Shown here piece after piece: positions 1 to 64,000 of a stretch of 64,000 nucleotides of DNA (the first letter of the stretch is position 1; each line of letters opens with the position of its first letter). A program made the translations under genes and the position numbers. Where the stretch lies: contig CANLUY010000001.1 in the NCBI GenBank assembly GCA_947494435.1, positions 1,974,001 to 2,038,000 of the forward strand. The letters are read 5' to 3'. This stretch comes from an uncultured Litoreibacter sp. (GTDB lineage: Bacteria > Pseudomonadota > Alphaproteobacteria > Rhodobacterales > Rhodobacteraceae). A model generated the notes under the pieces. It had not been told where the DNA came from. It did no database searches and saw nothing but the letters and a program-made list of their open reading frames with translations.

Positions 1-221
1 TCCGCATTGCGTGGAATGAATATCTCCTCGCCTCCGCACTTAGCGATCGCGACACCAAAACTGTGCCGATCCTGATCGTGAACAACATGTCCGAGTTCAA
101 TGTAGAGTGGGGCGTGATCATGGCCACGGGCATGTTGCTCGCCATCCCGCCGATCATTTTCACCCTGCTGGCAAGCCGCCAGATCATTACTGGCATGACC
201 GCTGGAGCGGTCAAAGGCTGA
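1..221 (+). CDS. Sugar ABC transporter permease, C-terminal part (5' truncated by window)
   Basis: The reading frame is open from base 3 and ends at TGA 219-221, giving 72 residues. They include WNEYLLASAL, which resembles the EAA loop region of MalG/UgpE-type permeases, then a hydrophobic membrane segment and the ending GMTAGAVKG, typical of carbohydrate permeases of this family. By family knowledge it is one of two inner-membrane subunits of a sugar importer. The substrate cannot be read from this fragment, but the lactonase and dehydrogenases downstream suggest a sugar or sugar acid. The stop overlaps the next start as TGATG, so translation of the cytochrome gene is probably coupled. Confidence 0.85.
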   Translation, partial: RIAWNEYLLASALSDRDTKTVPILIVNNMSEFNVEWGVIMATGMLLAIPPIIFTLLASRQIITGMTAGAVKG

Positions 222-991
222 TGTGGGAGTGGCTCCTGTCACCCATTGATGCGACCCGCGCGCATGAGGTTGGGGCCTATATTTCTTGGCACGGACGGTT
301 GATGGTCTTGGCATGGGGCGTGCTCGCACCGATGGCCGTTCTAATCGCGCGATACTTCAAAATTCTACCGGGTCAGGACTGGCCCAAACAGCGAGACAGC
401 CAAGTTTGGTGGCGCAGCCATTGGATCGGGCAATCCGTCGTTGTGGCATTGTCCTTCGGAGCCCTAGCACTGGTGATGCCAGCGAATTTCACAAATCTCG
501 GTTGGCACGGGATCATGGGGTACGGCTTGTTGATGATCGTGATCATTCAGGTTCTGCTTGGCGTGTTTCGCGGTTCCAAAGGTGGCCCGACCGCGCTTGA
601 CAAGGATGGCACAACGCACGGGCATCACTACGACATGACGCCGTGGCGACTGATGTTTGAGGCCGTACACAAGACGTTGGGATACGGCGCGCTTGCGCTC
701 GGGATGGCGACGATCCTCTTTGGCATGTGGAAGGCAAATGCGCCGGTTTGGATGTGGCTTGTGATCGGTTCTTGGTGGATTGCGCTGATTGCCCTGTTTA
801 TGCTTTTGCAAAAGCGTGGGATGGCGGTTGATACATACCAAGCGATTTGGGGTCACGACCCCGCGCACCCGGGCAATCAGCGTCCGCCGCCCGGATGGGG
901 GGTGCGCAGACCCGGCGACAAACAAGAAGAGGTGACAGATGTTCGGAGTGATCGAGGGGACAGGGTTCGAGGTCATCGACCCCAGCTTTGA
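221..991 (+). CDS. Cytochrome b561 domain membrane protein
   Basis: This 256-aa protein has several hydrophobic helices and four histidines in helix contexts (WHGRLM, SHWIGQ, WHGIMGY, VHKTLGY). These are the expected ligands for two b hemes in the eukaryote-like b561 domain family, which moves electrons across a membrane. I chose the ATG at 221 because it overlaps the permease stop and opens with a plausible N-terminus; an in-frame ATG at 107 lies inside the permease. The C-terminal tail is charged and overlaps the following lactonase gene by 53 bases. Its place in a sugar-uptake operon suggests that it takes or gives electrons to periplasmic sugar oxidation, but no partner dehydrogenase is visible here. 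Confidence 0.75.
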   Translation: MWEWLLSPIDATRAHEVGAYISWHGRLMVLAWGVLAPMAVLIARYFKILPGQDWPKQRDSQVWWRSHWIGQSVVVALSFGALALVMPANFTNLGWHGIMGYGLLMIVIIQVLLGVFRGSKGGPTALDKDGTTHGHHYDMTPWRLMFEAVHKTLGYGALALGMATILFGMWKANAPVWMWLVIGSWWIALIALFMLLQKRGMAVDTYQAIWGHDPAHPGNQRPPPGWGVRRPGDKQEEVTDVRSDRGDRVRGHRPQL

Positions 992-1862
992 GGCCTGCTT
1001 TGTAGGACATGCCCGTGTTGAACGGCTGTGGACCGGCGCACGCTGGTCTGAAGGTCCTGTTTGGTTCGCTGCGGGGCGGTATCTGCTGTGGTCTGACATC
1101 CCAAATAACAAGATCATGCGGTATGACGACACCGATGGCACTGTCTCTGTCTTCCGCGACCCGGCGAATAACTCAAATGGGCATACTGTTGACCGGCAAG
1201 GACGCTTGGTGTCCTGCGAACACTTGACCCGCCGTGTCACGCGAACGGAACTTGATGGCTCGGTCACGGTGTTGGCTGACAGCTTTGAGGGTAACCGGCT
1301 GAATTCACCAAATGATGTCGTCGTAAAGTCTGACGGCTCCATCTGGTTCACTGACCCTTCCTATGGGATCTTGATGGATTATGAAGGAGACCGCGCCGAG
1401 AGCGAGATTGGGGCCTGTCATGTCTACCGGATCGATCCGTCAGGCGCCCTGAGCATCGTGGCGGATGACTACATGAAGCCGAACGGACTGGCGTTTTCGC
1501 CTGATGAAAAGCACCTTTACATTGCTGATACAGGGATCACCCATGATGCAAATGGCCCGCGTCATATCCGGAAGCACAAGGTCGAAGCGGATGGCAGTCT
1601 GAGCGGCGGCGAGGTGTTTGCTGAATGTAGCGATGGCGTTTTTGATGGCTTCCGTCTGGATCGCGATGGGCGGGTTTGGACATCGGCTGCAGATGGCGTG
1701 CATTGCATTAACCCGCAGGGCGCATTAATCGGAAAAATCATGATCCCTGAGATGGTTGGTAATGTCTGCTTCGGCGGGCCGAAACTCAACCGGCTGTTTA
1801 TTTGCGGGACCACGTCGCTCTATTCGGCATTCCTCAATGTGAACGGAGTGTCACCACTTTAG
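939..1862 (+). CDS. SMP-30/gluconolactonase/LRE family lactonase
   Basis: The 307-aa protein has the six-bladed propeller signature of the SMP-30 family. Likely metal ligands are E38 (RWSEGPVWF), N125 (SPNDVVV), N182 (KPNGLAFSPDE) and D236. Family members open sugar lactones to aldonic acids. There is no signal peptide, so it should act in the cytoplasm. A GAAGAGG ribosome-binding site lies just ahead of ATG 939, inside the end of the cytochrome gene. With the sugar permease upstream and two dehydrogenases downstream, it fits the lactone-hydrolysis step of an oxidative sugar route. The exact sugar is not decidable from sequence. Confidence 0.88.
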   Translation: MFGVIEGTGFEVIDPSFEACFVGHARVERLWTGARWSEGPVWFAAGRYLLWSDIPNNKIMRYDDTDGTVSVFRDPANNSNGHTVDRQGRLVSCEHLTRRVTRTELDGSVTVLADSFEGNRLNSPNDVVVKSDGSIWFTDPSYGILMDYEGDRAESEIGACHVYRIDPSGALSIVADDYMKPNGLAFSPDEKHLYIADTGITHDANGPRHIRKHKVEADGSLSGGEVFAECSDGVFDGFRLDRDGRVWTSAADGVHCINPQGALIGKIMIPEMVGNVCFGGPKLNRLFICGTTSLYSAFLNVNGVSPL

Positions 1863-1882
1863 ATCCTGCGAAAGGGACACGA

Positions 1883-2293
1883 ATGTTCGTCACTGAATCA
1901 CGCAAACTTACCCACGTTGCTGCACTAAAAATGCTGGATGCGGCTGTGCAAAAAGCCGATGAGATTGGCCAACCGCAATGTATTGTGATCGTGGATGCAA
2001 GCGGTGTCGTTCTGGCGCAACTACGCATGGATGGTGCGCGGTTCCTGAGCCTGAAAAGCGCCACAGCCAAAGCGGAAACCGCGGCCTCTATCGGTGCGCC
2101 AAGCGACGTAATTCCCGAAGCGTTCGGGATGTATCTGGCCGCAGCCACACAGGGTCATGTGACGCGCCTCGGCGGTGGTCTTCCGATTATTGTGGATGGG
2201 CATCTTGTCGGTGCCATCGGGATCGGATCAGGCTCGCCCGAGCAGGACAAAGCAGTCGCACAAGCCGGTTTGGATGCAATTGGCGCGGATTGA
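1883..2293 (+). CDS. GlcG/HbpS family heme-binding-like protein
   Basis: The 136-aa protein starts at ATG 1883 (MFVTESRKL); an upstream in-frame start would run into the lactonase gene. The body matches the GlcG/HbpS (DUF336) fold: an N-terminal helix, GASGVVLAQLRMDGA-like core strands, and the glycine-rich GGGLPII...GAIGIGSG segment. Family members bind heme or small ligands and often sit beside glycolate or sugar oxidation genes without a proven enzymatic role. Here it follows the lactonase by 20 bases and is the last gene before tRNA-Gly. The nearby b561 gene makes a heme link tempting, but that is inference. Confidence 0.8.
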   Translation: MFVTESRKLTHVAALKMLDAAVQKADEIGQPQCIVIVDASGVVLAQLRMDGARFLSLKSATAKAETAASIGAPSDVIPEAFGMYLAAATQGHVTRLGGGLPIIVDGHLVGAIGIGSGSPEQDKAVAQAGLDAIGAD

Positions 2294-2337
2294 GCAATAG
2301 TCGTTCATTTCTTGCAGGGGCTTTTGACAATCGACGC

Positions 2338-2366
2338 TTGACGACTAACGCCCCGCAAAATATAGC
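2338..2366 (+). promoter_or_regulatory. Sigma-70 type promoter of tRNA-Gly
   Basis: TTGACG at 2338-2343, a 17-base spacer and TATAGC at 2361-2366 lie 14 bases ahead of the mature tRNA 5' end. This predicts a very short leader, as expected for a tRNA gene. Confidence 0.55.
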
Positions 2367-2379
2367 CTGATCACTCTGA

Positions 2380-2453
2380 GCGGGTATGGTGAAATGGTAT
2401 CATAAGAGCCTTCCAAGCTTAAGGTGCGGGTTCGATTCCCGCTACCCGCTCCA
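2380..2453 (+). tRNA. tRNA-Gly (anticodon TCC)
   Basis: The acceptor arms GCGGGTA and TACCCGC pair, the T arm contains GGTTCGATTCC, and CCA is encoded. The anticodon loop CTTCCAA gives TCC. The anticodon stem has one weak pair at its outer end. Confidence 0.95.
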
Positions 2454-2568
2454 AGAGTTCCGTGACATAAACTTTTCCAATTGAAACTTACACGACGCCT
2501 CCGCTAGAACTGGGATACCAGTTTGAAGTGATGCGCGCGAATCCGTGTATCTTTGGGGGGAGCCATCC

Positions 2569-3594
2569 ATGACCGCACCGACAATGAATGCCGCGCAGTA
2601 CCGCGGTGATAAAACCTTTACCGTCGAAACAGTGCCCGTGTCCGCGCCTGCTGCCGGTGAAGTACCGGTGCGCATCGCGTATTGCGGGATTTGTGGCACT
2701 GACATGCATGTCTATCACGGCAACATGGACGCACGTGTCGGGTTCACGCGGGTATTGGGCCATGAGATGTCTGGCGTCGTCGATGCAGATGGCGAGGGTT
2801 TCACCAAGGGGCAGAACGTTGTCGTCCGTCCTCTTGATCATTGTGGTGACTGCCCTGCCTGCAATGCAGGTCATCAACATGTCTGTCACAATCTGAAATT
2901 CCTGGGCCTCGATACAGATGGCGCAATGCAGGAAGTCTGGAACGTTCCGGCGCATACACTTCACATTTTGCCCGATGACATCCGCATGGACCATGCCGCA
3001 TTGATCGAGCCGATTGCCGTGGCCTGCCATGATGTGCGCTTGTCGGGACTGATGGAAGGCGAAGACGTCCTCGTGATTGGTGGTGGTCCGATCGGTGTTT
3101 TGGTCGCGATGGTCGCGCGTGATGCAGGTGGTAAAGTCGTCATCTCGGAAGTGAACCCACACCGCCTTGCGATCATGGAGAAGTTGGGTTTCGAGACCAT
3201 CAACCCGATGGAGGTCGACCTGAAAGCCGAGATCATGTCGCGCACGGGCAATAAGGGTGCGGATGTTGTTTTCGAGGTTTCGGGCACGCAGCCGGGCGTC
3301 GATGCAATGACAGACTGTGCCGCGACAAAGGCGCGTATTGTCATGGTTGCGATCCATGCACAGAAGCCCGCTGTCGATATGTTCCAATTCTTCTGGCGGG
3401 AGCTGCAATTGATCGGCGTGCGTGTTTACGAGCCGGAGGATTACGAGAAGGCGATCACAATGATCACATCCGGCGGAGTAGACGCCGACACCGTCATCAC
3501 AGATGTGGCCCCTCTGGCGGATATCCAAAAAGCTTTCGATACGCTCGATGCCAGCCCGACAGCCTTGAAAAGCCTCATCAAAGTAGGAGCTTAA
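2569..3594 (+). CDS. Zinc-dependent alcohol/polyol dehydrogenase (MDR family)
   Basis: The 341-aa protein belongs to the zinc-containing medium-chain dehydrogenases. Catalytic zinc residues appear near C39/C42 and H65-E66 (GHEMSG). The structural zinc set is C92, C95, C98 and C106. The Rossmann motif GGGPIG is at 171-176, with an acidic residue E194 that favours NAD. ATG 2569 was preferred over 2545 because a strong GGGGGGAG site sits just ahead of it. It is followed three bases later by an SDR, so the two dehydrogenases form an operon. Likely substrates are a polyol, sugar or sugar acid; none can be named safely. Confidence 0.88.
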   Translation: MTAPTMNAAQYRGDKTFTVETVPVSAPAAGEVPVRIAYCGICGTDMHVYHGNMDARVGFTRVLGHEMSGVVDADGEGFTKGQNVVVRPLDHCGDCPACNAGHQHVCHNLKFLGLDTDGAMQEVWNVPAHTLHILPDDIRMDHAALIEPIAVACHDVRLSGLMEGEDVLVIGGGPIGVLVAMVARDAGGKVVISEVNPHRLAIMEKLGFETINPMEVDLKAEIMSRTGNKGADVVFEVSGTQPGVDAMTDCAATKARIVMVAIHAQKPAVDMFQFFWRELQLIGVRVYEPEDYEKAITMITSGGVDADTVITDVAPLADIQKAFDTLDASPTALKSLIKVGA

Positions 3595-3597
3595 CGC

Positions 3598-4359
3598 ATG
3601 AACATGTTTGATCTGACCGGAAAGACCGCGCTTGTCACGGGTTGTAAACGCGGGATCGGCCGTGGCATGGCACAGGCACTTGCTGGCGCTGGCGCCGACA
3701 TTGTCGGTGTCTCCGCATCGCTGGAGGCTTCGGGCAGCGCAGTCGAGAAATCTGTGACAGATTTGGGCCGAAGTTTCACAGCATACCAATGTGATTTCTC
3801 TGATCGCAACGCAGTGCGTGGGTTCGCCGCTCAACTTGAAGCCGATGGTGTTGCGCCGGATATCTTGATCAACAACGCCGGTACAATTTTGCGCAAACCG
3901 GCGGCGCATCACGAAGACGATCTGTGGGATGAGGTGATCGAAGTGAACCTCAATGCGCAATTCGTGCTCAGCCGCGAAGTGGGCAGAGGGATGGTGGCGC
4001 GCGGATCCGGCAAGATTATCTTTACCGCCTCCCTTTTGACATTTCAGGGTGGCATCACGGTGCCGGGCTATGCGGCTTCCAAGGGTGGTATTGGTCAGCT
4101 GACGAAAGCGCTCGCCAATGAATGGGCGCCGCATGGGGTCAATGTGAATGCAATCGCGCCCGGCTATATCGCAACAGATAACACGCAAGCGCTGCAAGAT
4201 GATCCTGACAGGTCGCGTTCAATTCTTGAACGTATCCCCGCAGGCCGTTGGGGCCGTCCGGAGGATTTCGCGGGTGCAGCGGTATTTCTCAGTTCAAGTG
4301 CTGCGGATTATGTCCACGGCACGATCCTGACCGTTGATGGCGGGTGGATGGGGCGATAG
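3598..4359 (+). CDS. SDR family oxidoreductase, KduD / gluconate 5-dehydrogenase-like
   Basis: This 253-aa classical short-chain dehydrogenase has the cofactor motif TGCKRGIG at 14-21, NNAG at 92-95, and the catalytic S145, Y158 and K162. The ending GTILTVDGGWMGR is typical. Overall it resembles 2-dehydro-3-deoxy-D-gluconate 5-dehydrogenase (KduD) and gluconate 5-dehydrogenases, which reduce or oxidise keto sugar acids with NAD(P). It starts three bases after the zinc dehydrogenase stop. KduD assignment is by resemblance only; other sugar-acid substrates are equally possible. Confidence 0.85.
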   Translation: MNMFDLTGKTALVTGCKRGIGRGMAQALAGAGADIVGVSASLEASGSAVEKSVTDLGRSFTAYQCDFSDRNAVRGFAAQLEADGVAPDILINNAGTILRKPAAHHEDDLWDEVIEVNLNAQFVLSREVGRGMVARGSGKIIFTASLLTFQGGITVPGYAASKGGIGQLTKALANEWAPHGVNVNAIAPGYIATDNTQALQDDPDRSRSILERIPAGRWGRPEDFAGAAVFLSSSAADYVHGTILTVDGGWMGR

Positions 4360-4437
4360 CGCCTCTGTGACATTGCGTTCCTTGCGCAGTACAGCCCCGT
4401 TCTTTAAGGGGCTATGCAGAGCAGATACGGGGATGTA

Positions 4438-6225
4438 ATGGCAGACAAAAACGGCAATGAGGCAGAGCGCCCGTCATCGCGCAAAGTGGGCAACCTCGCT
4501 GCACTTTGGCCGTTCATGCGCCCGTATTCTGCGTTGATGATTGCCGCTGTTCTGGCACTGACGCTCACCGCTGTCGTCTCCTTGATCTTGCCGATGGCTG
4601 TGCGCCGCGTGGTCGACGGGTTTGGCACGGAAGAAGCTGCGTTGCTCGATCAGTATTTCGGGGCAGCGGTCCTCATTGCCGCCTTGCTCGCGATTGGCAC
4701 AGGACTGCGCTATTACCTTGTGACGCGGCTTGGTGAGCGTGTGGTCGCGGACATTCGTAAAGAAGTGTTCGACCGAACCATCGGCATGTCGCCTGCGTTT
4801 TTTGAACGTATCATGACAGGCGAGGTGCTCAGCCGGATCACCACAGATACGACATTGCTTCTCAGCGTCATTGGCTCGTCTGCTTCTATTGCTTTACGCA
4901 ACCTGCTGATCCTCGTGGGCGGGTTGGGCCTCATGCTTTTGACCAGCCCGAAATTGACCGGATTGGTGCTTTTGATCGTCCCGGCTGTCATTGTGCCGAT
5001 CATCCTTTTGGGCCGCCGTGTTAGAGTGCTGAGCCGAGAGAACCAAGACCACATCGCCGCCTCCTCAGGAAATGCGTCTGAGGCGCTTTTGTCCGTCCAG
5101 ACCGTGCAAGCATTCACGCATGAAGCTCCCAGCCGTGCGCTTTTTGCGGACCTGACAGAGCGGTCATTTGAAGCTGCGCGTAAACGGATTGGCGTGCGTG
5201 CGATCATGACGGTCATTGTCATTTTTCTTGTGTTCATTGGCATCGTCGGTGTGCTTTGGATCGGTGCGCGCGATGTGCGTGCGGATGTCATGACCGCGGG
5301 CGAGTTGGTGCAATTTCTTATTTACGCGATCATGGTTGCGGGCGGTGTGGCGGCCCTGTCTGAGATCTGGGGCGAGGTGCAGCGGGCCGCAGGAGCGACC
5401 GAGCGTCTGGTGGAACTGCTGACATCTGAAGACAGTGTGAATGATCCTGCGTCACCGAAGGCGATCACCTCCGTAGAAGGCCGCGTGCGATTTGAAAATG
5501 TGACGTTCCACTACCCGGCAAGACCCTCTGTAGCGGCTTTGGATAACGTGACGTTGGATGTCGCTCCGGGCGAAACCGTGGCATTGGTCGGCCCTTCAGG
5601 CGCAGGTAAGACAACAATCATACAGTTATTGTTGCGGTTCTATGATCCCGATGCGGGCACCATTACCATTGACGAGCAGGCACTTGGCGACGTGGCGCGT
5701 GATGACTTCCGCAAACATGTCGCATTGGTCCCGCAAGACCCCGTCATCTTCGCAGCCTCAGCGCGTGAAAACATACGCTTCGGCAGGCCAGATGCCACGG
5801 ATGCCGAGGTAGAAGACGCCGCGAAAGCAGCGGCCGCGCACGGGTTCTTGAGTGATCTGCCGGATGGCTATGATACATATGTTGGCGAGCGCGGCGTGAT
5901 GCTATCGGGCGGCCAAAAGCAACGTATTGCAATTGCCCGCGCCATCCTGCGCGATGCGCCAATCCTGCTGTTGGATGAGGCGACATCCGCGCTGGATGCG
6001 GAGAGCGAAGCTGCCGTTCAGGGCGCGGTCGAAAAGCTCAGCCAAGGGCGCACGACACTTGTGGTCGCGCATCGGCTGGCAACAGTCAAAAAGGCTGACC
6101 GTATTATCGTGTTTGAAGCGGGGCAGGTCGTGGCCACTGGAACGCATGACAGCCTCGTCGCGGAAGGTGGTCTTTATGCGCGTTTGGCGCAGTTGCAGTT
6201 TACCGCTGGCATGGCGGCGGAGTAA
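4438..6225 (+). CDS. ABC exporter, fused membrane and ATPase domains (MsbA/LmrA type)
   Basis: The 595-aa half-transporter has an N-terminal six-helix membrane domain (about 25-310) and a C-terminal ATPase. The Walker A GPSGAGKTT is near residue 384, the signature LSGGQKQR near 488, Walker B ILLLDEATSALD near 513, and the H-loop VVAHRL follows. Such proteins dimerise in the inner membrane and export lipids, peptides or drugs; the substrate is unknown. ATG 4438 has a GGGG site in front. An in-frame ATG at 4414 abuts a hairpin (AGCCCC 4393-4398 with GGGGCT 4408-4413) and is less likely. It is a stand-alone gene after the SDR. Confidence 0.9.
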   Translation: MADKNGNEAERPSSRKVGNLAALWPFMRPYSALMIAAVLALTLTAVVSLILPMAVRRVVDGFGTEEAALLDQYFGAAVLIAALLAIGTGLRYYLVTRLGERVVADIRKEVFDRTIGMSPAFFERIMTGEVLSRITTDTTLLLSVIGSSASIALRNLLILVGGLGLMLLTSPKLTGLVLLIVPAVIVPIILLGRRVRVLSRENQDHIAASSGNASEALLSVQTVQAFTHEAPSRALFADLTERSFEAARKRIGVRAIMTVIVIFLVFIGIVGVLWIGARDVRADVMTAGELVQFLIYAIMVAGGVAALSEIWGEVQRAAGATERLVELLTSEDSVNDPASPKAITSVEGRVRFENVTFHYPARPSVAALDNVTLDVAPGETVALVGPSGAGKTTIIQLLLRFYDPDAGTITIDEQALGDVARDDFRKHVALVPQDPVIFAASARENIRFGRPDATDAEVEDAAKAAAAHGFLSDLPDGYDTYVGERGVMLSGGQKQRIAIARAILRDAPILLLDEATSALDAESEAAVQGAVEKLSQGRTTLVVAHRLATVKKADRIIVFEAGQVVATGTHDSLVAEGGLYARLAQLQFTAGMAAE

Positions 6226-6305
6226 TTCCCCGCAGAATACTGCTTGCCTAATCTTGCCCCACTTTGCATCGTTCACGCAATGAATGACCCAAAGGGAGAA
6301 AGAAC

Positions 6306-6746
6306 ATGGGACTGTGGAGCTTTGTTAAAGACGCAGGCAAGTCACTATTTGGCTCGGACGCCAATGCAGCGGAGCCTGAACCGGAGGCGCTGAAGGCTGA
6401 GATCGAGAGCCTTGGACTTGATGCCAAAGACGTTGAAATCGAGACCGATGGCGACAAGGTCAAGATCAAAGGCAAGACGATGACGCAGGAATTGCGGGAG
6501 AAGGTGATCCTTGCCGTAGGCAACGTCACCGGCGTGGCTTCCGTGGAGGATGAGTTGGAAGCGGGTGACGGCGGCGGTGAACCCGTTTTCCATACCGTTG
6601 AAAAAGGCGATACGCTTTGGGCCATCTCGGCCAAAACACTGGGCAATGGCGCGCATTACGAAAAGATTTTTGAAGCGAACAAGCCGATGCTCACACATCC
6701 TGACAAGATTTACCCAGGCCAGGTTCTGCGGATTCCGCAGGGCTGA
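6306..6746 (+). CDS. kbp: Potassium-binding protein Kbp-like, BON-LysM
   Basis: The 146-aa protein is co-linear with E. coli Kbp (YgaU): it opens MGLWSFVKDAG, has a BON domain at about 25-80 and a LysM domain at about 93-144 ending KIYPGQVLRIPQG. There is no signal peptide, and E. coli Kbp acts in the cytoplasm as a potassium sensor-like binder. AAGGGAG precedes the ATG and a strong terminator follows, so it is probably monocistronic. The acidic linker (EAGDGGGEP) separates the two domains. The family assignment is firm; potassium binding here is inferred from the homologue. Confidence 0.9.
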   Translation: MGLWSFVKDAGKSLFGSDANAAEPEPEALKAEIESLGLDAKDVEIETDGDKVKIKGKTMTQELREKVILAVGNVTGVASVEDELEAGDGGGEPVFHTVEKGDTLWAISAKTLGNGAHYEKIFEANKPMLTHPDKIYPGQVLRIPQG

Positions 6747-6767
6747 TTCCTGTTGAAACGAATGTTT

Positions 6768-6790
6768 GGGGCGCCTCAAGGCGCCCTTTT
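6768..6790 (+). terminator. Rho-independent terminator after kbp
   Basis: GGGCGCC and GGCGCCC form a perfect 7-bp stem around a TCAA loop and are followed by a run of T. Confidence 0.9.
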
Positions 6791-6887
6791 TCGTGTTTTG
6801 CGTAGCGTCAGACTTGCGTGAGTTCGGATTTGCGCACATCTTTTCTGTTAATAGACAAGACCGTCAAACGGTCACAGGGAGGAAGTT

Positions 6888-8780
6888 ATGGGAAAGCAAT
6901 ACGTCGGTTACGATGATCGCAATGCGATTGAAGCCGAAAGCGCATGGGAAGATCGTGATCTGCCCAAGACGATGTATGGCATGTTGGAAGATGTCAAAAA
7001 CCGTCACGGCGCACGACCCGCATTTTCCTACCAACTGACGTCCGGCCCCACTGATCCGAATGAAACACTAAGCTGGTCCGATGTGTTTGACCGGTCTTGC
7101 CAAAGCGCCAATCTGTTCCGGTCTTTGGGCGTTCAGGAAGATGACGTGGTCGCTTATGTTTTGCCCAACGCGACAGAAACGCTCGATGTTTTGCTGGGTG
7201 GTATGATTGCGGGCATCGTGAACCCCATCAATCCGCTTTTGGAGCCTGAACAGATCAGCGCGATTTTGCGTGAGACGGGCGCGAAAGTGGTTGTGACACT
7301 CAGACCGTTCCCGAAGACGGACCTCGCTCAAAAAGTCGCGGAAGCTGTGAAAGATGCTCCGGTTGTGACGCATGTGCTTGAAGTTGACCTGTTGCGGTAC
7401 TTGACGGGTCTGAAGAAGTTTATCGTTCCGTTGATCCGCCCCAAAGTCGCTCACACGCATCATGCAAAAGTTTTGAATTTCAATGTGGAGATGGGCAAAC
7501 AAAGCAAGACGCTCGATTTTGCAGATAGCGCGGGCGACCGTGTTGCAGCTTATTTCCACACGGGCGGCACCACCGGGATGCCGAAAGTCGCGCAGCATAA
7601 ATATTCCGGCATGGTCTATAACGGCTTCCTCGGTCACACGCTGCTCTTTGATGAGAAAGATGTCGTGATGTGCCCGCTGCCATTGTTCCACGTCTTTGCG
7701 GTGCATGTGATTTTGATGGCTATGGTGCGTTCTGGCGCGCATGTGGTGTTCCCGACGCCGCAGGGCTATCGCGGGGAAGGGGTGTTCGACAACTTCTGGA
7801 AGCTGATCGAGCGTTACAATGTGACCTTCATGATCACTGTCCCAACAGCGATCTCCGCACTGATGCAGCGGGCTGTGGATGCCGATATCTCCACTTTGAA
7901 AATGGCGTTCTCGGGGTCCTCTCCTCTGCCGGTTGAATTGTACAAGCGTTTTGAGAAGGCCTGTAACGTGACAATTACCGAAGGCTATGGTCTGACAGAG
8001 GCGACATGCCTTGTCTCGATCAACCCGCCGGATGGTGAGAAGAAGATCGGTTCCATCGGTATTCCGTTCCCTTATTGCGACGTACAAATCCGCGCGGTTG
8101 CTGATGGTGCCGTGATGGGGCCAGACGAGATCGGTGAGATCTGTGTGTCCAACCCCGGTGTCTTTTCTGGAAACACCTATACGGAGGCCGACAAGAACGT
8201 CGATCTCTACCGTGATGAGGATTATCTGCGCACCGGCGATCTTGGGCGTCTTGATCCCGATGGATATCTCTGGATCACGGGGCGTGCGAAGGACCTGATC
8301 ATTCGGGGCGGTCACAACATTGACCCTGCCGAAATTGAAGAAGCGCTTGCAGGCCATCCTGATGTTGCTTTCGCGGGTGCGATTGGTCAGCCCGATCCGC
8401 ATGCAGGCGAAATTCCTTGCGCCTATGTCGAGCTTGTCGACGGCGCCACAGCGACGGTTGAAGATCTCAAAGCCTATTGCAAAGAGCATGTTCATGAGCG
8501 TGCAGCGCATCCGAAATATATCGAAATCATGGATGAGCTGCCTAAGACCGCTGTGGGCAAAATCTTCAAGCCCGACCTGCGCCGGTCCGCGATCACGCGG
8601 ATTTATAATGCGGCTCTGGATGAAGCAGGCATTGAAGCGCGCGTGGTCTCTGTTCTTGAGGACAAAAAGCGCGGCCTGGTGGCGCAGCTCTCAAAACCGG
8701 CAGATGTATCTGACACGGCAGTCACAACTGTCTTGGGCGAGTTCACACGACCATGGGAATGGGCCGACGAAGCGGCTTAA
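6888..8780 (+). CDS. Acyl-CoA synthetase (AMP-forming)
   Basis: The 630-aa protein carries the ANL superfamily motifs in order: the P-loop TGGTTGMPK near residue 224, the aromatic/acyl motif EGYGLTEATC, the hinge GDLGRLDPDGYLWITGR, KDLIIRGGHNIDPAEIE, and the C-terminal catalytic lysine region KTAVGKIFKPDLR. It activates a carboxylic acid, probably a fatty or aromatic acid, to the CoA thioester via acyl-AMP. The gene has a GGGAGG site seven bases ahead of ATG 6888. It stands alone between a terminator and a 344-base gap. The C-terminal 60 residues beyond the usual end are an extension of unknown role. Confidence 0.9.
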   Translation: MGKQYVGYDDRNAIEAESAWEDRDLPKTMYGMLEDVKNRHGARPAFSYQLTSGPTDPNETLSWSDVFDRSCQSANLFRSLGVQEDDVVAYVLPNATETLDVLLGGMIAGIVNPINPLLEPEQISAILRETGAKVVVTLRPFPKTDLAQKVAEAVKDAPVVTHVLEVDLLRYLTGLKKFIVPLIRPKVAHTHHAKVLNFNVEMGKQSKTLDFADSAGDRVAAYFHTGGTTGMPKVAQHKYSGMVYNGFLGHTLLFDEKDVVMCPLPLFHVFAVHVILMAMVRSGAHVVFPTPQGYRGEGVFDNFWKLIERYNVTFMITVPTAISALMQRAVDADISTLKMAFSGSSPLPVELYKRFEKACNVTITEGYGLTEATCLVSINPPDGEKKIGSIGIPFPYCDVQIRAVADGAVMGPDEIGEICVSNPGVFSGNTYTEADKNVDLYRDEDYLRTGDLGRLDPDGYLWITGRAKDLIIRGGHNIDPAEIEEALAGHPDVAFAGAIGQPDPHAGEIPCAYVELVDGATATVEDLKAYCKEHVHERAAHPKYIEIMDELPKTAVGKIFKPDLRRSAITRIYNAALDEAGIEARVVSVLEDKKRGLVAQLSKPADVSDTAVTTVLGEFTRPWEWADEAA

Positions 8781-9124
8781 CCCGCTTTGCGCATAGGTGG
8801 TAAATAGTCTGTCAGCGGCTTGATGTGGGCATCTGAAACCAAGTGCAGTGGCTTTGATCAATAGTTAAATTGGCAGTCTCGGCAGCATTTAGGTGTTGCC
8901 GAGCTGTCTGTGTTTTTTGCCCGTTTGCTGGTGTTCTGTGCTCCCTTTGGAAGGAAAACCCGCGTCAGGGTGTTAAATTCGACCTACGCGCATTTACATC
9001 TTTAGATCACTCTAGATGACGTATTCATCCATGAAGAGGGCCAAAATATATATCTGAAGGTTTGACCGATGCGGGGAGAATGAATTAGAACAAAATAAGA
9101 ACATTTAGAATCGAGGAGACGCTT
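8781..9124 (+). other. 344-base intergenic region between acyl-CoA synthetase and imuA
   Basis: No convincing gene was seen. It contains a weak terminator-like hairpin, CTCGGCA (8878-8884) pairing with TGCCGAG (8897-8903) with a T run at 8912-8917. At the far end lie the promoter and LexA box of imuA. The middle, from about 8920 to 9060, is AT-richer and shows nothing I can name. Confidence 0.6.
9062..9102 (+). promoter_or_regulatory. SOS (LexA) box and overlapping promoter of imuA-imuB-dnaE2
   Basis: GAAC (9088-9091), seven bases, GAAC (9099-9102) is a perfect alphaproteobacterial LexA operator. A TTGACC at 9062-9067 with an 18-base spacer leads to TAGAAC at 9086-9091, so the operator covers the predicted -10 region and bound LexA would block initiation. 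It ends 22 bases before the imuA start codon. Confidence 0.85.
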
Positions 9125-9808
9125 TTGTCGTGGACCGCTGCCCCCACAACCCTGCGCCGCTTAAAAACCCGGACGGCCCCCAAACCCCTGCTGACCTCCA
9201 GTCTGTCAGATATGTTTTTGGATGTGGCTTGGGATGCTGCTGGTATTGGTTTTTTGTTGTCACGGCTGCCCGATGGTCCGGGGCCGGTGTTGTGGGTGCA
9301 GGACCGTGTCTCGCGGATCGAGACGGGCGTGCCCTACGTGCCCGGCATGGGCGACATCTCGGTGCTGCGCGTGGCCGTCAACCGCCCCGTCGATGCGCTT
9401 TGGGCCATGGAGGAAGGCCTGCGCTGCGCCGGTCTGCGCGCCGTGGTGGGGGAGGTTTGGGGCGACCCGCCCGTGCTCAGCTTCACGGCGACCAAACGGC
9501 TTGCAATGCGGGCGGAAGCCTCGGGCGTGCCATGTTGGCTAATGCGCCGCGCAGCAATTGCAAATCTCAGTGCGGCGCGCGACCGCTGGCGTGTGGGCGC
9601 GCTACCCTCGGCACGGTTCACGCTCGATCCGCAGGCCCCCGGTGCACCGCGCTGGCAGGCAGAACTGTTCCGCTCGCGCCATGCGCAACCCGGCACATGG
9701 GTTGCCACCTATGACCGCGCAAAGGATCGTGTCGATCTCGCTGCCAAACTTCCCGATGGAGCGGTGGATGCGGGCGATGTCGGATCGCGGGGCCGCGCCA
9801 CCGGATGA
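9125..9808 (+). CDS. imuA: ImuA-like SOS mutagenesis protein
   Basis: The 227-aa protein begins at TTG 9125 behind GAGGAG. It shows the reduced RecA/SulA-like core of ImuA: a central WVQDRVSRIETG-type strand-loop, GLRCAGLRAVVGEVWG, and an arginine-rich C-terminal part. In other bacteria ImuA joins ImuB and DnaE2 to copy damaged DNA during the SOS response. The LexA box 22 bases upstream and the overlap of about 98 bases with imuB support this role. Family divergence is high, so the call rests largely on context. The sequence looks richer in G+C than the genes on either side of the cassette. Confidence 0.85.
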   Translation: MSWTAAPTTLRRLKTRTAPKPLLTSSLSDMFLDVAWDAAGIGFLLSRLPDGPGPVLWVQDRVSRIETGVPYVPGMGDISVLRVAVNRPVDALWAMEEGLRCAGLRAVVGEVWGDPPVLSFTATKRLAMRAEASGVPCWLMRRAAIANLSAARDRWRVGALPSARFTLDPQAPGAPRWQAELFRSRHAQPGTWVATYDRAKDRVDLAAKLPDGAVDAGDVGSRGRATG

Positions 9809-11237
9809 CATTCCCATCGTTCTGGCCGTCGAAGGCACGCATGGCCCTGTGGTGCATGGCCTAAACCGCGCGGCTCGTCTGGCTGGCATCGAAGAGGGCG
9901 CGCGCGTCACCGATATGCGCGCCTTCTGCCCCGATCTGCGCGTCGAATATGCCGATGTAGCTGGCGATACGGCTACACTCAACAGACTGATGCTTTGGGC
10001 GCGGCGCTGGTGTCCGTGGAGCGTCGTGGACGGCCCGCGCGGCTTGATTTTAGACACGACCGGGTCCGATCACCTCTGGGGTGGGGAGGCCGCGATGCTG
10101 GAAGATATGGAGGCGCAATTCTCCACCCTCGGTCTCACTGCGCAGCTGTCTGTGGCGCCCACATGGGGCGCGGCTTGGGGCTTGGCGCGGTTCGGTCCGG
10201 TGCGCAGCATCAGCCACGACCCCGCTCGCGATCTGGCCGCATTACCGGTCACCGCTCTGCGCCTGAACAGCGCGACGTTGCTTTTGTTGAACCGCCTCGG
10301 GCTGAAGGCCATTGGTGCCTTGGCGGAAATCCCGCGCGCCACGCTCGCGCGTCGGTTTGCGCGGGCGGATTTCGGGGCGAACCCACTGCTCAGGCTCGAT
10401 CAGGCTTTAGGCCGTCTGGCCGAACCCGTCTCCAGCCGCGAAGAGCTGCCGCATTTCCGCGTGCAAAGCCGTCTGGCCGAACCCATCCAAGATCCCACGC
10501 CGTACCTGCCGGAGCTGTGCGAAGAGCTGTGCGCCGTGATGACCAAGGCAGGTTTCGGCTGCCGTGCGCTCAGGCTTGTGATCTATCGCACCGATGGCGA
10601 GGTCAGCCATGTGCAGGTCGCCACGGCGCAGCCCAGCCGCGACGCCGCGCATCTGGCGCGTTTGTTCGAAGGCAAGTTGGAGCGGATCAATCCGGGTTTC
10701 GGGTTTGACCTGATCACGCTGGAGGCGCCGCAGGCCGAAGAAATTCAAGTGGCCCAAATACGGCTCGACAAAAAGCTGGATGAAGAGATGGCGCTGTCGC
10801 GCCTCATTGACCGGCTGTCGGCGCGGTTGGGCTCGCGCGCCGTGACCCGACCTCTGGCGCAGGAAAGCCACATGCCCGAACGCGCGCTGGGCTGGCGCGG
10901 GGCGCTGTCTGACACGGCAGAACTGGTGCGCCCGCAGATCAAGGAACGCCCCCTGCGCTTGCTTGAAACCCCCGAGGAGGTGCGCGTGCTTTACGCCGTG
11001 CCCGAAGGTCCACCCGCTCAATTCATGTGGCGCAAACAGACCCATAAAGTCGCCCGCTACGCAGGCCCCGAACGCATCGCGCCTGAATGGTGGCGGGACC
11101 GTCCGGGCTCCCGCCTGCGTGATTATTTCAAGGTGGAAGCGGCCTGCGGCAAACGCCTCTGGCTCTATCGCGAAGGCTTGCACGAGGACGGGCGCGGCGG
11201 CGACCCGCGCTGGTTTGTGCATGGGTTTTTCGGGTGA
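9711..11237 (+). CDS. imuB: ImuB, Y-family polymerase-like accessory protein
   Basis: The 508-aa protein starts at ATG 9711 (MTAQRIVSISLPNFP), within the end of imuA. The N-terminal half has the Y-family polymerase fold, but the first catalytic aspartate position is occupied by serine-leucine (SISLPNFPMER), as in ImuB proteins, which are catalytically dead and act as a hub linking DnaE2, ImuA and the beta clamp. A little-finger-like domain and a C-terminal DUF6504-like tail follow. A longer in-frame start at 9558 lies deep in imuA and is unlikely. It is transcribed with imuA from the SOS promoter. Confidence 0.92.
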   Translation: MTAQRIVSISLPNFPMERWMRAMSDRGAAPPDDIPIVLAVEGTHGPVVHGLNRAARLAGIEEGARVTDMRAFCPDLRVEYADVAGDTATLNRLMLWARRWCPWSVVDGPRGLILDTTGSDHLWGGEAAMLEDMEAQFSTLGLTAQLSVAPTWGAAWGLARFGPVRSISHDPARDLAALPVTALRLNSATLLLLNRLGLKAIGALAEIPRATLARRFARADFGANPLLRLDQALGRLAEPVSSREELPHFRVQSRLAEPIQDPTPYLPELCEELCAVMTKAGFGCRALRLVIYRTDGEVSHVQVATAQPSRDAAHLARLFEGKLERINPGFGFDLITLEAPQAEEIQVAQIRLDKKLDEEMALSRLIDRLSARLGSRAVTRPLAQESHMPERALGWRGALSDTAELVRPQIKERPLRLLETPEEVRVLYAVPEGPPAQFMWRKQTHKVARYAGPERIAPEWWRDRPGSRLRDYFKVEAACGKRLWLYREGLHEDGRGGDPRWFVHGFFG

Positions 11238-11276
11238 GAAAACAGCTGCTTGTGAACTGTAGCCCTATAGAACAAA

Positions 11277-11355
11277 GGGCAGCCCCCGACCGCGGGCGTC
11301 GGGCTGAAAGCCCCCGCCTAGGGGGGCGGTCGGGGGCTGCCCGGCGGTGCCGGGC
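11277..11355. repeat. GC-rich inverted repeats between imuB and dnaE2
   Basis: A perfect 16-base inverted repeat has arms at 11277-11292 (GGGCAGCCCCCGACCG) and 11327-11342. The 34-base loop holds a further small stem (GGGCT with AGCCC). The right arm overlaps a second hairpin, GCCCGGC-GGT-GCCGGGC at 11339-11355. No T run follows. It lies in the 159-base gap inside the SOS cassette and could attenuate or process the dnaE2 message. Confidence 0.85.
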
Positions 11356-11396
11356 GGGGCAAAGAGAACAGCGCGACACGTTAAGATCACGTTGCC

Positions 11397-14300
11397 ATGC
11401 CCCTGTCTGAAGGCGTCCCCCGCAAACGGCTGGACGGCACGTTCCAGCGCAATCCGCGCCAGCCCTATGTCGAGCTGAGCTTGGCCAGTTGCTTCTCTTT
11501 CCTGCGCGCGGCCTCGGACGCGACGGAGCTGACCGCGACCGCGAACCTTCTGGGATATGACAGCATCGGCATTGCCGATCTGAACACGCTGGCCGGTGTC
11601 GTGCGCATACATTCCGAGGCGAAAACCGCCAAGGTCCGCCCCCTCATCGGCTGCCGCCTCAAACTACTCTGCGGTGCGGAATTTCTGGCCTATCCCAGGG
11701 ATCGCGACGCATATGCCCGCCTGTCGACGCTGCTTTCTAAGGGTAAAATGGCGACCCATGATGAGAAATGGCAGTTGAAGGGAGAGACGGACCTGACGCT
11801 GGACATGCTCGCAGCACATGCGACAGGTCTGCAGCTGATCGCGGTCCCACCAGAAAAGTTGCGCAACTTCGCAGCCGACCTGCCGCGCCTGACACGCGCG
11901 CTTCCAAGCCTCAAACATATCGCCGCCAGCTACCTCTATCGCGGCGATGACCGCGCGCGGATCAATGCGCTGGACAGGCTCGCCAAGCAGCACGGCCTGG
12001 GCATATTGGCCACCAATGACGTGCTCTATCACACCCCCGATAGGCGCCCTTTGCAGGATGTGATGACCTGCATCCTGCAGAAAACCACCATCGCCAAAGC
12101 GGGCTATCTGCTGGAGGCCAACGCCGAACGTCATCTGAAACCACCCGAGACGATGATGCGCCTTTTCGCCGACTGGCCCCATGCGATCCGCGCCACGCGG
12201 GCGGTCGCGGATGCCTGTACATTCTCACTGGATGATCTGAAATACCAATACCCCAGCGAGGTCATCCCCGAAGGCTGCACACCGATGCAGGAGCTTGAGC
12301 GCCTGACATGGGAAGGTGCGCGCACGCGCTATCCCGAAGGCACGCCAAAACATGTCATCCAGACCATCCTCAAGGAATTCGCTCTGATTGCCAAGAAGGA
12401 TATCGCGCAATATTTCCTGACGATCTACGACATTGTCCGCTTCGCCCGCTATGAGGCGACTCCGCCGATCTTGTGTCAGGGCAGGGGGTCGGCTGCAAAC
12501 TCTGCCGTGTGCTTTTGCCTCGGTATAACGAGCGTTGACCCTGACGAGCATGATGTGCTTTTCGAACGTTTCCTCAGCGAAGAACGCGATGAACCCCCCG
12601 ACATTGACGTGGATTTCGAACATGAGCGCCGTGAGGAAGTCATTCAGTACATGTATGACAAATATGGCCGCGACCGCGCAGGGCTTTGCGCGACGGTGAT
12701 CCACTATCGGCCCCGTTCTGCCATTCGAGAGGTGGGCAAAGCGATGGGGCTGAGCGAGGATGTGACTTCCGCCCTTGCAAAAACCGTCTGGGGCAGTTGG
12801 GGCAAGGAACTGCCCGATGACCACGCGAAGGAAGCGGGGTTGGACACGACCGATCCCTATTTGCGGATGGTCATGAAACTGGCCAATCAGATGACCGGCA
12901 TGCCGCGTCACTTGTCCCAACATGTCGGTGGCTTCATCCTGACCGAACGCCCCCTGACGGAGATCGTGCCTATTGGCAACGGCGCCATGCCGGAGCGGTC
13001 TTTCATCGAATGGGATAAGGATGACATCGATGCGCTGAATATTTTCAAGGTCGATGTTTTGGCGCTGGGCATGCTGACCTGTATCCGCAAAGGTTTTGAC
13101 TTGATCGAGGGCCATTACGGTAAAAGTTTCGAACTCGTCACGATCCCGCAAAAAGATGAAGAAACCTATGAGATGCTGTGCAAAGGCGACAGCCTCGGTG
13201 TCTTTCAGGTTGAGAGCCGCGCGCAGATGGCAATGCTTCCGAAGCTCAAACCTAAAGAGTTTTATGATCTTGTTATTCAGGTCGCCATCGTGCGCCCGGG
13301 ACCTATCCAAGGCGATATGGTGCATCCCTATCTGCGGCGGCGGCAGGGGATCGAAAAGGTGAATTACCCCGCACCCGGACCGGACCATCCTCAGGATGAA
13401 CTGTTCAAAATCCTCGGCCGCACGCTAGGCGTCCCGATCTTTCAAGAGCAAGCGATGCAAATCGCGATGGACGCTGCAAAATTCACACCCAAAGAAGCCA
13501 ATGAGCTGCGCAAGGCCATGGCCACCTTCCGCTCCAAAGGCACCATCGGGGAGCTTGAAGAGAAGATGGTCGGTCGTATGACAGACCGCGGCTACGATCC
13601 GGTCTTTGCCGCGCGCTGTTTCAGCCAGATCAAAGGCTTCGGGGATTACGGATTCCCCGAAAGCCATGCCGCGAGCTTTGCCAAGCTTGTCTATGTCTCA
13701 AGCTGGATGAAATGCCACTACCCCGCCGCCTTCGCCTGCGCGCTGCTGAACTCCCAACCCATGGGGTTTTACGCCCCCGCCCAAATCGTGCGCTGCGCGC
13801 GGGATCATGGGGTTGAGGTGCGACCAGCAGATGTGAATTATTCTAATTGGGACAACACGTTGGAGCCCATTTCTGGCAAGAAATTCGCGCTGCGTATCGG
13901 CCTCAGACAGATTGACGGGCTGCGTGAAGACGTGATGCAGCGCCTCGTGGCTGCGCGTGACGCGCCCTATGAGAATTTCGCGGAGATGAAGAAACGCGCG
14001 CGCCTTGATGCAGGTTCCTGCCGCAAGCTCGCCGCAGCTGATGCGCTGCGCTCTATGGGGCTCGACCGGCGTCAGGCGTTGTGGGAAACGCAAGCCCTGA
14101 AAGATGCGCCGGACCTGCCGATCTTCACCCATGCCGATGCGCAGGACATTGGCACTGAGCCCGAGGTCAGACTACCCGACATGCCCCGCGCAGAACATGT
14201 CGTGGCCGATTATCAGACCCTGCGCCTCTCGCTCAAAGCCCACCCGATGCAGTTTTTCCGCTCCAGCCTGACGCAGCAGGGCTATATCCGCGCGTCATCT

Positions 14301-14708
14301 CTTCCGAAGATCCAACATGGTGCAGGGGTATCATTGGCGGGGTTGGTTCTTGTGCGTCAGAAACCGGGCAGCGCCAAGGGCGTTTGCTTCATTACACTGG
14401 AAGACGAGACCGGTGTGGCAAACCTTGTGATCTGGCCAAAACTGTTCGAAGCCTTCCGCCCTGTCATCATGACATCCCGCCTGCTGGTCGTGCATGGGCA
14501 GGTGCAAACCGATGGCAAGGTGATCCACGTGGTCGCGAATAAGCTGGTCAACCGCACGGATAATCTCGGCGCGCTCTCTGGTGAACACCTCCCTGACCTC
14601 ACAATGCCAACGGATGAAGTCAAACGCCCTATCCCCGAGCGAAGCACTGGATTACGCGGCCACCCAAGAGACGCGCGTGTCATCCCGAAATCGCGAGATT
14701 TTCATTAA
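11397..14708 (+). CDS. dnaE2: Error-prone DNA polymerase III alpha subunit DnaE2 (ImuC)
   Basis: The 1103-aa protein has the DnaE2 order: an N-terminal PHP domain (about 25-240), the C-family polymerase palm with PDIDVDFEHE near residue 400, fingers with helix-hairpin-helix, and a C-terminal OB-fold (about 965-1040). The PHP segment reads SLASCFSFLRAAS, lacking histidines usual in active PHP sites, in line with error-prone DnaE2. It copies past DNA lesions together with ImuA/ImuB. It lies 159 bases after imuB with a hairpin between, so it is either co-transcribed or partly uncoupled. The start at ATG 11397 is a little upstream of the conserved region; it was kept because no better start is evident. 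Confidence 0.95.
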   Translation: MPLSEGVPRKRLDGTFQRNPRQPYVELSLASCFSFLRAASDATELTATANLLGYDSIGIADLNTLAGVVRIHSEAKTAKVRPLIGCRLKLLCGAEFLAYPRDRDAYARLSTLLSKGKMATHDEKWQLKGETDLTLDMLAAHATGLQLIAVPPEKLRNFAADLPRLTRALPSLKHIAASYLYRGDDRARINALDRLAKQHGLGILATNDVLYHTPDRRPLQDVMTCILQKTTIAKAGYLLEANAERHLKPPETMMRLFADWPHAIRATRAVADACTFSLDDLKYQYPSEVIPEGCTPMQELERLTWEGARTRYPEGTPKHVIQTILKEFALIAKKDIAQYFLTIYDIVRFARYEATPPILCQGRGSAANSAVCFCLGITSVDPDEHDVLFERFLSEERDEPPDIDVDFEHERREEVIQYMYDKYGRDRAGLCATVIHYRPRSAIREVGKAMGLSEDVTSALAKTVWGSWGKELPDDHAKEAGLDTTDPYLRMVMKLANQMTGMPRHLSQHVGGFILTERPLTEIVPIGNGAMPERSFIEWDKDDIDALNIFKVDVLALGMLTCIRKGFDLIEGHYGKSFELVTIPQKDEETYEMLCKGDSLGVFQVESRAQMAMLPKLKPKEFYDLVIQVAIVRPGPIQGDMVHPYLRRRQGIEKVNYPAPGPDHPQDELFKILGRTLGVPIFQEQAMQIAMDAAKFTPKEANELRKAMATFRSKGTIGELEEKMVGRMTDRGYDPVFAARCFSQIKGFGDYGFPESHAASFAKLVYVSSWMKCHYPAAFACALLNSQPMGFYAPAQIVRCARDHGVEVRPADVNYSNWDNTLEPISGKKFALRIGLRQIDGLREDVMQRLVAARDAPYENFAEMKKRARLDAGSCRKLAAADALRSMGLDRRQALWETQALKDAPDLPIFTHADAQDIGTEPEVRLPDMPRAEHVVADYQTLRLSLKAHPMQFFRSSLTQQGYIRASSLPKIQHGAGVSLAGLVLVRQKPGSAKGVCFITLEDETGVANLVIWPKLFEAFRPVIMTSRLLVVHGQVQTDGKVIHVVANKLVNRTDNLGALSGEHLPDLTMPTDEVKRPIPERSTGLRGHPRDARVIPKSRDFH

Positions 14709-14720
14709 CCTGAGAAAGGG

Positions 14721-14795
14721 TGGTGCTGTGAGAGAGGATTGAACTCTCGACCTCACCCTTACCAAGGGTGTGCTCTACCACTGAGCTACCACAGC
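14721..14795 (-). tRNA. tRNA-Thr (anticodon GGT)
   Basis: On the minus strand GCTGTGG...CACAGC closes the acceptor, GTAGCTCAGTGGTAGAGC forms the D arm, and the anticodon loop TTGGTAA gives GGT. The T loop GTTCAATCC and an encoded CCA are present. Confidence 0.95.
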
Positions 14796-14825
14796 ATATC
14801 AAGACATGTGTCTTTCGTGGGCGGG

Positions 14826-14854
14826 TGGATACGATCAAAACACGCAGCGTGCAA
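14826..14854 (-). promoter_or_regulatory. Possible promoter of tRNA-Thr
   Basis: On the minus strand TTGCAC, a 17-base spacer and TATCCA lie about 30 bases ahead of the tRNA. The -10 match is modest. Confidence 0.35.
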
Positions 14855-14896
14855 GCCTTATCTGGACCCTCCCTACGCCTCAGGGTAAGAGGGGGC

Positions 14897-15055
14897 ATGG
14901 TGGGCAAAAAGACATCTGGGCAAGGCAGCAAGCCGAAGAGCGAAGCGCAATTGCGTGAAGAGCGGCTGAAGGCCGCGCTCAAGTCGAATATGGCCCGCAG
15001 AAAGGCTCAGACGCGCGCAAGAAACGCGTCGGGCGCACAAGAAAAAGGCGAGTGA
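14897..15055 (+). CDS. Small basic protein upstream of murA
   Basis: A 52-aa, lysine/arginine-rich protein starts at ATG 14897 (MVGKKTSGQGSK) behind a GGGGG stretch and ends 12 bases before murA. The core ALKSNMARRKAQTRAR would form one amphipathic basic helix. Similar short proteins occur just ahead of murA in relatives as far as I recall, which supports a real gene. No domain of known function is visible; nucleic-acid or ribosome binding is a guess from charge alone. Confidence 0.7.
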   Translation: MVGKKTSGQGSKPKSEAQLREERLKAALKSNMARRKAQTRARNASGAQEKGE

Positions 15056-15067
15056 GGGCAGTAGGTT

Positions 15068-16336
15068 ATGGATAAGATTATTGTAACGGGCAATGGCCCG
15101 TTGAAAGGCCGGATACCGATCTCTGGCGCGAAGAACACCTGTCTGAAGCTGATGACGGCGGCGTTGCTCAGTGACGAGCCGTTGACCCTAACCAACGTGC
15201 CGCGTCTGTCCGACATCAAAACGCTGGGCGCGTTGCTTGAGTCGCTGGGCTGCGAAGTCGCGCTTTTGAACGGCGGCAACGTGATGGCGCTGTCAGCAGG
15301 CACGATCACGTCACGCAAAGCCGAATATGACATGGTGCGCAAGCTGCGCGCGTCGTTCAACGTGCTGGGCCCGATCCTGACCCGCGAAGGGGAAGCGACC
15401 GTATCGCTGCCCGGTGGCTGTGCGATTGGCGCGCGAAAGGTGGATTTGCACCTCATGGCGCTCGAAAAACTTGGCGCGACGCTGACCCTTGAAGAGGGTT
15501 ACGTCCACGCAAAAGCGCCTGAAGGCGGTTTGATCGGGGCGGAAATTGAATTTCCCTTCGTCACTGTCGGCGGGACAGAGAATGCGATCACCGCGGCGAC
15601 GCTGGCCAATGGCACCACGGTGATCAAGAACGCGGCGCGCGAGCCTGATACCGTGGATTTGTGCAAATGCCTCAGCGCGATGGGGGCCAAGATTGACGGG
15701 GCAGGGACCTCGACAATCACGATTGAGGGCGTCGATCGGCTGCACGGTGCGACCCATGAGGTGATTGCTGATCGGATCGAGCTTGGGACCTTCATGATTG
15801 CCCCTGCGATTGCGGGCGGTGAAGTCGAATTGCTTGGCGGCAGGCGTGATCTAGTTGAGGCGTTTTGTGACAAGCTGGAAGCCACCGGCGTTCAGATCGA
15901 AGAGACCTCTAATAGTCTCATCGTGCGCCATGATGGAAGCCGCTTGAAGCCGGTCGATGTGGAGACACAGCCTTTCCCGGGGTTCCCAACCGATCTGCAA
16001 GCGCAGATGATGGCGGCGCTGTGCTTTGCTGACGGGGTCTCCGTCCTGAATGAAACGATCTTTGAAAACCGCTTCATGCACGCACCGGAATTGATCCGGA
16101 TGGGGGCAAAAGTAGACGTTCAGGGTGGCCATGCGACGGTTACGGGTGTTGAGGCGATGAAAGGCGCGCAGGTCATGGCGACGGATTTGCGGGCCTCTGT
16201 GTCGTTGATCCTCGCGGGCCTGAAGGCGGAAGGTGAAACGGTTGTGGGCCGCGTCTATCACCTTGATCGCGGCTATGAGCGGATCGAAGAGAAGCTGGGT
16301 GCTGTGGGGGCGAATATCCAACGGGTGCCTGAATGA
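15068..16336 (+). CDS. murA: UDP-N-acetylglucosamine 1-carboxyvinyltransferase MurA
   Basis: The 422-aa enzyme has the full MurA length. It opens [22 protein letters not shown], carries the catalytic cysteine in [13 protein letters not shown] (the fosfomycin target site) near residue 118, and ends with the [13 protein letters not shown] region. It transfers enolpyruvate from PEP to UDP-GlcNAc, the first committed step of peptidoglycan synthesis, in the cytoplasm. It follows the small basic gene and overlaps the DUF2948 gene by four bases (ATGA), so the three form one operon. Confidence 0.97.
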
Positions 16337-16812
16337 GCGAAGACGCACGGTTTGAGGATGGTGTTGATCGACCACTGAGATTGCTTGCGGAAGATGGCGA
16401 GGATCTGGGTGTGATCTCGTCGCTGGTGCAGGATGCGGTTTTTCCGGTTGGTGAGATAAAATGGCAGGCCTCAAAGCGTCGTTTCGCAATCCTCATCAAC
16501 CGGTTTCGCTGGGAGGACGCGACGCGCAAACGCCAGCGTGATCGTGCCTTTGAACGTGTGCGGTCGGTTTTGGCATTTGACGATGTGATGAATGTCTCGA
16601 CCCAAGGGGTTGATCGCAATGACCCGGATGTGGTGATGTCGCTGCTGGCCGTTGAGTGGCAACCCGGCGAGGATGGTGCGGGGCGGCTGGAACTGACATT
16701 GGCGGGAGACGGGGCAATTGCGCTGGATGTGGAATGTATCAACGTTACATTGCAAGACGTGACACGGCCCTACATTGCGCCTTCGGGCAAGATGCCCGAA
16801 CATCCGGAATGA
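16333..16812 (+). CDS. DUF2948 family protein
   Basis: The 159-aa protein matches the DUF2948 family, found mainly in alphaproteobacteria: [13 protein letters not shown] at the start, [26 protein letters not shown] and the end [16 protein letters not shown]. Its function is unknown. There is no signal peptide or membrane helix. It overlaps murA by four bases and precedes hisD, an order kept in many Rhodobacteraceae, but that neighbourhood does not reveal a role. Confidence 0.85.
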
Positions 16813-16869
16813 TCCCAATTGGGCGCTATCGCGCGCATGATGTTTCACGCCCTCAGCCGCGCAGGCAAA

Positions 16870-16898
16870 CTCCCGAGCATATTTCCGGCAGAAAGAAG
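16870..16898 (+). repeat. Rhodobacteraceae-type interspersed intergenic motif, copy 1
   Basis: CTCCCGAGCATATTTCCGGC followed by AGAAAGAAG lies in the 131-base gap before hisD. A related copy (CCCCCAGCATATTT) is at 42213. Such C-rich/ATATTT intergenic elements are common in this family as I recall; their role is not settled. Confidence 0.5.
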
Positions 16899-16943
16899 CT
16901 GTGGATGCGTTGAGCATCGTGGCTGGCTTGGGTATGGAGCGGT

Positions 16944-18245
16944 ATGACAGTTTTTCTGAACAGTTCTGAAAGTGGTTTTGAAGCAGCGTTTGCGGCTTTG
17001 CTGACCATGAAGCGCGAAGACAGCCCCGATGTGGATGATGTCGTGGCGGGGATCATTGCGGACGTGCGCGCGCGAGGTGATCAGGCGGTGATTGAGCTGA
17101 CGGCCAAGTTCGACCGGCTGGAGCTGACGCCTGAGAATTTGACTTTCACACCAGATGAGATCGCTGCTGAGGTCGCGAAAGTCAGCGCTGAGGACCGTGC
17201 GGCGCTTGAATTGGCCGCCGAACGGATCCGCGCCTATCACGCGGAGCAGATGCCTGCTGACGCGCTGTGGCAGGGACCGCATGGGGAAGCATTGGGCTGG
17301 CGCTGGACGGCAGTCTCTGCTGCGGGGCTGTATGTGCCGGGCGGTCTGGCTAGCTATCCGTCTTCTGTTTTGATGAACGCCATCCCCGCGCGCGTTGCTG
17401 GTGTTGAGCGACTTGCCATCTGCGCGCCGACGCCGGATGGGGTGTGCAACCCATTGGTTTTGCTGGCTGCAGAGCTGTCGGGCGTCGATACGATCTACCG
17501 GATCGGCGGGGCGCAGGCGATAGCGGCTTTGGCTTACGGCACGGATACCATTGAAGCCGTTGATAAAATTACAGGGCCCGGCAATGCGTTTGTCGCGGCC
17601 GCCAAGCGTCGTGTCTTTGGCAAGGTCGGGATCGATATGATCGCAGGCCCATCTGAGATTTTGGTGATTGCCGACAAGGACAATGATCCCGACTGGATCG
17701 CCGTTGATTTACTGTCTCAGGCAGAACATGACGAAAGCGCGCAATCCATTTTGATCACTGATGATGCAGCGTTTGGACAAGCCGTGGCGGAGGCCGTGGA
17801 CCGTCAGCTCGAAACGCTGGAACGGCGCGAGATTGCAGGCAAAAGCTGGCGCGATTTTGGTGCGGTCGTCACTGTGCGCGATATGGAGGAGGCGATAGAA
17901 TTGTCTGACCGTATTGCGCCAGAGCACCTTGAGATCGCATGTGCTGACGCTGAAGATGTAGCTGCAAACATCCGGCACGCCGGGGCGGTCTTCATTGGCG
18001 CTTGGACGCCGGAAGCGATTGGTGATTATATCGGCGGACCTAACCATGTTCTGCCGACAGCGCGCTCGGCACGCTTCTCATCGGGGTTGTCAGTGATGGA
18101 TTTTGTGAAACGCACTACGCTGGCGCAGATGACGCCGGATGCCTTGCGCGCGATTGGGCCGTCAGCGGAACGCTTGGCCCAATCAGAAGGGCTGGAAGCG
18201 CATGGGCTCAGCGTCCGCGCGCGGCTGGATCGGTTGAACCAATGA
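16944..18245 (+). CDS. hisD: Histidinol dehydrogenase HisD
   Basis: The 433-aa enzyme matches HisD throughout: the TGPGNAFVAAAKR region, AGPSEILVIAD, LLSQAEHDESAQ with zinc and catalytic residues, IAPEHLEIA, and FIGAWTPEAIGDYIGGPNH. It carries out the last two oxidation steps of histidine synthesis, turning histidinol into histidine with NAD and zinc. It overlaps the UPF0262 gene by four bases. No histidine leader peptide or attenuator was found in the upstream gap. Histidine biosynthesis is also represented by hisN at 49840, far away. Confidence 0.96.
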   Translation: MTVFLNSSESGFEAAFAALLTMKREDSPDVDDVVAGIIADVRARGDQAVIELTAKFDRLELTPENLTFTPDEIAAEVAKVSAEDRAALELAAERIRAYHAEQMPADALWQGPHGEALGWRWTAVSAAGLYVPGGLASYPSSVLMNAIPARVAGVERLAICAPTPDGVCNPLVLLAAELSGVDTIYRIGGAQAIAALAYGTDTIEAVDKITGPGNAFVAAAKRRVFGKVGIDMIAGPSEILVIADKDNDPDWIAVDLLSQAEHDESAQSILITDDAAFGQAVAEAVDRQLETLERREIAGKSWRDFGAVVTVRDMEEAIELSDRIAPEHLEIACADAEDVAANIRHAGAVFIGAWTPEAIGDYIGGPNHVLPTARSARFSSGLSVMDFVKRTTLAQMTPDALRAIGPSAERLAQSEGLEAHGLSVRARLDRLNQ

Positions 18246-18712
18246 GCAAGCTGATCCATGTCGAAATAGACGATGCAGGGTTACCAACCCCCACGCCTGA
18301 GATCGAGCAAGAGCGCAAAGTCGCGATCTTTGATCTGCTCGAAGACAACAGCTTCGAGATCCCGCGTGACGATGTGCCAGACGGTCCTTACCGCTTGGGA
18401 TTGGCTATTCGCGAACGTCGTTTGGTCTTTGATGTACAGACAGAGGCCAAAGACCCTGCAGCCGAATTCCATCTCTCCCTCGGGCCATTCAGGCAGGTCG
18501 TGAAGGATTACTTCCAGATTTGCGAAAGCTATTTCGACGCGGTCAAAAAGCTGCCGCCCAGCCAGATCGAGGCAATCGATATGGGCCGCCGCGGTATCCA
18601 CAACGAAGGCGCGCGCGTTTTGCAGGAACGCCTTGAAGGTAAGGCGGAGATTGATATCGACACGGCCCGCCGCCTTTTCACGCTTATTTGCGTCTTGCAT
18701 TTCGGGGGTTGA
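18242..18712 (+). CDS. UPF0262 family protein
   Basis: The 156-aa protein matches the UPF0262 family: TPEIEQERKVAIFDLLEDN near the start, PYRLGLAIRERRLVFD, LGPFRQVVKDYF, and the C-terminal ARRLFTLICVLH. The family is largely confined to alphaproteobacteria and has no known function. It is translationally coupled to hisD (ATGA overlap) and lies five bases before the phosphatase gene. It has neither a signal peptide nor a membrane helix. Confidence 0.88.
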   Translation: MSKLIHVEIDDAGLPTPTPEIEQERKVAIFDLLEDNSFEIPRDDVPDGPYRLGLAIRERRLVFDVQTEAKDPAAEFHLSLGPFRQVVKDYFQICESYFDAVKKLPPSQIEAIDMGRRGIHNEGARVLQERLEGKAEIDIDTARRLFTLICVLHFGG

Positions 18713-18716
18713 GGCG

Positions 18717-19172
18717 GTGAGCAAGGACCTTCCACAATCGGTTCTGTTTTGCTGCGATCACAATGCCGTCCGTTCGCCTATGGCCGAAGGGATGATGAAG
18801 AAATTTTACGGCACGGACATTTACGTCCAGTCGGCTGGTGTGAAGAACGACCTCGATATTGACGGCTTCTCCGTCGCAGTTTGTGCGGAAATAGATGTGG
18901 AACTGAACCGCCATCGCACGCGGTCGTTTGAGGAGATGCAGGAATGGGGCGATGACCTGTCCGGCTTCGATTTGATCATCGCGCTCAGTCCGGCCTCTCA
19001 AAGGCAAGCGCTTGAATTGACGCGGTTCTTTCATCTGGAAGTGGAGTACTGGCCGATCCTTGATCCGACGGGACTAGGTGAAGGTCGGGAAGAGAAGCTA
19101 AATTCCTACCGTCAGGCGCGCGATCAGATCAAGACGCGGATTGAGCAGCGGTTCGGGGGCAAAACGGTCTAG
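18717..19172 (+). CDS. Low-molecular-weight protein-tyrosine-phosphatase family protein
   Basis: The 151-aa protein starts at GTG 18717 behind GAGGCG, five bases after the UPF0262 stop. The phosphate-binding loop is C13-DHNAV-R19, which keeps CX5R but departs from the usual C-x-GN-x-CRS pattern. A DPTG acid loop lies near residue 118, as expected for the family. It may hydrolyse phosphotyrosine or bind another oxyanion (arsenate reductase-like members share the fold). It is the last gene of the murA-hisD block before the acetyltransferase. Confidence 0.82.
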   Translation: MSKDLPQSVLFCCDHNAVRSPMAEGMMKKFYGTDIYVQSAGVKNDLDIDGFSVAVCAEIDVELNRHRTRSFEEMQEWGDDLSGFDLIIALSPASQRQALELTRFFHLEVEYWPILDPTGLGEGREEKLNSYRQARDQIKTRIEQRFGGKTV

Positions 19173-19269
19173 GCTCGTCAAATTGGCCAGTCGCACCTCT
19201 TCGTTTGGGGGCAATTGACTGGGACCGCTCGTTTCAGCAAGTTTTTTATATTCGGGCGAGGAATTCAAA

Positions 19270-19788
19270 ATGACACACGTAGCTGTTCGGCTGGCAAGCA
19301 GCGGAGACGATATTGAAGCGGTACGTAGGCTGTGCCGAGAATGGTTGGAGTGGCACTGGGAAAACTACCCGTCTGATTGGCCCCGAGGCGACGATCACCC
19401 GATGGACCCAGCGGGTTTTGAGGCCACATTGAAGAATTTACACGTCCTGCACGAACGACCATTGGGCGGAATTTTCATTGCATTGGTAGATGGCAAGCCG
19501 ATGGGATGCATCATGTACAGTCAGGCCAGCCCAGGCTCGGCAGAGTTCAATCGAATGTTTGTAAGTCCGGCTGGGCGCGGTCACGGTCTAGGTCGTAAAC
19601 TACTAGACCATATGTTTAAGCAGATGGTGGCGGATGGGTATGCGCGCGTCTTCTACTCATCCGCGACATTTCTAACGCATGCTCGCGCGATGTATGAAGA
19701 TGCGGGGTTTGTTCCAATGCCGCACCCAGAAGGCTTCCCTGATGAATGGCGCGACAAGGTTTACTTCATGGAGCGTTCACTTGCCTGA
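19270..19788 (+). CDS. GNAT family N-acetyltransferase
   Basis: The 172-aa protein has the GNAT core: a beta-strand FIALVDGKPMGCIMYS, MFVSPAGRGHGLGRKLLDHMF as the acetyl-CoA binding motif A (about residues 99-119), and the C-terminal AMYEDAGFVPMPH. Substrate unknown. A GAGGAA site precedes ATG 19270. It interrupts the hisD...infA order normally seen in relatives, and is followed by a 551-base gap, so it may be an insertion into the block. Codon usage looks somewhat more AT-rich than its neighbours. Confidence 0.85.
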   Translation: MTHVAVRLASSGDDIEAVRRLCREWLEWHWENYPSDWPRGDDHPMDPAGFEATLKNLHVLHERPLGGIFIALVDGKPMGCIMYSQASPGSAEFNRMFVSPAGRGHGLGRKLLDHMFKQMVADGYARVFYSSATFLTHARAMYEDAGFVPMPHPEGFPDEWRDKVYFMERSLA

Positions 19789-20339
19789 TATCAGGAATTA
19801 CGTGGTTGGGCATTGTTCATGTCAGGAATAGCAGACTTCCATACGCAGCGCAGCATTCGGTAAACTGCACTCATCAACGGGTTTAGTCTCCCACATTGAA
19901 TTTTAGAGAACACCAAGTGGAATTTCACCGGCTGTTGTCCGGCATACTGTCATTCCAATGGGTTGGGCCGTCGTCCCGCATTGGATCGGGCGACGGTGTG
20001 CGTTTCTCAGGGTAGAAGTAATATGAAGAAAGGCGGCGCCGCCATTTTGGCCTTGCCGGACAGGGATTTTATCCCCCGCACCCTTTTGAGCCGCTTGAGG
20101 CCCCGATCACATGTGATTTCAGGTGAGCGCTGGATAGCAGGGGATCGCCCCGCGCCGCACGCTCCGAAACCAAGTTTTGACGTCGGAATGTGATGTAAAT
20201 CAGAATACTAAACGTGGCGTAACGGGCGCGCGCGGTCACGCAAGGGTCATCGCAACGCTTTTCTCCTTGAAAAACCCCCTGAACCGGCCCATTTAGTGCC
20301 ACGCCGTCAGTTGAGACGGGAAACTACTATGGAGTGAAC
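19789..20339. other. 551-base intergenic region before infA
   Basis: No gene with convincing signals. A hairpin pairs CCGTCG-T-CCCG (19968-19978) with CGGGCGACGG (19987-19996). A 12-base palindrome GGCGGCGCCGCC lies near 20032. A candidate infA promoter follows at 20177-20206. A 56-codon frame at 20023-20193 was judged noise. Confidence 0.55.
20177..20206 (+). promoter_or_regulatory. Candidate infA promoter
   Basis: TTGACG (20177-20182), an 18-base spacer and CAGAAT (20201-20206). This would give a long leader of about 125 bases before infA. Confidence 0.35.
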
Positions 20340-20558
20340 ATGGCCAAGGAAGAACTGCTCGAATTCCCCGGTGTCGTGAAGGAACTCCTGCCTAACGCGA
20401 CGTTTCGGGTCGAGCTGGAAAACGGCCATGAGATCATCGCACATACGGCAGGCAAGATGCGCAAGAACCGCATCCGTGTTCTTGCAGGCGACAAAGTGCA
20501 GGTCGAGATGACCCCCTATGATCTGACCAAGGGTCGGATTAACTACCGGTTTAAATAG
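20340..20558 (+). CDS. infA: Translation initiation factor IF-1
   Basis: The 72-aa protein is exactly the usual IF-1 length and is an S1-like OB fold: [11 protein letters not shown], the [21 protein letters not shown] core, and the ending [13 protein letters not shown]-1 binds the ribosomal A site and helps IF-2 and IF-3 in initiation. ATG 20340 was chosen over 20334 because it gives the conserved N-terminus and has GGAG six bases ahead. A hairpin begins right at its stop codon, and maf follows after 90 bases. Confidence 0.97.
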
Positions 20559-20579
20559 GTTCAAACGCATGTTTGAACC
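20558..20579 (+). repeat. Perfect hairpin at the infA stop codon
   Basis: GGTTCAAAC (20558-20566), loop GCAT, GTTTGAACC (20571-20579). The first G is the last base of the infA stop. No T run follows, so it is more likely a 3' stabiliser or pause than a classical terminator. Confidence 0.6.
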
Positions 20580-20648
20580 AGTGCGGGGAAAGTGGTTTGC
20601 TGAACGCAAATTGCGGCCCGACACCCGGTTGCGCAACTGGGCGCTGCT

Positions 20649-21239
20649 ATGACCGCACGCGAAGCTGACCCAAACCTCAAGCTGGTCTTGGGGTCGGGGT
20701 CTCCACGCCGTTTAGAATTGCTCGCACAGCTTGGTGTTGTGCCCGCAGACGTTCGGCCTCCCGATATTGACGAGACGCCACTGAAGGCCGAACTGCCACG
20801 CGCCTATTGTGCCCGTATCGCGCGCGGCAAGGCAGAAGCGATCGCATTGGCCAGTGATGAGGTTGCTTTATGCGCGGACACCACTGTCGCTTTGGGCCGT
20901 CGGATTATGGGCAAGCCTGCGGATGAAAAAGAGGCGGCACAATTTTTGCTGGCTTTATCCGGACGCAGACATCGCGTGATCACCTCAGTCGTTGTGAAAC
21001 GCGGAACAGATTTCTGGGCTAAGGATGTTGTGACGGCTGTAAAAATGAAAAACCTCAGTGATGAAGAGCTGAACGGATATCTCGCCTCAGACGATTGGCG
21101 GGGCAAAGCGGGCGGTTATGCGATCCAAGGTCCTGCGGGCGCGCTTATCCCGTGGATCCAAGGGAGTTACACAGGCGTGGTTGGACTGCCGGTGGCAGAA
21201 GCAGCCTCGTTGTTGCGCACAGCGGGATATGTCGTGTGA
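20649..21239 (+). CDS. maf: Maf family nucleoside triphosphate pyrophosphatase
   Basis: The 196-aa protein has the Maf signatures: [18 protein letters not shown] at the N-terminus (SxSPRR motif), [16 protein letters not shown] near the centre, [11 protein letters not shown], and [13 protein letters not shown]. Maf proteins hydrolyse modified or excess nucleoside triphosphates (dTTP/UTP or m7GTP types) and can affect septum formation. Which subtype cannot be fixed with confidence. Its stop overlaps the GTG of the RNase gene, so the pair is translationally coupled. Confidence 0.92.
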
Positions 21240-22258
21240 AGGGTCTGCAAATCATACTGGACGAGCTGGACGGGCGGCCTGCAGCTGCTCTGATGTGGGA
21301 CGGTCAGTTGGACGATTTCCTGCTGAGCGCGCCTGATGATGCACCGCCGACACCCGGCTCGATCTTTCGCGCTATCGCGGACCGCCCGATGAAGGGGCAG
21401 GGTGGGATGATGATGAAGCTGCCCGGTGGTCAAATGGCCCTGTTTCGTGGTGCGAAAGGCATTCGCCCGGGCGATGCGTTCTTGGTTCAGGTCACCTCAT
21501 ACGCCGAGGCGGGGAAAGCTGTGCCTGTCACGGACCGTGTGATTTTCAAAGGCCGTTATGTGATCGTGACACCGGGCGCAAAGGGCATCAACGTCTCGCG
21601 CCAAATCCGCGATGAAGAAGAAAAGGTGCGTTTGCTAGATATTTTGCACCGTTTCGAGATGCCCGAAGATGTCGGACTGATCGTGCGTTCAAACGCAGAT
21701 GGTGCAGATGAGGAAGAGATTGCCAACGAAGCGAGCCATTTTCTGGGTCTTGCACAAGCGGTCCTTTCAGATGACAGCCAAGACGCCGAATTGCTCGTCG
21801 ACGGGGGTGACGCGCATGAGATTGCGCAGCGTGACTGGGTTCATTCTGAGACCGCCCACGGGTTCGAAGCGCATGGCGTCCTAGATGCTTTGGCGCTGTT
21901 AGACAGTGATGCAGTTTCCGTCGGAGGGACCACGCTATACATCGAGCCGACACGCGCACTGGTTGCGGTTGATGTGAACACAGGCGGTGATTTCTCTCCA
22001 GCGTCAGGGTTGAAGGCCAATCTGGCCTGTGCGCGGGCATTGCCCCGGCAATTGCGGTGCCGTGGTTTAGGGGGGCAGATCACGCTTGACCTTGCGCCGA
22101 TGGCCAAAAAGGACCGTAAACAATTCGAACAAGCGCTGCGCTCGGCCTTCAAAGCCGATGCGGTTGAGACGGCCTTGGTTGGTTGGACCCCCCTTGGTCA
22201 TTTTGAGCTACAGCGCAAACGCGAACGCTTGCCTTTGCCGAAAGGGATCGCCTTATGA
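21236..22258 (+). CDS. Ribonuclease E/G family protein, short form
   Basis: The 340-aa protein begins at GTG 21236, overlapping the maf stop. It has a reduced N-terminal S1-like part and the conserved catalytic core: [12 protein letters not shown] with D and N matching the Mg-binding residues of RNase E, and [12 protein letters not shown] with the second aspartate. It is shorter than E. coli RNase G (about 490 aa), and no zinc-link CPxCxG motif was seen. It probably trims rRNA or tRNA ends. It overlaps yacG by four bases. Such short RNase G-like proteins next to maf are common in Rhodobacteraceae. Confidence 0.85.
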
Positions 22259-22461
22259 GTTGCCCGATGTGTTCCAAAGAGACGGACAAGAAATACCGCC
22301 CGTTTTGTTCAAAACGATGCGCGGATTTGGACTTGGGCAAATGGATGAGCGGCGATTATGCGGTGGCCAGTCAAGACGAAGATGACGCGGATGAACTGGT
22401 CCAAGAGCTTGATCGCGCGATGCGTGAACGTGCTGAAGAGGATACCTCCAAACTGCACTAG
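22255..22461 (+). CDS. yacG: DNA gyrase inhibitor YacG
   Basis: The 68-aa protein has the YacG treble-clef zinc finger with C3, C6, C18 and C22 (SCPMCSK and PFCSKRCADLDLGKW). The acidic C-terminal half is longer than needed for zinc binding. In E. coli YacG binds GyrB and blocks DNA binding by gyrase. It overlaps the RNase gene by four bases and is the last gene before tRNA-Phe. Confidence 0.92.
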   Translation: MSCPMCSKETDKKYRPFCSKRCADLDLGKWMSGDYAVASQDEDDADELVQELDRAMRERAEEDTSKLH

Positions 22462-22493
22462 TTACGTGCTTTGTCTTTTTCGACAATCGCCTC

Positions 22494-22522
22494 TGGACAG
22501 GCCGAAGGCGCTGGCCTAAATA
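22494..22522 (+). promoter_or_regulatory. Candidate promoter of tRNA-Phe
   Basis: TGGACA (22494-22499), 17 bases, TAAATA (22517-22522), about 40 bases ahead of the tRNA. Confidence 0.45.
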
Positions 22523-22563
22523 GGCGCACGTTCGCAGGCAAACACCCTATGCGAACGCCCGGT

Positions 22564-22638
22564 GCCCGGGTAGCTCAGGGGTAGAGCAGTGGATTGAAAA
22601 TCCTCGTGTCGGTGGTTCAAATCCGCCCCTGGGCACCA
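22564..22638 (+). tRNA. tRNA-Phe (anticodon GAA)
   Basis: GCCCGGG pairs with CCTGGGC, the D arm is TAGCTCAGGGGTAGAGCA, the anticodon loop TTGAAAA gives GAA, the T loop is GGTTCAAATCC, and CCA is encoded. Confidence 0.95.
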
Positions 22639-22688
22639 CTTATCTTAGCGTAGAAATCAGCACTTTCCCAGAAGACTGATGTACCGGT

Positions 22689-23837
22689 TTATGCAACCCG
22701 TATCCCTTTGCACCACGCGCCGGTGACAAATGGCACGTCCCCGTCGAGATCGAACATCGTCACATCTGCGCGTTTTCCGATTGTAAGGCTCCCGCGATCC
22801 GACAGGCCGCAGCTTTGTGCAGCGTTGGATGTCACGGTGGCGATCCCTTGCGCCATGTTGTCCCAGAGATGCGCCAGTTGAACCGCGCCTTGCAGCAGTG
22901 ACGCCGGGACATAGTCTGAAGAAAGAATGTCGAGGCGTCCGCGATTTGCGAGATCTTCCGTTGCGACATTGCCTGAGTGGGATCCACCACGCACAAGGTT
23001 GGGGGCACCCATCATGGTTGCAATCCCCGCGTTGTGACACGCCTCAGCCGCCTCAACGGTCGTTGGAAATTCGGCCAGCGTCACGCCGTGGCTTTGGCTA
23101 TGGGTCACTTGCTCAGATGTGGTGTCATCATGGCTGGCGAGGGTCGCGCCGAAGCGTTTGGCGGCGGCAACCGTTGCAGCTTCGTGCTTTGCTCCCAGCT
23201 TTTCCTGCAAGGCGTAAAGGAATTCGATGTACTCTCCAAACCCCTCCCGCGACAGACCGTTCTTCCCACATACATAATCTTCAAACTTCTGGAGATCGCG
23301 GAACTGCCGCTGACCCGGTGTGTGATCCATCATTGAGACAATCCCGACCGTGTCATCGGGTCCAAACTCCGCCAATTCATCCGCCAAAGTTTCGGAGCAA
23401 ATCTCAGCGCGCAGATGGATGTGGTGGCTGATCTTCAGGATGCCCCTGCGTCGCATTGCCAATAGCTCATCCGCCATGCTGCGCGCATATTTCGAATAGC
23501 GCCTCTTGCCATTATCCGACACGATTGACCCCACGCGGATCGCGTCAAACACAGTTGTGATGCCAGTGCCTGCCAATTCTCTGTCATGGCCGATAATAGC
23601 GGCTTTATGCGGCCACAAGACTTTGGGGCGAGGCTGCATATGTCGCTCAAGATTGTCGGTGTGCAATTCGATCAGACCGGGGGCCAAGTATTGTCCGTTA
23701 CAGTCTATGGCGGCGTGAGGCACAGTCGCGCCATGGGCAATATCTTCAATTTGTCCGCCTCGCAGAATAATCGAGCCGCGAATGACCTCATCGGGTAAAA
23801 CCAGTCTGGCATTTGCAAGGATTGTTTCATTGGTCAT
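22689..23837 (-). CDS. phnM: PhnM, alpha-D-ribose 1-methylphosphonate 5-triphosphate diphosphatase
   Basis: The 382-aa amidohydrolase-fold protein has the PhnM metal motif LIELHTDNLERHMQPRP near residue 56 and the later SHDDTT and SSDYVPASLL motifs of the family. PhnM removes pyrophosphate from the ribose-phosphonate triphosphate made by the C-P lyase system. I chose the start giving MTNETILANARLVLPDE; an alternative ATG eight codons earlier (23861) is possible. No other phn genes lie in the window except the divergent DUF1045 gene. The rest of the C-P lyase operon may be elsewhere. Confidence 0.9.
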   Translation of the reverse strand: MTNETILANARLVLPDEVIRGSIILRGGQIEDIAHGATVPHAAIDCNGQYLAPGLIELHTDNLERHMQPRPKVLWPHKAAIIGHDRELAGTGITTVFDAIRVGSIVSDNGKRRYSKYARSMADELLAMRRRGILKISHHIHLRAEICSETLADELAEFGPDDTVGIVSMMDHTPGQRQFRDLQKFEDYVCGKNGLSREGFGEYIEFLYALQEKLGAKHEAATVAAAKRFGATLASHDDTTSEQVTHSQSHGVTLAEFPTTVEAAEACHNAGIATMMGAPNLVRGGSHSGNVATEDLANRGRLDILSSDYVPASLLQGAVQLAHLWDNMAQGIATVTSNAAQSCGLSDRGSLTIGKRADVTMFDLDGDVPFVTGAWCKGIRVA

Positions 23838-23892
23838 GTCTGTGTCACGCTTCTTTGGCATCGCAGCACTGTGTCAGAAGAGGGAATGACCT

Positions 23893-24567
23893 ATGTTTGA
23901 ACGATACGCAATCTATGTCACGCCCCAAGGCGAATTCGCCGCGCGGGGCGCCGCATGGCTTGGCTGGGATGTGCAGGCCGGGTGCGCTGTTGATCACCCT
24001 CAGATCGAGGGTCTTGATGTCGCGAGTTTGACACAAGCGCCCAGAAAATACGGGCTGCACGGAACCATCAAGCCCCCGTTTTTTCTGGCAGATGGGATGT
24101 CGGTTGATGCGTTGCAGCAGGCTGTGGCGGCAGTGGCGGCGGATCTTCCGCCCCTTCACCTCGACGGTCTTGAAGTACGCGCGCTGGCTGGATTTGTTGC
24201 ACTGACACCTGTCGGAGATCAGACCGCCTTGGCGAGGATGGCGGCGCTAGTTGTCACACAGCTGGACGAGTTTCGTGCCCCACCATGTGCGCAAGAACTG
24301 GCGCGCCGCCGGAAATTACCGTTGAGTGCTGCGCAAGAGCAGCATTTGGAAAAATGGGGATACCCTTATGTGATGGACCAGTTTCGTTTCCATATCACGC
24401 TTACCGGCAAAGTCACGGATGCTGCGCGTTTGCGCGCGCCAGTTGCTGCGCATTTTGATCCTGTTTTGCCACGCCCGTTTGATGTGACAAGCCTGACGCT
24501 CGTCGGCCAAGACAGTGCGGGTATGTTTCATGAAATCCACCGCTATCCGCTTTCCGGTGGAAATTGA
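23893..24567 (+). CDS. DUF1045 2H-phosphoesterase-like phosphonate metabolism protein
   Basis: The 224-aa protein belongs to the DUF1045 family, tied to phosphonate operons (TIGR03223-type). It carries two HxT motifs of 2H phosphoesterases, HGTI near residue 56 and HITL near residue 167, which likely form one active site for a cyclic phosphate. It is divergent from phnM with 55 bases between start codons, so both may share a regulatory region. A cyclic ribose phosphate from C-P lyase is a plausible substrate, but that is inference. Confidence 0.87.
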   Translation: MFERYAIYVTPQGEFAARGAAWLGWDVQAGCAVDHPQIEGLDVASLTQAPRKYGLHGTIKPPFFLADGMSVDALQQAVAAVAADLPPLHLDGLEVRALAGFVALTPVGDQTALARMAALVVTQLDEFRAPPCAQELARRRKLPLSAAQEQHLEKWGYPYVMDQFRFHITLTGKVTDAARLRAPVAAHFDPVLPRPFDVTSLTLVGQDSAGMFHEIHRYPLSGGN

Positions 24568-24637
24568 CGAACCTCGTCCGATCCTGACCATCTAACAAAG
24601 TCTCGCGGTTGGCGGCCGTCTTGGGTTATGGACTGAT

Positions 24638-25258
24638 ATGATTTTTATCTTCGATCTTGACGGCACTCTGACCCAGCAGGAAACGCTGCCTCTGATTGCA
24701 GCTAAGTTCGGAAAGTCAGGCGAGATCGAAGCGCTGACGCGAGAGGCTGTCTCAGGTGTCGCGCCCTTCGAGCAGAATTTCATAAGGCGCGTTCAACAGC
24801 TTGGTACCTGCCCAGTTTCAGAGGTGTCGAATCTACTCGGCGGTGTATCTTGCTTTGAAAACCTCAAAGCGTTTATTCGCACGTATTCCGATCAATGCGT
24901 GATTGCGACGGGTAATCTTGATGTTTGGATTGAGCAACTCGTGGCTGGGTTCGGGTGCCCTGTCTTTTCTTCGACCTCTCAAAAACATGACGATGGGTCA
25001 GTCTCTGTCTTGAAGGTCTTACGAAAGGAAGACGTCGTTCGGCGCTATCAAGACCAAGGTCACCGCGTTGTGTTTATCGGAGATGGCGCAAATGATGTGG
25101 TTGCGATGCAAATGGCCGACGTGGCGATCGCCTGCGGGTTTTTACGTCCGGCAGAGCCCTGCGTGACGGCGGTCTGCGATGTTACAGTCCAAAGCGAAGA
25201 TGCGTTGTTGCGAGAACTCTCTATACTGGTCAAAGACAGCTTTTCGAACGTTATATAA
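24638..25258 (+). CDS. HAD family phosphatase, phosphoserine phosphatase-like
   Basis: The 206-aa protein has HAD motif I FDLDGTLT (D6, D8), motif II VIATGN, and motif IV GDGANDV near residue 148, with ADVAIACG after it. This layout fits the HAD-IB subgroup, which includes phosphoserine phosphatase and MtnX-like enzymes. No substrate can be assigned. It is a single gene, convergent with the deacylase, their 3' ends overlapping by eight bases. Confidence 0.82.
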   Translation: MIFIFDLDGTLTQQETLPLIAAKFGKSGEIEALTREAVSGVAPFEQNFIRRVQQLGTCPVSEVSNLLGGVSCFENLKAFIRTYSDQCVIATGNLDVWIEQLVAGFGCPVFSSTSQKHDDGSVSVLKVLRKEDVVRRYQDQGHRVVFIGDGANDVVAMQMADVAIACGFLRPAEPCVTAVCDVTVQSEDALLRELSILVKDSFSNVI

Positions 25259-26294
25259 TCTCATCTTCGTCAAAAAGCGGGTCCGCTTCCAATTGGGCTG
25301 TCATATCCTCAATCGTCGTTTCCGCCTTTTGCGGAGAGGCGACTTTTGCGATGTGGTAGACGGCATCGCCCTCATTGACGATTGGCATCACAGCGCGACC
25401 TATAATGAGGCCTGCAAAGTCTGCACTGATCTCTATTTCTTCGTCGCCAAACGGGTCGCAAACGGCTGCGAGAACCTCACCTTCCGCAACCACCTCGCCT
25501 TCTTCCTTAAAGGTGCGCAACAAGCCACCCGCCGGTGCGCGCAGCCACTTGGAACTAGAGCAAAGGATAGAAGCGGCCTTCGCCTTGCTGATGCCCTTTC
25601 GCGGCAAGCTTCCCATGTCGTGCATCACCCGCAAAATGCCAGCAACACCCGCGCGGACGGAAAACTCGTCAAAACGCAATCCTTCACCAGCCTCAAACAG
25701 CAAGACATCCACACCTTCGTCGCGCGCAGCCGCCCGTAAAGAACCCTCCCGCAGCGGGGATCGGACGATGGCGGGCGCACCAAACGCTTTGGCGCGGGCG
25801 AGAATAGACGGCGTATCTGGCGAAATACGAATTTGCGGCAGGTTCGTGCGGTTGATCGCGGCAGAATGCAGATCAATGCCAAAATCACATTTTGCCACGA
25901 CGTCTTTGAGAAACATCTGCGCCATACGTGATCCAAGTGATCCGCCTGAGCTTCCTGGAAAACACCGGTTCAGATCCCGACGGTCAGGCAAGTAGCGAGA
26001 GCGGTTGAGAAAGCCAAACGCGTTGACGATCGGGATCACCATTAACGTCCCGCGAAGTGAATTGAGGTTTGGTGTGCGCAGCAGGCGGCGCACGATTTCT
26101 ACACCGATGACCTCATCGCCATGAATACCTGCGCTTACAAACAAGGTTGGCCCGGGGCGTTTCCCGTGAATGACATGAACCGACATGTTGACCGGGGTGT
26201 GGTCAGACAGAGTGCTGATCGGCAGCTCTACCGTTTTGCGAGAACCGGGGGCGATCCGCACCGCGCCCAGTTCAAAATCGTCTCTTTTGGACAT
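25251..26294 (-). CDS. Succinylglutamate desuccinylase/aspartoacylase family zinc deacylase
   Basis: The 347-aa protein has the zinc-peptidase-like motif GIHGDEVIG with H58 and E61, a third ligand H143 in GIDLHSA, and the catalytic glutamate in LLFEAGEG near residue 217. A C-terminal beta-rich domain (about 250-330) looks biotin-carrier-like. Family members cleave amide bonds of acylated amino acids. The gene lies nine bases after rimK, so they form an operon. A role in trimming RimK-added glutamates is attractive but inferred from pairing. Confidence 0.87.
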   Translation of the reverse strand: MSKRDDFELGAVRIAPGSRKTVELPISTLSDHTPVNMSVHVIHGKRPGPTLFVSAGIHGDEVIGVEIVRRLLRTPNLNSLRGTLMVIPIVNAFGFLNRSRYLPDRRDLNRCFPGSSGGSLGSRMAQMFLKDVVAKCDFGIDLHSAAINRTNLPQIRISPDTPSILARAKAFGAPAIVRSPLREGSLRAAARDEGVDVLLFEAGEGLRFDEFSVRAGVAGILRVMHDMGSLPRKGISKAKAASILCSSSKWLRAPAGGLLRTFKEEGEVVAEGEVLAAVCDPFGDEEIEISADFAGLIIGRAVMPIVNEGDAVYHIAKVASPQKAETTIEDMTAQLEADPLFDEDEII

Positions 26295-26303
26295 TGAGGT
26301 GGC

Positions 26304-27209
26304 TTAACCTTTGCCTTTTGTCTTGGTCTTGCCGGGCTTGGCATGTTTTTCGAGGTGATCAATGATCTTACCTGCAATATCAAGCCCTGTTGCCTTCTCG
26401 ACCCCTTCCAGACCCGGCGATGAATTGACCTCCATCACAACCGGACCGTGATTGGCTCGCAGCATATCCACGCCGCATACGGCAAGGCCCATCGACTTGG
26501 CGGCCCGCACGGCCGTTGCACGTTCTTCAGGGCTTATCTTGATGAGTTTGGCGGAGCCACCTCTATGTAGGTTTGAACGGAAATCGCCCTCAGCCCCTGT
26601 GCGCTTCATAGAGGCGATGACCTTGCCACCTACGACGATGGCGCGGATATCTGTACCGCCTGCCTCTTTGATGAATTCCTGTGCCATGATGTTCACATTG
26701 GCCCCGCGGAACGCCTCGATGACGGATTTGGCGGAGCGGCCCGTGTCGGCCAGAACCACACCGATGCCCTGCGTGCCTTCCAAGAGCTTGATCACCACGG
26801 GCGTCCCACCGGCAAGCTCTACAATATCGCCCGCCTTCTTGGCGTCATGCGCAAACGCTGTGACTGGCAGGCCGATCCCGTCGCGTGCCAGCAATTGCAT
26901 CGACCGCAGCTTGTCGCGCGATCGTCCAATGGCGACACTTTCGTTCAAAGGATAAACGCCCATCATCTCGAATTGGCGTAACACGGCGAGGCCGTAAAAT
27001 GTGACGGACGCCCCGATCCGCGGGATGACCGCATCATAGCCCAGCAGTTTCTCACCGTTGTAATAGATTTCGGGCCTGCGCGACGCGATGTTCATATAGC
27101 ATTGCAGGGTGTTGATGATGTCGAGCGTATGCCCTCGCTCTTCCGCGGCTTCCTTTAATCTCTTGTGAGAATAAAGATTGGCGTTGCGTGCGAGCATAGC
27201 AATTTTCAT
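26304..27209 (-). CDS. rimK: RimK-type ATP-grasp ligase (ribosomal protein S6 glutamate ligase-like)
   Basis: The 301-aa protein is RimK-like over its full length: [18 protein letters not shown] at the start, [20 protein letters not shown], the ATP-grasp core [34 protein letters not shown] and the metal site [14 protein letters not shown]. RimK adds glutamates to the C-terminus of ribosomal protein S6 and tunes translation. The length matches E. coli RimK (300 aa). It is the first gene of a two-gene operon with the zinc deacylase. Confidence 0.93.
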
Positions 27210-27337
27210 GAGACATCCTTCGCTGAAATGGCGGGCATAAAGAGACAGCCTAGGAGGTTTCGCTCTGAATTGTAAGCGCTTGGTCGCGGAATGAAATTTA
27301 CTCTATCTTAAAGCTCTTTCGCGCAAATATGCAGGTG

Positions 27338-28198
27338 ATGTCTGAGCTTGCCGTTGTCATTCCACATTTCAATGATCCAGAGCGGTTGCGCCGCTGTCTG
27401 ATGGCACTTGAGCCGCAGATAGATGAGGCCGTGCAGGTCATTGTCGTGGACAATAATTCAACCACCTCAATCTTGCCGATGCTTGATGAATTTCCGTGGT
27501 CGCGTTTCGCGGTAGAAGAAGACGCGGGCGCAGGATTGGCGCGTAACCTTGGCGTCGCGCTGACCACAGCGCCGCGACTGGCCTTTATTGATTGTGATTG
27601 TGTGCCGGGCCCCGATTGGGTCGCACATGCGCGCGGCCTTTCGCTGGGCGACCAAATTGTCGGCGGGCGGGTTGATACGTTCCACGAGGGCGAAGGCCCT
27701 TTGAATGGTGCACAGGTGTTCGAGCATGTGTTTGCTTTCGACATGGCGCGCTATGTCGCGCGGCAAGGGTTTTGTGGCAGCGGCAATATGGTTCTCCTAA
27801 GAGATGTGTTCGAGATTGTCGGTCCGTTCCGCGCCAATGTCGCGGAAGATATGGAATGGTGCCACAGGGCAGGGCGCACCGGGTTCGATATTGTCTATGA
27901 TGATGCACTCGTCGCCGCACATCCGACGCGTGGGGATTGGTCGGCGTTGAAACGAAAGTGGCGACGCTTGGCAGCGGAACGCTTCACCTTGGATGCGACC
28001 TCTGGACGCGGGCGTTTGAAATGGAGCGGGCGGGCGGTGTTGACAGCCGCAAGCATCTTGCGCGACGCGCCCCGCGTCTTGTGGACGGGCCGCTTGAGCA
28101 ATGCGCAAGACAGGTTGAGATGTCTTATGACCCTGATCCGGCTACGCGTTTTGCGGGCGTTTTGGATGGGGCGTCAGGCGGTGACAGGGAAAGCTTAG
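27338..28198 (+). CDS. Glycosyltransferase family 2
   Basis: The 286-aa protein is a GT-A fold enzyme: [16 protein letters not shown] at the N-terminus, VIVVDNNST, the AGLARNLG segment and the metal-binding acidic motif FIDCDCVPG near residue 92, with the later [11 protein letters not shown] loop as catalytic base region. Start ATG 27338 (MSELAVV) has GCAGGTG ahead; an ATG three codons earlier lacks a site. It probably adds a sugar to a surface polymer or lipid. It is a lone gene, convergent with dtd, sharing four stop-codon bases. Confidence 0.85.
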
Positions 28199-28638
28199 GC
28201 TTGATCGTCCATCCAGATTGTCACGGGTCCATCATTCACCAGACTGACCGCCATATCTGCACCAAATTGACCTGTTGCGACAGGTACACCCAATTCACAC
28301 AAGTCTTGCGCAAAAGCCTCATACAGAGCGCGCCCGACTTCCGGCTTAGCTGCTGTGGAAAATCCAGGGCGATTGCCGCTGCGGGTGTCAGCGGCCAGCG
28401 TGAATTGACTGACGACCAAAGCCGCGTCGCCCGTGTCCAAGAGCGAGCGGTTCATCTTGCCAGCCTCATCACGGAAAATGCGCAGCTTTGAAACTTTTGC
28501 AGCAAGCTTGGCTGTCTGCGCGGGCTGATCGCCGTCCATGGCGCAGATCAGGATAAGAAGCCCTGCGTCAATCTCTCCGATACATGTGCCCTCAACCGTT
28601 ACGGAAGCTTGGCGCACGCGCTGGATCAGCGCCCTCAT
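28195..28638 (-). CDS. dtd: D-aminoacyl-tRNA deacylase
   Basis: The 147-aa protein matches [20 protein letters not shown], the catalytic SQFTL motif near residue 78, the [11 protein letters not shown] segment, and near the end NDGPVT, a variant of the family's GPxT motif with aspartate before glycine. DTD removes D-amino acids and glycine from mischarged tRNAs. It overlaps the upstream kinase gene by four bases and ends the long minus-strand array. Confidence 0.95.
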
Positions 28639-29555
28639 AGCTCTGCGCGTGTGGGGGGATTTGCGCCTGCACGCGAGACGGTTACAGCGGCGCAGCGCGC
28701 GCCCATCGCCAAAGCGTGTTCAAGGTGCTCTTTAGACAGCGCCGCGATGCCAGATTTGCTCAAAGCGCCATTGTCCTGCAAGGATGCCAAAACACCGGCG
28801 TTGAACGTATCGCCCGCGCCGACGGTATCGACGACCTCAACCTTTTGGGATGGGACAAACACCCGTGTGTCTTTCGTATATCCCGTCGCCCCTTTTGCCC
28901 CTTCGGTGATCAGCACCAGTTTCGTACCGCGTGCAATGATGGCTTGAGCAAGGTCTGCGATCTCACCATCGCCTTCGAGCCATTGCAGATCTTCGTCGCT
29001 CAATTTGACGATGTCCGACAGGCTCATCATCGCTTGGATGCGTGCCACAAACGAGGCGCGGTCTTTGATGAAGCTCGGCCGGATGTTGGGATCAATCATC
29101 GTGGCACGTGTGCTGCCTTCGCGGGTCAGAAGGGCTTGAAACGCATCGGCGCTGGGGCCGGAGGCCAAGGAAATTCCACCGAAGAACAGCGCGTCCACGC
29201 TGTCGGGCAGGCTTGGCAAATCGGCCTCACGCAGAGAGGTCAGAGCGGAGTTTTCGTCGTAGAATGTGTAGGTTGCATGGCCATCCTGCAGCCGCACGAA
29301 GGCCAATGTCGTCGGCGCATCGGGGCGCGGTGACAGATCGACGGACACGTCCGAGCCGTGCAATTTTTCAACCAAAAGCTCGCCGAACAAATCAGACGAA
29401 AGCGGGCAAAAGAACCCCGGTTTTGCCTCAAGCCGTCCCAAAGCAATTGCCGTGTTGAACACCGCGCCGCCCGCATAGGGGGCAAATGCCTGCTCTCCCG
29501 CCGTGGTTTCCCGCGGCAGCATGTCGATCAGGGCTTCTCCGCAACATAGGATCAT
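28635..29555 (-). CDS. PfkB family carbohydrate kinase (fructokinase-like)
   Basis: The 306-aa protein has the ribokinase fold: an N-terminal [26 protein letters not shown] (substrate-binding), and the PfkB signature [14 protein letters not shown] near residue 245 with the catalytic aspartate. Its beginning resembles bacterial fructokinases. It phosphorylates a sugar with ATP in the cytoplasm. It overlaps both neighbours by four bases (zinc-ribbon gene upstream, dtd downstream), so it is co-translated with the module although a metabolic link is not obvious. Confidence 0.88.
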
Positions 29556-30640
29556 TGTTGTTGTGCCATTCCATAACCTATGGCCGCTGCAACCAGCAGC
29601 CCGATGATAACCGCGATTGCGATCTTGATAGCTGAATAAGGACGCTCCCCCCGCACGGCGCCGGTCTGGCCGTTGACGACGAAGCGGTAGGTAGCGCCAC
29701 GATACTTATAGGCCGCCATCCAGACCGGCAGCAGAATATGTTTGAACGTCACGTTGCTGACATCCGTGTCAACGCTGTGAATGCGCTGGCGGTCGCCGCC
29801 AATGTCAAAGCGCACATCGCGGGTGATCGTGTTGTCCATCACTGTGCGCGCCTCGGCAAAGCCGTCATCCAGCGCGATTGTGTAGGCCTCCGCGCGAAAG
29901 CCTGCGAGGTATTCCGGCGAATAGGGGCTGAGATGCGCAAGGTCCCAAGGCGCAAGCGCGTCCGTGTAGGGCCTTGGCAGGGAATTTGAGGCAAGCACCA
30001 GCACGTCGTCAAAATCGCGCGCCACCCGTCCACGGACGCGGTTCCAGCGGGTTTTTGTGACCATGACATCGACTTTTTTGCCGTCGCGGACCACCGTTTG
30101 TCTGACCTGATAGTCAACGCCGCGTTCACCGGAATAGGATGACTTCGTATCCGCGTCATAGGTCCAATACGGTACATAAATTCCGTCGAGCTTTCGGCCC
30201 TTCTTGGCGTATTCCTGCAAGCCGTTCGGGGCAAACCAACGCCGCCCGAGCCAGTCGACCATGGCTTTGCGCGCGGCGCGTTCGTCTAATTCAAACGGCA
30301 CCACGCCTTTGGGTTTGATATGGCGGTGCGCCCCTGTGTCGGCCACTACAGGTGTGGCGCAAAACGGGCATTCGGTTGCGTGGATATCGGGGTCGAATTC
30401 AACTTGCGCTGCGCAATTGGGGCATTGTGTGACGCGGGTTTCTTCCATCTCGGCCTCGGCCAAGGCGCCGCGCACGGCGGAATTGAAGTCGAGCTCTCGG
30501 ATCGCGCGGGACCTGCCTTCGGTGACCGCTTCGGTGTTGCCGCAATGGGTGCAGGTCAGCAGGTGTTCACCGGGCGTGAACTCCATATCCGAGCCGCAAT
30601 TGTCACAAGGAAAGCGGTGTTCTTGGGTGATCGCGTTCAT
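29552..30640 (-). CDS. TFIIB-type zinc-ribbon membrane-anchored protein
   Basis: The 362-aa protein has two zinc ribbons, C12/C15/C30/C33 and C73/C76/C91/C94, a globular domain (about 110-330) with YVPYWTYDADT and PVWMAAYKY segments, and one C-terminal membrane helix near 337-357. Such proteins are often misnamed replication factor Y or helicase; no helicase motif is present. B. subtilis YdjG has a comparable zinc-ribbon/membrane plan and works with the SPFH protein YdjI. An SPFH gene lies two genes upstream here, so a membrane-anchoring partner role is a reasonable inference. Confidence 0.75.
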   Translation of the reverse strand: MNAITQEHRFPCDNCGSDMEFTPGEHLLTCTHCGNTEAVTEGRSRAIRELDFNSAVRGALAEAEMEETRVTQCPNCAAQVEFDPDIHATECPFCATPVVADTGAHRHIKPKGVVPFELDERAARKAMVDWLGRRWFAPNGLQEYAKKGRKLDGIYVPYWTYDADTKSSYSGERGVDYQVRQTVVRDGKKVDVMVTKTRWNRVRGRVARDFDDVLVLASNSLPRPYTDALAPWDLAHLSPYSPEYLAGFRAEAYTIALDDGFAEARTVMDNTITRDVRFDIGGDRQRIHSVDTDVSNVTFKHILLPVWMAAYKYRGATYRFVVNGQTGAVRGERPYSAIKIAIAVIIGLLVAAAIGYGMAQQQ

Positions 30641-30643
30641 CGG

Positions 30644-31213
30644 TCAGAGGAACCTGTGCAAAACCTTTGGTGCCATGATACGCAGGGCATTATCACGCAA
30701 GGCGATGTGCCGCCACAGGTGAAATATTGCGTGAAATCCAACCAGACCTGCGAGTGCATAAAACTGATAGGTGTGAAACAGCCCGACCAAGTGATTGGCC
30801 CGCGGGAAACCCAATGCAGGGGCAACGGGAATGATGCCGCCAGCCCATAGGATGACGGCGGAGGTCAGACCAAGAAGAAAGCCACCAAAGGCCACGGTGA
30901 ACAGACCCCAGACCAATGTGTGATGCATCAGCTTGTGCACTTTGCGCGCCCAGCCCGGCAGTTTCGGGCCCGGTCTGCTGGCCAGCCCTTTGCGCAAGTA
31001 CATTGCTGTCCAAAGCAGCGCGAGTGTCACGAAGATCAGCCCCATGACCGAATGGAACTGGAACACGACCGGACCCATCCGCCTTAGCGCGTCCGGATCT
31101 GCGAAGATGAACCAGACAAAGAACGGAATGATCCCCCAATGCAGCCATTTCAGCGCCGTGCGGCGCGCCGGCAGGTGTTTGGAGAAGGCAAAGGTCATCA
31201 TGTCCGAAGACAC
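30644..31213 (-). CDS. Cytochrome b561-type membrane protein
   Basis: The 189-aa protein has four predicted membrane helices with histidines placed as in bacterial b561 (CybB-like) proteins: LKWLHWGIIPF, FQFHSVMGL, KVHKLMHHTLVWG and GLVGFHAIFHLWRH. Two b hemes are expected, with quinol or superoxide as possible electron donors. Two starts exist, MSSDMMTF (31213) and MMTF (31201). It lies three bases ahead of the zinc-ribbon gene and 31 after the SPFH gene, so it belongs to the same array. It is unlike the b561 at 221-991. Confidence 0.82.
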   Translation of the reverse strand: MSSDMMTFAFSKHLPARRTALKWLHWGIIPFFVWFIFADPDALRRMGPVVFQFHSVMGLIFVTLALLWTAMYLRKGLASRPGPKLPGWARKVHKLMHHTLVWGLFTVAFGGFLLGLTSAVILWAGGIIPVAPALGFPRANHLVGLFHTYQFYALAGLVGFHAIFHLWRHIALRDNALRIMAPKVLHRFL

Positions 31214-31244
31214 GATGCGATATGCGGTTAAGTTTCGGATCGCC

Positions 31245-32366
31245 CTAGCGCGCCGGTGGCGGCGGTGGTGGCAGGATCGTGAAAAGCTGCGCCAGTTCGG
31301 TCACATCTTCTGCGGCCATCCAACCATCTTGACCAGGCGTCCAGACCATCGTGTCACGCGCCAACCCGCCTTCCGCTGCCATGCGTCCCAAGGCCGCTTT
31401 TGAAAACGGCCCCTTCGTCTCGCCATTCTCAGCAATATGCCAAACGTGCTCCACCGGGGGGGGGGGAGGGGGCGGTGCTGCGGCGGGCGCGGCGCCCCAT
31501 GGGCCTTGCTGCATTTGGTTCGCCATTTGCGTGGCCATCGCCATGCCCATGCCAGCCCCAAGCCCTGCGCCCATACCACCGCCGCCATTTGGGTTGCGCG
31601 CGGCGGCTGTCATGGCTTCCGCGGCGGAGTATTGCGTGAACTTGCCCAGATCACCCGCGATCCCCATGGAGGAACGCTTGTCCAAGGCCTCTTCAACAGC
31701 GGGCGGGAGGGACACGTTTTCAATGTAGAATTCTGGGATGCTCAGCCCGTAATCCCCCACGATGGGAGAGATAGCGGATGCAATCAGCTTGCCCAGATCG
31801 CCCGTGTTGGCGGCCATGTCCAGTGCCGGGATACCGGCGCTACTGATCGTGCGGGAGAATTCCTGTACGATGATGTTGCGGATCTGATAGCTGATCTCGT
31901 CCATTGTGAATTCACCATCAGTGCCCACGATCTCCGTCAGGAATTTCGCAGGATCAGAGATGCGCGTCGAATAAGTGCCATAGGCACGGATGCGCAGCGG
32001 TCCGAACTCAGGATCACGCAGCATGATCGGGTTTTTTGTACCCCATTTCAGATCGTTAAAGCGCGTTGTGTTGACGAAGTAGACTTCCGATTTGAACGGG
32101 CTTTTGAAGCCGTGATCCCAATGGTTCAGCGTCGTTAGGATCGGCATGTTGTTGGTTTCAAGGAAATACATCCCCGGCGTGAACACGTCCGCCAACTGGC
32201 CCTCATGCACGAACACAGCCGCCTGACCTTCGCGGACAGTAAGCTTCGCGCCATATTTGATCTCGTGACCTTCACGGTCAAAACGCCAGACCATCGTGTC
32301 GCGCGTGTCATCGACCCAATGGATGACGTCGATGAACTGGCCGGAAAGGAAATCAAGAATACCCAT
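31245..32366 (-). CDS. SPFH domain protein with C-terminal GYF-like domain (YdjI type)
   Basis: The 373-aa protein has an SPFH domain (about 30-230; QAAVFVHEGQLADVFTPG, FNDLKWGTKNPIMLRDPE), a glycine/methionine/alanine-rich linker (about 255-300), seven prolines in a row, and a GYF_2-like domain (about 305-365; WHIAENGETKGPFSKAALGRM). It resembles the virion-core-protein-like COG4260/YdjI group. SPFH proteins form membrane-associated rings or scaffolds. The proline run is encoded by a G11 tract on the plus strand, a slippage-prone site. Neighbours suggest a membrane-stress role. Confidence 0.87.
   Translation of the reverse strand: MGILDFLSGQFIDVIHWVDDTRDTMVWRFDREGHEIKYGAKLTVREGQAAVFVHEGQLADVFTPGMYFLETNNMPILTTLNHWDHGFKSPFKSEVYFVNTTRFNDLKWGTKNPIMLRDPEFGPLRIRAYGTYSTRISDPAKFLTEIVGTDGEFTMDEISYQIRNIIVQEFSRTISSAGIPALDMAANTGDLGKLIASAISPIVGDYGLSIPEFYIENVSLPPAVEEALDKRSSMGIAGDLGKFTQYSAAEAMTAAARNPNGGGGMGAGLGAGMGMAMATQMANQMQQGPWGAAPAAAPPPPPPPVEHVWHIAENGETKGPFSKAALGRMAAEGGLARDTMVWTPGQDGWMAAEDVTELAQLFTILPPPPPPAR
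31456..31466. repeat. Eleven-G homopolymer inside the SPFH gene
   Basis: G x11 on the plus strand encodes prolines between the SPFH part and the GYF-like domain. A one-base slip would frameshift and remove the GYF-like domain. Confidence 0.9.
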
Positions 32367-32390
32367 GTGGTCCTCGTTTGAAGTGAAGTG

Positions 32391-33341
32391 TTAACTTTCG
32401 CCGCCAAGTAACTCAGCAGCAATGATATCTACAACCGGCCGTGCCTCATTCGGGGTGGCCCCGAGCGGCAAGCGCTTGTCGTAGAGGATTTTCAACAGCA
32501 GCTCATCATGGCTGGTCAGAAGGGCGAATTCATCGTCATCATTGAAGATTGACGGCCGCGCTGCGGGGCTATCATTGCTCAGGCCAAGACCTTGGGCGAT
32601 CTCTTCATGAAAGCAGCTGTCGCGCAGAAGCTTGGGATGTTCGGCGCGTACAATGGCGATCGCGGAATGGAAGTTGTCAGGGTTATCCGCGTCTGAGAAC
32701 GCATAGACCGCACAGTAAACCGGGCGCGGCATATTCGTGATTTGGTCCGCCAGATTGGCACCAAGCCCCGGGAAAAGCTTCATCAGTTTCGGCGCATACG
32801 CGTCCAACTCGTCAACGGTCAAAACCGCTACGGTGAAATTGCCACGACGCTGGTTCAAGGCAATGTCTAAACCTGTGAGCCGCGACAGTCGTCCAGCGTA
32901 ACCGGCGACGGTCGTGCGGGACTCCCGCTTGATCTCGTCCGAGACGGCCGGCCCAAAATCCATGGTAAGGCGCACAGGTTTGTTCCAGCGTTGCACCTTA
33001 CCCTCGGATTTGCGGTCCTCATACGTGCCGCCTGAGAAGGTGAATTCGTTGAACACACCGATTTGTACGAAGTTGCGCACAAGGTCGCGCTTGGAAAACG
33101 GCGTGTCGATCCCGCCGCCATCACGGCGCATCAGACCTTGGGCGACCAGTTGGCGTTGCACGGTCTCATAGTAGGCTGCCAATGCGACGCTGCGTTCCGA
33201 GGGTTGAACAGGGGGCGCCGGTGCTACAACTGGCTGCGCCTTTCGCTGTTCAGGGCGGGGGCTGGATACGGGTTCTTCACAGGCTGCGAGCAAAAATGCG
33301 CCCGCAACCAAAAGCCCGAATTTTGTGCCCCACCGTCCCAT
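32391..33341 (-). CDS. DUF2927 lipoprotein
   Basis: The 316-aa protein has a lipobox (FLLAAC, cysteine 20) after a hydrophobic signal, so it should be lipid-anchored facing the periplasm. A proline-rich linker (about 22-48) leads to a DUF2927 domain (about 75-310) that includes SCFHEEIAQGLGLSND, which looks like an HExxxxxG zinc-peptidase remnant (HEE-IAQGLG). Function is unknown. It starts 2 bases after telA and sits 24 bases before the SPFH gene, so it is part of the array and may be its periplasmic sensor. Confidence 0.82.
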   Translation of the reverse strand: MGRWGTKFGLLVAGAFLLAACEEPVSSPRPEQRKAQPVVAPAPPVQPSERSVALAAYYETVQRQLVAQGLMRRDGGGIDTPFSKRDLVRNFVQIGVFNEFTFSGGTYEDRKSEGKVQRWNKPVRLTMDFGPAVSDEIKRESRTTVAGYAGRLSRLTGLDIALNQRRGNFTVAVLTVDELDAYAPKLMKLFPGLGANLADQITNMPRPVYCAVYAFSDADNPDNFHSAIAIVRAEHPKLLRDSCFHEEIAQGLGLSNDSPAARPSIFNDDDEFALLTSHDELLLKILYDKRLPLGATPNEARPVVDIIAAELLGGES

Positions 33342-33343
33342 GT

Positions 33344-34531
33344 TTATCCGGCGCTACCGCCGATATTGTCGCCACTGCCGGTGCTGCGGGCTTTTGCCGA
33401 GGCCAACGTGTCGCGTAGCTCTGCCTCCATTTGGTCCAGTTTATCCTCGGCTTCGGCGCGCTTGCGTTTGCCTTCATCCGCGATTTGCAAGCTTTCATTG
33501 ATGGTGGCGACCAAATCGTCATTGGCTTGCTGGACCGCTTCGATGTCGAAGACGCCACGCTCCATTTCCTCGCGGATGGATTTGTTGGCCATGCGCAGGT
33601 TTTCGGCGTTGGATTTCAGTAACTCGTTGGTCAAATCATTGGCGTCGCGCACAGCGCCGGCGGCCTCAGCAGAGCGTTGGATTGTCAGCGCTTGCGCCAG
33701 TTGGGTTTCCCAAAGCGGCACGGTGTTGACGAGCGTGGAGTTGATCTTGGTGACAAGCGATTTGTCATTTTCCTGCACCAACCGGATGGAGGGCAGGGAT
33801 TGCATCGTCACCTGACGCGTCAGTTTCAGGTCATGCACGCGGCGTTCCAGATCGTCACGTGCGGCCCGCAGGTCACGCAATTCTTGGGCGACCATGACTT
33901 TTTTGTCTTCCGCCGCAGCCTCAACTGCCGCTTCTTTCGCAGGGATATCATTTGCATCAAGCTCAGCGATCTTCTCTTCACCTGCGGTGATATACAGTGC
34001 CAATTCGTCGTAGAAATCGAGCGTGCGTTCATAGAGAACATCCAACGACTTGATGTCCTTCAGAAGCACATGCTCATGTTGCAGCAAGTCATCTGTGATT
34101 TTGTCGATCTGGCCTTGCACAGTTTCATACTTCGCCATGAACATTGCGGCAGGCTTGGCTTTGCCCAGCAGCTTTTCCCACCAAGACCGCTTGCGGTTCG
34201 GATTCAATTCCGAGACGGAGAAACCGCGGATCGTCGTCACGATATCACGCAGGGAGTTGCCAGCAGGACCGACATCTTTGTTCTTCACATCGGCCAGCAT
34301 GGATTGGCTGATCTCTTGCAACCCTGCCTGCGCGTTGGAGCCGAAGGACACGATGGAGTTGGTATCCGTCATATCAATCTCGTCCATCCGCTTGCGAATC
34401 TCGGCCGCGACAGGCGCATCGGCCTTGGCAAGAGGGACCAGATCAGTTGAGGGTTCGGGCAGAACCACAGCGTTTACTTCATCCAGCAGGGCGACCGAGG
34501 CTTGTGCCTTCTCGCGAACGGTTTCTGTCAT
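33344..34531 (-). CDS. telA: Toxic anion resistance protein TelA family
   Basis: The 395-aa protein matches TelA (PF05816): DTNSIVSFGSNAQAGL near residue 50, LRDIVTTIRGFSVSELNPNRKRSWWEKLLGK, and a long helical coiled-coil region up to about 380 with IRLVQENDKSLVTKI and TVPLWETQLAQAL. TelA proteins are linked to tellurite and other membrane-active stress; the mechanism is not known. It lies 22 bases after xpaC, the pairing seen in Bacillus (xpaC-yaaN). No membrane helix is visible. Confidence 0.93.
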   Translation of the reverse strand: MTETVREKAQASVALLDEVNAVVLPEPSTDLVPLAKADAPVAAEIRKRMDEIDMTDTNSIVSFGSNAQAGLQEISQSMLADVKNKDVGPAGNSLRDIVTTIRGFSVSELNPNRKRSWWEKLLGKAKPAAMFMAKYETVQGQIDKITDDLLQHEHVLLKDIKSLDVLYERTLDFYDELALYITAGEEKIAELDANDIPAKEAAVEAAAEDKKVMVAQELRDLRAARDDLERRVHDLKLTRQVTMQSLPSIRLVQENDKSLVTKINSTLVNTVPLWETQLAQALTIQRSAEAAGAVRDANDLTNELLKSNAENLRMANKSIREEMERGVFDIEAVQQANDDLVATINESLQIADEGKRKRAEAEDKLDQMEAELRDTLASAKARSTGSGDNIGGSAG

Positions 34532-34553
34532 CTCATTCCTCCTTGGACCGCGC

Positions 34554-35423
34554 TTAGGTGCGCGGCGTGATGCCTTCGCGCTGCAAACGATCGCGCAGCA
34601 CGTCGATTTCGATCTCCAGATCGTCTTTGCTGTTAACCAACAGCTTTTGGTTTTTCGCGGTGAAATTTCCTTCTAGATCGTCCAGCAACGCGGTGAAATC
34701 CGCTTTCGCGGCTTCATCCGGCGTTCGGGCAGTCAGGTCCACATATTTCGTCGTCGCGTCACGCGCACCTTGCAGATAAACGCCCAAATAGCGCCTTGCC
34801 GTGCGCAGATCACGCGGGTCGTTTTCGATGGTCCGAAACATCTCACGTGCTGTTGTCATGAAACCGTCGACCCGCGCAATCAGGACGCGGTCCTTTGTTG
34901 CCTCGATCGCTGTTTTCATCGATCTCAAGTGGCGTTCCGCCTCATCAATGGCTTTCGCCACGCGGTCGTTTTGAAATTCGTCTACGCCTTCAAGCGTTTT
35001 ATTGCGCATCGGGTCCAGACCGAAAGAAAACAGGTGCAGACCGGCTGCGATGGCTCCGTACAGGAGGCCATTGATTAATCCGCCGTCAAATGTGGCAAGT
35101 CCTACGCCCAATCCCAAAAGACCTGCGCCAAACAGCTTTCGTGGAATGGCCGGCCGGCGGGAGATCGTCCGGGCGTTATATGCCTCTTCTGCTTCCAGCC
35201 CTTCGCGGGTGAGCCATGCGGCGAGTGCGATGGAGGCGAAGGCCAAGAGGTTCAAGGCCAACCCCGTGGGTCCGCTGCCAAAGGCCGTAAGCAGAAGGGG
35301 GATCGCAGCCACAGCCAGCAAAATTGCGCGAGATCGTCCGCGTTGGGGCGCTGCATGCCGCAAGGCCCCCTGTTTCTTGGGAGACTTATTCGGGCTGAAC
35401 TGCCCGCCATAGCGTTGGGCCAT
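34554..35423 (-). CDS. XpaC-like 5-bromo-4-chloroindolyl phosphate hydrolysis family protein
   Basis: The 289-aa protein starts at ATG 35423 (MAQRYGGQFSPNK). After a basic N-terminal tail come membrane helices near 30-65 and 95-130. The C-terminal half is helical and matches the XpaC family (PF10112): DEFQNDRVAKAIDEAERHL, TAREMFRTIENDPRDLRTARRYLGVYL. XpaC is not proven to be a hydrolase; it is regularly beside TelA. The start overlaps the stop of a 26-codon membrane ORF (TGATG), so the two are probably coupled. Confidence 0.86.
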   Translation of the reverse strand: MAQRYGGQFSPNKSPKKQGALRHAAPQRGRSRAILLAVAAIPLLLTAFGSGPTGLALNLLAFASIALAAWLTREGLEAEEAYNARTISRRPAIPRKLFGAGLLGLGVGLATFDGGLINGLLYGAIAAGLHLFSFGLDPMRNKTLEGVDEFQNDRVAKAIDEAERHLRSMKTAIEATKDRVLIARVDGFMTTAREMFRTIENDPRDLRTARRYLGVYLQGARDATTKYVDLTARTPDEAAKADFTALLDDLEGNFTAKNQKLLVNSKDDLEIEIDVLRDRLQREGITPRT

Positions 35424-35503
35424 CAGAGCACTCCGACCGATGCGCCAAGCACCAAAACGAACAGCACCACATAGGCGAATTTCTGCATGACCGGAAAGGA
35501 CAT
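35423..35503 (-). CDS. 26-aa single-helix membrane peptide ahead of xpaC
   Basis: ATG 35503 to TGA 35425-35423 encodes MSFPVMQKF followed by a hydrophobic stretch (about residues 9-26, AYVVLFVLVLGASVGVL). A GGGGA site lies seven bases upstream. The stop overlaps the xpaC start (TGATG), giving a typical coupling arrangement, and the 69 bases to terC make it co-directional with the array. The peptide could be a small membrane partner of XpaC/TelA or a translational coupler. It is too short for database families and I know of no name for it. Confidence 0.55.
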   Translation of the reverse strand: MSFPVMQKFAYVVLFVLVLGASVGVL

Positions 35504-35571
35504 AGGTTCCCCACACTTCTCGACTTGGCCCCAATATAGGGGGACCAAGGGTCAGTTACCAGAAAATCACG

Positions 35572-36402
35572 TTAGTGGGTCTTGTGCGACTGCGCTGCGG
35601 CCCGCTCTGCTTCCAGTTTGCGGGCATAGCCGGACTGGATGAACTCGACAACAAACAACACGATGACAGAGAAATAGAAGGTCGTCTTGGACATCGGGAT
35701 AAGCGGATAGCCGAAAATTTTGATCGCAAGGCTGTCATCATGGGCAGCATGGCTGGCGGCAACGCCTGCTTCACCCAGCAGAACAACGCCCACAATCAGA
35801 AGGATGAACAAACCCAAGACTTCATACATGCGGTTCTTTTGCAGGAAGGTCGTTACACCATCGGCCAGCAGCAACATCGCGAGCCCCGAGATGATGATGG
35901 CGGTCGCGAGGACCGGGAAGACGTCGGTGATCGCAATTGCAGACAGAACCGAGTCGAACGAGAAGATCAGGTTCATAAAGACAATCAGCATCACCACCTT
36001 GAAGGCGGATTTGCCGGATTTCCCCTCAATATCTGCGTCCAAGTGCTGGACCGACAGCAAATGCCCGATCTCTTTGAAAGCCGTATACATGATGAACGCG
36101 CCACCGAAGACAAAAACACAGGTCGCAAAATTGACCCCTCCGGTCAGAATACCTTCCCATTCAAACACGTAGAATGGCTCAGTCAGCTTGCTCAGCAGGC
36201 TCACCATCACAAACAGCAAAATCACCCGCAACGCGACCGCTATGATGATCCCCCAAAAGCGCACAGCTTTCTGCTGGGCGACAGGCGCGCGTTGGCTTTC
36301 GATAGAGATATAAAGCAGGTTGTCGAAGCCCAAAACGGCTTGCAAGAAGCAAAGCATCAAAAGGTTGCCAAGGTTTTCGAAGGTCAGAAGGTCAGCGAAC
36401 AT
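35572..36402 (-). CDS. terC: TerC family integral membrane protein
   Basis: The 276-aa protein has about eight membrane helices and the TerC acidic motifs within them: AVLGFDNLLYI (D27) and NLIFSFDSVLSAI (D near residue 154). TerC/Alx proteins are linked to metal ion export, chiefly manganese, and to tellurite resistance. It is the first gene of the minus-strand Ter/TelA array, 95 bases after the pseudouridine synthase. It ends with a basic cytoplasmic tail (LEAERAAAQSHKTH). Confidence 0.9.
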   Translation of the reverse strand: MFADLLTFENLGNLLMLCFLQAVLGFDNLLYISIESQRAPVAQQKAVRFWGIIIAVALRVILLFVMVSLLSKLTEPFYVFEWEGILTGGVNFATCVFVFGGAFIMYTAFKEIGHLLSVQHLDADIEGKSGKSAFKVVMLIVFMNLIFSFDSVLSAIAITDVFPVLATAIIISGLAMLLLADGVTTFLQKNRMYEVLGLFILLIVGVVLLGEAGVAASHAAHDDSLAIKIFGYPLIPMSKTTFYFSVIVLFVVEFIQSGYARKLEAERAAAQSHKTH

Positions 36403-36497
36403 AAGTAAGATCCGGTCTTTTAGTGTCGTTGTTCTCTATACCTTGCATTACGTATGACACGGGGCAAGGGTTCCGATGTTTGGATTTTTACCCTCAA

Positions 36498-37298
36498 TCA
36501 GCGCCTTGGCTTTGGGGCGTTCCGGCGCTGCTGGGGCTTTTTCTTCGGGCGTGGGGCTGCGTCGTCAGGGGCGATGCCAAGCTGGTCACGCAAAACGCGT
36601 GCTTTGACTTCTTCGACCTCACCGCTCTTCAACTCATTTAATCGGAAGGGGCCGTAACTCACTCGGATCAAACGATTAACTTTTAAATCTACTTCTGCCA
36701 TGGCGCGCCTAATTTCACGGTTTTTGCCTTCGCGCAGGCCGACGGTCAGCCAAGCGTTTGCCCCTTGTTGGCGGTCGAGCGTCACCTCCATCGGTTGAAA
36801 GCGCTCGCCGTCTGCCGTGACGCCTTTGCGCAGCGGGTCGAAGGTTTTGTCTTCCGGGCGTCCGTTCACGCGCACACGGTAGCGGCGCAGCCAACCGGTA
36901 GAGGGCAATTCAAGCTGGCGTTTGATCCCGCCATCATTGGTGAGCAGCAAAAGCCCTTCGGAGTTGATGTCGAGCCGTCCGACGCTGACCACGCGCGGCA
37001 TCTCTTCCGGCAATGCAGCAAAGACCGTCTCGCGTCCTTTTTCGTCCTTTTCGGTCGTCACCAGTCCGATGGGTTTGTTGTAAAGCCAAAGGCGCGGTTT
37101 GTCGGGCGCGCCGACCTCTTTGCCGTCAAAGGTGATTTTATCAGACGCCGTTACATTCAGCGCGGGGCTGTCGATTACCTTGCCATTTACGCTCACGCGG
37201 CCAGCCGTTATCAATGCTTCCGCACCACGGCGCGAGGCCAAGCCTGCCCGCGCCAGTACTTTGGCGATCCGGTCGCCCTTTGGGGTGTTGTCTGTCAT
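36498..37298 (-). CDS. 23S/16S rRNA pseudouridine synthase, RsuA/RluB type
   Basis: The 266-aa protein has an N-terminal S4 domain ([21 protein letters not shown]), the catalytic motif [17 protein letters not shown] with D near residue 101, and the EGKNREIRR motif of the RsuA/RluB/RluE group. It isomerises a uridine in rRNA. A basic tail rich in KK and RR (about 245-266) resembles the RluB extension. The start MTDNTPKG at 37298 was preferred; longer frames extend into tadA on the other strand. It is divergent from tadA. Confidence 0.9.
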
Positions 37299-37353
37299 GG
37301 CACAGCCCCTAGCGCGTTGTGCGGCGTGAGGGAAGGGACTATGCCTGCGCATC

Positions 37354-37803
37354 ATGGTGTTCAGATCACATATGTCTGTCGCGTTGGAAGAAGCGCGTGC
37401 CGCTGCAGCAAGGGGAGAGGTGCCCGTTGGCGCTGTCGTCGTTTCACCTGAGGGTGCCGTCGTCGCGCGTGCTGGCAACCGGACGCGTGAGCTAAACGAC
37501 CCCTCAGCGCATGCGGAGATGCTCGCAATCCGCGCAGCCTGCGCGACCCTGAAGCTGGAACGTCTGACTGGCTACGACCTATATGTAACCCTAGAACCTT
37601 GCGCCATGTGCGCGGGCGTGATTGCAAACGCTCGGATTGCGCGGCTCTATTACGGCGCCGCTGATCCCAAGTCGGGCGGGGTGGCCGTGGGCGCACAAGT
37701 TTTCCGACATTATCAAGCGCATCATAAGCCTGAGATTTACGACGGAATTGATGCAATCGAATGTGAAGCGGTTCTGAAAGAGTTTTTCCGCTCACGACGC
37801 TGA
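37354..37803 (+). CDS. tadA: tRNA-specific adenosine deaminase TadA
   Basis: The 149-aa deaminase has the zinc and proton-shuttle motif HAEM (H53, E55) and PCAMC near residue 83-87. [16 protein letters not shown] fits TadA, which converts A34 to inosine in tRNA-Arg. A second in-frame ATG at 37372 is possible; the first keeps the usual N-terminal helix. It is divergent from the pseudouridine synthase gene with 55 bases between. A guanine or cytosine deaminase role is less likely given the length. Confidence 0.9.
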
Positions 37804-37913
37804 CCTGTTGCCCACTCGGCACGGGTTTGCCGACAGCCCAGATTGTCTGTTTGCACGAATCAAACCTTCCTGTACGTAAACGCCACAGCAACACTGAACG
37901 ACGGAGGCAAAAT

Positions 37914-38000
37914 ATGACAATTTGGATGCATACTTGCCTTCAGGGCGTGGCGAGCCGCGTGTCGTTTGTGCCGAAGGGCCGAGCGGGCTCTCAAGCCTAA
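37914..38000 (+). CDS. 28-aa ORF with strong ribosome-binding site and its own terminator
   Basis: ATG 37914 to TAA 38000 encodes 28 residues beginning MTIWMHTCLQGVAS and ending GRAGSQA, basic, with one cysteine. GGAGG lies seven bases upstream. A strong terminator follows 10 bases after the stop. The unit sits alone in a 343-base gap after tadA. I do not recognise it. It may be a small protein or an sRNA with a leader-like ORF; a chance ORF inside an sRNA is the main alternative. Confidence 0.45.
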   Translation: MTIWMHTCLQGVASRVSFVPKGRAGSQA

Positions 38001-38010
38001 AGTGTCGTTG

Positions 38011-38033
38011 CCGGCCTGATTGGCCGGATTTTT
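38011..38033 (+). terminator. Rho-independent terminator after the 28-aa ORF
   Basis: CCGGCC, loop TGATT, GGCCGG, then ATTTTT. The strong stem and T run mark the 3' end of a short transcript. Confidence 0.85.
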
Positions 38034-38155
38034 CCAACCAACCAAAACTAAGCTGATCGTAGAGCATCTGCATATCTATGCGTTGCTTCTATCGTTAGCC
38101 CAACTTCCAACCTAAGGGGCCGTGTCACTTTAGTGTGGCCGGTTAAGTGACTGAC

Positions 38156-38431
38156 ATGAATGCATTACCTTTGAAAAACATTTCGACACCACAAGAGGTG
38201 ATTGATGATTTGATTGCCGATTTCGGCTTTCGCAAAGTCTTCCTCGCGATTTTCGCGAGGATTCTCAGGGGCACACGGCCCCCTGATGCGGCTGAGGTCA
38301 AAACGCTTGAGTACCACAAGGACCTCGATCACCTGCCTGACAGTGTCCGCGCGGATATAGGTCTGCCCCCCAAGAAACGGGATGACAGACTGCACCTTTT
38401 GGACGGGTACAGCTCGCGGCACTGGTTGTAA
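38156..38431 (+). CDS. Hypothetical protein with DUF1127-like C-terminus
   Basis: The 91-aa protein starts at ATG 38156 (MNALPLKNI); GTG 38147 would add three residues. Basic and hydrophobic central residues (FRKVFLAIFARILRG) could form one amphipathic helix. The C-terminal part DHLPDSVRADIGLPPKKRD resembles the end of DUF1127 (YjiS-like) proteins, which end DLGL/DIGL plus basic residues and may bind RNA. No function is known. A hairpin follows its stop. It lies between a small transcript and gatCA. Confidence 0.6.
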   Translation: MNALPLKNISTPQEVIDDLIADFGFRKVFLAIFARILRGTRPPDAAEVKTLEYHKDLDHLPDSVRADIGLPPKKRDDRLHLLDGYSSRHWL

Positions 38432-38436
38432 GCTTG

Positions 38437-38468
38437 GGGCCGGATGTCCTTGATCGGATGTCCGGCCC
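38437..38468 (+). terminator. Hairpin after the DUF1127-like gene
   Basis: GGGCCGGA (38437-38444) pairs with TCCGGCCC (38461-38468). There is no clear T run, so termination strength is uncertain. Confidence 0.45.
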
Positions 38469-38538
38469 TACAGTCGGGGCCTTGAAGCGGGGCAAGCGTG
38501 CTTGTATGTGAAACTCCAAGTTTAATGGAGAGACCTGC

Positions 38539-38826
38539 ATGTCGATTGACACCAAAACCGCTGGCCGCGTGGCGAAGCTCGCCCGGATCGCCGTGCCTGA
38601 AGAGGACTTGCCCGTCTTGGCAGATGAGCTGAACGGGATTTTGGCCTTTATGGAGCAGCTCAATGAGGTGGATGTCGACGGTGTTGAACCTATGACCTCG
38701 GTCACTCCGCAACGCCTGAAACGGCGCGAAGATGTTGTGACAGATGGCTCCCAGCAAGAGGCGGTATTGAAGAATGCGCCTGATGCGCGTGAAGGGTTCT
38801 TTGCTGTGCCGAAGGTAGTAGAATAA
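38539..38826 (+). CDS. gatC: Aspartyl/glutamyl-tRNA amidotransferase subunit C
   Basis: The 95-aa protein matches Gat[45 protein letters not shown] and LRKRRE-like [12 protein letters not shown] near the end. GatC holds GatA and GatB together in the enzyme that amidates Glu-tRNA-Gln or Asp-tRNA-Asn. It has a GGAGAG site and shares TAATG with gatA (stop 38824-38826, start 38826), so the two are coupled. gatB is not in the window. Confidence 0.95.
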
Positions 38827-40307
38827 TGGGTGAGCTTTCAAAACTGACGATCGCTGCGGCGCGTGACGGTATGCGCTCAGGCGATTTCACATCTGTGGAT
38901 GTGACCAAAGACTGTCTGGCTGAAATTGAAGCATCCGGCACCCTGAATGCATTCGTTCACAACACGCCAGAGATCGCGCTGAACCAAGCCGAAGCCGCCG
39001 ATGCGCGGATCAAATCCGGCAATGCGCCTGCAATGTGTGGCGTGCCGCTGGGGATCAAGGATCTGTTCGCGACGCGCGGTGTTGCGACGCAGGCGGCGTC
39101 CGACATTCTTAAAGACTTCAAACCGGAATATGAAAGCACCATCACCCAGCAATTGTGGGATGCGGGCTCCGTTATGTTGGGCAAGCTCAACATGGATCAA
39201 TTCGCCATGGGGTCGTCCAACGAGACGTCGTGCTATGGCGATGTGGTCAATCCGTGGAAAGTCGATGACCGCCATCTCACACCGGGTGGGTCCTCTGGCG
39301 GATCGGCCTCGGCTGTTGCGGCTGATCTGTGCTTGGCCGCGACTGGCACGGATACAGGCGGTTCGATCCGTCAGCCTGCTGCTTTCGTGGGGATCACGGG
39401 CATCAAGCCGACCTATGGACGCTGTTCGCGCTGGGGCGTGGTGGCGTTTGCGTCATCGCTGGATCAAGCCGGACCAATGACCAAATCCGTGCGCGATGCG
39501 GCGATCATGTTGGAAGCTATGTCCGGGCATGACCCGAAGGACTCGACTTCCTCCGAACTCGCGGTGCCGGATTTTGAAGCTGCACTGACAGGTGACATTC
39601 GCGGCAAGAAGATCGGAATTCCGAAAGAATATCGTTTGGACGGAATGCCCGACGAGATCGAAGCGCTTTGGCAAGATGGCATCGCAATGATGAAGGATGC
39701 CGGTGCAGAGATTGTCGATATCTCACTGCCGCATACGAAATACGCGTTGCCAGCCTATTATGTTGTGGCGCCTGCAGAGGCCTCCTCAAATCTTGCGCGC
39801 TACGATGGCGTCCGCTTTGGTCATCGCGCGAGCTTGGCTCAAGGTGACGGTATCACCGAGATGTACGAGAAAACCCGCGCCGAAGGGTTTGGCCCAGAGG
39901 TGCAGCGTCGCGTGATGATCGGCACATATGTTCTGTCAGCAGGCTTTTATGACGCCTATTACAACCGTGCGCGCAAGGTACGTACGCTGATCAAAAAGGA
40001 CTTCGAGGATGTGTTCGCGCAAGGTGTGGACGCAATCCTGACGCCTGCGACACCCTCTGCGGCCTTTGGTTTGGGCGAAATGAAAGACGCTGATCCGGTA
40101 CAAATGTATCTCAATGACGTCTTTACGGTGACGGTGAACCTTGCTGGATTGCCGGGTATTGCGGTGCCAGCAGGCCTCGACAAGCAAGGCTTACCTTTGG
40201 GTCTGCAACTGATCGGGCGTCCGTGGGAAGAAGGTGACTTGCTCAATCACGCGTATGTTTTGGAGCAGGCCGCCGGATTTGTAGCAAAACCGGAGAAATG
40301 GTGGTAG
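38826..40307 (+). CDS. gatA: Aspartyl/glutamyl-tRNA amidotransferase subunit A
   Basis: The 493-aa amidase has the Ser-Ser-Lys triad motifs: [14 protein letters not shown] (Lys near residue 77), [15 protein letters not shown] (near 157) and [15 protein letters not shown] (Ser near 181). It hydrolyses glutamine and passes ammonia to GatB for tRNA amidation. Its length is normal for GatA. It is coupled to gatC. This route is used when the bacterium lacks GlnRS or AsnRS, as in most alphaproteobacteria. Confidence 0.96.
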
Positions 40308-40363
40308 CATCCGCTTTAAGGTGCCAATCCGAGCGCCGTGGTTGAACTAGAAGAGCTGTATTC

Positions 40364-41047
40364 ATGCGTATCACCTTAATTGCTTTGGCTGTGACAACAC
40401 TTGCCGCGTGTAGCCCACCAGTACCCGACAGCGCGGCTGGTGTCGGATTCAACAATTACGACAATTATATCGCCGAAAAGCGCGCGCGTGACGCTCAGCT
40501 CAGAACGGGGACAACGCAAGTTGCAGCCCCTATTGCGCCGCCAAGTGCAGGGCCTCAGACGGAAGCGCAAGCAACAGCAGCCGCTGCCGTGGCGGCCATT
40601 CAGCCAACCGGTGTTCAAACCGCATCTGCGCAACCGGCCCTGCCGAGATCGAATAATGAAGCGATCTCTGACGAACAAGATTTTGGCGCTGTGTCTGCGC
40701 GTCAATCTATTGAATCTGACGCGCAACGCCGCGCAGCACAATCGGCTCAATATCAGGTTGTGCAGCCTACGGCTGTCCCAACACGCCCCTCGGGCACCGC
40801 GCCAACGCCAATTGAATTCGCGCTAGAAGTGACCCACCCTGTTGGCCAAAAAGTCTATAGCCGGTCCTTGTTCGGGTCCAACAAACCCTCGCCAAACTGT
40901 GCGCGTTACCCGTCTGCGGAACAAGCGCAGGACGCGTTCCTGAAAGCCGGTGGTCCGACGAAAGACAAGCTGAAGCTTGATCCAGACGGCGACGGCTATG
41001 CCTGCGGATGGAATCCCGCGAAATACCGTCAGTTGGTGCGCAGCTGA
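40364..41047 (+). CDS. Lipoprotein with excalibur calcium-binding domain
   Basis: The 227-aa protein has a lipobox LAAC (cysteine near residue 16) after a short signal. A low-complexity alanine/glutamine-rich middle follows. The C-terminus (about 165-227) has the excalibur motif DPDGDGYACGW with paired cysteines in SPNCARYPSAEQAQ, a calcium-binding module found in extracellular proteins. It overlaps the amidase gene by 40 bases, so the two may work together at the cell envelope. Its role is unknown. Confidence 0.82.
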   Translation: MRITLIALAVTTLAACSPPVPDSAAGVGFNNYDNYIAEKRARDAQLRTGTTQVAAPIAPPSAGPQTEAQATAAAAVAAIQPTGVQTASAQPALPRSNNEAISDEQDFGAVSARQSIESDAQRRAAQSAQYQVVQPTAVPTRPSGTAPTPIEFALEVTHPVGQKVYSRSLFGSNKPSPNCARYPSAEQAQDAFLKAGGPTKDKLKLDPDGDGYACGWNPAKYRQLVRS

Positions 41048-41724
41048 ATGTAATCCACCACCCCTCGCCGAATTTCGGGGAGCGCAAGAACAAAGCGTTG
41101 CCCGACATTGTGGTCATTCACTATACGGCGATGACCTCTGCAGATGCAGCTTGCCGTGCATTGTGTAATCCAGAGACAGAGGTCTCGGCGCATTACCTGA
41201 TCGCGGAAAACGGAGACGTATTTGCTTTGGTAGACGAGGCGAAACGCGCTTGGCATGCGGGGGTCGGCAGCTGGGGCGATGTCACGGATGTGAATTCGCG
41301 GTCTATCGGGATTGAGCTGGCCAATGACGGTCTGTCGCCTTTCTCTGCGGCATTGATGGATGCGCTTGAAGAGCTGTTAGGCGGTATTCTGACGCGGTGG
41401 GCGATCCCTGCTGAACGGGTCATTGCGCATTCCGACCTCGCACCTGGACGCAAGATCGATCCGGGCCGCAGGTTTGATTGGCAACGGCTCGCACGGACAG
41501 GCTTGGCAATCTGGCCTGAAACGCAAAGCAGTACGCCCGAGAATTTCTACGCCGATCTGGAAACCTTCGGGTATTCTGCGGATGTGGAAGAGGCGCCGCG
41601 CCTTGAGAGTTTTCGACAACGCTTTCGGCCTTGGGCTGACGGGCCTGTTGATCGTGTCGATGCGGAACTGGCGGCTGGTCTCGCTGCGCGCTTCCCCGTT
41701 GACCGGCACAAGCGGACGTCCTAG
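41008..41724 (+). CDS. N-acetylmuramoyl-L-alanine amidase, AmpD type
   Basis: The 238-aa protein has the amidase_2 zinc motifs: VVIHYTAM (His near residue 38), SAHYLI, SIGIELAN and AHSDLAPGRKIDPGRRFDW (zinc histidine and the catalytic region). It cleaves the amide between MurNAc and L-alanine, on anhydro-muropeptides in the cytoplasm if like AmpD. ATG 41008 overlaps the lipoprotein gene by 40 bases; CTG 41044 is the only closer alternative. The stop TAG is part of the rnpB promoter. Confidence 0.88.
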   Translation: MESREIPSVGAQLNVIHHPSPNFGERKNKALPDIVVIHYTAMTSADAACRALCNPETEVSAHYLIAENGDVFALVDEAKRAWHAGVGSWGDVTDVNSRSIGIELANDGLSPFSAALMDALEELLGGILTRWAIPAERVIAHSDLAPGRKIDPGRRFDWQRLARTGLAIWPETQSSTPENFYADLETFGYSADVEEAPRLESFRQRFRPWADGPVDRVDAELAAGLAARFPVDRHKRTS

Positions 41725-41727
41725 AGA
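41699..41727 (+). promoter_or_regulatory. Promoter of rnpB
   Basis: TTGACC (41699-41704), 17 bases, TAGAGA (41722-41727), seven bases before the predicted RNA start at 41735. It lies in the 3' end of the amidase gene, whose stop codon TAG is within the -10 box. Confidence 0.65.
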
Positions 41728-41734
41728 CGCTGTT

Positions 41735-42127
41735 GCGCGGATGGCTGGATGGTCGAGGCGGTTTGATTTGCTATGCAATTAAAACGTCTAGGAAAGTCCG
41801 GACTCCATGAAGAAACGGTGCCGGGTAACGCCCGGCGGGGGCAACCCCAGGGACAGCGCCACAGAGAAGAAACTGCCTTGCATGCAAGGTGATGGTGAAA
41901 CGGTGCGGTAAGAGCGCACCGCGCGACCAGCAATGGAAGCGGCACGGCAAGCCCCACCGGGAGCAATGCCAAATAGGGACCTCGCGCGGGGGCAACTTCG
42001 CAGGGCATCTTCGGCCCGAGACGGTCCGGGTTGGCAGCTAGAGGAGCACCGGCAACGGTGCTTTGAGATGAATGATCATCCAGCGACTTCGGTCGTGGAC
42101 AGAATCCGGCTTACAGGCCATCCGCGC
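41735..42127 (+). ncRNA. rnpB: RNase P RNA, alphaproteobacterial type A
   Basis: The conserved core GAAAGTCCGGACTCC (P4 5' half region) and ACAGAATCCGGCTTACA near the 3' end are present, with AGAAACTGCC, GGTAAGAGCGCACCGC and the GAGACGG segments between. The P1 stem pairs GCGCGGATGG (41735-41744) with CCATCCGCGC (42118-42127), setting both ends. The RNA cuts tRNA 5' leaders. A weak hairpin with T run at about 42144-42179 may terminate it. Confidence 0.95.
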
Positions 42128-42212
42128 ATATCTTATACGACAAAACGCCCGCGGCGCGCGATGCTTTTGCGTTCTTTTTGGGGGCGTCGACCCCGAGCCG
42201 CACGGGCGAAAA

Positions 42213-42247
42213 CCCCCAGCATATTTTTATTGGAAAAACGCTGGGGG
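42213..42247 (-). terminator. Terminator of ggt containing interspersed motif copy 2
   Basis: CCCCCAGC (42213-42220) pairs with GCTGGGGG (42240-42247). On the minus strand TTTT follows, so it ends ggt. The left part CCCCCAGCATATTT is the second copy of the family motif seen at 16870. Confidence 0.7.
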
Positions 42248-42256
42248 AATGTTGGT

Positions 42257-44005
42257 TTATTCGCCCAAAGCGATCCCTTCGCGTCTGGGGTCCGCGCCGC
42301 CTGAAAGACCGTCCTCAGTAATTGCTATCACGTGCAGGCCTGATGTGAGGGCGCGGGGTGCGGCCTCGTATCCCAAAGCGGTCAGTGGCTCGACAAGAGT
42401 TTCGGCGCTGGTCCCCTCTTCGACATCATATTTTCCGAAGCGATTGACGAGGTGGGGGAGTGCCACGGCTTGTTGCACGTCCATGCCCCAATCAAGATGT
42501 GCAATGATCGTTTTGGCGACATAACCGATAATCCGTGATCCACCGGGTGAGCCCACCACCAAAATCGGTTTCCCGTCTTTGAGAACGATCGTTGGAGCCA
42601 TCGAAGAACGTGGGCGTTTGCCCGGTTCGATCCGGTTGGCGATCGGGACACCTTCGTTGTGAGTGCGGAAGGAGAAGTCGGTGAGCTCATTGTTGAGAAG
42701 GAAGCCGCCCGGTGCCATGAGGCGGGACCCGAACCCGTTTTCGATTGTGGTCGTCATGGAAAGAGCGTTGCCATCCGCATCGACGATGGAGATGTGGGAA
42801 GTTGATGGCAGCTCGATGCTCTCATCATCGGCCCAAAGGAGCGCATGATCAAAAGCGGGCGTGCCGGCGGAGACCTCTTCAAGCGCTGCATCAGTTGCGA
42901 GCAGTTCTGCGCGTTCCGCGAGATAATCTGGATCAACCAGACCTTCGGTCGGCACTGGCACAAAGTCACTGTCGGCCATGTAACGCCCGCGATCCGCAAA
43001 AGCGAGGCGGGAGGCATCCCCGATCAGGCGCCAACTTTCGGGGCTTTCCGCACCAAGACTGGCGAGGTCTGTGCCGTCCAGCATGCCTAGGATTTGGCCC
43101 ACAGTCAGGGCGCCAGAAGAAGGTGGCCCCATGCCGCAAATGTCATGCGCGCGGTAGGTGGCACAGACGGCAGGGCGTTGTTTGATCTGATAGGTTGCAA
43201 AATCCTGCATCGATAGGACGCCGGGATTGCCCTCTGCGTTTTGCACCGTGTCGACAATGCTTTGCGCAATCGCGCCTTCATAGAAAACCTGCGCGCCTTC
43301 CTCCGCGATGCGGGTCAGCGTGTCAGCATAGGCGGGGTTTACGAGGGTGTTACCTTCCTGAATGGGCGCGCCTTCCGGAATGAAATAGCTCGCGGTGCGG
43401 GGAAAGCGCGTCAAACGCTCTTGATCATTTTCTACAAGGCTTGCGAGCCGAGCGGAGACGGTAAACCCGTCATCTGCCAAAGCGATTGCATCGTCGAATA
43501 GGCGTGGCCAGTCGGCACGGCCCCACCGGCGATGCGCCTCGGCCATCAAGGCAGGTGTTCCGGGGGTGCCGACAGAGAGGCCACCGACCACTGCATCGAA
43601 GAATTTGAGCGGCTCGCCCTCGGCGTCTTGAAATAAAGTGGGTGTTGCAGCCAACGGGGCTGTTTCACGCCCGTCCAATGTCGTGATCTCGCCCGTCTCG
43701 GCATCGAACCAAACGAGGAATGCGCCGCCGCCCAAGCCGGAGCTTTGTGGCTCGACCAGCCCAAGAACAGCTTGCACTGCGACCATCGCGTCAGCTGCTG
43801 AGCCGCCGTTGCGCAGAACTTTGGCACCAGCTTGAACGGCCAGCGGATTGGCGGCACTCACCATCCAGTTTTTTGCCTCGACTGGCGTTCCTGCGCCTTT
43901 GGCTGCAATTGCCGTGGCAGCTTCGGGTGCGATTGCGTCGGCTGCTTGTTGGGCTGTCGCAGGAAGGGCGAGAGATATAAATAGAAGGGGAAGGGCAGTG
44001 CGCAT
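42257..44005 (-). CDS. ggt: Gamma-glutamyltransferase
   Basis: The 582-aa protein starts at 44005 (MRTALPLLFISLALPATAQ, a signal peptide cleaved after TAQ), so it is periplasmic. It has the GGT order: GTPVEAKNWMVSAANP, SGLGGGAFLVWFD, the maturation site with the nucleophile threonine in STSHISIVDADGNA (about residue 400), and GSRIIGYVAKTI. The precursor self-cleaves into two subunits and transfers or hydrolyses gamma-glutamyl groups from glutathione. Earlier in-frame starts run far upstream and lack support. Confidence 0.93.
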   Translation of the reverse strand: MRTALPLLFISLALPATAQQAADAIAPEAATAIAAKGAGTPVEAKNWMVSAANPLAVQAGAKVLRNGGSAADAMVAVQAVLGLVEPQSSGLGGGAFLVWFDAETGEITTLDGRETAPLAATPTLFQDAEGEPLKFFDAVVGGLSVGTPGTPALMAEAHRRWGRADWPRLFDDAIALADDGFTVSARLASLVENDQERLTRFPRTASYFIPEGAPIQEGNTLVNPAYADTLTRIAEEGAQVFYEGAIAQSIVDTVQNAEGNPGVLSMQDFATYQIKQRPAVCATYRAHDICGMGPPSSGALTVGQILGMLDGTDLASLGAESPESWRLIGDASRLAFADRGRYMADSDFVPVPTEGLVDPDYLAERAELLATDAALEEVSAGTPAFDHALLWADDESIELPSTSHISIVDADGNALSMTTTIENGFGSRLMAPGGFLLNNELTDFSFRTHNEGVPIANRIEPGKRPRSSMAPTIVLKDGKPILVVGSPGGSRIIGYVAKTIIAHLDWGMDVQQAVALPHLVNRFGKYDVEEGTSAETLVEPLTALGYEAAPRALTSGLHVIAITEDGLSGGADPRREGIALGE

Positions 44006-44193
44006 GAGAATAATCCTTTGTGGTGAATACGCCAAGGATGACAGGATGTGAGCAACTTGCAAGTCAGGGAAGTGAGACTTGGCCGGCTTCTGCCGCGTTT
44101 GCGCGCAGTTGGAGTTGAGAATCCTTGGCGAAAGGCTCATTGGCGGTTGACTCGGGCGGCCCCTCGCGTAAAAGGCAGCTTCAAATGAATTTC

Positions 44194-44209
44194 CGAGGGC
44201 GCGCCCTCG
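44194..44209. repeat. 16-base perfect palindrome in the rpmG leader
   Basis: CGAGGGCGCGCCCTCG is self-complementary and ends just before the AGGAG site of rpmG. In RNA it would form a hairpin next to the ribosome-binding site. Confidence 0.7.
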
Positions 44210-44224
44210 TGCAGGAGATGTAAC

Positions 44225-44392
44225 ATGGCGAAGCCAACCACGATTAAAATCCGCCTGAACTCGACCGAAGGCACGGGCCACTTCTATGTGACCAAGAAAA
44301 ACGCCCGCACCATGACCGAGAAGATGGTCGTGCGCAAATATGACCCCGTTGTGCGCAAGCATGTCGAATATAAAGAAGGTAAGATCAAGTAA
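44225..44392 (+). CDS. rpmG: 50S ribosomal protein L33
   Basis: The 55-aa protein ([34 protein letters not shown], ending VEYKEGKIK) matches bacterial L33 in length and sequence. It lacks the zinc-binding cysteines, so it is the zinc-independent type. The gene has AGGAG eight bases ahead, a palindromic leader, and its own terminator, and is transcribed alone. Confidence 0.96.
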
Positions 44393-44421
44393 GCTGATCC
44401 TACACTCTGGACTAAGACAAG

Positions 44422-44447
44422 ACCGCGCCCCTGAGGCGCGGTTTTTT
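44422..44447 (+). terminator. Rho-independent terminator of rpmG
   Basis: ACCGCGCC and GGCGCGGT form a stem around CCTGA and are followed by TTTTT. Confidence 0.9.
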
Positions 44448-44464
44448 CGTTTTGGAGGACCCTG

Positions 44465-44998
44465 ATGCACATTCGTCCGACAACGCGGCGCGATATTGCG
44501 GCAGTTGATGTTCTGTTGGCTGATAGCTACCCTGCATTGCTCAAGGCGGATTATCCGCCTTCTATGCTTGTTCTGGCCTTGCCGCTTATCTCGCGCGCTC
44601 AACCAAAGCTGGTGATGAGCGGGACCTATTACGGCGTGTTTGATGACGGAGTGTTGGTTGCCGCAGGGGGCTGGACATATGCAGCACCTGGTGGCGCAAG
44701 GGCTGAAGCCAATATTGCCCATATCCGCCATGTAGTCACGGACCACCACAAAACGCGGCGGGGATATGGGACAGCTTTGATGCGCCATATTCTGAATGAA
44801 GCACAAGCAGGTGGTGTGCAGTACATGGCGTGCCAATCAACTCTGACGGCGGCGCCCTATTACCGCGCGATGGGCTTTGAAGGGGAGCGGGAAATCTCAG
44901 TACCTCTGCGCGCGGGTATCGAATTTCCGGCGATCTCGATGGGACGACGTTTGGATGGACCTCTGCCACCGACTTTCAAAGGTGGCGACCACGAATAA
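44465..44998 (+). CDS. GNAT family N-acetyltransferase
   Basis: The 177-aa protein has the GNAT fold: MHIRPTTRRDIAAVDVLL, a central beta region GVFDDGVLVAAGGWTYA, and the acetyl-CoA loop RRGYGTALMRHI near residue 100. Its substrate is unknown. GGAGGA precedes ATG 44465. It is a single gene between two terminators and is distinct from the GNAT at 19270. Confidence 0.87.
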   Translation: MHIRPTTRRDIAAVDVLLADSYPALLKADYPPSMLVLALPLISRAQPKLVMSGTYYGVFDDGVLVAAGGWTYAAPGGARAEANIAHIRHVVTDHHKTRRGYGTALMRHILNEAQAGGVQYMACQSTLTAAPYYRAMGFEGEREISVPLRAGIEFPAISMGRRLDGPLPPTFKGGDHE

Positions 44999-45000
44999 AA

Positions 45001-45032
45001 AAAGCCCGCCTGAGCAGTGTCAGGCGGGCTTT
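45001..45032. terminator. Bidirectional terminator
   Basis: AAAGCCCGCCTGA and TCAGGCGGGCTTT form a 13-bp stem with loop GCAGTG; A and T tracts on both sides let it serve the GNAT gene and the converging Bax-inhibitor gene. Confidence 0.9.
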
Positions 45033-45053
45033 GACTGTGTTTGGCGTGTTCGC

Positions 45054-45797
45054 TTATTCGCGGTTGCCGAAGAGCTGCAACAGGAACATAAACATGTTGA
45101 TAAAGTCGAGATACAGGTTCAACGCGCCCATGATTGCCGACTTGCCCAACCACTCCTGATCGCCCGCGTGGGCCATCTGCAAGTAGTCATTCTTAATTTT
45201 TTGAGTGTCGTAGGCTGTGAGACCCGCAAAGATCAGCACACCGAGAATCGACACTGCAAACATGATGGCAGGCGAAGCGAGCCAGATGTTGATGATTGAT
45301 GCGACGATCAGGCCGATTACACCCATGATCAGGAATGAGCCCCAACCGGAGATGTCTTTCTTCGTGGTGTATCCCCAGATGCTCAAACCGGCGAATGCGA
45401 CGGCTGTGACCAAGAAGGTTTGCACGATCGAAAACCCTGTGAAGACAAGGAAGATCGAGCTGATGGATACGCCCATGACGGCGGCGAATGCATAGAAGAC
45501 CACTTGGGCTGTCGCTGCTGACATGCGGTTGATTGCGGCACCAAAGCCGAAAACGAAGATAAGCGGTGCGAACATCACCAGCCATTTCAGTGGCGACAAG
45601 TACAAAGCTTGGCCGAGACCGGTCAATTGACCGCTTGCGTCGACGGACAAGCCGGAAATGGCCCATGCAGCAAGCGCTGTGATCAGCATGCCTACGGACA
45701 TCGTGCCATAGACCTTGTTCATGTGCGCGCGCAGACCCGCGTCTATCTGCTCGGCGCTAATGCCAGCTGTAGAACGTGTTCTGACGTATTCTTGCAT
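45054..45797 (-). CDS. Bax inhibitor-1/YccA family membrane protein
   Basis: The 247-aa protein has seven hydrophobic helices and BI-1 motifs such as LNLYLDFINMFMFLLQLFG near the C-terminus and YDTQKIKNDYLQM with the conserved acidic residues near 190. ATG 45797 is preferred (AAGGGAG nine bases upstream); a longer frame exists. Members are proton- or calcium-leak channels or regulators of the FtsH protease (YccA). It is monocistronic and converges on the GNAT gene. Confidence 0.93.
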   Translation of the reverse strand: MQEYVRTRSTAGISAEQIDAGLRAHMNKVYGTMSVGMLITALAAWAISGLSVDASGQLTGLGQALYLSPLKWLVMFAPLIFVFGFGAAINRMSAATAQVVFYAFAAVMGVSISSIFLVFTGFSIVQTFLVTAVAFAGLSIWGYTTKKDISGWGSFLIMGVIGLIVASIINIWLASPAIMFAVSILGVLIFAGLTAYDTQKIKNDYLQMAHAGDQEWLGKSAIMGALNLYLDFINMFMFLLQLFGNRE

Positions 45798-45951
45798 TGA
45801 ATGACTCCCTTCAGTCATAAAAACTGCGGCCCCGGTAGTTCCGGGATTTCTGAGGTAAATGTGGGGCAGCTCCCCCTGTATTTCAAGGATTTCCGGTGAC
45901 AAACGGGACTTTATTCGTCAGATTTTAACGAATTCGCTGAATTGGCGGGCA

Positions 45952-46413
45952 TCAAACCGGCAGTGCCGTCGTATCTTTGATGTTTTCCATAACAAAACTT
46001 GCCGAAATATCGCGCACGGGGACAAGTTCGATCAGCCGTTTATAGAAGCGATCATAATCGGCCACATCCGTGACCTGCACGCGTAGAACGTAGTCCAAAT
46101 CGCCTGACATACGATGTGCACCGATGATTTCCGGAAGCAACCGCACGGCGCGATCAAATTTTCCGAGCCAATCCGGCGCGTGATCAGCGGCGCGCATAAG
46201 AACGAAGACTGTCAGCCCCAACCCGATTTGAGCCGCATCTATCAACGCGACGCGCCCTTTGATAAGGCCGGTTTCTTCCATCTGCTTGATCCTGCGCCAA
46301 CACGCATTGCGCGACAGAGCAACCTGCTCAGAAATGGTGTCCACACTGGTCGTGGCATCCCGCTGCAAGATGGTCAGGATTGCACGGTCTATTGAGTCGA
46401 TAATATGCGCCAT
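45952..46413 (-). CDS. Lrp/AsnC family transcriptional regulator
   Basis: The 153-aa protein has the AsnC helix-turn-helix (about 5-60; DAISEQVALSRNACWRRIKQM-type) and the RAM ligand-binding domain (about 65-145; AHRMSGDLDYVLRVQVTD). Such regulators respond to amino acids. It is divergent from a DUF6356-amidotransferase pair. A perfect inverted repeat overlaps its start codon and is likely its own operator. Longer in-frame starts upstream cover the divergent promoter region and are not supported. Confidence 0.92.
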   Translation of the reverse strand: MAHIIDSIDRAILTILQRDATTSVDTISEQVALSRNACWRRIKQMEETGLIKGRVALIDAAQIGLGLTVFVLMRAADHAPDWLGKFDRAVRLLPEIIGAHRMSGDLDYVLRVQVTDVADYDRFYKRLIELVPVRDISASFVMENIKDTTALPV

Positions 46414-46414
46414 A

Positions 46415-46433
46415 TTTGGGAGTATATCCCAAA
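46415..46433. promoter_or_regulatory. Inverted repeat operator at the Lrp gene start
   Basis: TTTGGGA (46415-46421), spacer GTATA, TCCCAAA (46427-46433) is a perfect palindrome just upstream of the minus-strand start codon at 46411-46413. Size and AT-rich centre suit an Lrp dimer site, so autoregulation is likely. Confidence 0.6.
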
Positions 46434-46515
46434 ATATCGTCTTTAGATAGTTGTAAACGAGATAAATCCGCTCTGCACCTGTGTCATTCTTTCGACACCA
46501 CTTAAGGAGGCCAAC

Positions 46516-46767
46516 ATGAGCAGCACAACAGAGCAATCCAACGCAAAATCTAATTTCTTCGCGTCGTTCTGCGATCATCCTGCCAGTGTTGGCGAAACCT
46601 ATTTCGGCCATATGCGGTTTGCTTTCCGTTTCTCTGGCAAGCTTTTCGCCGCGGGCGGCGCCGCTTTGGTCCATGCGTTCATCCCACCGCTTTGTGAGAC
46701 AACAGCCAGCCGGAAGGTCAAAGAGCTGTATGAAATGTGCCATCACCGCAATGGGGCGACTGACTGA
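46516..46767 (+). CDS. DUF6356 family protein
   Basis: The 83-aa protein has a strong AAGGAGG site. The core (PASVGETYFGHMRFAFRFSGKLFAAGGAALVHAFIPPLCET) matches the DUF6356 family, with one possible membrane-associated helix. Its function is unknown. It overlaps the amidotransferase by one base (TGATG) and is divergent from the Lrp regulator, which may control both genes. Confidence 0.78.
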   Translation: MSSTTEQSNAKSNFFASFCDHPASVGETYFGHMRFAFRFSGKLFAAGGAALVHAFIPPLCETTASRKVKELYEMCHHRNGATD

Positions 46768-47546
46768 TGTGTCGCGTTGCGGCCTGGATTGGTGCGCCGA
46801 TCGCGCTCGATGAGGTCGTCATAGCGCCACCTCATTCGCTCCTTGTACAAAGTCAGGATGCCTCCGAGGCTAAATTGGCGGTGAATGGCGATGGGTTTGG
46901 CCTTGCTTGGTACCGCCAAGACGGTGCGGGACCGGGCCAATATCGCGATGTTCTACCTGCGTGGTCCGATGGCAATCTGACAAGCCTTTGCCAAATGATC
47001 GTCTCCCCGCTGTTTCTGGCGCATGTCCGTGCTTCAACCGTTGGTGAAACCGCGCGGGTCAATTGTCATCCGTTTCGCTATAAAAATTGGTCTTTTATGC
47101 ACAATGGCCAGCTTGGTGGCTTCTTGCGGATCAAACGTACCCTTGAGGCGATGTTGCCTGACAATTTGTATCATTTGCGCGCGGGAAACACCGATTCCGA
47201 ACTACTTTTTCTGCTGTTGATCCAGCATGGGTTAGCTTCCGACCCCCAAGGCGCCGTAAGCCGGGTTTTGACGATACTGAGTGAACTTCGCGAACAGGGT
47301 GATCCGCCGCACAGGATCACATCAGTCTTTTCTGATGGGGAAAGCCTGTATGCATTTCGATATGCGTCTGACAAAAAACGCCCGACACTCTATGAGCGCC
47401 GGGCAGGGACAGGAAGACTTGTAGCGTCTGAACCATTGGATGGAGAAATTGCCGCTTGGCGCGCAGTGCCGCCTGATCACTTGATGCGGATTACTGCCGA
47501 TCACCTGTCGACGGTTCCCCTTTTTCAAGGTGATCCCGTGGCTTAG
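46767..47546 (+). CDS. Class II glutamine amidotransferase
   Basis: The 259-aa protein begins MCRVAAWIGAP, giving the N-terminal nucleophile Cys2 after Met removal. NGDGFGLAWY and FMHNGQLGGF are the class II glutaminase motifs, and AGNTDSELLFLLLIQHG binds glutamine. It likely hydrolyses glutamine or an amide such as an ergothioneine-type substrate (EgtC-like); no synthetase partner is adjacent. It is translationally coupled to the DUF6356 gene. Confidence 0.88.
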   Translation: MCRVAAWIGAPIALDEVVIAPPHSLLVQSQDASEAKLAVNGDGFGLAWYRQDGAGPGQYRDVLPAWSDGNLTSLCQMIVSPLFLAHVRASTVGETARVNCHPFRYKNWSFMHNGQLGGFLRIKRTLEAMLPDNLYHLRAGNTDSELLFLLLIQHGLASDPQGAVSRVLTILSELREQGDPPHRITSVFSDGESLYAFRYASDKKRPTLYERRAGTGRLVASEPLDGEIAAWRAVPPDHLMRITADHLSTVPLFQGDPVA

Positions 47547-47749
47547 CGATACCAGTTCTGCGGCGCATCCCAGATTGCGCGATTGGCTTCGCGTATCGCG
47601 TCATCGCGGGTCAGCCCCAGATCGAGCAGTTGTGTCTCGTCCATCGCTGCTAAAGCGCGGCGCTGACGATACAGGTCGAGATAGGCCATCAGACCGGGTT
47701 TCGTACGGCGCGACGGCTGTGAAATATGTACTGCAGCAAAATCGGTCAT
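47543..47749 (-). CDS. DUF1127 domain protein
   Basis: The 68-aa protein has a basic N-terminal half and the DUF1127 core YRQRRALAAMDETQLLDLGLTRDDAIREANRAIWD. DUF1127 proteins of Rhodobacteraceae include RNA-binding stress proteins (CcaF1). Here no CcsR-type sRNA repeats follow. Its stop shares four bases with the amidotransferase stop on the other strand. It may be a small RNA-binding protein. Confidence 0.87.
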   Translation of the reverse strand: MTDFAAVHISQPSRRTKPGLMAYLDLYRQRRALAAMDETQLLDLGLTRDDAIREANRAIWDAPQNWYR

Positions 47750-47872
47750 CGGACTATCCTTCTGTTTGAGTGATCTATTTGTTTGTTTGCATCAGTCTTG
47801 GTGATGTGTATGCTCGGTCGCATTCCATTTGTGAAACGAATGAATGTTAAGTAACCCATCACGGATATTGAT

Positions 47873-48757
47873 ATGCCTCGCAATTTAGACCTGACTGCTC
47901 TGCGCTCCTTTGTGACTGTTGCGGATAGTGGTGGTGTCACGAAAGCCGCGGGGTATCTGCACCTGACGCAATCGGCGGTCTCCATGCAGCTTAAGCGGCT
48001 TGAGGAGTCGCTTGATGTCAAATTGCTGGACCGGGCGAACAGGACCGTGACACCGACGGCGGAGGGGGAGCAGCTTCTGAGCTACGCGCGCAGAATGCTG
48101 GCCTTGAATGATGAAATCTACACGCGGCTGACGGCGAATGAGTATGAAGGCGAACTGACTCTCGGCGTGCCGCATGATATCATTTACCCATATGTTCCAA
48201 CCATTCTGCGAAGGTTTGCGGCGGATTATCCGCGTGTTCAGATGAAGCTGGTCTCCGCCCCGAGCCGACAATTGCTTGAGATGTTTGAACGGGGTGAATG
48301 CGACGCAATCCTAACCACTGAAGAGCAACCCGGACCGGGTGGTGAAGTCTTGGTGTCTTTGCCGCTTGTCTGGATTGGTGCGGTTGGTGGGTCCGCTTGG
48401 AAAACTCGCCCGCTGCCTGTCGCCTTCTGTAAGAACTGTATCTTCCGGTCCGACGTCTTGCGTCTTCTTGATGAAGCGGATTTTGATTGGGAGATGGTTG
48501 TTGATTCCGACCTTGATAACGCTGTTGAGGCGGTCGTCGGCGCGGATCTTGCCGTGCATGCTGCCATCACTGGTGTCTACCCGCGCCAAACGGCGCCAAT
48601 CGAGCATGATGGGTCTCTTCCTGATCCGGGCCATAGCCAGATCATTCTATACATGCGCAGCAGTGACGAGCCGGTCATCTCGGCGTTGAAGGATCTGATC
48701 GTGACGGCCTACCGGTCCGAGTGGCAACCAGATGAGGTCGTTCCGCTCAGAGCGTGA
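47873..48757 (+). CDS. LysR family transcriptional regulator
   Basis: The 294-aa protein has an N-terminal winged helix (about 3-62; LTALRSFVTVADSGGVTKAAGYLHLTQS region) and a periplasmic-binding-like effector domain (about 90-290). A cysteine-containing segment (AFCKNCIFR) in the effector domain might be redox-sensitive; that is a guess. It converges with the quinone oxidoreductase gene (overlap 11 bases). Its target cannot be inferred from neighbours. Confidence 0.92.
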   Translation: MPRNLDLTALRSFVTVADSGGVTKAAGYLHLTQSAVSMQLKRLEESLDVKLLDRANRTVTPTAEGEQLLSYARRMLALNDEIYTRLTANEYEGELTLGVPHDIIYPYVPTILRRFAADYPRVQMKLVSAPSRQLLEMFERGECDAILTTEEQPGPGGEVLVSLPLVWIGAVGGSAWKTRPLPVAFCKNCIFRSDVLRLLDEADFDWEMVVDSDLDNAVEAVVGADLAVHAAITGVYPRQTAPIEHDGSLPDPGHSQIILYMRSSDEPVISALKDLIVTAYRSEWQPDEVVPLRA

Positions 48758-49706
48758 TGACAACCTTGCCGGTTGATTTACGCTCGCGCAGCACAGCCAA
48801 CCCCTGATCGGCGTCCTCAATCGGGAACGTGTGGGAGACATGCGGCTTCAGCTTGCCCGCACCATACATTGCAAACAGCTCCGTCAGGCTGTCGGTCAGT
48901 ACTTGCGGTTTGAACTGAAGATATCCTCCCCAATAAAACCCGATCACGCTGATGTTTTTGACCAGAATATGGTTTGCTGCGATTTGGGGCACGTCGCCGG
49001 AGGCAAAGCCGATCGTAAGAACGCGTGCCTCAGGATTGCAGGCGCGCAAGGCCGCTGTGAACAAGTCGCCGCCAATCGCCTCATAGACCACATCTGCGCC
49101 ACCCAGTGATTTTACCACGGCACGCAAATCGTCTGTATCTGTGTCGATCAGATGGTCTGCGCCATGTTCCTTTGCGACAGCCAGTTTGTCTGCACCACGT
49201 GCGGCCGCGATCACGGTTGCGCCCATCAATTTGCCAAGCTCAACCGCGGCCAACCCGACGCCACCAGCCGCACCAGTGACCAGCAGGGTTTCACCCGGTT
49301 TCAGGCCCGCCTTATAGTCCAAAGCCACATGCGACGTGGAATAGGCGACCTGAAAAGCAGCGCCGGTTTTGAAATCCATCTGATCGGGCAGTGGAACGCA
49401 AAGCGCGGCGGAGAAGCATCCAAATTCCGCCAAGCCGCCATTCCCACCGAACACGGCTACTCGGTCGCCAATCTCTGGCGACGTGACCCCTGCACCCAAA
49501 GCGACCACTTCGCCTGCCACCTCCATACCCGGGGAGAAAGGCAGAGGCGGTTTTTCTTGATACGTGCCTTTGACCATCAGCAAATCGGCAAAATTCAAAG
49601 CGCAGGCATGGATGCGCAGCAACACTTCACCGGGCTGAGGTTCTGGTTTCGCAGCATCTTGCGTGAAGGCCGTCTTCCCATATTCGGTGACTTGAAACGC
49701 GCGCAT
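48747..49706 (-). CDS. NADPH:quinone oxidoreductase-like MDR protein
   Basis: The 319-aa protein starts at 49706 (MRAFQVTEYGKTAF). The catalytic-domain motif is GMEVAGEVVALGAGV and the cofactor motif TGAAGGVGLAAVELG (about 145), typical of the zinc-free MDR quinone reductases (QOR). It reduces quinones or enoyl-type carbonyls with NADPH. No zinc ligands are present. It is a lone gene between LysR and hisN. Confidence 0.9.
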   Translation of the reverse strand: MRAFQVTEYGKTAFTQDAAKPEPQPGEVLLRIHACALNFADLLMVKGTYQEKPPLPFSPGMEVAGEVVALGAGVTSPEIGDRVAVFGGNGGLAEFGCFSAALCVPLPDQMDFKTGAAFQVAYSTSHVALDYKAGLKPGETLLVTGAAGGVGLAAVELGKLMGATVIAAARGADKLAVAKEHGADHLIDTDTDDLRAVVKSLGGADVVYEAIGGDLFTAALRACNPEARVLTIGFASGDVPQIAANHILVKNISVIGFYWGGYLQFKPQVLTDSLTELFAMYGAGKLKPHVSHTFPIEDADQGLAVLRERKSTGKVVITL

Positions 49707-49839
49707 ATGTGGTGTCCTTGTTTTACGTCTCGCCAGTTTAGCCAATGGTGCAGGGCGGAGCCACTTGATTTTCAAGCCAACCCCTTGTTTTCACGGCAGG
49801 CACATGGCACCGAATGCGGGATCAGTCTAGAAGGGTTCT

Positions 49840-50637
49840 ATGGACAATCATCTGATACAAAGCTGTCGCGATCTTGCGGATGCCTTGGCCGATGCCGCGC
49901 GTGTTGAAACGCTACGCTACTTCCGCAAACCGGGGCTCGCCGCAGACAATAAAGAAACGGATGGGTTTGACCCTGTAACCCAAGGCGACCGCGCTGCTGA
50001 GGAGGTGATGCGTGCCATCATCGAGACGCGACGCCCCAAGGACGGCATTCTGGGCGAAGAGTTCGGAACGAAGCCCACGAAATCCGGTCTGACATGGGTG
50101 CTGGATCCAATTGACGGAACGCGTGGGTATCTCTCTGGCACGCCGACATGGGGGACCCTGATTTCGCTACATGATGGGCAAAACCCCGTGCTTGGCGTGA
50201 TTGACCAGCCCTATATTGGTGAGCGTTTTATAGGCGGTTGGGGAGAGGCGCGGATGACGGGTCCGCATTGGGACCGCGCGCTCTCTGTCTCCAAAGTCAC
50301 GGAGTTGTCTGACGCAATTATTCTGACGACCTTTCCCGAAGTTGGAACACGCGAAGAGGCGGCAGGGTTTCACCGTGTCGCAAGCCAATGCAAGCTGACA
50401 CGCTACGGCATGGATTGCTACGGCTATGCTCTGCTCGCTGGTGGTCATGTTGATTTGGTGATTGAGGCAGGGTTGCAAAGCTACGACATTCAAGCGCCTA
50501 TCGCCGTTGTCGAAGCGGCGGGTGGAATTGTCACCAACTGGTTAGGTGGTCCCGTTGATCAAGGCGGGCAAGCCGTGGCTGCTGCGACACCGCAACTTCA
50601 CGCGGAAGCCTTGCGGGTATTGCGGGGTCAGAAGTGA
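49840..50637 (+). CDS. hisN: Histidinol-phosphatase HisN (inositol monophosphatase family)
   Basis: The 265-aa protein has the IMPase metal motifs: GEEFG near residue 70, WVLDPIDGTRGYLSG near 87, and the second aspartate in LQSYDIQAPIAVVEAAGG. The sequence RYGMDCYGYALLAGGHVDLVIE is close to the HisN subgroup that dephosphorylates histidinol phosphate in actinobacteria and alphaproteobacteria, complementing HisD at 16944. Inositol phosphatase activity is the main alternative. It overlaps the deaminase gene by four bases. Confidence 0.88.
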   Translation: MDNHLIQSCRDLADALADAARVETLRYFRKPGLAADNKETDGFDPVTQGDRAAEEVMRAIIETRRPKDGILGEEFGTKPTKSGLTWVLDPIDGTRGYLSGTPTWGTLISLHDGQNPVLGVIDQPYIGERFIGGWGEARMTGPHWDRALSVSKVTELSDAIILTTFPEVGTREEAAGFHRVASQCKLTRYGMDCYGYALLAGGHVDLVIEAGLQSYDIQAPIAVVEAAGGIVTNWLGGPVDQGGQAVAAATPQLHAEALRVLRGQK

Positions 50638-51971
50638 GCCAAACTCTTATTCAAGGTGCTGACATCATCCTGACGATGAATGATGCAGATCAAGAACTGA
50701 AAGGCGCAGACATCCTGTTGGAAAATGGGGTGATAGCAGACATTGGCGAGGGACTTGAAACGACAGGTGAGACGATCAACGCTGCTGGATGCGTTGTCAC
50801 GCCGGGTCTGGTCAATACGCATCATCATTTGTTTCAAACACTGACCCGTGCGGTTCCCGCAGCACAAGATGCGGCGCTCTTTGGCTGGTTGCAAACGCTC
50901 TATCCGATCTGGTCGCGTCTGGGGCCGGACCATCTGTTCACCTCGACCCAGATTGGTTTGGCTGAGCTGGCTTTGTCTGGATGCACGATGACGTCCGACC
51001 ATCTTTACCTATACCCCAATGGCGGCCGACTTGATGACACGATCCACGCGGCAGCAGAGGTCGGATTGCGGTTTCACGCGACGCGCGGCTCCATGAGTAT
51101 CGGGGAAAGCAAAGGCGGCTTGCCGCCGGACGCGCTTGTAGAACATGAACCGGCAATTCTTGAGGATTGCATCCGCGTCGTTGATACGTTTCACGATGCG
51201 AACCCCGGATCGCTGATCCGCATCGGGCTGGCCCCGTGCTCGCCGTTCTCTGTCAGCCGGGAATTGATGCGCGAAACGGCCGTTCTCGCCCGCGACAAGG
51301 GCGTGATGTTGCACACCCATCTGGCAGAAAATGACGAAGACATCGCGTTCTCCGAGGCCAATTTCGGCTGCCGTCCCGGTCAATACGCGGAAGAATTGGG
51401 ATGGGTTGGCGAGGACGTTTGGCACGCCCATTGCGTCAAGCTTGACGGACAAGAGATTGATTTATTTGCTCATACGCGCACCGGTGTTGCGCACTGTCCG
51501 TGCTCAAACTGCAGACTGGGTTCCGGCATCGCCCCTGTGATCGAGATGCAGAAAGCTGGCGTGCCGGTTGGACTTGGTGTTGATGGCTCAGCCTCGAATG
51601 ATGCGGGTAACCTGATCGCCGAAGCGCGTCAGGCCCTGTTGCTGCAACGCGTTAAAAATGGCGGTGACGCCTATTCCGCTCGTGCTGCTTTGCGTCTTGC
51701 AACGCGTGGAGGGGCCGAAGTGTTGGGGCGCGGCCGTGAATGTGGCCAGATTACAAAAGGGTTCCGCGCAGATCTTGCAATCTGGGATATGTCCGGTGTG
51801 GAAAGCGCCGGGTCTTGGGACCCTGCTGCACTTTTGCTGGCAGGCCCGACACGTGTGCGCGATTTGCTGGTTGAAGGAAAAGGCATCGTCCGTGACGGGC
51901 AGCTTGCAACACTTGATCTTGCCGCTACGGTGGCCAGGCAGAACGATATGGTGCGCCAATTGATGGCGTGA
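50634..51971 (+). CDS. 8-oxoguanine deaminase / ATZ-TRZ family amidohydrolase
   Basis: The 445-aa protein starts at GTG 50634 overlapping the hisN stop. It has the amidohydrolase set: NTHHHLFQ (two metal histidines, about residue 61), HTHLAEN near 226, HAHCVKL near 265 and GVDGSASND near 317. The family includes 8-oxoguanine deaminase and triazine hydrolases. A guanine deaminase gene lies nearby, so purine catabolism fits. Cytosine or other heterocycle deamination is possible. Confidence 0.85.
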   Translation: MSQTLIQGADIILTMNDADQELKGADILLENGVIADIGEGLETTGETINAAGCVVTPGLVNTHHHLFQTLTRAVPAAQDAALFGWLQTLYPIWSRLGPDHLFTSTQIGLAELALSGCTMTSDHLYLYPNGGRLDDTIHAAAEVGLRFHATRGSMSIGESKGGLPPDALVEHEPAILEDCIRVVDTFHDANPGSLIRIGLAPCSPFSVSRELMRETAVLARDKGVMLHTHLAENDEDIAFSEANFGCRPGQYAEELGWVGEDVWHAHCVKLDGQEIDLFAHTRTGVAHCPCSNCRLGSGIAPVIEMQKAGVPVGLGVDGSASNDAGNLIAEARQALLLQRVKNGGDAYSARAALRLATRGGAEVLGRGRECGQITKGFRADLAIWDMSGVESAGSWDPAALLLAGPTRVRDLLVEGKGIVRDGQLATLDLAATVARQNDMVRQLMA

Positions 51972-51981
51972 GGGGGAAGAG

Positions 51982-52494
51982 ATGATGAAAACGAATGCAG
52001 TGATCATGGCGGGATTAGCCGCCTTGCTTATCTCCTGTGGACCGGATGCAGAGCCTGAAACCAGCCCGGACTTTAGAGCACTTGATGCTGCACAAGACGT
52101 GGACGTCGTGGCCCAAGCTGCAACCGGCAGTGACGTTGGATCGCTCCTCAACGCGCGCCGCGCAGAAAATGGCCTGCCTGCGCTGACGCCATCTGCCCAA
52201 CTTGCAGCCGCCGCACAGGTCCATGCGCAAGACATGGTTTCTAATCGCTTTTTCAGCCATACTGGATCCGACAATTCCAGTGTCGGTCAACGTGTTCGGG
52301 CGCAAGGATATGGCTATTGCTTTGTGGCTGAAAACATAGCGCAGGGCCAACCAACGCCGGACGCTGTGATGCAAAGCTGGATGAACAGTTCAGGCCACCG
52401 TGCGAACAATCTGAGTCGATTGGCTGTGGAATACGGGTCTGCACGCGGTGCGGGCAATACGTGGGTCTTGGTGTTTGGAAAACCTGGCTGCTAG
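51982..52494 (+). CDS. CAP domain lipoprotein
   Basis: The 170-aa protein has a lipobox-like LLISC (cysteine near 19) after a signal, then a CAP/SCP domain (about 50-170; LLNARRAENGLPALTPSAQL, HAQDMVSNRFFSHTGSDN, GENIAQGQ-like AENIAQGQ, and WMNSSGHRANNL). The function of bacterial CAP proteins is unclear, with envelope roles suspected. It is close to the deaminase gene (10 bases) and converges on guaD, sharing the four bases CTAG. Confidence 0.88.
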   Translation: MMKTNAVIMAGLAALLISCGPDAEPETSPDFRALDAAQDVDVVAQAATGSDVGSLLNARRAENGLPALTPSAQLAAAAQVHAQDMVSNRFFSHTGSDNSSVGQRVRAQGYGYCFVAENIAQGQPTPDAVMQSWMNSSGHRANNLSRLAVEYGSARGAGNTWVLVFGKPGC

Positions 52495-53777
52495 ACTCGC
52501 CGACCGGCAATCCAAACGTCGTGAATTGCCCTGTCATCGCCCATCATAATCGTTGGAAACACAGCTTCCCAAAAACTATCTGCGCGCTCTGATCGCTGCG
52601 CAATGACGGGCGTGGAAGCAAGATCAAGCACGACCAAGTCCGCGTCCATCCCCGCGGCGAGGTTACCGATCTTGTTTTCGAGCCGCAGAGACTGAGCAGA
52701 CCCCTGCGTTGCGAGCCAAAGCAATTGCGCAGGATGGAGCGCCGTTCCGTTTAGTTGCCCGATCTCATAGGCCGCAGCCATCGTGCGCAGCATAGAAAAA
52801 GAAGAGCCTCCACCGGTATCGGTTGCGAGGCCAACGCGTTGGCCTTGTGCTTTCAAGCCAGCCATATCGAACAGACCAGACCCGATAAACGTGTTTGACG
52901 TTGGGCAATGAACGATGCCAGCGCCAAACTCTTTCAGTCTGTCGCGCTCCCGATCTGTCAGATGGATCGCGTGGCCATAGACACCGTTCGCCCCAAGCAA
53001 TCCGTGCATTTCATACGTATCAAGATAGTCACGAGCCTCTGGAAACAGGTCCGAGACCCAAGCGATCTCCTCCACCTGCTCGGAGAGGTGCGTTTGCATG
53101 AGGCATTCTGGATGTTCCGCCCAAAGCGCCCCGAGCGCCTTAAGTTGCTTTGGCGTGGATGTCGGTGAGAAACGCGGGGTGATAACATATCCCAGACGGT
53201 CGACATTATGCCATCGCTCCAGCAGGGTCTTACTGTCGTCATATGCCGCTTGCGCCGTGTCGCGCAGGGTGTCAGGCGCATTGCAGTCCATGCAGGTTTT
53301 GCCCGCCAAGGCTCGCATCCCGCGCCTTTGGGCTTGGTTGAAAAATGCATCGACACTTTCGGGGTGGATCGTCCCGAAGCTGCACATTGTGGTGGTGCCA
53401 TGCGCGAGCGCAAGATCAAAGTATCGCGATGCGATCTCATCAGCATAGCCATCATCGCCGAAGCGCGCTTCTTCGGGGAAAGTGTAGTCGTTCAGCCAGT
53501 CAATCAGCCGCTTGCCCCAACTCGCGATCATTGGGGTTTGTGGGTAGTGCACATGCGCATCGACAAATCCTGCCATGATCAGGTTGTCACCATAGTTGGT
53601 CACAGGGCTATCTGGAAAGCTGGGCAACTGATCGGCAGGACCCGCCCATATGACCTGACCGTCCGTTATCACAACAGCACCGTGCGTGTTATGTTGTGCG
53701 GCATTTGCTCCTGCGACAAAGGGATCGGCCGTGAAGCTGAGGGTTTGACCCAAAAGGATATGTCGCGACTCGGTCAT
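52491..53777 (-). CDS. guaD: Guanine deaminase
   Basis: The 428-aa protein has the GuaD motifs: DAHVHYPQ (zinc histidines near 70), FPEEARFGDDGYADEIA, HLSEQVEE near 212, GHAIHLTDRE near 254 and TDTGGGSSFSMLRTM near 301. It converts guanine to xanthine. ATG 53777 (MTESRH) is chosen; the longer frame extends into the intergenic region ahead of mgtE. It converges on the CAP lipoprotein and, with the 8-oxoguanine-type deaminase, forms a purine-degrading neighbourhood. Confidence 0.92.
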   Translation of the reverse strand: MTESRHILLGQTLSFTADPFVAGANAAQHNTHGAVVITDGQVIWAGPADQLPSFPDSPVTNYGDNLIMAGFVDAHVHYPQTPMIASWGKRLIDWLNDYTFPEEARFGDDGYADEIASRYFDLALAHGTTTMCSFGTIHPESVDAFFNQAQRRGMRALAGKTCMDCNAPDTLRDTAQAAYDDSKTLLERWHNVDRLGYVITPRFSPTSTPKQLKALGALWAEHPECLMQTHLSEQVEEIAWVSDLFPEARDYLDTYEMHGLLGANGVYGHAIHLTDRERDRLKEFGAGIVHCPTSNTFIGSGLFDMAGLKAQGQRVGLATDTGGGSSFSMLRTMAAAYEIGQLNGTALHPAQLLWLATQGSAQSLRLENKIGNLAAGMDADLVVLDLASTPVIAQRSERADSFWEAVFPTIMMGDDRAIHDVWIAGRRV

Positions 53778-53893
53778 AAGATCTTGGTAACCCCCTACGT
53801 GTGAAAAGGAAATTACCGAAACGGGCCTATCACCCTTCGGGCGCATTGGCTAAGGTATTGGTGATGGCTGAAGATTGAGGCGGGGCGAAGCAA

Positions 53894-55306
53894 ATGACGG
53901 ATCCAACAACCGACAATCAGAACGCGGCGCCGGGCGAACCGATCACTGAAAAGCCTGAAGGTGACTACCAGCTTGAACGTGGCCTTGTTGCCGACGTCCT
54001 TGAAGCGATTGACGCCACCAATGCGCGCGCGCTTGATGTCCTGCTTGAACCGTTACACCCCGCTGATATCGCCGACCTTCTGGAGCAGATCAGCGATGCT
54101 GAGCGGCGCGCGCTTCTCTCCCTATGGTCCACAGGGCTTGATGGCGAAGTTCTTTCCGAGCTTGAAGAAAGCCTGCGCGAAGAGGTGATCGAATTTCTAC
54201 CCAACCATGTTCTGAAAGGCGCGGTGCGGGAACTGGAATCCGACGATGTCGTCGACCTGATCGAGGACTTGGAAGAAGGCCAGCAGGAGATGATCCTCGA
54301 TGCGTTGGATGTCGCGGACAGGGCCGTCGTCGAAGATGCGCTCAGCTATCCGGAATTCTCCGCCGGCCGTTTGATGCAACGCGAAATGGTTGTGGCGCCA
54401 GAGGATTGGACCGTAGGACAGGCGATTGATTTCATGCGGAAATCGTCTGATCTTCCTGAGCAGTTTTATCACGTCTTGTTGGTAAACCCTTCCTATCATC
54501 CGGTGGGCTACGTCACCCTTGGTCGCATTCTGGGCGAAAAACGTGCAACGCCCCTCAAAGAGCTGAGTGAAGATAGCTTTCGAACCATTCCCGCCACCCA
54601 ACCAGAGAGCGATGTGGCTTATGCATTCAACCAATATCACCTGATCTCGGCACCTGTTGTAGACGAGGATGATCGGCTTGTCGGTGTCATTACCATTGAC
54701 GATGCGATGGCTGTTCTGGACGAGGAGGCTGAAGAAGACATCCTTCGCCTCGCGGGTGTGGGCAGTGATGAGAGCATCTCCGACCGGACGTTGGAGACGG
54801 TCAAGCAACGCTTCCCATGGTTGGCAGTCAATCTGTTTACGGCCATTCTGGCGTCGGTGGTGATTTCTCAGTTTGAGGAAATACTGGCGCAAATCGTGGC
54901 GCTGGCTGTCTTGATGCCTATCGTGGCCTCAATGGGCGGAAATGCGGGTACGCAATCCTTGACCGTTGCCGTGCGTGCAATTGCGACCAAAGACTTGACC
55001 GGTGCAAACCTCTTGCGGGTTGTGCGTCGTGAAGCTGTTGCGGGTCTTCTGAATGGTCTAATTTTTGCCGTGGTAATGGGCGTGATCGGGATCGTCTGGT
55101 TTGGAACGCCGCTTTTGGGCATCGTGATCGCGGTTGCGATGGTCGTCAATATGGTGGTCGCAGCGCTTGCTGGCATTCTTATTCCCATCGGCTTGGACCG
55201 GATTGGGATCGACCCGGCGCTTGCGTCGGGCGCATTCGTGACGACGGTTACGGACGTTGTCGGGTTCTTTGCGTTCTTGGGCCTTGCCGCCGCGCTGCTT
55301 GTCTAG
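53894..55306 (+). CDS. mgtE: Magnesium transporter MgtE
   Basis: The 470-aa protein has the MgtE order: N-terminal superhelix domain (about 25-145; PADIADLLEQISDAERRALL), two CBS domains (about 150-275; YVTLGRILGEKRATP and VDEDDRLVGVITIDDAMAVLD), a plug helix and five membrane helices from about 300, with GGNAGTQSLTVAVRA. It is a Mg2+-gated channel in the inner membrane. Its stop shares CTAG with the stop of the large converging gene. Confidence 0.95.
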   Translation: MTDPTTDNQNAAPGEPITEKPEGDYQLERGLVADVLEAIDATNARALDVLLEPLHPADIADLLEQISDAERRALLSLWSTGLDGEVLSELEESLREEVIEFLPNHVLKGAVRELESDDVVDLIEDLEEGQQEMILDALDVADRAVVEDALSYPEFSAGRLMQREMVVAPEDWTVGQAIDFMRKSSDLPEQFYHVLLVNPSYHPVGYVTLGRILGEKRATPLKELSEDSFRTIPATQPESDVAYAFNQYHLISAPVVDEDDRLVGVITIDDAMAVLDEEAEEDILRLAGVGSDESISDRTLETVKQRFPWLAVNLFTAILASVVISQFEEILAQIVALAVLMPIVASMGGNAGTQSLTVAVRAIATKDLTGANLLRVVRREAVAGLLNGLIFAVVMGVIGIVWFGTPLLGIVIAVAMVVNMVVAALAGILIPIGLDRIGIDPALASGAFVTTVTDVVGFFAFLGLAAALLV

Positions 55307-57807
55307 CCTTTCGGCATCTTCAACAAAACGGAGCGTCCGCCTTTGACATAGCGCAGGGAATTGTTGTCGATGCCGGCCACGCGTCCGCCATCCACACGAT
55401 CCCCGATGGAGACTTTCTTGAACCGCCCATTGGGCATCCGCACCAAGGCGCGACGGTTGGAAGAGGTGCCAAAAACACCGACGAGCGCCACTTTACCGAG
55501 CGCAATTGCATTATTGTCAGTCGCTGCACGCGCAACGGTATTCGAAACGCGGCCTGTCGGCGTGGCGCGACTCGACCGCGCGACAGCGGGGCCAGATCCA
55601 CGGCTGGGCGATGCTGTTGACGCGCTTGCGGTTTGAATTTCCGCGCTGTTGCTGCTTGGTGCATTTTGCGGTGTGCTGCGCGGAGCCGCGCGTGTTTGTG
55701 CGACAACGCGTTCGAAATTTTGTGGCCGTTGCTGAGCGCGCAGCGATACGGTCACCGCCTGCTCGGTGGCTGCAATCAGTGCCGCTTCGGCCTCTGCCTG
55801 TGTTGCCGCTTCTGCCTCTGCCAAGGCGCGGGCAATGGCTTCCGCCTGCGCTTGCGCCGATGCTGGTCGCTGTACGGGGCGGATGGTTGCCAATTCTGTC
55901 CTTGATAACCCGCCTAATGTGGCGCGCTCACGGGTTTCCACCAAATTATCTGGGCGTTGTGCTGGGCGAATACCTGCAAGGCGCGAGACGACTTCGGGGC
56001 TTTCGTCCTCGGCCACTTCCGGTGTTCCGGTTTCTGGGCGTTGGATGGCGCGCACGGGTGGCGCGCCCAACACAACACGAACGCCTTCTGGGCTCATGGC
56101 ACCTTCAGGCGTCGCGCGCACAAGTCCGCGTTCGTCTATATCAAAAATCACGCCGGGTGGCGGCGGCGGTGTGAAGGCGATCAATTCCGCTTCGCGGCGA
56201 TCCGCGGGGATAAGGGCAGGGGCGTCTTCAAACGCTGGGTTCGGATCAAGGGACGCCACATAAAGCGTGTCCAGATTGTCTGGCGTTGCTTGCTCAAGCG
56301 AGAGGATCCGAGCGTGCTGCCAAATGCCGGTGGCTGCGTAGGCTGCGGCAGCTTCCGCTTGCGTGATCGGCTCTGGCCGGACAGCTATCGTTGAGTCTGG
56401 CTCTTGCGTTGTCAGGTCTTCCGGAACGATATCAACCGCATCTCCTGACAGGTCAGGTAGGGTCTGATCCATCGGAAGGCTTGCCAGATCAATCTCTTCC
56501 TCAAGCGACAGACCGGCCTCAGCACCTTCTATCAATGCGGGATCGGTGATGTTATCCGCGACTATGGTTTCTTCGGATGGGCCAAACAGAAGACGGCTCA
56601 CCGCATTGTCTGGCAAGATGAAAGACGACAGCACCGCAGCGAGGCCGAGGCAGACCAGCAAAATCGCCGTTAGGATTAGCCCGAGGAAACGCGGTTTGCC
56701 CCTACGGTCCCGCTCAGCAAGCTTGGCGATCGGATCCTCTGCCGGTTTGGCGGCTGTGGCAGGCGTCGCCGTCTGCATTTGAGCCAAAGGCGGCGGAGGC
56801 GGCGGTACAACAGGCACCGCCTTCGGGGCGGGCTTTGAGGGCGCGACGGATTTACCTTTGGGCGCGGGCGTCGGTGCGCGCGTAGACGTTGCGCTACCGA
56901 GCTTCGGTGCACCGCTTTTGCCGCCATCGGGTACCGCAATCCGCGCTGTGAGTTTAGTAACGCGTGAGCCGGCTTCTTCAGTCGTCCCCTCATCAGAGCC
57001 ACGTCGCCTGCTTGAGAATGCCGCTGGTTGTGCTTGTGGTTTCTCTTCCTCAACTGGCGGTTCAACGTTCTTTTCGGTTCCGTCTTGCTCCGCGCTTACC
57101 TCTTCTTTCGGCTCTTCTTCCGCGTCGAGTTCTGCAACCTCTTCCGCAGGCGCGGCGTCTTCCTCTTCAGGTGCAACATCTGCAGGGGGCGTGGCTACTT
57201 CTTCTGGTGCTTCTTCGGGCTCGTCAACGCGCGCATCTTCAGTCTCTTCTTCATCCTCTTCCGGGAGCGGAGCCACGGGATCGGGAAGGAAGGTTGGCTT
57301 CTCGATAATTCTGACGGGTTCCGGGTCCGGGTCAAACCCATCGGCGCCCAGCAGTGTTCCGCCCAACATCGGCTCGCCATCAAACTGATGTGGCTCCGGG
57401 ATTGCGGTGAAGCCCACAGGATTCAGGCCGTGCGGTGCAATAAATCCTTCCGCTTCTCCAAGCGTTTCAAGCGCGACAGCGACCACCTTGATCTCGCTAT
57501 CCATCTCCGAAGTGGCGTAGCTAAGCTGATCCGCACGGTAAGGCGTGCGCTCCGCCAAAGCTTCTGCGATGTCAGTGCCGGGGGAGACGGTCGTGAACAA
57601 CAATTGCGATGAGGGGAGAATGAGTTTGGTTTGGAAAGTCTCGCCTTCCAGTTCAACCGCCTTTTCGCGCAGCTTTGAGAGGCCTTCCGCGATGTCATCT
57701 TTTGCGAAATCAACACGCCCCTCGCGAAACCATCCGCCGCCCGTTGGAGAGCGGTGCAGAAGAACAATGCCGTCTTCTGAGAGGTCCAGTGCAAAATTTG
57801 GCGTCAT
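55303..57807 (-). CDS. 834-aa GspL/PilM-like and GspC/PilP-like fusion protein
   Basis: The N-terminus (about 1-145) resembles the actin-like/SHS2 part of GspL or PilM: LILPSSQLLFTTVSPG, AEALAERTPYRADQLSYA, IKVVAVALE, APHGLNPVGFTAI. A long acidic/proline-rich stretch (about 150-360) follows, then one membrane helix (about 378-402), a second low-complexity part with repeated QRP units, and a C-terminal domain (about 765-834; KVALVGVFGTSSNRRALVRM, RFKKVSIGDRVDGGRV) like GspC/PilP. No other secretion or pilus genes are visible nearby. The IF-2 name sometimes used for such proteins has no support. Confidence 0.65.
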   Translation of the reverse strand: MTPNFALDLSEDGIVLLHRSPTGGGWFREGRVDFAKDDIAEGLSKLREKAVELEGETFQTKLILPSSQLLFTTVSPGTDIAEALAERTPYRADQLSYATSEMDSEIKVVAVALETLGEAEGFIAPHGLNPVGFTAIPEPHQFDGEPMLGGTLLGADGFDPDPEPVRIIEKPTFLPDPVAPLPEEDEEETEDARVDEPEEAPEEVATPPADVAPEEEDAAPAEEVAELDAEEEPKEEVSAEQDGTEKNVEPPVEEEKPQAQPAAFSSRRRGSDEGTTEEAGSRVTKLTARIAVPDGGKSGAPKLGSATSTRAPTPAPKGKSVAPSKPAPKAVPVVPPPPPPLAQMQTATPATAAKPAEDPIAKLAERDRRGKPRFLGLILTAILLVCLGLAAVLSSFILPDNAVSRLLFGPSEETIVADNITDPALIEGAEAGLSLEEEIDLASLPMDQTLPDLSGDAVDIVPEDLTTQEPDSTIAVRPEPITQAEAAAAYAATGIWQHARILSLEQATPDNLDTLYVASLDPNPAFEDAPALIPADRREAELIAFTPPPPPGVIFDIDERGLVRATPEGAMSPEGVRVVLGAPPVRAIQRPETGTPEVAEDESPEVVSRLAGIRPAQRPDNLVETRERATLGGLSRTELATIRPVQRPASAQAQAEAIARALAEAEAATQAEAEAALIAATEQAVTVSLRAQQRPQNFERVVAQTRAAPRSTPQNAPSSNSAEIQTASASTASPSRGSGPAVARSSRATPTGRVSNTVARAATDNNAIALGKVALVGVFGTSSNRRALVRMPNGRFKKVSIGDRVDGGRVAGIDNNSLRYVKGGRSVLLKMPKG

Positions 57808-58003
57808 GTCTGTGCGCTCGGGTCCCGCATCCGTGGTTTTGGCCTCGATTTTCCGAGGCCGTCAAAGAAACGCACCTGACAGGTCCGCCCCCTAACTCTT
57901 CATTTCTATAACATAATTCACATAAGGCGAAAGAAAAACCAAGGATTGGCAGGTGTGAGGCGTCAAACCTACAATGAGTTGCCAAGTCAGAGGAGAAAAC
58001 AGC

Positions 58004-58714
58004 GTGACTTTCATCAAGATGAACCTGCTTACCATTGGTCTTATTGCGTGTCTGCAGGGCCCGGCTTTGGCCGAAGCACCGGTCCCGCAATTTAGTGTCA
58101 GCGGCACCGGGACAGTAGCGGACGCGCCCGATATGGCGACGATTACGCTTGGGGTTACGTATAACGAACCCACAGCAGGCGAAGCGCTAAAGCAGATGCG
58201 CGCGGGCTCTGCTGCGGTTTTTGCGAGCCTAGAGCGGTTCGAGATCGAAGCGCGCGACATGCAAACCAGTCAGTTGCAAGTAACCCCGCAATGGGAACGC
58301 TACAAAATTCGCTCAAGCGGGGCTGAGGGGCAGAAAATCTCAAGCTATCTCGCGTCTAATCTGCTGACGGTTCGTGTCCGCGACCTTGATCGGCTCGGCG
58401 AGATACTGGATGCGGTCAGCGATAGTGGGGCGAACCGGTTTCATGGACTGAGCTTTGGCTTTGCTGAGCCGGGTCCGTTAATGGACAAGGCGCGGGATGC
58501 TGCGATGAAAGATGCGTTGCGCAAGGCTAAAATCATGGCAGAGGCTACAGGCGTTAAATTGGGTCGTGTCCTGACAATGAACGAAGCTGGTCGCCAACCT
58601 CGACCCGAGATGTTGCAGGCGGAGAGTTTTTCGCGCGATGCAATGCCCGTGGCTTCAGGCGAGGTGAGCCTGACGGCCCATTTCACCATCACTTATGAGC
58701 TGCTCAATGAATGA
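58004..58714 (+). CDS. SIMPL domain protein (DUF541)
   Basis: The 236-aa protein starts at GTG 58004 with AGGAGA ahead and has a signal peptide (LLTIGLIACLQGPALAEA). The SIMPL domain (about 30-235) includes SVSGTGTVADAPDMATITLGV and ARDAAMKDALRKAKIMAEATG. These secreted proteins have unclear roles, some in stress protection. It is a single gene divergent from the 834-aa gene and converging on metY. Confidence 0.87.
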   Translation: MTFIKMNLLTIGLIACLQGPALAEAPVPQFSVSGTGTVADAPDMATITLGVTYNEPTAGEALKQMRAGSAAVFASLERFEIEARDMQTSQLQVTPQWERYKIRSSGAEGQKISSYLASNLLTVRVRDLDRLGEILDAVSDSGANRFHGLSFGFAEPGPLMDKARDAAMKDALRKAKIMAEATGVKLGRVLTMNEAGRQPRPEMLQAESFSRDAMPVASGEVSLTAHFTITYELLNE

Positions 58715-58718
58715 AAAA

Positions 58719-58736
58719 CGGGGGCCGAAGCCCCCG
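58719..58736 (-). terminator. Terminator of metY
   Basis: CGGGGGC, loop CGAA, GCCCCCG; on the minus strand TTTTT follows. It lies just after the SIMPL gene stop and serves the minus-strand metY transcript. Confidence 0.85.
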
Positions 58737-58743
58737 CTTAAAT

Positions 58744-60036
58744 TCAGCTTGTTGCTTTGCTGAGCGCTTGATCCAGATCGCGGATCAGATCGTCGGCATC
58801 CTCAATCCCGATGGAGACCCGCACCACATTGGGCGCAGCGCCAGCGGCTTCTTGTTGTTCCGCAGTTAGCTGACGGTGGGTGGTGGACGCTGAGTGGATG
58901 ATCAACGAGCGTGTGTCGCCAAGGTTGGCAACATGAGAAAATATCTCAAGGCTGTCGACCAGCTTCACGCAAGCCTCATATCCGCCTTTGACGGCAAAGG
59001 TGAACAACGCGCCGGCGCCCTTCGGACAAACAGTTTTGACGCGGTCAAAATAGGGTGATGACTTCAATCCGGCATAGGTGACAAAATCAACGCGGTCGTC
59101 TTTCTCCAGCCATTCAGCCACTTTGACAGCGTTCTCCACATGACGTTCCATGCGCAGCGAAAGGGTTTCAATCCCCATCAAGGTGTAATGCGCACCTTGC
59201 GGGTTCATGGTCATCCCTAGATCACGCAGGCCGATGGCGATGCCGTGGAATGTGAAAGCAAGCGGGCCAAAGGTTTCCGCGAACTTGAGGCCGTGATACG
59301 CAGGCTCTGGTTCGGACATGGAGGGGAATTTGTCGGACGCAGTCCAATCGAAATTCCCAGAGTCTATGACGCACCCGCCAGTAACAGTCCCATTGCCCGT
59401 CATGTATTTGGTCGTAGAATGCACCACCAATGTCGCGCCGTGTTCAATCGGGCGGTGCAGATATGGCGTTGCTGTCGTGTTGTCGATGATCAGTGGAAGG
59501 CCAGCTTCATCCGCGATATCTGCAATCGCACGCACATCCATAATGTAGCCGCCAGGGTTTGCGATGGCTTCACCAAAGATCGCACGGGTGTCGTCATCAA
59601 TCGCGGCTTTCACGGCTGCAGTGTCGTCAAAGTCTACAAATTTCGCAGACCAGCCAAAGCGTTTGATCGTCTGGCTGAACTGCGTAACCGTGCCACCATA
59701 AAGGCGGGTGGAGACGACAACATTGCGTCCGGGCTGCATCAACGGAAACAGCGCCATGATCTGGGCCGCGTGGCCCGACGAACAGCAGACAGCTCCGACG
59801 CCACCTTCCAAAGTCGCGATGCGTTCTTGCAGAACGGCGACGGTCGGGTTCGTGAGGCGCGAGTAAATGTATCCAACTTCTTGCAGGTTGAACAAAGCCG
59901 CTGCGTGCTCTGCATCACGGAATACATAGGCTGTGGATTGGTAGATCGGCGTGTTGCGCGCACCTGTTGCTGGATCTGGTCGCGCGCCTGCATGAACTTG
60001 CAAAGTGTCGAAACCGTAGCTTTCCGTGTCGGACAT
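58744..60036 (-). CDS. metY: O-acetylhomoserine aminocarboxypropyltransferase (OAH sulfhydrylase)
   Basis: The 430-aa PLP enzyme begins MSDTESYGFDTLQVHAGARPD. It has YIYSRLTNPTVAVLQERIA, the PLP-lysine K210 in VHSTTKYMTGNG, and HSASTTHRQLTAEQQ, diagnostic for the OAH/OAS sulfhydrylase branch of the Cys/Met PLP family. It makes homocysteine from O-acetylhomoserine and sulfide. No SAM-II riboswitch was recognised in the upstream 70 bases. Longer in-frame starts run into the transglycosylase region. Confidence 0.93.
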   Translation of the reverse strand: MSDTESYGFDTLQVHAGARPDPATGARNTPIYQSTAYVFRDAEHAAALFNLQEVGYIYSRLTNPTVAVLQERIATLEGGVGAVCCSSGHAAQIMALFPLMQPGRNVVVSTRLYGGTVTQFSQTIKRFGWSAKFVDFDDTAAVKAAIDDDTRAIFGEAIANPGGYIMDVRAIADIADEAGLPLIIDNTTATPYLHRPIEHGATLVVHSTTKYMTGNGTVTGGCVIDSGNFDWTASDKFPSMSEPEPAYHGLKFAETFGPLAFTFHGIAIGLRDLGMTMNPQGAHYTLMGIETLSLRMERHVENAVKVAEWLEKDDRVDFVTYAGLKSSPYFDRVKTVCPKGAGALFTFAVKGGYEACVKLVDSLEIFSHVANLGDTRSLIIHSASTTHRQLTAEQQEAAGAAPNVVRVSIGIEDADDLIRDLDQALSKATS

Positions 60037-60106
60037 GGATGTCCCTCCCAGTGTTAAATTTGGGCGGAGTTTAGGGGCAGGGGCGTCGGGCCACAACCAG
60101 TCTGAG

Positions 60107-60574
60107 TTAGCCCGCGCGCAGTCCGGTTTCGACCAACATGCCGCGCCGTTTGGCCTCGTAATAAAAACCGCGCGCATACCAACCGACAGCAGTGGCTTCA
60201 TCCCCGTCTGACACAAGCCATGCACCGCGCAAATATTTACCAGCATATTTCAGGTTGGTTTCCGCATCCAACAATTCAGCGGGTGGCCCGCGATGGCCCA
60301 TTGTGCGCGCCGTTTGCGGCAGAATTTGCATCAACCCCCAGTAAGGCCCGTTGCGTGCGTCTGCCCGGTAGTCGCTTTCGCGTTGAATGACGCGGTGCAA
60401 AAGACTTTCCGGGATATCATGAATGGCGGCCCATTTCACAATCAGGGCCCGCATTTGGGGCGTCTCACCGGGAAACAGATTGGCTTGTGGTGCGGGAAGT
60501 GGGGTGTCAGGCTCCGACCGGCCGCACGCGGCAAGAGACAGAGCGCTGAACAAGAAACTGCGGCGTATCATCAT
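60107..60574 (-). CDS. Lytic transglycosylase lipoprotein (SLT domain)
   Basis: The 155-aa protein has a lipobox (SLAACG, cysteine near 17) and a short SLT domain: VIQRESDYRADARNGPYWGLMQILPQTARTMG, with the catalytic glutamate near residue 66, and ETNLKYAGKYLRG, typical of Slt/EmtA-like enzymes. It cuts glycan strands non-hydrolytically in the periplasm. It is small for the family but complete through the core. It is an independent gene upstream of metY in the same direction. Confidence 0.9.
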   Translation of the reverse strand: MMIRRSFLFSALSLAACGRSEPDTPLPAPQANLFPGETPQMRALIVKWAAIHDIPESLLHRVIQRESDYRADARNGPYWGLMQILPQTARTMGHRGPPAELLDAETNLKYAGKYLRGAWLVSDGDEATAVGWYARGFYYEAKRRGMLVETGLRAG

Positions 60575-60670
60575 GTCTGAGTGCTTACGTTAGTCGTTTC
60601 GTTGGTGCTAGGGTTCGCCAAAATGCTCGGCAATTTGCCGCGCACCCCAAAGTGCACAGGAAGACACACC

Positions 60671-61084
60671 ATGCTGACACCGTTTCACCTTGCCTATCAC
60701 GTCACCGATCTTGATGCGGCGCGCACGTTTTACGGCAAAACGCTGGGCTGCACCGAAGGCCGCTCGACAGAAACCTGGGTCGATTTTGATTTCTTTGGTC
60801 ACCAGATCTCGCTGCATTTAGGCACCCCGTTCGAGACGACGAATACCGGTAAGGTTGGCGATCATATGGTTCCTATGCCCCATCTCGGTCTCGTTCTGGA
60901 ATTGGGTAAGTGGCGCGCGCTTGCGGACCGGCTTGAGGTCGCAGGTACGCAATGGGTGCTGCCCCCGTCCGTGCGTTTTGAGGGCGAGCCGGGGGAGCAG
61001 TGGACAATGTTCTTTCGCGACCCGTCCGGCAATCCGATCGAAGTGAAAGGTTTCAAGGACATGTCGGGCGTGTTTGCAGGGTAA
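60671..61084 (+). CDS. VOC family protein (glyoxalase-like)
   Basis: The 137-aa protein starts at ATG 60671 (MLTPFHLAYHVTDLDAARTFY). Two beta-alpha-beta-beta-beta repeats with metal-type residues are expected: H8/H11-type in FHLAYHV, E/H in HMVPMPHLGLVLE, and E in NPIEVKGF near the end. Such proteins include dioxygenases, glyoxalases and resistance proteins. No clear substrate is seen. It converges with the CoA-binding gene. Confidence 0.87.
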   Translation: MLTPFHLAYHVTDLDAARTFYGKTLGCTEGRSTETWVDFDFFGHQISLHLGTPFETTNTGKVGDHMVPMPHLGLVLELGKWRALADRLEVAGTQWVLPPSVRFEGEPGEQWTMFFRDPSGNPIEVKGFKDMSGVFAG

Positions 61085-61212
61085 AGTTATAGAGCAATAT
61101 TGCGGTAAGTGTTAACGGCTTCCCATCCGAAATTAACTTTCGGGTCAACGCGGGATGGTTTCTATAAGGCGCTGTTAACAAAGGTAAAGTTGACTCCTGT
61201 CAACTCCTGGCT

Positions 61213-61695
61213 TCACAATTTCGAAGATATGACACCAGTATTGAAACCACCCATCCGCAACTCCCCGAAAAGGCGTTGGTATTCGATCTTCGGGCAGCGG
61301 TCTTGGATCACCGTGAGGCCTGCTGCTTCCGCTTTGGCTGCGGCTTGCGGGTGTGTCACACCAATTTGCATCCAGATGGTCCTTAGATCAGACAGATATT
61401 CTATTGCCTCATCGACAATTGCGGGCACCGCATCCGGACGACGAAAGATGTCGACCATGTCGACTTTCGCGGCCTTGGGGATGTCGGCCAGTGAGGCGTA
61501 AATCGGTTGCCCGAATAGAACCTTGCCGGCATGCCCGGGATTGACGCCGATCACGGTGAAGCCTTTCAAGGACATGTACCGCGCGACGTAATAGCTTGGG
61601 CGGACCGGGTTCATTGACACGCCAACGCAGGCAACAACCTTGGTGGATTTCAATATGGTGCGCAGGTGGTCATCGGTATAGGTCATCCGCGACAT
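61213..61695 (-). CDS. CoA-binding domain protein
   Basis: The 160-aa protein starts at 61695 (MSRMTYTDDHLRTILK) or three codons later. It has the CoA_binding Rossmann-like fold: VVACVGVSMNPVRPSYYVARYM, GFTVIGVNPGHAG, VDMVDIFRRPDAVP, IWMQIGVTHPQAAAKAEAAGLTVIQDRCPKIE with a cysteine. It resembles the YccU type. Its function is not known; acyl-CoA synthetase regulation has been suggested for relatives. It is downstream of a terminator, so it probably has its own promoter. Confidence 0.9.
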   Translation of the reverse strand: MSRMTYTDDHLRTILKSTKVVACVGVSMNPVRPSYYVARYMSLKGFTVIGVNPGHAGKVLFGQPIYASLADIPKAAKVDMVDIFRRPDAVPAIVDEAIEYLSDLRTIWMQIGVTHPQAAAKAEAAGLTVIQDRCPKIEYQRLFGELRMGGFNTGVISSKL

Positions 61696-61734
61696 ATGAA
61701 CTGAATCGCAAAGCGCTGACAATGACCTGAAAAC

Positions 61735-61769
61735 GAAAAATGGCACCCGCGGGGGGACCACGGGTGCCA
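61735..61769 (-). terminator. Terminator of the rlmB/zinc-ribbon transcript
   Basis: TGGCACCCG (61741-61749) pairs with CGGGTGCCA (61761-61769) and on the minus strand TTTTT follows. Confidence 0.8.
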
Positions 61770-61889
61770 AGGTACGGAACGAGGGACAGTGTTGTCAGGC
61801 GGGCAGTTCCGTTGCGCCGCCATCATGAAATAAAGGTAGGAGGCCCCGTCGCAGGTTCTAGGGATTTAACAAAGACGTGATCTCGCGTG

Positions 61890-62195
61890 TCAGTCGAATA
61901 TGTCTTCCGCGAAGTCCCAGATCTCCTCGATCATTTCTGAGAAGAACGACTTACGGCGCTTCTTTTGTTTGTAGGATTTGCGGGGCTTGTAGAAGGTCGG
62001 CTGCGACGGACGGGCACGCTTTGCGGGTTTGCGCTTCGGTGCGGTAGCGGGCTCTGGCGCTTTAAGCCATTTCATCTCATGCAAAGGCGCACCGCACGAA
62101 CCGCAAGCCAGCTCATGCCCCGACCGTGCGGTCGGCTTGAGCATCGTGCGGGCACTGCAATAATTGCAGGTGGCAATTTTTATCGGATGAGACAT
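61890..62195 (-). CDS. Small zinc-ribbon basic protein downstream of rlmB
   Basis: The 101-aa protein has a zinc ribbon CNYC...CGSC (cysteines 10, 13, 32, 35), a lysine/arginine-rich middle (KRKPAKRARPSQPTFYKPRK and KQKKRRK), and an acidic amphipathic tail (FFSEMIEEIWDFAEDIFD). The pattern suggests binding to nucleic acid or ribosomes with an acidic docking tail. It starts eight bases after rlmB, so they form an operon. No recognised family; function unknown. Confidence 0.68.
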   Translation of the reverse strand: MSHPIKIATCNYCSARTMLKPTARSGHELACGSCGAPLHEMKWLKAPEPATAPKRKPAKRARPSQPTFYKPRKSYKQKKRRKSFFSEMIEEIWDFAEDIFD

Positions 62196-62203
62196 GCGGG
62201 ATC

Positions 62204-62980
62204 CTACGCTTTGGCCTGCACCTCATATAGGGACACCGCCGCCGCATTCGAGACATTGAGCGAGCCAAATCCACCGGAGGCGTCAATCTTTACCAATTGG
62301 TCGCAGGTTTCTTTGGTTTTGTCCCGCAGGCCTGGACCTTCAGCGCCGAGGACCAGAGCAATCGGGCCATCCAGCTTGGCGGCAGCGTCGCGCAAAGTGT
62401 TGTCCGCCTCACCGTCAAGACCGAGAAGTGTGTATCCCATCTCCCGCAGGGCCTCCATCGTGGTGGCGAGGTTGCGGATGCGCAAATATGGCTGGCGTTC
62501 CAGCGCCCCTGACGCGGTCTTGGCCAAAGCGCCGGTTTCAGGGGCTGAATGACGGTGTAAGGCGATGACTGCCCGCGCGCCGAATACCTCGGCAGAGCGT
62601 AAGATGGCCCCAACGTTATGTGGATCCGTGACGCGGTCCAATAGGATCACACGCGCAGGTTGTCCGCGTGGCGCGCAGATATCGCTGACATTTCCCCAGT
62701 CGAGCGGTTTGACTTCCAGCGCTGCACCTTGGTGGACGGATTGTGGATCAATGGGGGCTGCAAACTTGCGCGGGTCGGAGATCTCGGGCTCCATGCCAGA
62801 GGTCGCGATTACATCGGCCAAGCGGTCATATGCGTTTTTCGTGACAACCAATCTCAACCGCTCGCGCATCGGATTTTCAAGCGCATCACGCACGGCATGA
62901 ATTCCAAACAGCCAAACTGTTTCAGCGGCTGCAGCGCGTCTGTCACGTTCTTTCTGGACAACCCATTTGGGCTTTTTCAT
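62204..62980 (-). CDS. rlmB: 23S rRNA (guanosine-2'-O)-methyltransferase RlmB
   Basis: The 258-aa protein has an N-terminal SpoU-sub domain (VWLFGIHAVRDALENPMRERL) and the SPOUT knot motifs: ILLDRVTDPHNVGAILRSAEVFG, ALVLGAEGPGLR and SLNVSNAAAVSLYE. It methylates G2251 in 23S rRNA with SAM. Its length is normal. It is the first gene of a two-gene unit with the zinc-ribbon protein. TrmH-family paralogues are the alternative but the order fits RlmB. Confidence 0.92.
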   Translation of the reverse strand: MKKPKWVVQKERDRRAAAAETVWLFGIHAVRDALENPMRERLRLVVTKNAYDRLADVIATSGMEPEISDPRKFAAPIDPQSVHQGAALEVKPLDWGNVSDICAPRGQPARVILLDRVTDPHNVGAILRSAEVFGARAVIALHRHSAPETGALAKTASGALERQPYLRIRNLATTMEALREMGYTLLGLDGEADNTLRDAAAKLDGPIALVLGAEGPGLRDKTKETCDQLVKIDASGGFGSLNVSNAAAVSLYEVQAKA

Positions 62981-63043
62981 CTGACTTGACCTTCATCTGA
63001 GTTCAGCAAAGCCCTAAGCGAGTAGGCTCCGATTGCCAAGCGA

Positions 63044-63886
63044 TCAGACCCCTGCGAGCCAAACAACCAGATACATCACACCAAAAGCCAAAGCCGTGAC
63101 TGCGATCATCGCCGTGATGCCGCCAATATGGATGGCACGTTTCACGGCTGCTGGTGGCTCGCCATTCTCGCCCATTCCGTCCGACATTTGGTATTGGATA
63201 GACGTGTCTTCGTTACCTTCGATTTGTGCCTTCAAAGATTTCAACGCGTCGCGGGCAGGGTTCAGGAACAGAAGCATCAAAAAGCCGGTCAGGGTAAGGC
63301 GCGATAAGGTCTCGATATAGCGGACATGGACGCCATTTTCTTGCTGTTCAAACAGCACTTCGGTCATCAGATGATCTTTGCCAAAGAGCGGCATTTTCTC
63401 AACATTCACAATATGATAGGCCATATATTCGTGCTCTTCTTCGTCCAAGACGCGAACATGAATGTGATCGGGAACAGTACCGGTTTCATCATTGAGGCGA
63501 TTGTCGAGAAGCATGCGGAACTCGTTCTCAGTTCCTGCGACCTGCTCAATCTTGGACGTCGTGGTCGAAAAATAGTCGTTTCTTTCGCGGATTTGCATCC
63601 AGTCCCAAACGACTGGCAGGGGGGCATCAATGAGCGCTTCACCTTGGATGTAATATTTGCGGTTCCACGCGAGCCAATTTGACGGCAGCAGGTTTGGCAG
63701 GAAATAGACAGCGGCAAAGATCAGGATGAGGCCGAGCCAGCCATCAAATACCTTAGCCAGATCTATTCCGGTGAGAGATAAGAGCCCGAACACCAAGGCT
63801 GACAGGATCGCATTTGCCCCTATCATCGCAATGAGGAGGATAAAGATCGCAGCAAGTGTGAACGTGATGATTTTGGCCGCACCCAT
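63044..63886 (-). CDS. SRPBCC-like membrane protein
   Basis: The 280-aa protein has two N-terminal membrane helices (about 5-40 and 50-70), a soluble START/polyketide-cyclase-like SRPBCC domain (about 80-215; YIQGEALIDAPLPVVWDWM), and a C-terminal helix (about 255-278). SRPBCC domains bind hydrophobic ligands in a cavity. Its role is unknown. The window ends 114 bases after it; an ATG at 63972 may begin a next gene but cannot be judged. Confidence 0.75.
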   Translation of the reverse strand: MGAAKIITFTLAAIFILLIAMIGANAILSALVFGLLSLTGIDLAKVFDGWLGLILIFAAVYFLPNLLPSNWLAWNRKYYIQGEALIDAPLPVVWDWMQIRERNDYFSTTTSKIEQVAGTENEFRMLLDNRLNDETGTVPDHIHVRVLDEEEHEYMAYHIVNVEKMPLFGKDHLMTEVLFEQQENGVHVRYIETLSRLTLTGFLMLLFLNPARDALKSLKAQIEGNEDTSIQYQMSDGMGENGEPPAAVKRAIHIGGITAMIAVTALAFGVMYLVVWLAGV

Positions 63887-64000
63887 CGTCGCGCCCTCTC
63901 ATTTGTTGAAAATCTGCCATCGAGCATCGCAAAGAAATTAAGCGCTTCTTTGGCTGAAACGTGCCAAGACTATGCCGATCAAATCGCAGGTGTTTTTGAT

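Follow-up and report, generated by a model that had tools for sequence, protein, structure and literature searches.

XpaC and TelA form a long-known, unexplained envelope-stress pair. In the window, by which we mean the whole 64,000-nucleotide stretch analysed from an uncultured Litoreibacter sp., the genes encoding this pair lie among ten that were initially annotated as a merged Ter/TelA-SPFH stress array with a cytochrome. This raises the question of which of the ten genes belong together in the Rhodobacteraceae, an abundant marine group, and what their products might do at the inner membrane.

Layout and conservation of the locus

The array was confirmed at positions 36402 to 28195, with all genes on the minus strand in the order terC, an open reading frame for a 26-residue micropeptide, xpaC, telA, and the genes for a DUF2927 lipoprotein, an SPFH protein, a b561-type cytochrome and a zinc-ribbon membrane protein, followed by pfkB and dtd. 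From terC to dtd, the junctions measure 68, -1, 22, 2, 24, 46 (31 if the cytochrome starts at GTG), 3, -4, and -4 bases. Eight of the nine are at most 46 bases long or overlapping and, depending on the choice of the ATG or GTG start for the cytochrome, seven or eight are below 35, which bears out the initial description of a unidirectional run with gaps mostly below that length. A gene encoding S4 and pseudouridine-synthase domains (37298-36498) runs in the same direction and ends 95 bases upstream of the array, so the transcript may start earlier; this gene is found upstream in 51 of 60 Rhodobacteraceae loci. Between 28100 and 37500, no sigma-70-like promoter was detected (shuffled sequences gave 3.7 on average), a result that is little informative for an alphaproteobacterium, and no Rfam element reached the gathering score in the block.

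Conservation was assessed in 121 genomes of the order, which share a single family label and cover 58 genera, and in 71 Rhodobacteraceae loci out of 80 collected (L070, L073 to L078, L080, and L081 being excluded), with each gene counted only at loci with enough flank. At these loci, the order micropeptide-XpaC-TelA-DUF2927-SPFH-zinc ribbon is a near-fixed core, with xpaC present in 63/65, the DUF2927 gene in 60/62, the SPFH gene in 62/62, and the zinc-ribbon gene in 59/60. Among the 121 genomes, TelA was found in 119 (full length in 118), DUF2927 in 120, and the SPFH protein above cut-off in 117; TelA and SPFH genes lie on one strand within 6 kb in 115. The core order is kept in at least 113 to 115 of the 121 genomes, a lower bound since the DUF2927 gene of the locus was counted as missing in G008, G020, G023, G059, and G110. 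The core is thus nearly universal in this sample, yet two of its parts, the micropeptide and the DUF2927 lipoprotein, had no described function in our searches.

The remaining genes are less constant. The accessory gene terC (35572..36402; PF03741, E=8.6e-37), coding for a TerC-family membrane protein, is present at 22/61 loci, the accessory cytochrome gene (30644..31198 from ATG, with GTG at 31213; PF01292, E=1.6e-7) at 13/60, and pfkB (28635..29555; PF00294, E=3.6e-46), an optional sugar-kinase gene overlapping both of its neighbours, at 22/57. The downstream neighbour dtd (28195..28638; TIGR00256 over cut-off; Tyr_Deacylase, E=1.9e-54), encoding D-aminoacyl-tRNA deacylase, is frequent (46/57). 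Hence, gene order is conserved across the family for the core, whereas terC, pfkB, and the cytochrome gene come and go, and the fixed ten-gene system with a cytochrome of the initial annotation was not supported. The cytochrome scores 31.7 bits with PF01292 (cut-off, 30.1), and His 25, 54, and 161, which we take to be haem ligands, are invariant in 12 aligned sequences, namely, that of the window, 10 of the 12 cytochromes assigned to the slot, and that of the Ruegeria locus L025.

The distribution of the cytochrome rules it out as a fixed part and makes a redox-coupled system of all ten genes, with the cytochrome and TerC integral, improbable. It does recur in one slot, between the SPFH and zinc-ribbon genes, in several clades (14 of 57 rows with 7 changes, against 8 for terC, on a quick FastTree locus tree of 59 rows with long-branch warnings, from which L020 was dropped for its odd zinc-ribbon frame). 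In addition, two Ruegeria loci (L025 and L079) carry a different b561 in that slot, the one in L025 being 26% identical to that of the window (PF01292, E=9.6e-20). Recurrence in the slot is the one observation that speaks for redox supply or sensing by the cytochrome. However, the slot also holds unrelated genes, and the cytochrome is absent in three Litoreibacter relatives (L005, L007, and L008).

In the exceptions to the core order, the parts mostly move as pairs. In G106, xpaC, telA, and the SPFH and zinc-ribbon genes are all absent from the 16 kb examined, telA and the SPFH gene being absent genome-wide. G081 keeps xpaC-telA-DUF2927 and lacks the SPFH gene genome-wide and the zinc-ribbon gene in the 14 kb examined. 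In G048 and G110, telA and the SPFH-zinc-ribbon pair belong to two separate parts of a divided locus. DUF2927 is present without xpaC and telA in G106 and G011, indicating that it is not strictly dependent on them. Outside the order, TelA adjoins a full-length Band_7_1 protein in none of the five sampled genomes that hold both (the contig of G193 spans only 6 kb), and among six Campylobacterota loci an SPFH gene lies beside telA only in L076, with none in L070. TelA and SPFH genes are therefore usually unlinked outside the order, and their coupling is lineage-bound.

These exceptions bear on two simpler readings. The core might consist of two independent modules, micropeptide-XpaC-TelA and SPFH-zinc ribbon, plus DUF2927, co-located for shared expression and forming no single complex. 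The separated halves, the genome devoid of SPFH, the survival of DUF2927 by itself, and the lack of TelA-SPFH linkage in the five genomes outside the order all agree with this reading, which we nevertheless regard as somewhat unlikely given the near-fixed adjacency across 58 genera and the joint absence of four core genes in G106. Alternatively, the locus might be an ordinary conserved neighbourhood devoid of shared function, as the conserved positions of dtd and of the pseudouridine-synthase gene, which have unrelated roles, could suggest. The tight or overlapping core junctions, the paired losses and splits, and the presence of xpaC-telA-SPFH-zinc ribbon also in Thiothrix (L073 and L074) make this explanation hard to sustain.

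The micropeptide and the cytoplasmic-membrane proteins of the core

The micropeptide gene (35423..35503) encodes one hydrophobic segment and has a stop codon overlapping the xpaC start by one base. Although profile searches returned no family match, this 26-residue reading frame is very probably a gene under codon-level selection as a protein. All 73 loci with DNA upstream of xpaC, the window included, encode a similar short membrane peptide directly next to that gene (L058, L060, L062, and L066, which have an xpaC match and are cut inside xpaC, fall outside this count). The same was found in 18 of 18 judgeable genomes of a further set of 20 from the family, which was scored irrespective of start codons and of possible overlap with the earlier loci and from which L157 (no xpaC upstream of telA) and L166 (cut at the xpaC start) were excluded; in L174, 45 bases separate the end of the peptide from where xpaC is expected to start. 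For 62 peptides, pN/pS was 0.53 in frame against 1.0 and 1.5 out of frame, in a comparison of related sequences whose pairs are not independent and that omitted L030 as well as the distant, two-helix, or unassigned L031, L047, L061, L070, L073 to L076, L078, and L080. Conservation and the codon test together rule out a chance reading frame. A tie to terC is likewise ruled out, since the peptide is present with or without terC and goes with xpaC. A general partnership of the peptide with TelA proteins gained no support, the peptide being found at only 1 of 20 TelA places (G317) in 19 genomes outside the order; the strict filter and weak XpaC detection of this search make its negatives weak, and G317 is also the sole place of the 20 with an XpaC match directly upstream of telA. 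The micropeptide provides a direct handle on how XpaC-TelA meets the membrane.

XpaC (34554..35423; PF10112, E=5.5e-27) carries a domain named for 5-bromo-4-chloroindolyl phosphate hydrolysis behind N-terminal segments that are hydrophobic by eye. TelA (33344..34531; PF05816, E=8.5e-110; 49 of 81 sequences aligned) has no membrane segment visible by eye and is predicted to be all-helical, with a long helical hairpin at low confidence (model pLDDT, 67.2). Its Foldseek matches were a mixture of long-helix proteins, none of them a specific fold match, leaving an ESCRT-III/PspA-like fold unsupported, so any likeness of TelA to PspA is one of position only. With TelA and XpaC, the locus contains part of the Ter/TelA repertoire; TerD-type proteins had no match among the ten products. 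PADLOC matches to anti-phage defence proteins were weak (TelA-PbeC, E=7.6e-5; zinc ribbon-PDC-S64, E=0.0034) and were judged to be coiled-coil or zinc-ribbon background.

The SPFH protein (31245..32366; Band_7_1, E=1.4e-99; GYF_2, E=1.6e-20) ends in a GYF_2 domain between two polyproline runs. This domain was present in 19/19 aligned proteins, out of 66 sequences; the polyproline run after it was found in 66/66, and that before it in all 64 in which a script located the domain. PF13421 also matched in the B. subtilis control genome. The zinc-ribbon protein (29552..30640) matched no model at any curated cut-off; it comprises a double zinc ribbon, a conserved domain, and one C-terminal segment that is hydrophobic by eye, and eight cysteines are invariant in 19/19 aligned sequences, out of 60. 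The YdjG likeness proposed for it at the outset agrees, in two zinc ribbons and one membrane segment, with the domain layout described for that protein in PMC11237479.

The predicted fold of the DUF2927 lipoprotein

The DUF2927 lipoprotein (32391..33341; PF11150, E=1.6e-49) is predicted to adopt a matrix metalloproteinase (MMP)-like, that is, metzincin, fold devoid of the zinc histidines. The structure model has a pLDDT of 90.7, and 47 of the 50 PDB matches listed by Foldseek are metallopeptidases of the metzincin kind, including 44 MMP domains, many of which are redeterminations of a few proteins. The matches listed have E values of 0.011 to 0.17, probabilities of up to 0.99, and TM scores by target of up to 0.65; none passes an E value of 0.001. 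Sequence comparison was not significant between the DUF2927 profile and bacterial M10 (E=0.7), and a profile search of PDB sequences found no MMP.

The HExxHxxGxxH motif of metzincins is replaced by EExxQxxGxxND in 67/67 aligned DUF2927 sequences (one with V for G), within a conserved pattern C..EE..Q..G..ND that includes E246, E247, Q250, and N256. This set combines 48 sequences of 63 collected with 19 of 20 divergent ones and was drawn up exclusive of other weak matches. All three zinc histidines are absent from the alignment, as is the methionine of the Met-turn, where SIFND is found at positions 264 to 268 with F266 in 67/67, the equivalence being given by alignment only. A distant match from the window's own genome (L084; C1:94595; E=5e-6), which was dropped from the 67, reads EExxQxxGxxTD, and Asn is therefore not fixed if this sequence counts. 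The replaced motif rules out an ordinary zinc metzincin. The replacement of all three zinc ligands by residues fixed in 67/67 sequences calls for an explanation, either pseudoprotease function or a novel metal chemistry.

The second of these would make the lipoprotein an active enzyme or a metal sensor, holding a hard ion (Mn2+, Ca2+, or Mg2+) through Glu, Gln, Asn, and Asp, with TerC helping to load it during export. Fixation of both Glu residues, one of them at the general-base position, together with Gln, Asn, and Asp, is consistent with such a site, and the base glutamate retained here is missing from the nine entries of pseudo-ADAM type in the table of PMC11266112. TerC proteins of B. subtilis are also described as metalating Mn-dependent exported enzymes (PMC10550928). 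We nonetheless consider a hard-ion site unlikely: terC is found at only about a third of the loci, L084 has Thr for Asn, and the model carries no ligands.

Proposed complex and comparison with known systems

Our preferred reading, which we consider somewhat more likely than not, is that the core encodes a single inner-membrane envelope-maintenance complex working like PspA-YdjGHI of B. subtilis, with a periplasmic pseudo-metzincin. The SPFH protein would oligomerise on the cytoplasmic face, aided by binding of its GYF domain to the flanking polyproline runs, its own or those of a neighbour, and the zinc-ribbon membrane protein would anchor it, as YdjG helps to do for YdjI. The SPFH scaffold would gather helical TelA, which XpaC and the micropeptide would tether to the bilayer, thereby placing TelA-XpaC in the position that PspA occupies in B. 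subtilis. DUF2927, with Glu, Gln, and Asn for the zinc histidines, would act as a periplasmic binding or regulatory arm rather than as a zinc protease. TerC, probably for manganese, and the b561 cytochrome, for electron transfer, may be add-ons in some lineages, and PfkB and dtd may be passengers. We infer the physical complex, its function in stress, the direction of signalling, and the GYF-polyproline contacts.

A bolder version of the preferred complex, which we think doubtful, is a cross-envelope machine in which the SPFH-TelA scaffold is coupled via XpaC and the micropeptide to a DUF2927 protein whose rebuilt E/E/Q/N/D site binds Mn2+, Ca2+, or a peptide, TerC loading the metal and b561 reporting the membrane redox state in the lineages that carry them. 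If true, the metzincin fold would serve in DUF2927 in a new way that does not involve zinc.

The closest likeness of the core is to the pspA-ydjGHI operon of B. subtilis, in which a Band_7_1/SPFH protein and a double-zinc-ribbon membrane protein accompany a helical membrane-care protein (PMC8581546; PMC11237479), as judged by families and architecture rather than by direct protein alignment. YdjI and PspA of B. subtilis reportedly depend on YdjG and YdjH for their arrival at the membrane (PMC8581546). Unlike that operon, the locus has no pspA (PF04012) and no YdjH/TPM domain among its ten products; it contains TelA-XpaC and the micropeptide instead, the SPFH tail is a GYF domain with polyproline rather than a zinc ribbon, and the DUF2927 lipoprotein is added. 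In the window's own genome, PF04012 matches at C1:1588468, more than 400 kb from the locus. PspA was found in only 41 of the 121 genomes and, among the positions listed, never nearer to telA than about 21 kb. With 80 genomes lacking a PspA match, this locus can be put to the test as an alternative to the Psp system.

XpaC adjoins TelA here as in lmo1966-lmo1967 of Listeria, where nisin and tellurite sensitivity is reported to rise when the TelA gene is disrupted (PMC12791056); in our locus, by contrast, the micropeptide precedes the pair and the SPFH, zinc-ribbon, and DUF2927 proteins join it. TerC belongs to the family of MeeF and MeeY (PMC10550928), with YkoY as its nearest NCBIfam model; it differs in scoring below the cut-off of that model (52.7 versus 138.5 bits) and in being accessory at the locus. 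DUF2927 resembles the metzincins (M10 and MMPs) in its predicted fold and in an ungapped register at the active-site and C-terminal helices, and departs from them in its zinc ligands, its Met-turn, and the lack of a significant sequence relation. It shares replaced zinc ligands with the metzincin-type pseudo-ADAMs described in PMC11266112 and differs from them as a bacterial lipoprotein that retains both glutamates within a fixed E/E/Q/N/D set.

Gene content and conservation of the block

The block comprises ten co-directional open reading frames on the minus strand (36402 to 28195), in the order terC, a 26-residue micropeptide gene, xpaC, telA, a DUF2927 lipoprotein gene, an SPFH-GYF gene, a b561 cytochrome gene, a zinc-ribbon gene, pfkB, and dtd, with junctions of 68, -1, 22, 2, 24, 46, 3, -4, and -4 bases; the ten-gene array of the initial annotation is thereby confirmed. 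Pfam and NCBIfam assigned the families TerC, PF10112 (XpaC), TelA, DUF2927, Band_7_1 plus GYF_2, b561 cytochrome, PfkB, and D-aminoacyl-tRNA deacylase. The block is flanked upstream by a gene encoding S4 and PseudoU_synth_2 domains (37298-36498, same strand) and on the other side by a convergent glycosyltransferase gene (27329-28198, plus strand). Beyond the latter, a RimK-like ATP-grasp gene adjoins an AspA/AstE-type deacylase gene (25251-27209, minus strand). The window also carries a class A RNase P RNA (41737-42129, plus strand; 296.4 bits) and three tRNAs (2380-2450, plus; 14724-14795, minus; 22564-22635, plus).

Gene order was compared by tblastn in the best 80 of 84 loci from a TelA scan, among which the closest named loci were from Litoreibacter (L002 to L008; telA identity of 84 to 93%). 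In 71 Rhodobacteraceae loci, with counts limited for each gene to loci with sufficient flank, we found xpaC (63/65), DUF2927 (60/62), SPFH (62/62), the zinc ribbon (59/60), dtd (46/57), the pseudouridine synthase gene (51/60), terC (22/61), pfkB (22/57), and the cytochrome (13/60). The proposal that the ten genes form one merged set is partly right: a core (micropeptide, XpaC, TelA, DUF2927, SPFH, and zinc ribbon) is conserved across Rhodobacteraceae, and the cytochrome, TerC, and PfkB are optional. We infer that the core products form one complex; its putative function and mechanism have the same standing. In a sample of 121 genomes from 58 genera, all labelled as a single family, DUF2927 was present in 120, TelA in 119 (full length in 118), and SPFH above its cut-off in 117. 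The TelA and DUF2927 genes were less than 3 kb apart on one strand in at least 113 genomes, five genomes without listed DUF2927 matches being scored as misses, and TelA and SPFH were less than 6 kb apart on one strand in 115.

The gap between the SPFH and zinc-ribbon genes was empty in many loci and occupied in others. On a quick tree, a b561 gene occupied this gap in 14 of 57 rows, with 7 changes, and terC was present in 19 of 53 rows, with 8 changes. Repeated recruitment of b561 is hinted at by L025 and L079, two loci with a different b561 in the same slot (L025:12398-12889; 26% identical to that of the window; PF01292, E = 9.6e-20). In locus L057, the slot holds a gene for a CZB chemoreceptor zinc-binding domain on the strand opposite to its neighbours (L057:12354-12827, minus strand).

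The micropeptide and the DUF2927 lipoprotein

Two parts of the block are striking, namely the micropeptide and the DUF2927 protein, a probable pseudo-metzincin. An xpaC match was found in 77 loci, window included, of which 73 were judged, the other 4 being cut inside xpaC. A short hydrophobic peptide ended at or beside the xpaC start in all 73 (70 scripted, plus L070, L061, and L030 separately, the script's own pick in L070 being spurious). In Rhodobacteraceae, a short polar start with QK is followed by A(Y/F) and a single hydrophobic stretch with a G-rich end, one Leu being invariant (62/62 aligned); the peptides of Thiothrix and Campylobacterota are diverged (24 to 34 residues). Variation was highest at third codon positions, with an in-frame pN/pS of 0.53 overall (62 peptides), 0.42 within Litoreibacter, and 0.18 within Ruegeria; for 60 gap-free rows, the ratio was 0.54 in frame versus 1.0 and 1.5 in shifted frames, revealing codon-level selection. 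The micropeptide was also present in 18 of 20 further genomes of the family, the remaining two of which could not be judged, but was seen at only 1 of 20 TelA places outside the order (G317; TelA identity of 48%, XpaC directly upstream). It is therefore a marker of one XpaC-TelA lineage. In L019, L031, L045, and L047, the micropeptide appears to form the second of two helices in a longer frame upstream of xpaC (64 to 65 residues in L045 and L031).

The DUF2927 protein has a lipobox at Cys21 (read by eye), and position +2 was acidic in 28 of the 45 sequences with a recognised lipobox; in E. coli lipoproteins, Asp at +2 favours inner-membrane retention. An AlphaFold2 model built from 48 sequences (pLDDT 90.7, pTM 0.85) predicts strand 123-129, helix 135-156, strands 160-162, 169-174, 210-217, and 220-232, and helices 237-251 and 277-286, an order that agrees with that of metzincins. 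Among the best 50 of 652 PDB structure matches (E up to 10), 47 were metallopeptidases of this kind: MMP domains accounted for 44, with many entries repeating a small number of proteins, and the others were two snapalysin structures and one myroilysin. The best E value was 0.011, with none below 0.001, probability reached 0.99, and TM by target reached 0.65. Helix 237-251 holds E246-E247-x-x-Q250, followed by G253, N256, and D257, and the pattern C..EE..Q..G..ND was kept in 67/67 sequences, drawn from Rhodobacteraceae and from elsewhere in the phylum, with one V for G; a second cysteine, C210, was present in 66/67. The apparent HEE does not represent a conserved ligand pattern, because the residue preceding the first Glu is not fixed (H 46, V 8, Y 7, Q 5, L 1).

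Profile comparison with bacterial M10 domains was not significant (E = 0.7), its best local path running ungapped through the motif (E246 on His, E247 on Glu, Q250 on His, G253 on Gly, N256 on His, and a final LY on LY). No MMP was found among PDB sequences by DUF2927 profile search, and no peptidase family among 48 members scanned against Pfam. We therefore regard DUF2927, with its predicted metzincin-like fold and changed motif, as a probable pseudo-metzincin rather than as belonging to a peptidase family. The window's own genome encodes a second, longer DUF2927 protein (L082 and L093, G000:C2:240591-241196; open frame of 493 residues) with the same EExxQ motif in the copy read, and similar long frames, mostly of 450 to 515 residues, occur away from the locus in many relatives. 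A third, weak match outside the 67 (L084, G000:C1:94595-94987; E = 5e-6), with EExxQxxGxxTD and thus Thr for Asn, may be a more distant branch.

Apparent natural units of the core and comparison with B. subtilis

The regions of exceptional genomes were read against the window proteins. XpaC-TelA and SPFH-zinc ribbon look like natural units, and DUF2927 can remain alone, because G106 retained DUF2927, pfkB, and dtd with no xpaC, telA, SPFH, or zinc ribbon seen in 16 kb; G011 had terC with DUF2927 as the next gene, 458 bases away, xpaC and telA not being found there; G081 had xpaC-telA-DUF2927 but neither SPFH nor zinc ribbon; G048 had telA-DUF2927 on one contig, where xpaC gave no match, and a second contig with SPFH-zinc ribbon-pfkB; in G110, about 11 kb separated xpaC-telA from SPFH, zinc ribbon, and two copies of DUF2927; and G085 (L090) had only a divergent TelA-like gene (27% identity) in the place of telA, flanked by the pseudouridine synthase gene on one side and dtd on the other. 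TelA-SPFH coupling is rare beyond the order, TelA lying beside Band_7_1 in none of the five sampled genomes with both at full length (G130, G144, G193, G309, and G334; the telA contig of G193 is 6 kb only). Two Thiothrix loci (L073 and L074) kept xpaC-telA-SPFH-zinc ribbon; among six Campylobacterota loci, xpaC-telA-SPFH occurred in L076 alone, the other five having no visible SPFH, and L070 had xpaC-telA only. DUF2927 had no tblastn match with the window proteins in any of these nine loci.

GYF_2 was found at the SPFH C terminus in 19/19 aligned proteins, from Rhodobacteraceae to Thiothrix and Campylobacteraceae. All 66 proteins had polyproline (at least three residues) at the C-terminal end, and the 64 with the domain located also had it N-terminal to GYF, the script having missed GYF in L073 and L074. 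GYF domains bind proline-rich peptides, and it is therefore natural to infer that the SPFH protein binds its own polyproline. The window has an 11-base G run (31456-31466; C11 on the coding strand) within the polyproline stretch of the SPFH gene; the longest C run in 65 related genes was 8, mostly 5, so slippage could remove the GYF domain.

In the open full-text literature, a scope that excludes subscription papers and does not imply absence from print, we found no mention of DUF2927 and no paper combining TelA, XpaC, and SPFH, 'toxic anion resistance', SPFH, and TerC, or Rhodobacter and XpaC. TelA and TerC are both absent from the available part of PMC11237479. According to an excerpt of PMC10550928, exported enzymes of B. 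subtilis receive Mn from TerC proteins; at the Rhodobacteraceae locus, TerC is optional. PspA (PF04012) matched in 41 of the 121 genomes (40 above its cut-off), always at least about 21 kb from telA among the matches listed; in B. subtilis, an extract of PMC8581546 states, YdjI and PspA need YdjG and YdjH to reach the membrane. The zinc-ribbon protein, in which eight cysteines are invariant and a long conserved domain is accompanied by a single C-terminal hydrophobic segment, is close in architecture to B. subtilis YdjG, to which the available part of PMC11237479 attributes two zinc ribbons, a further domain, and a membrane segment.
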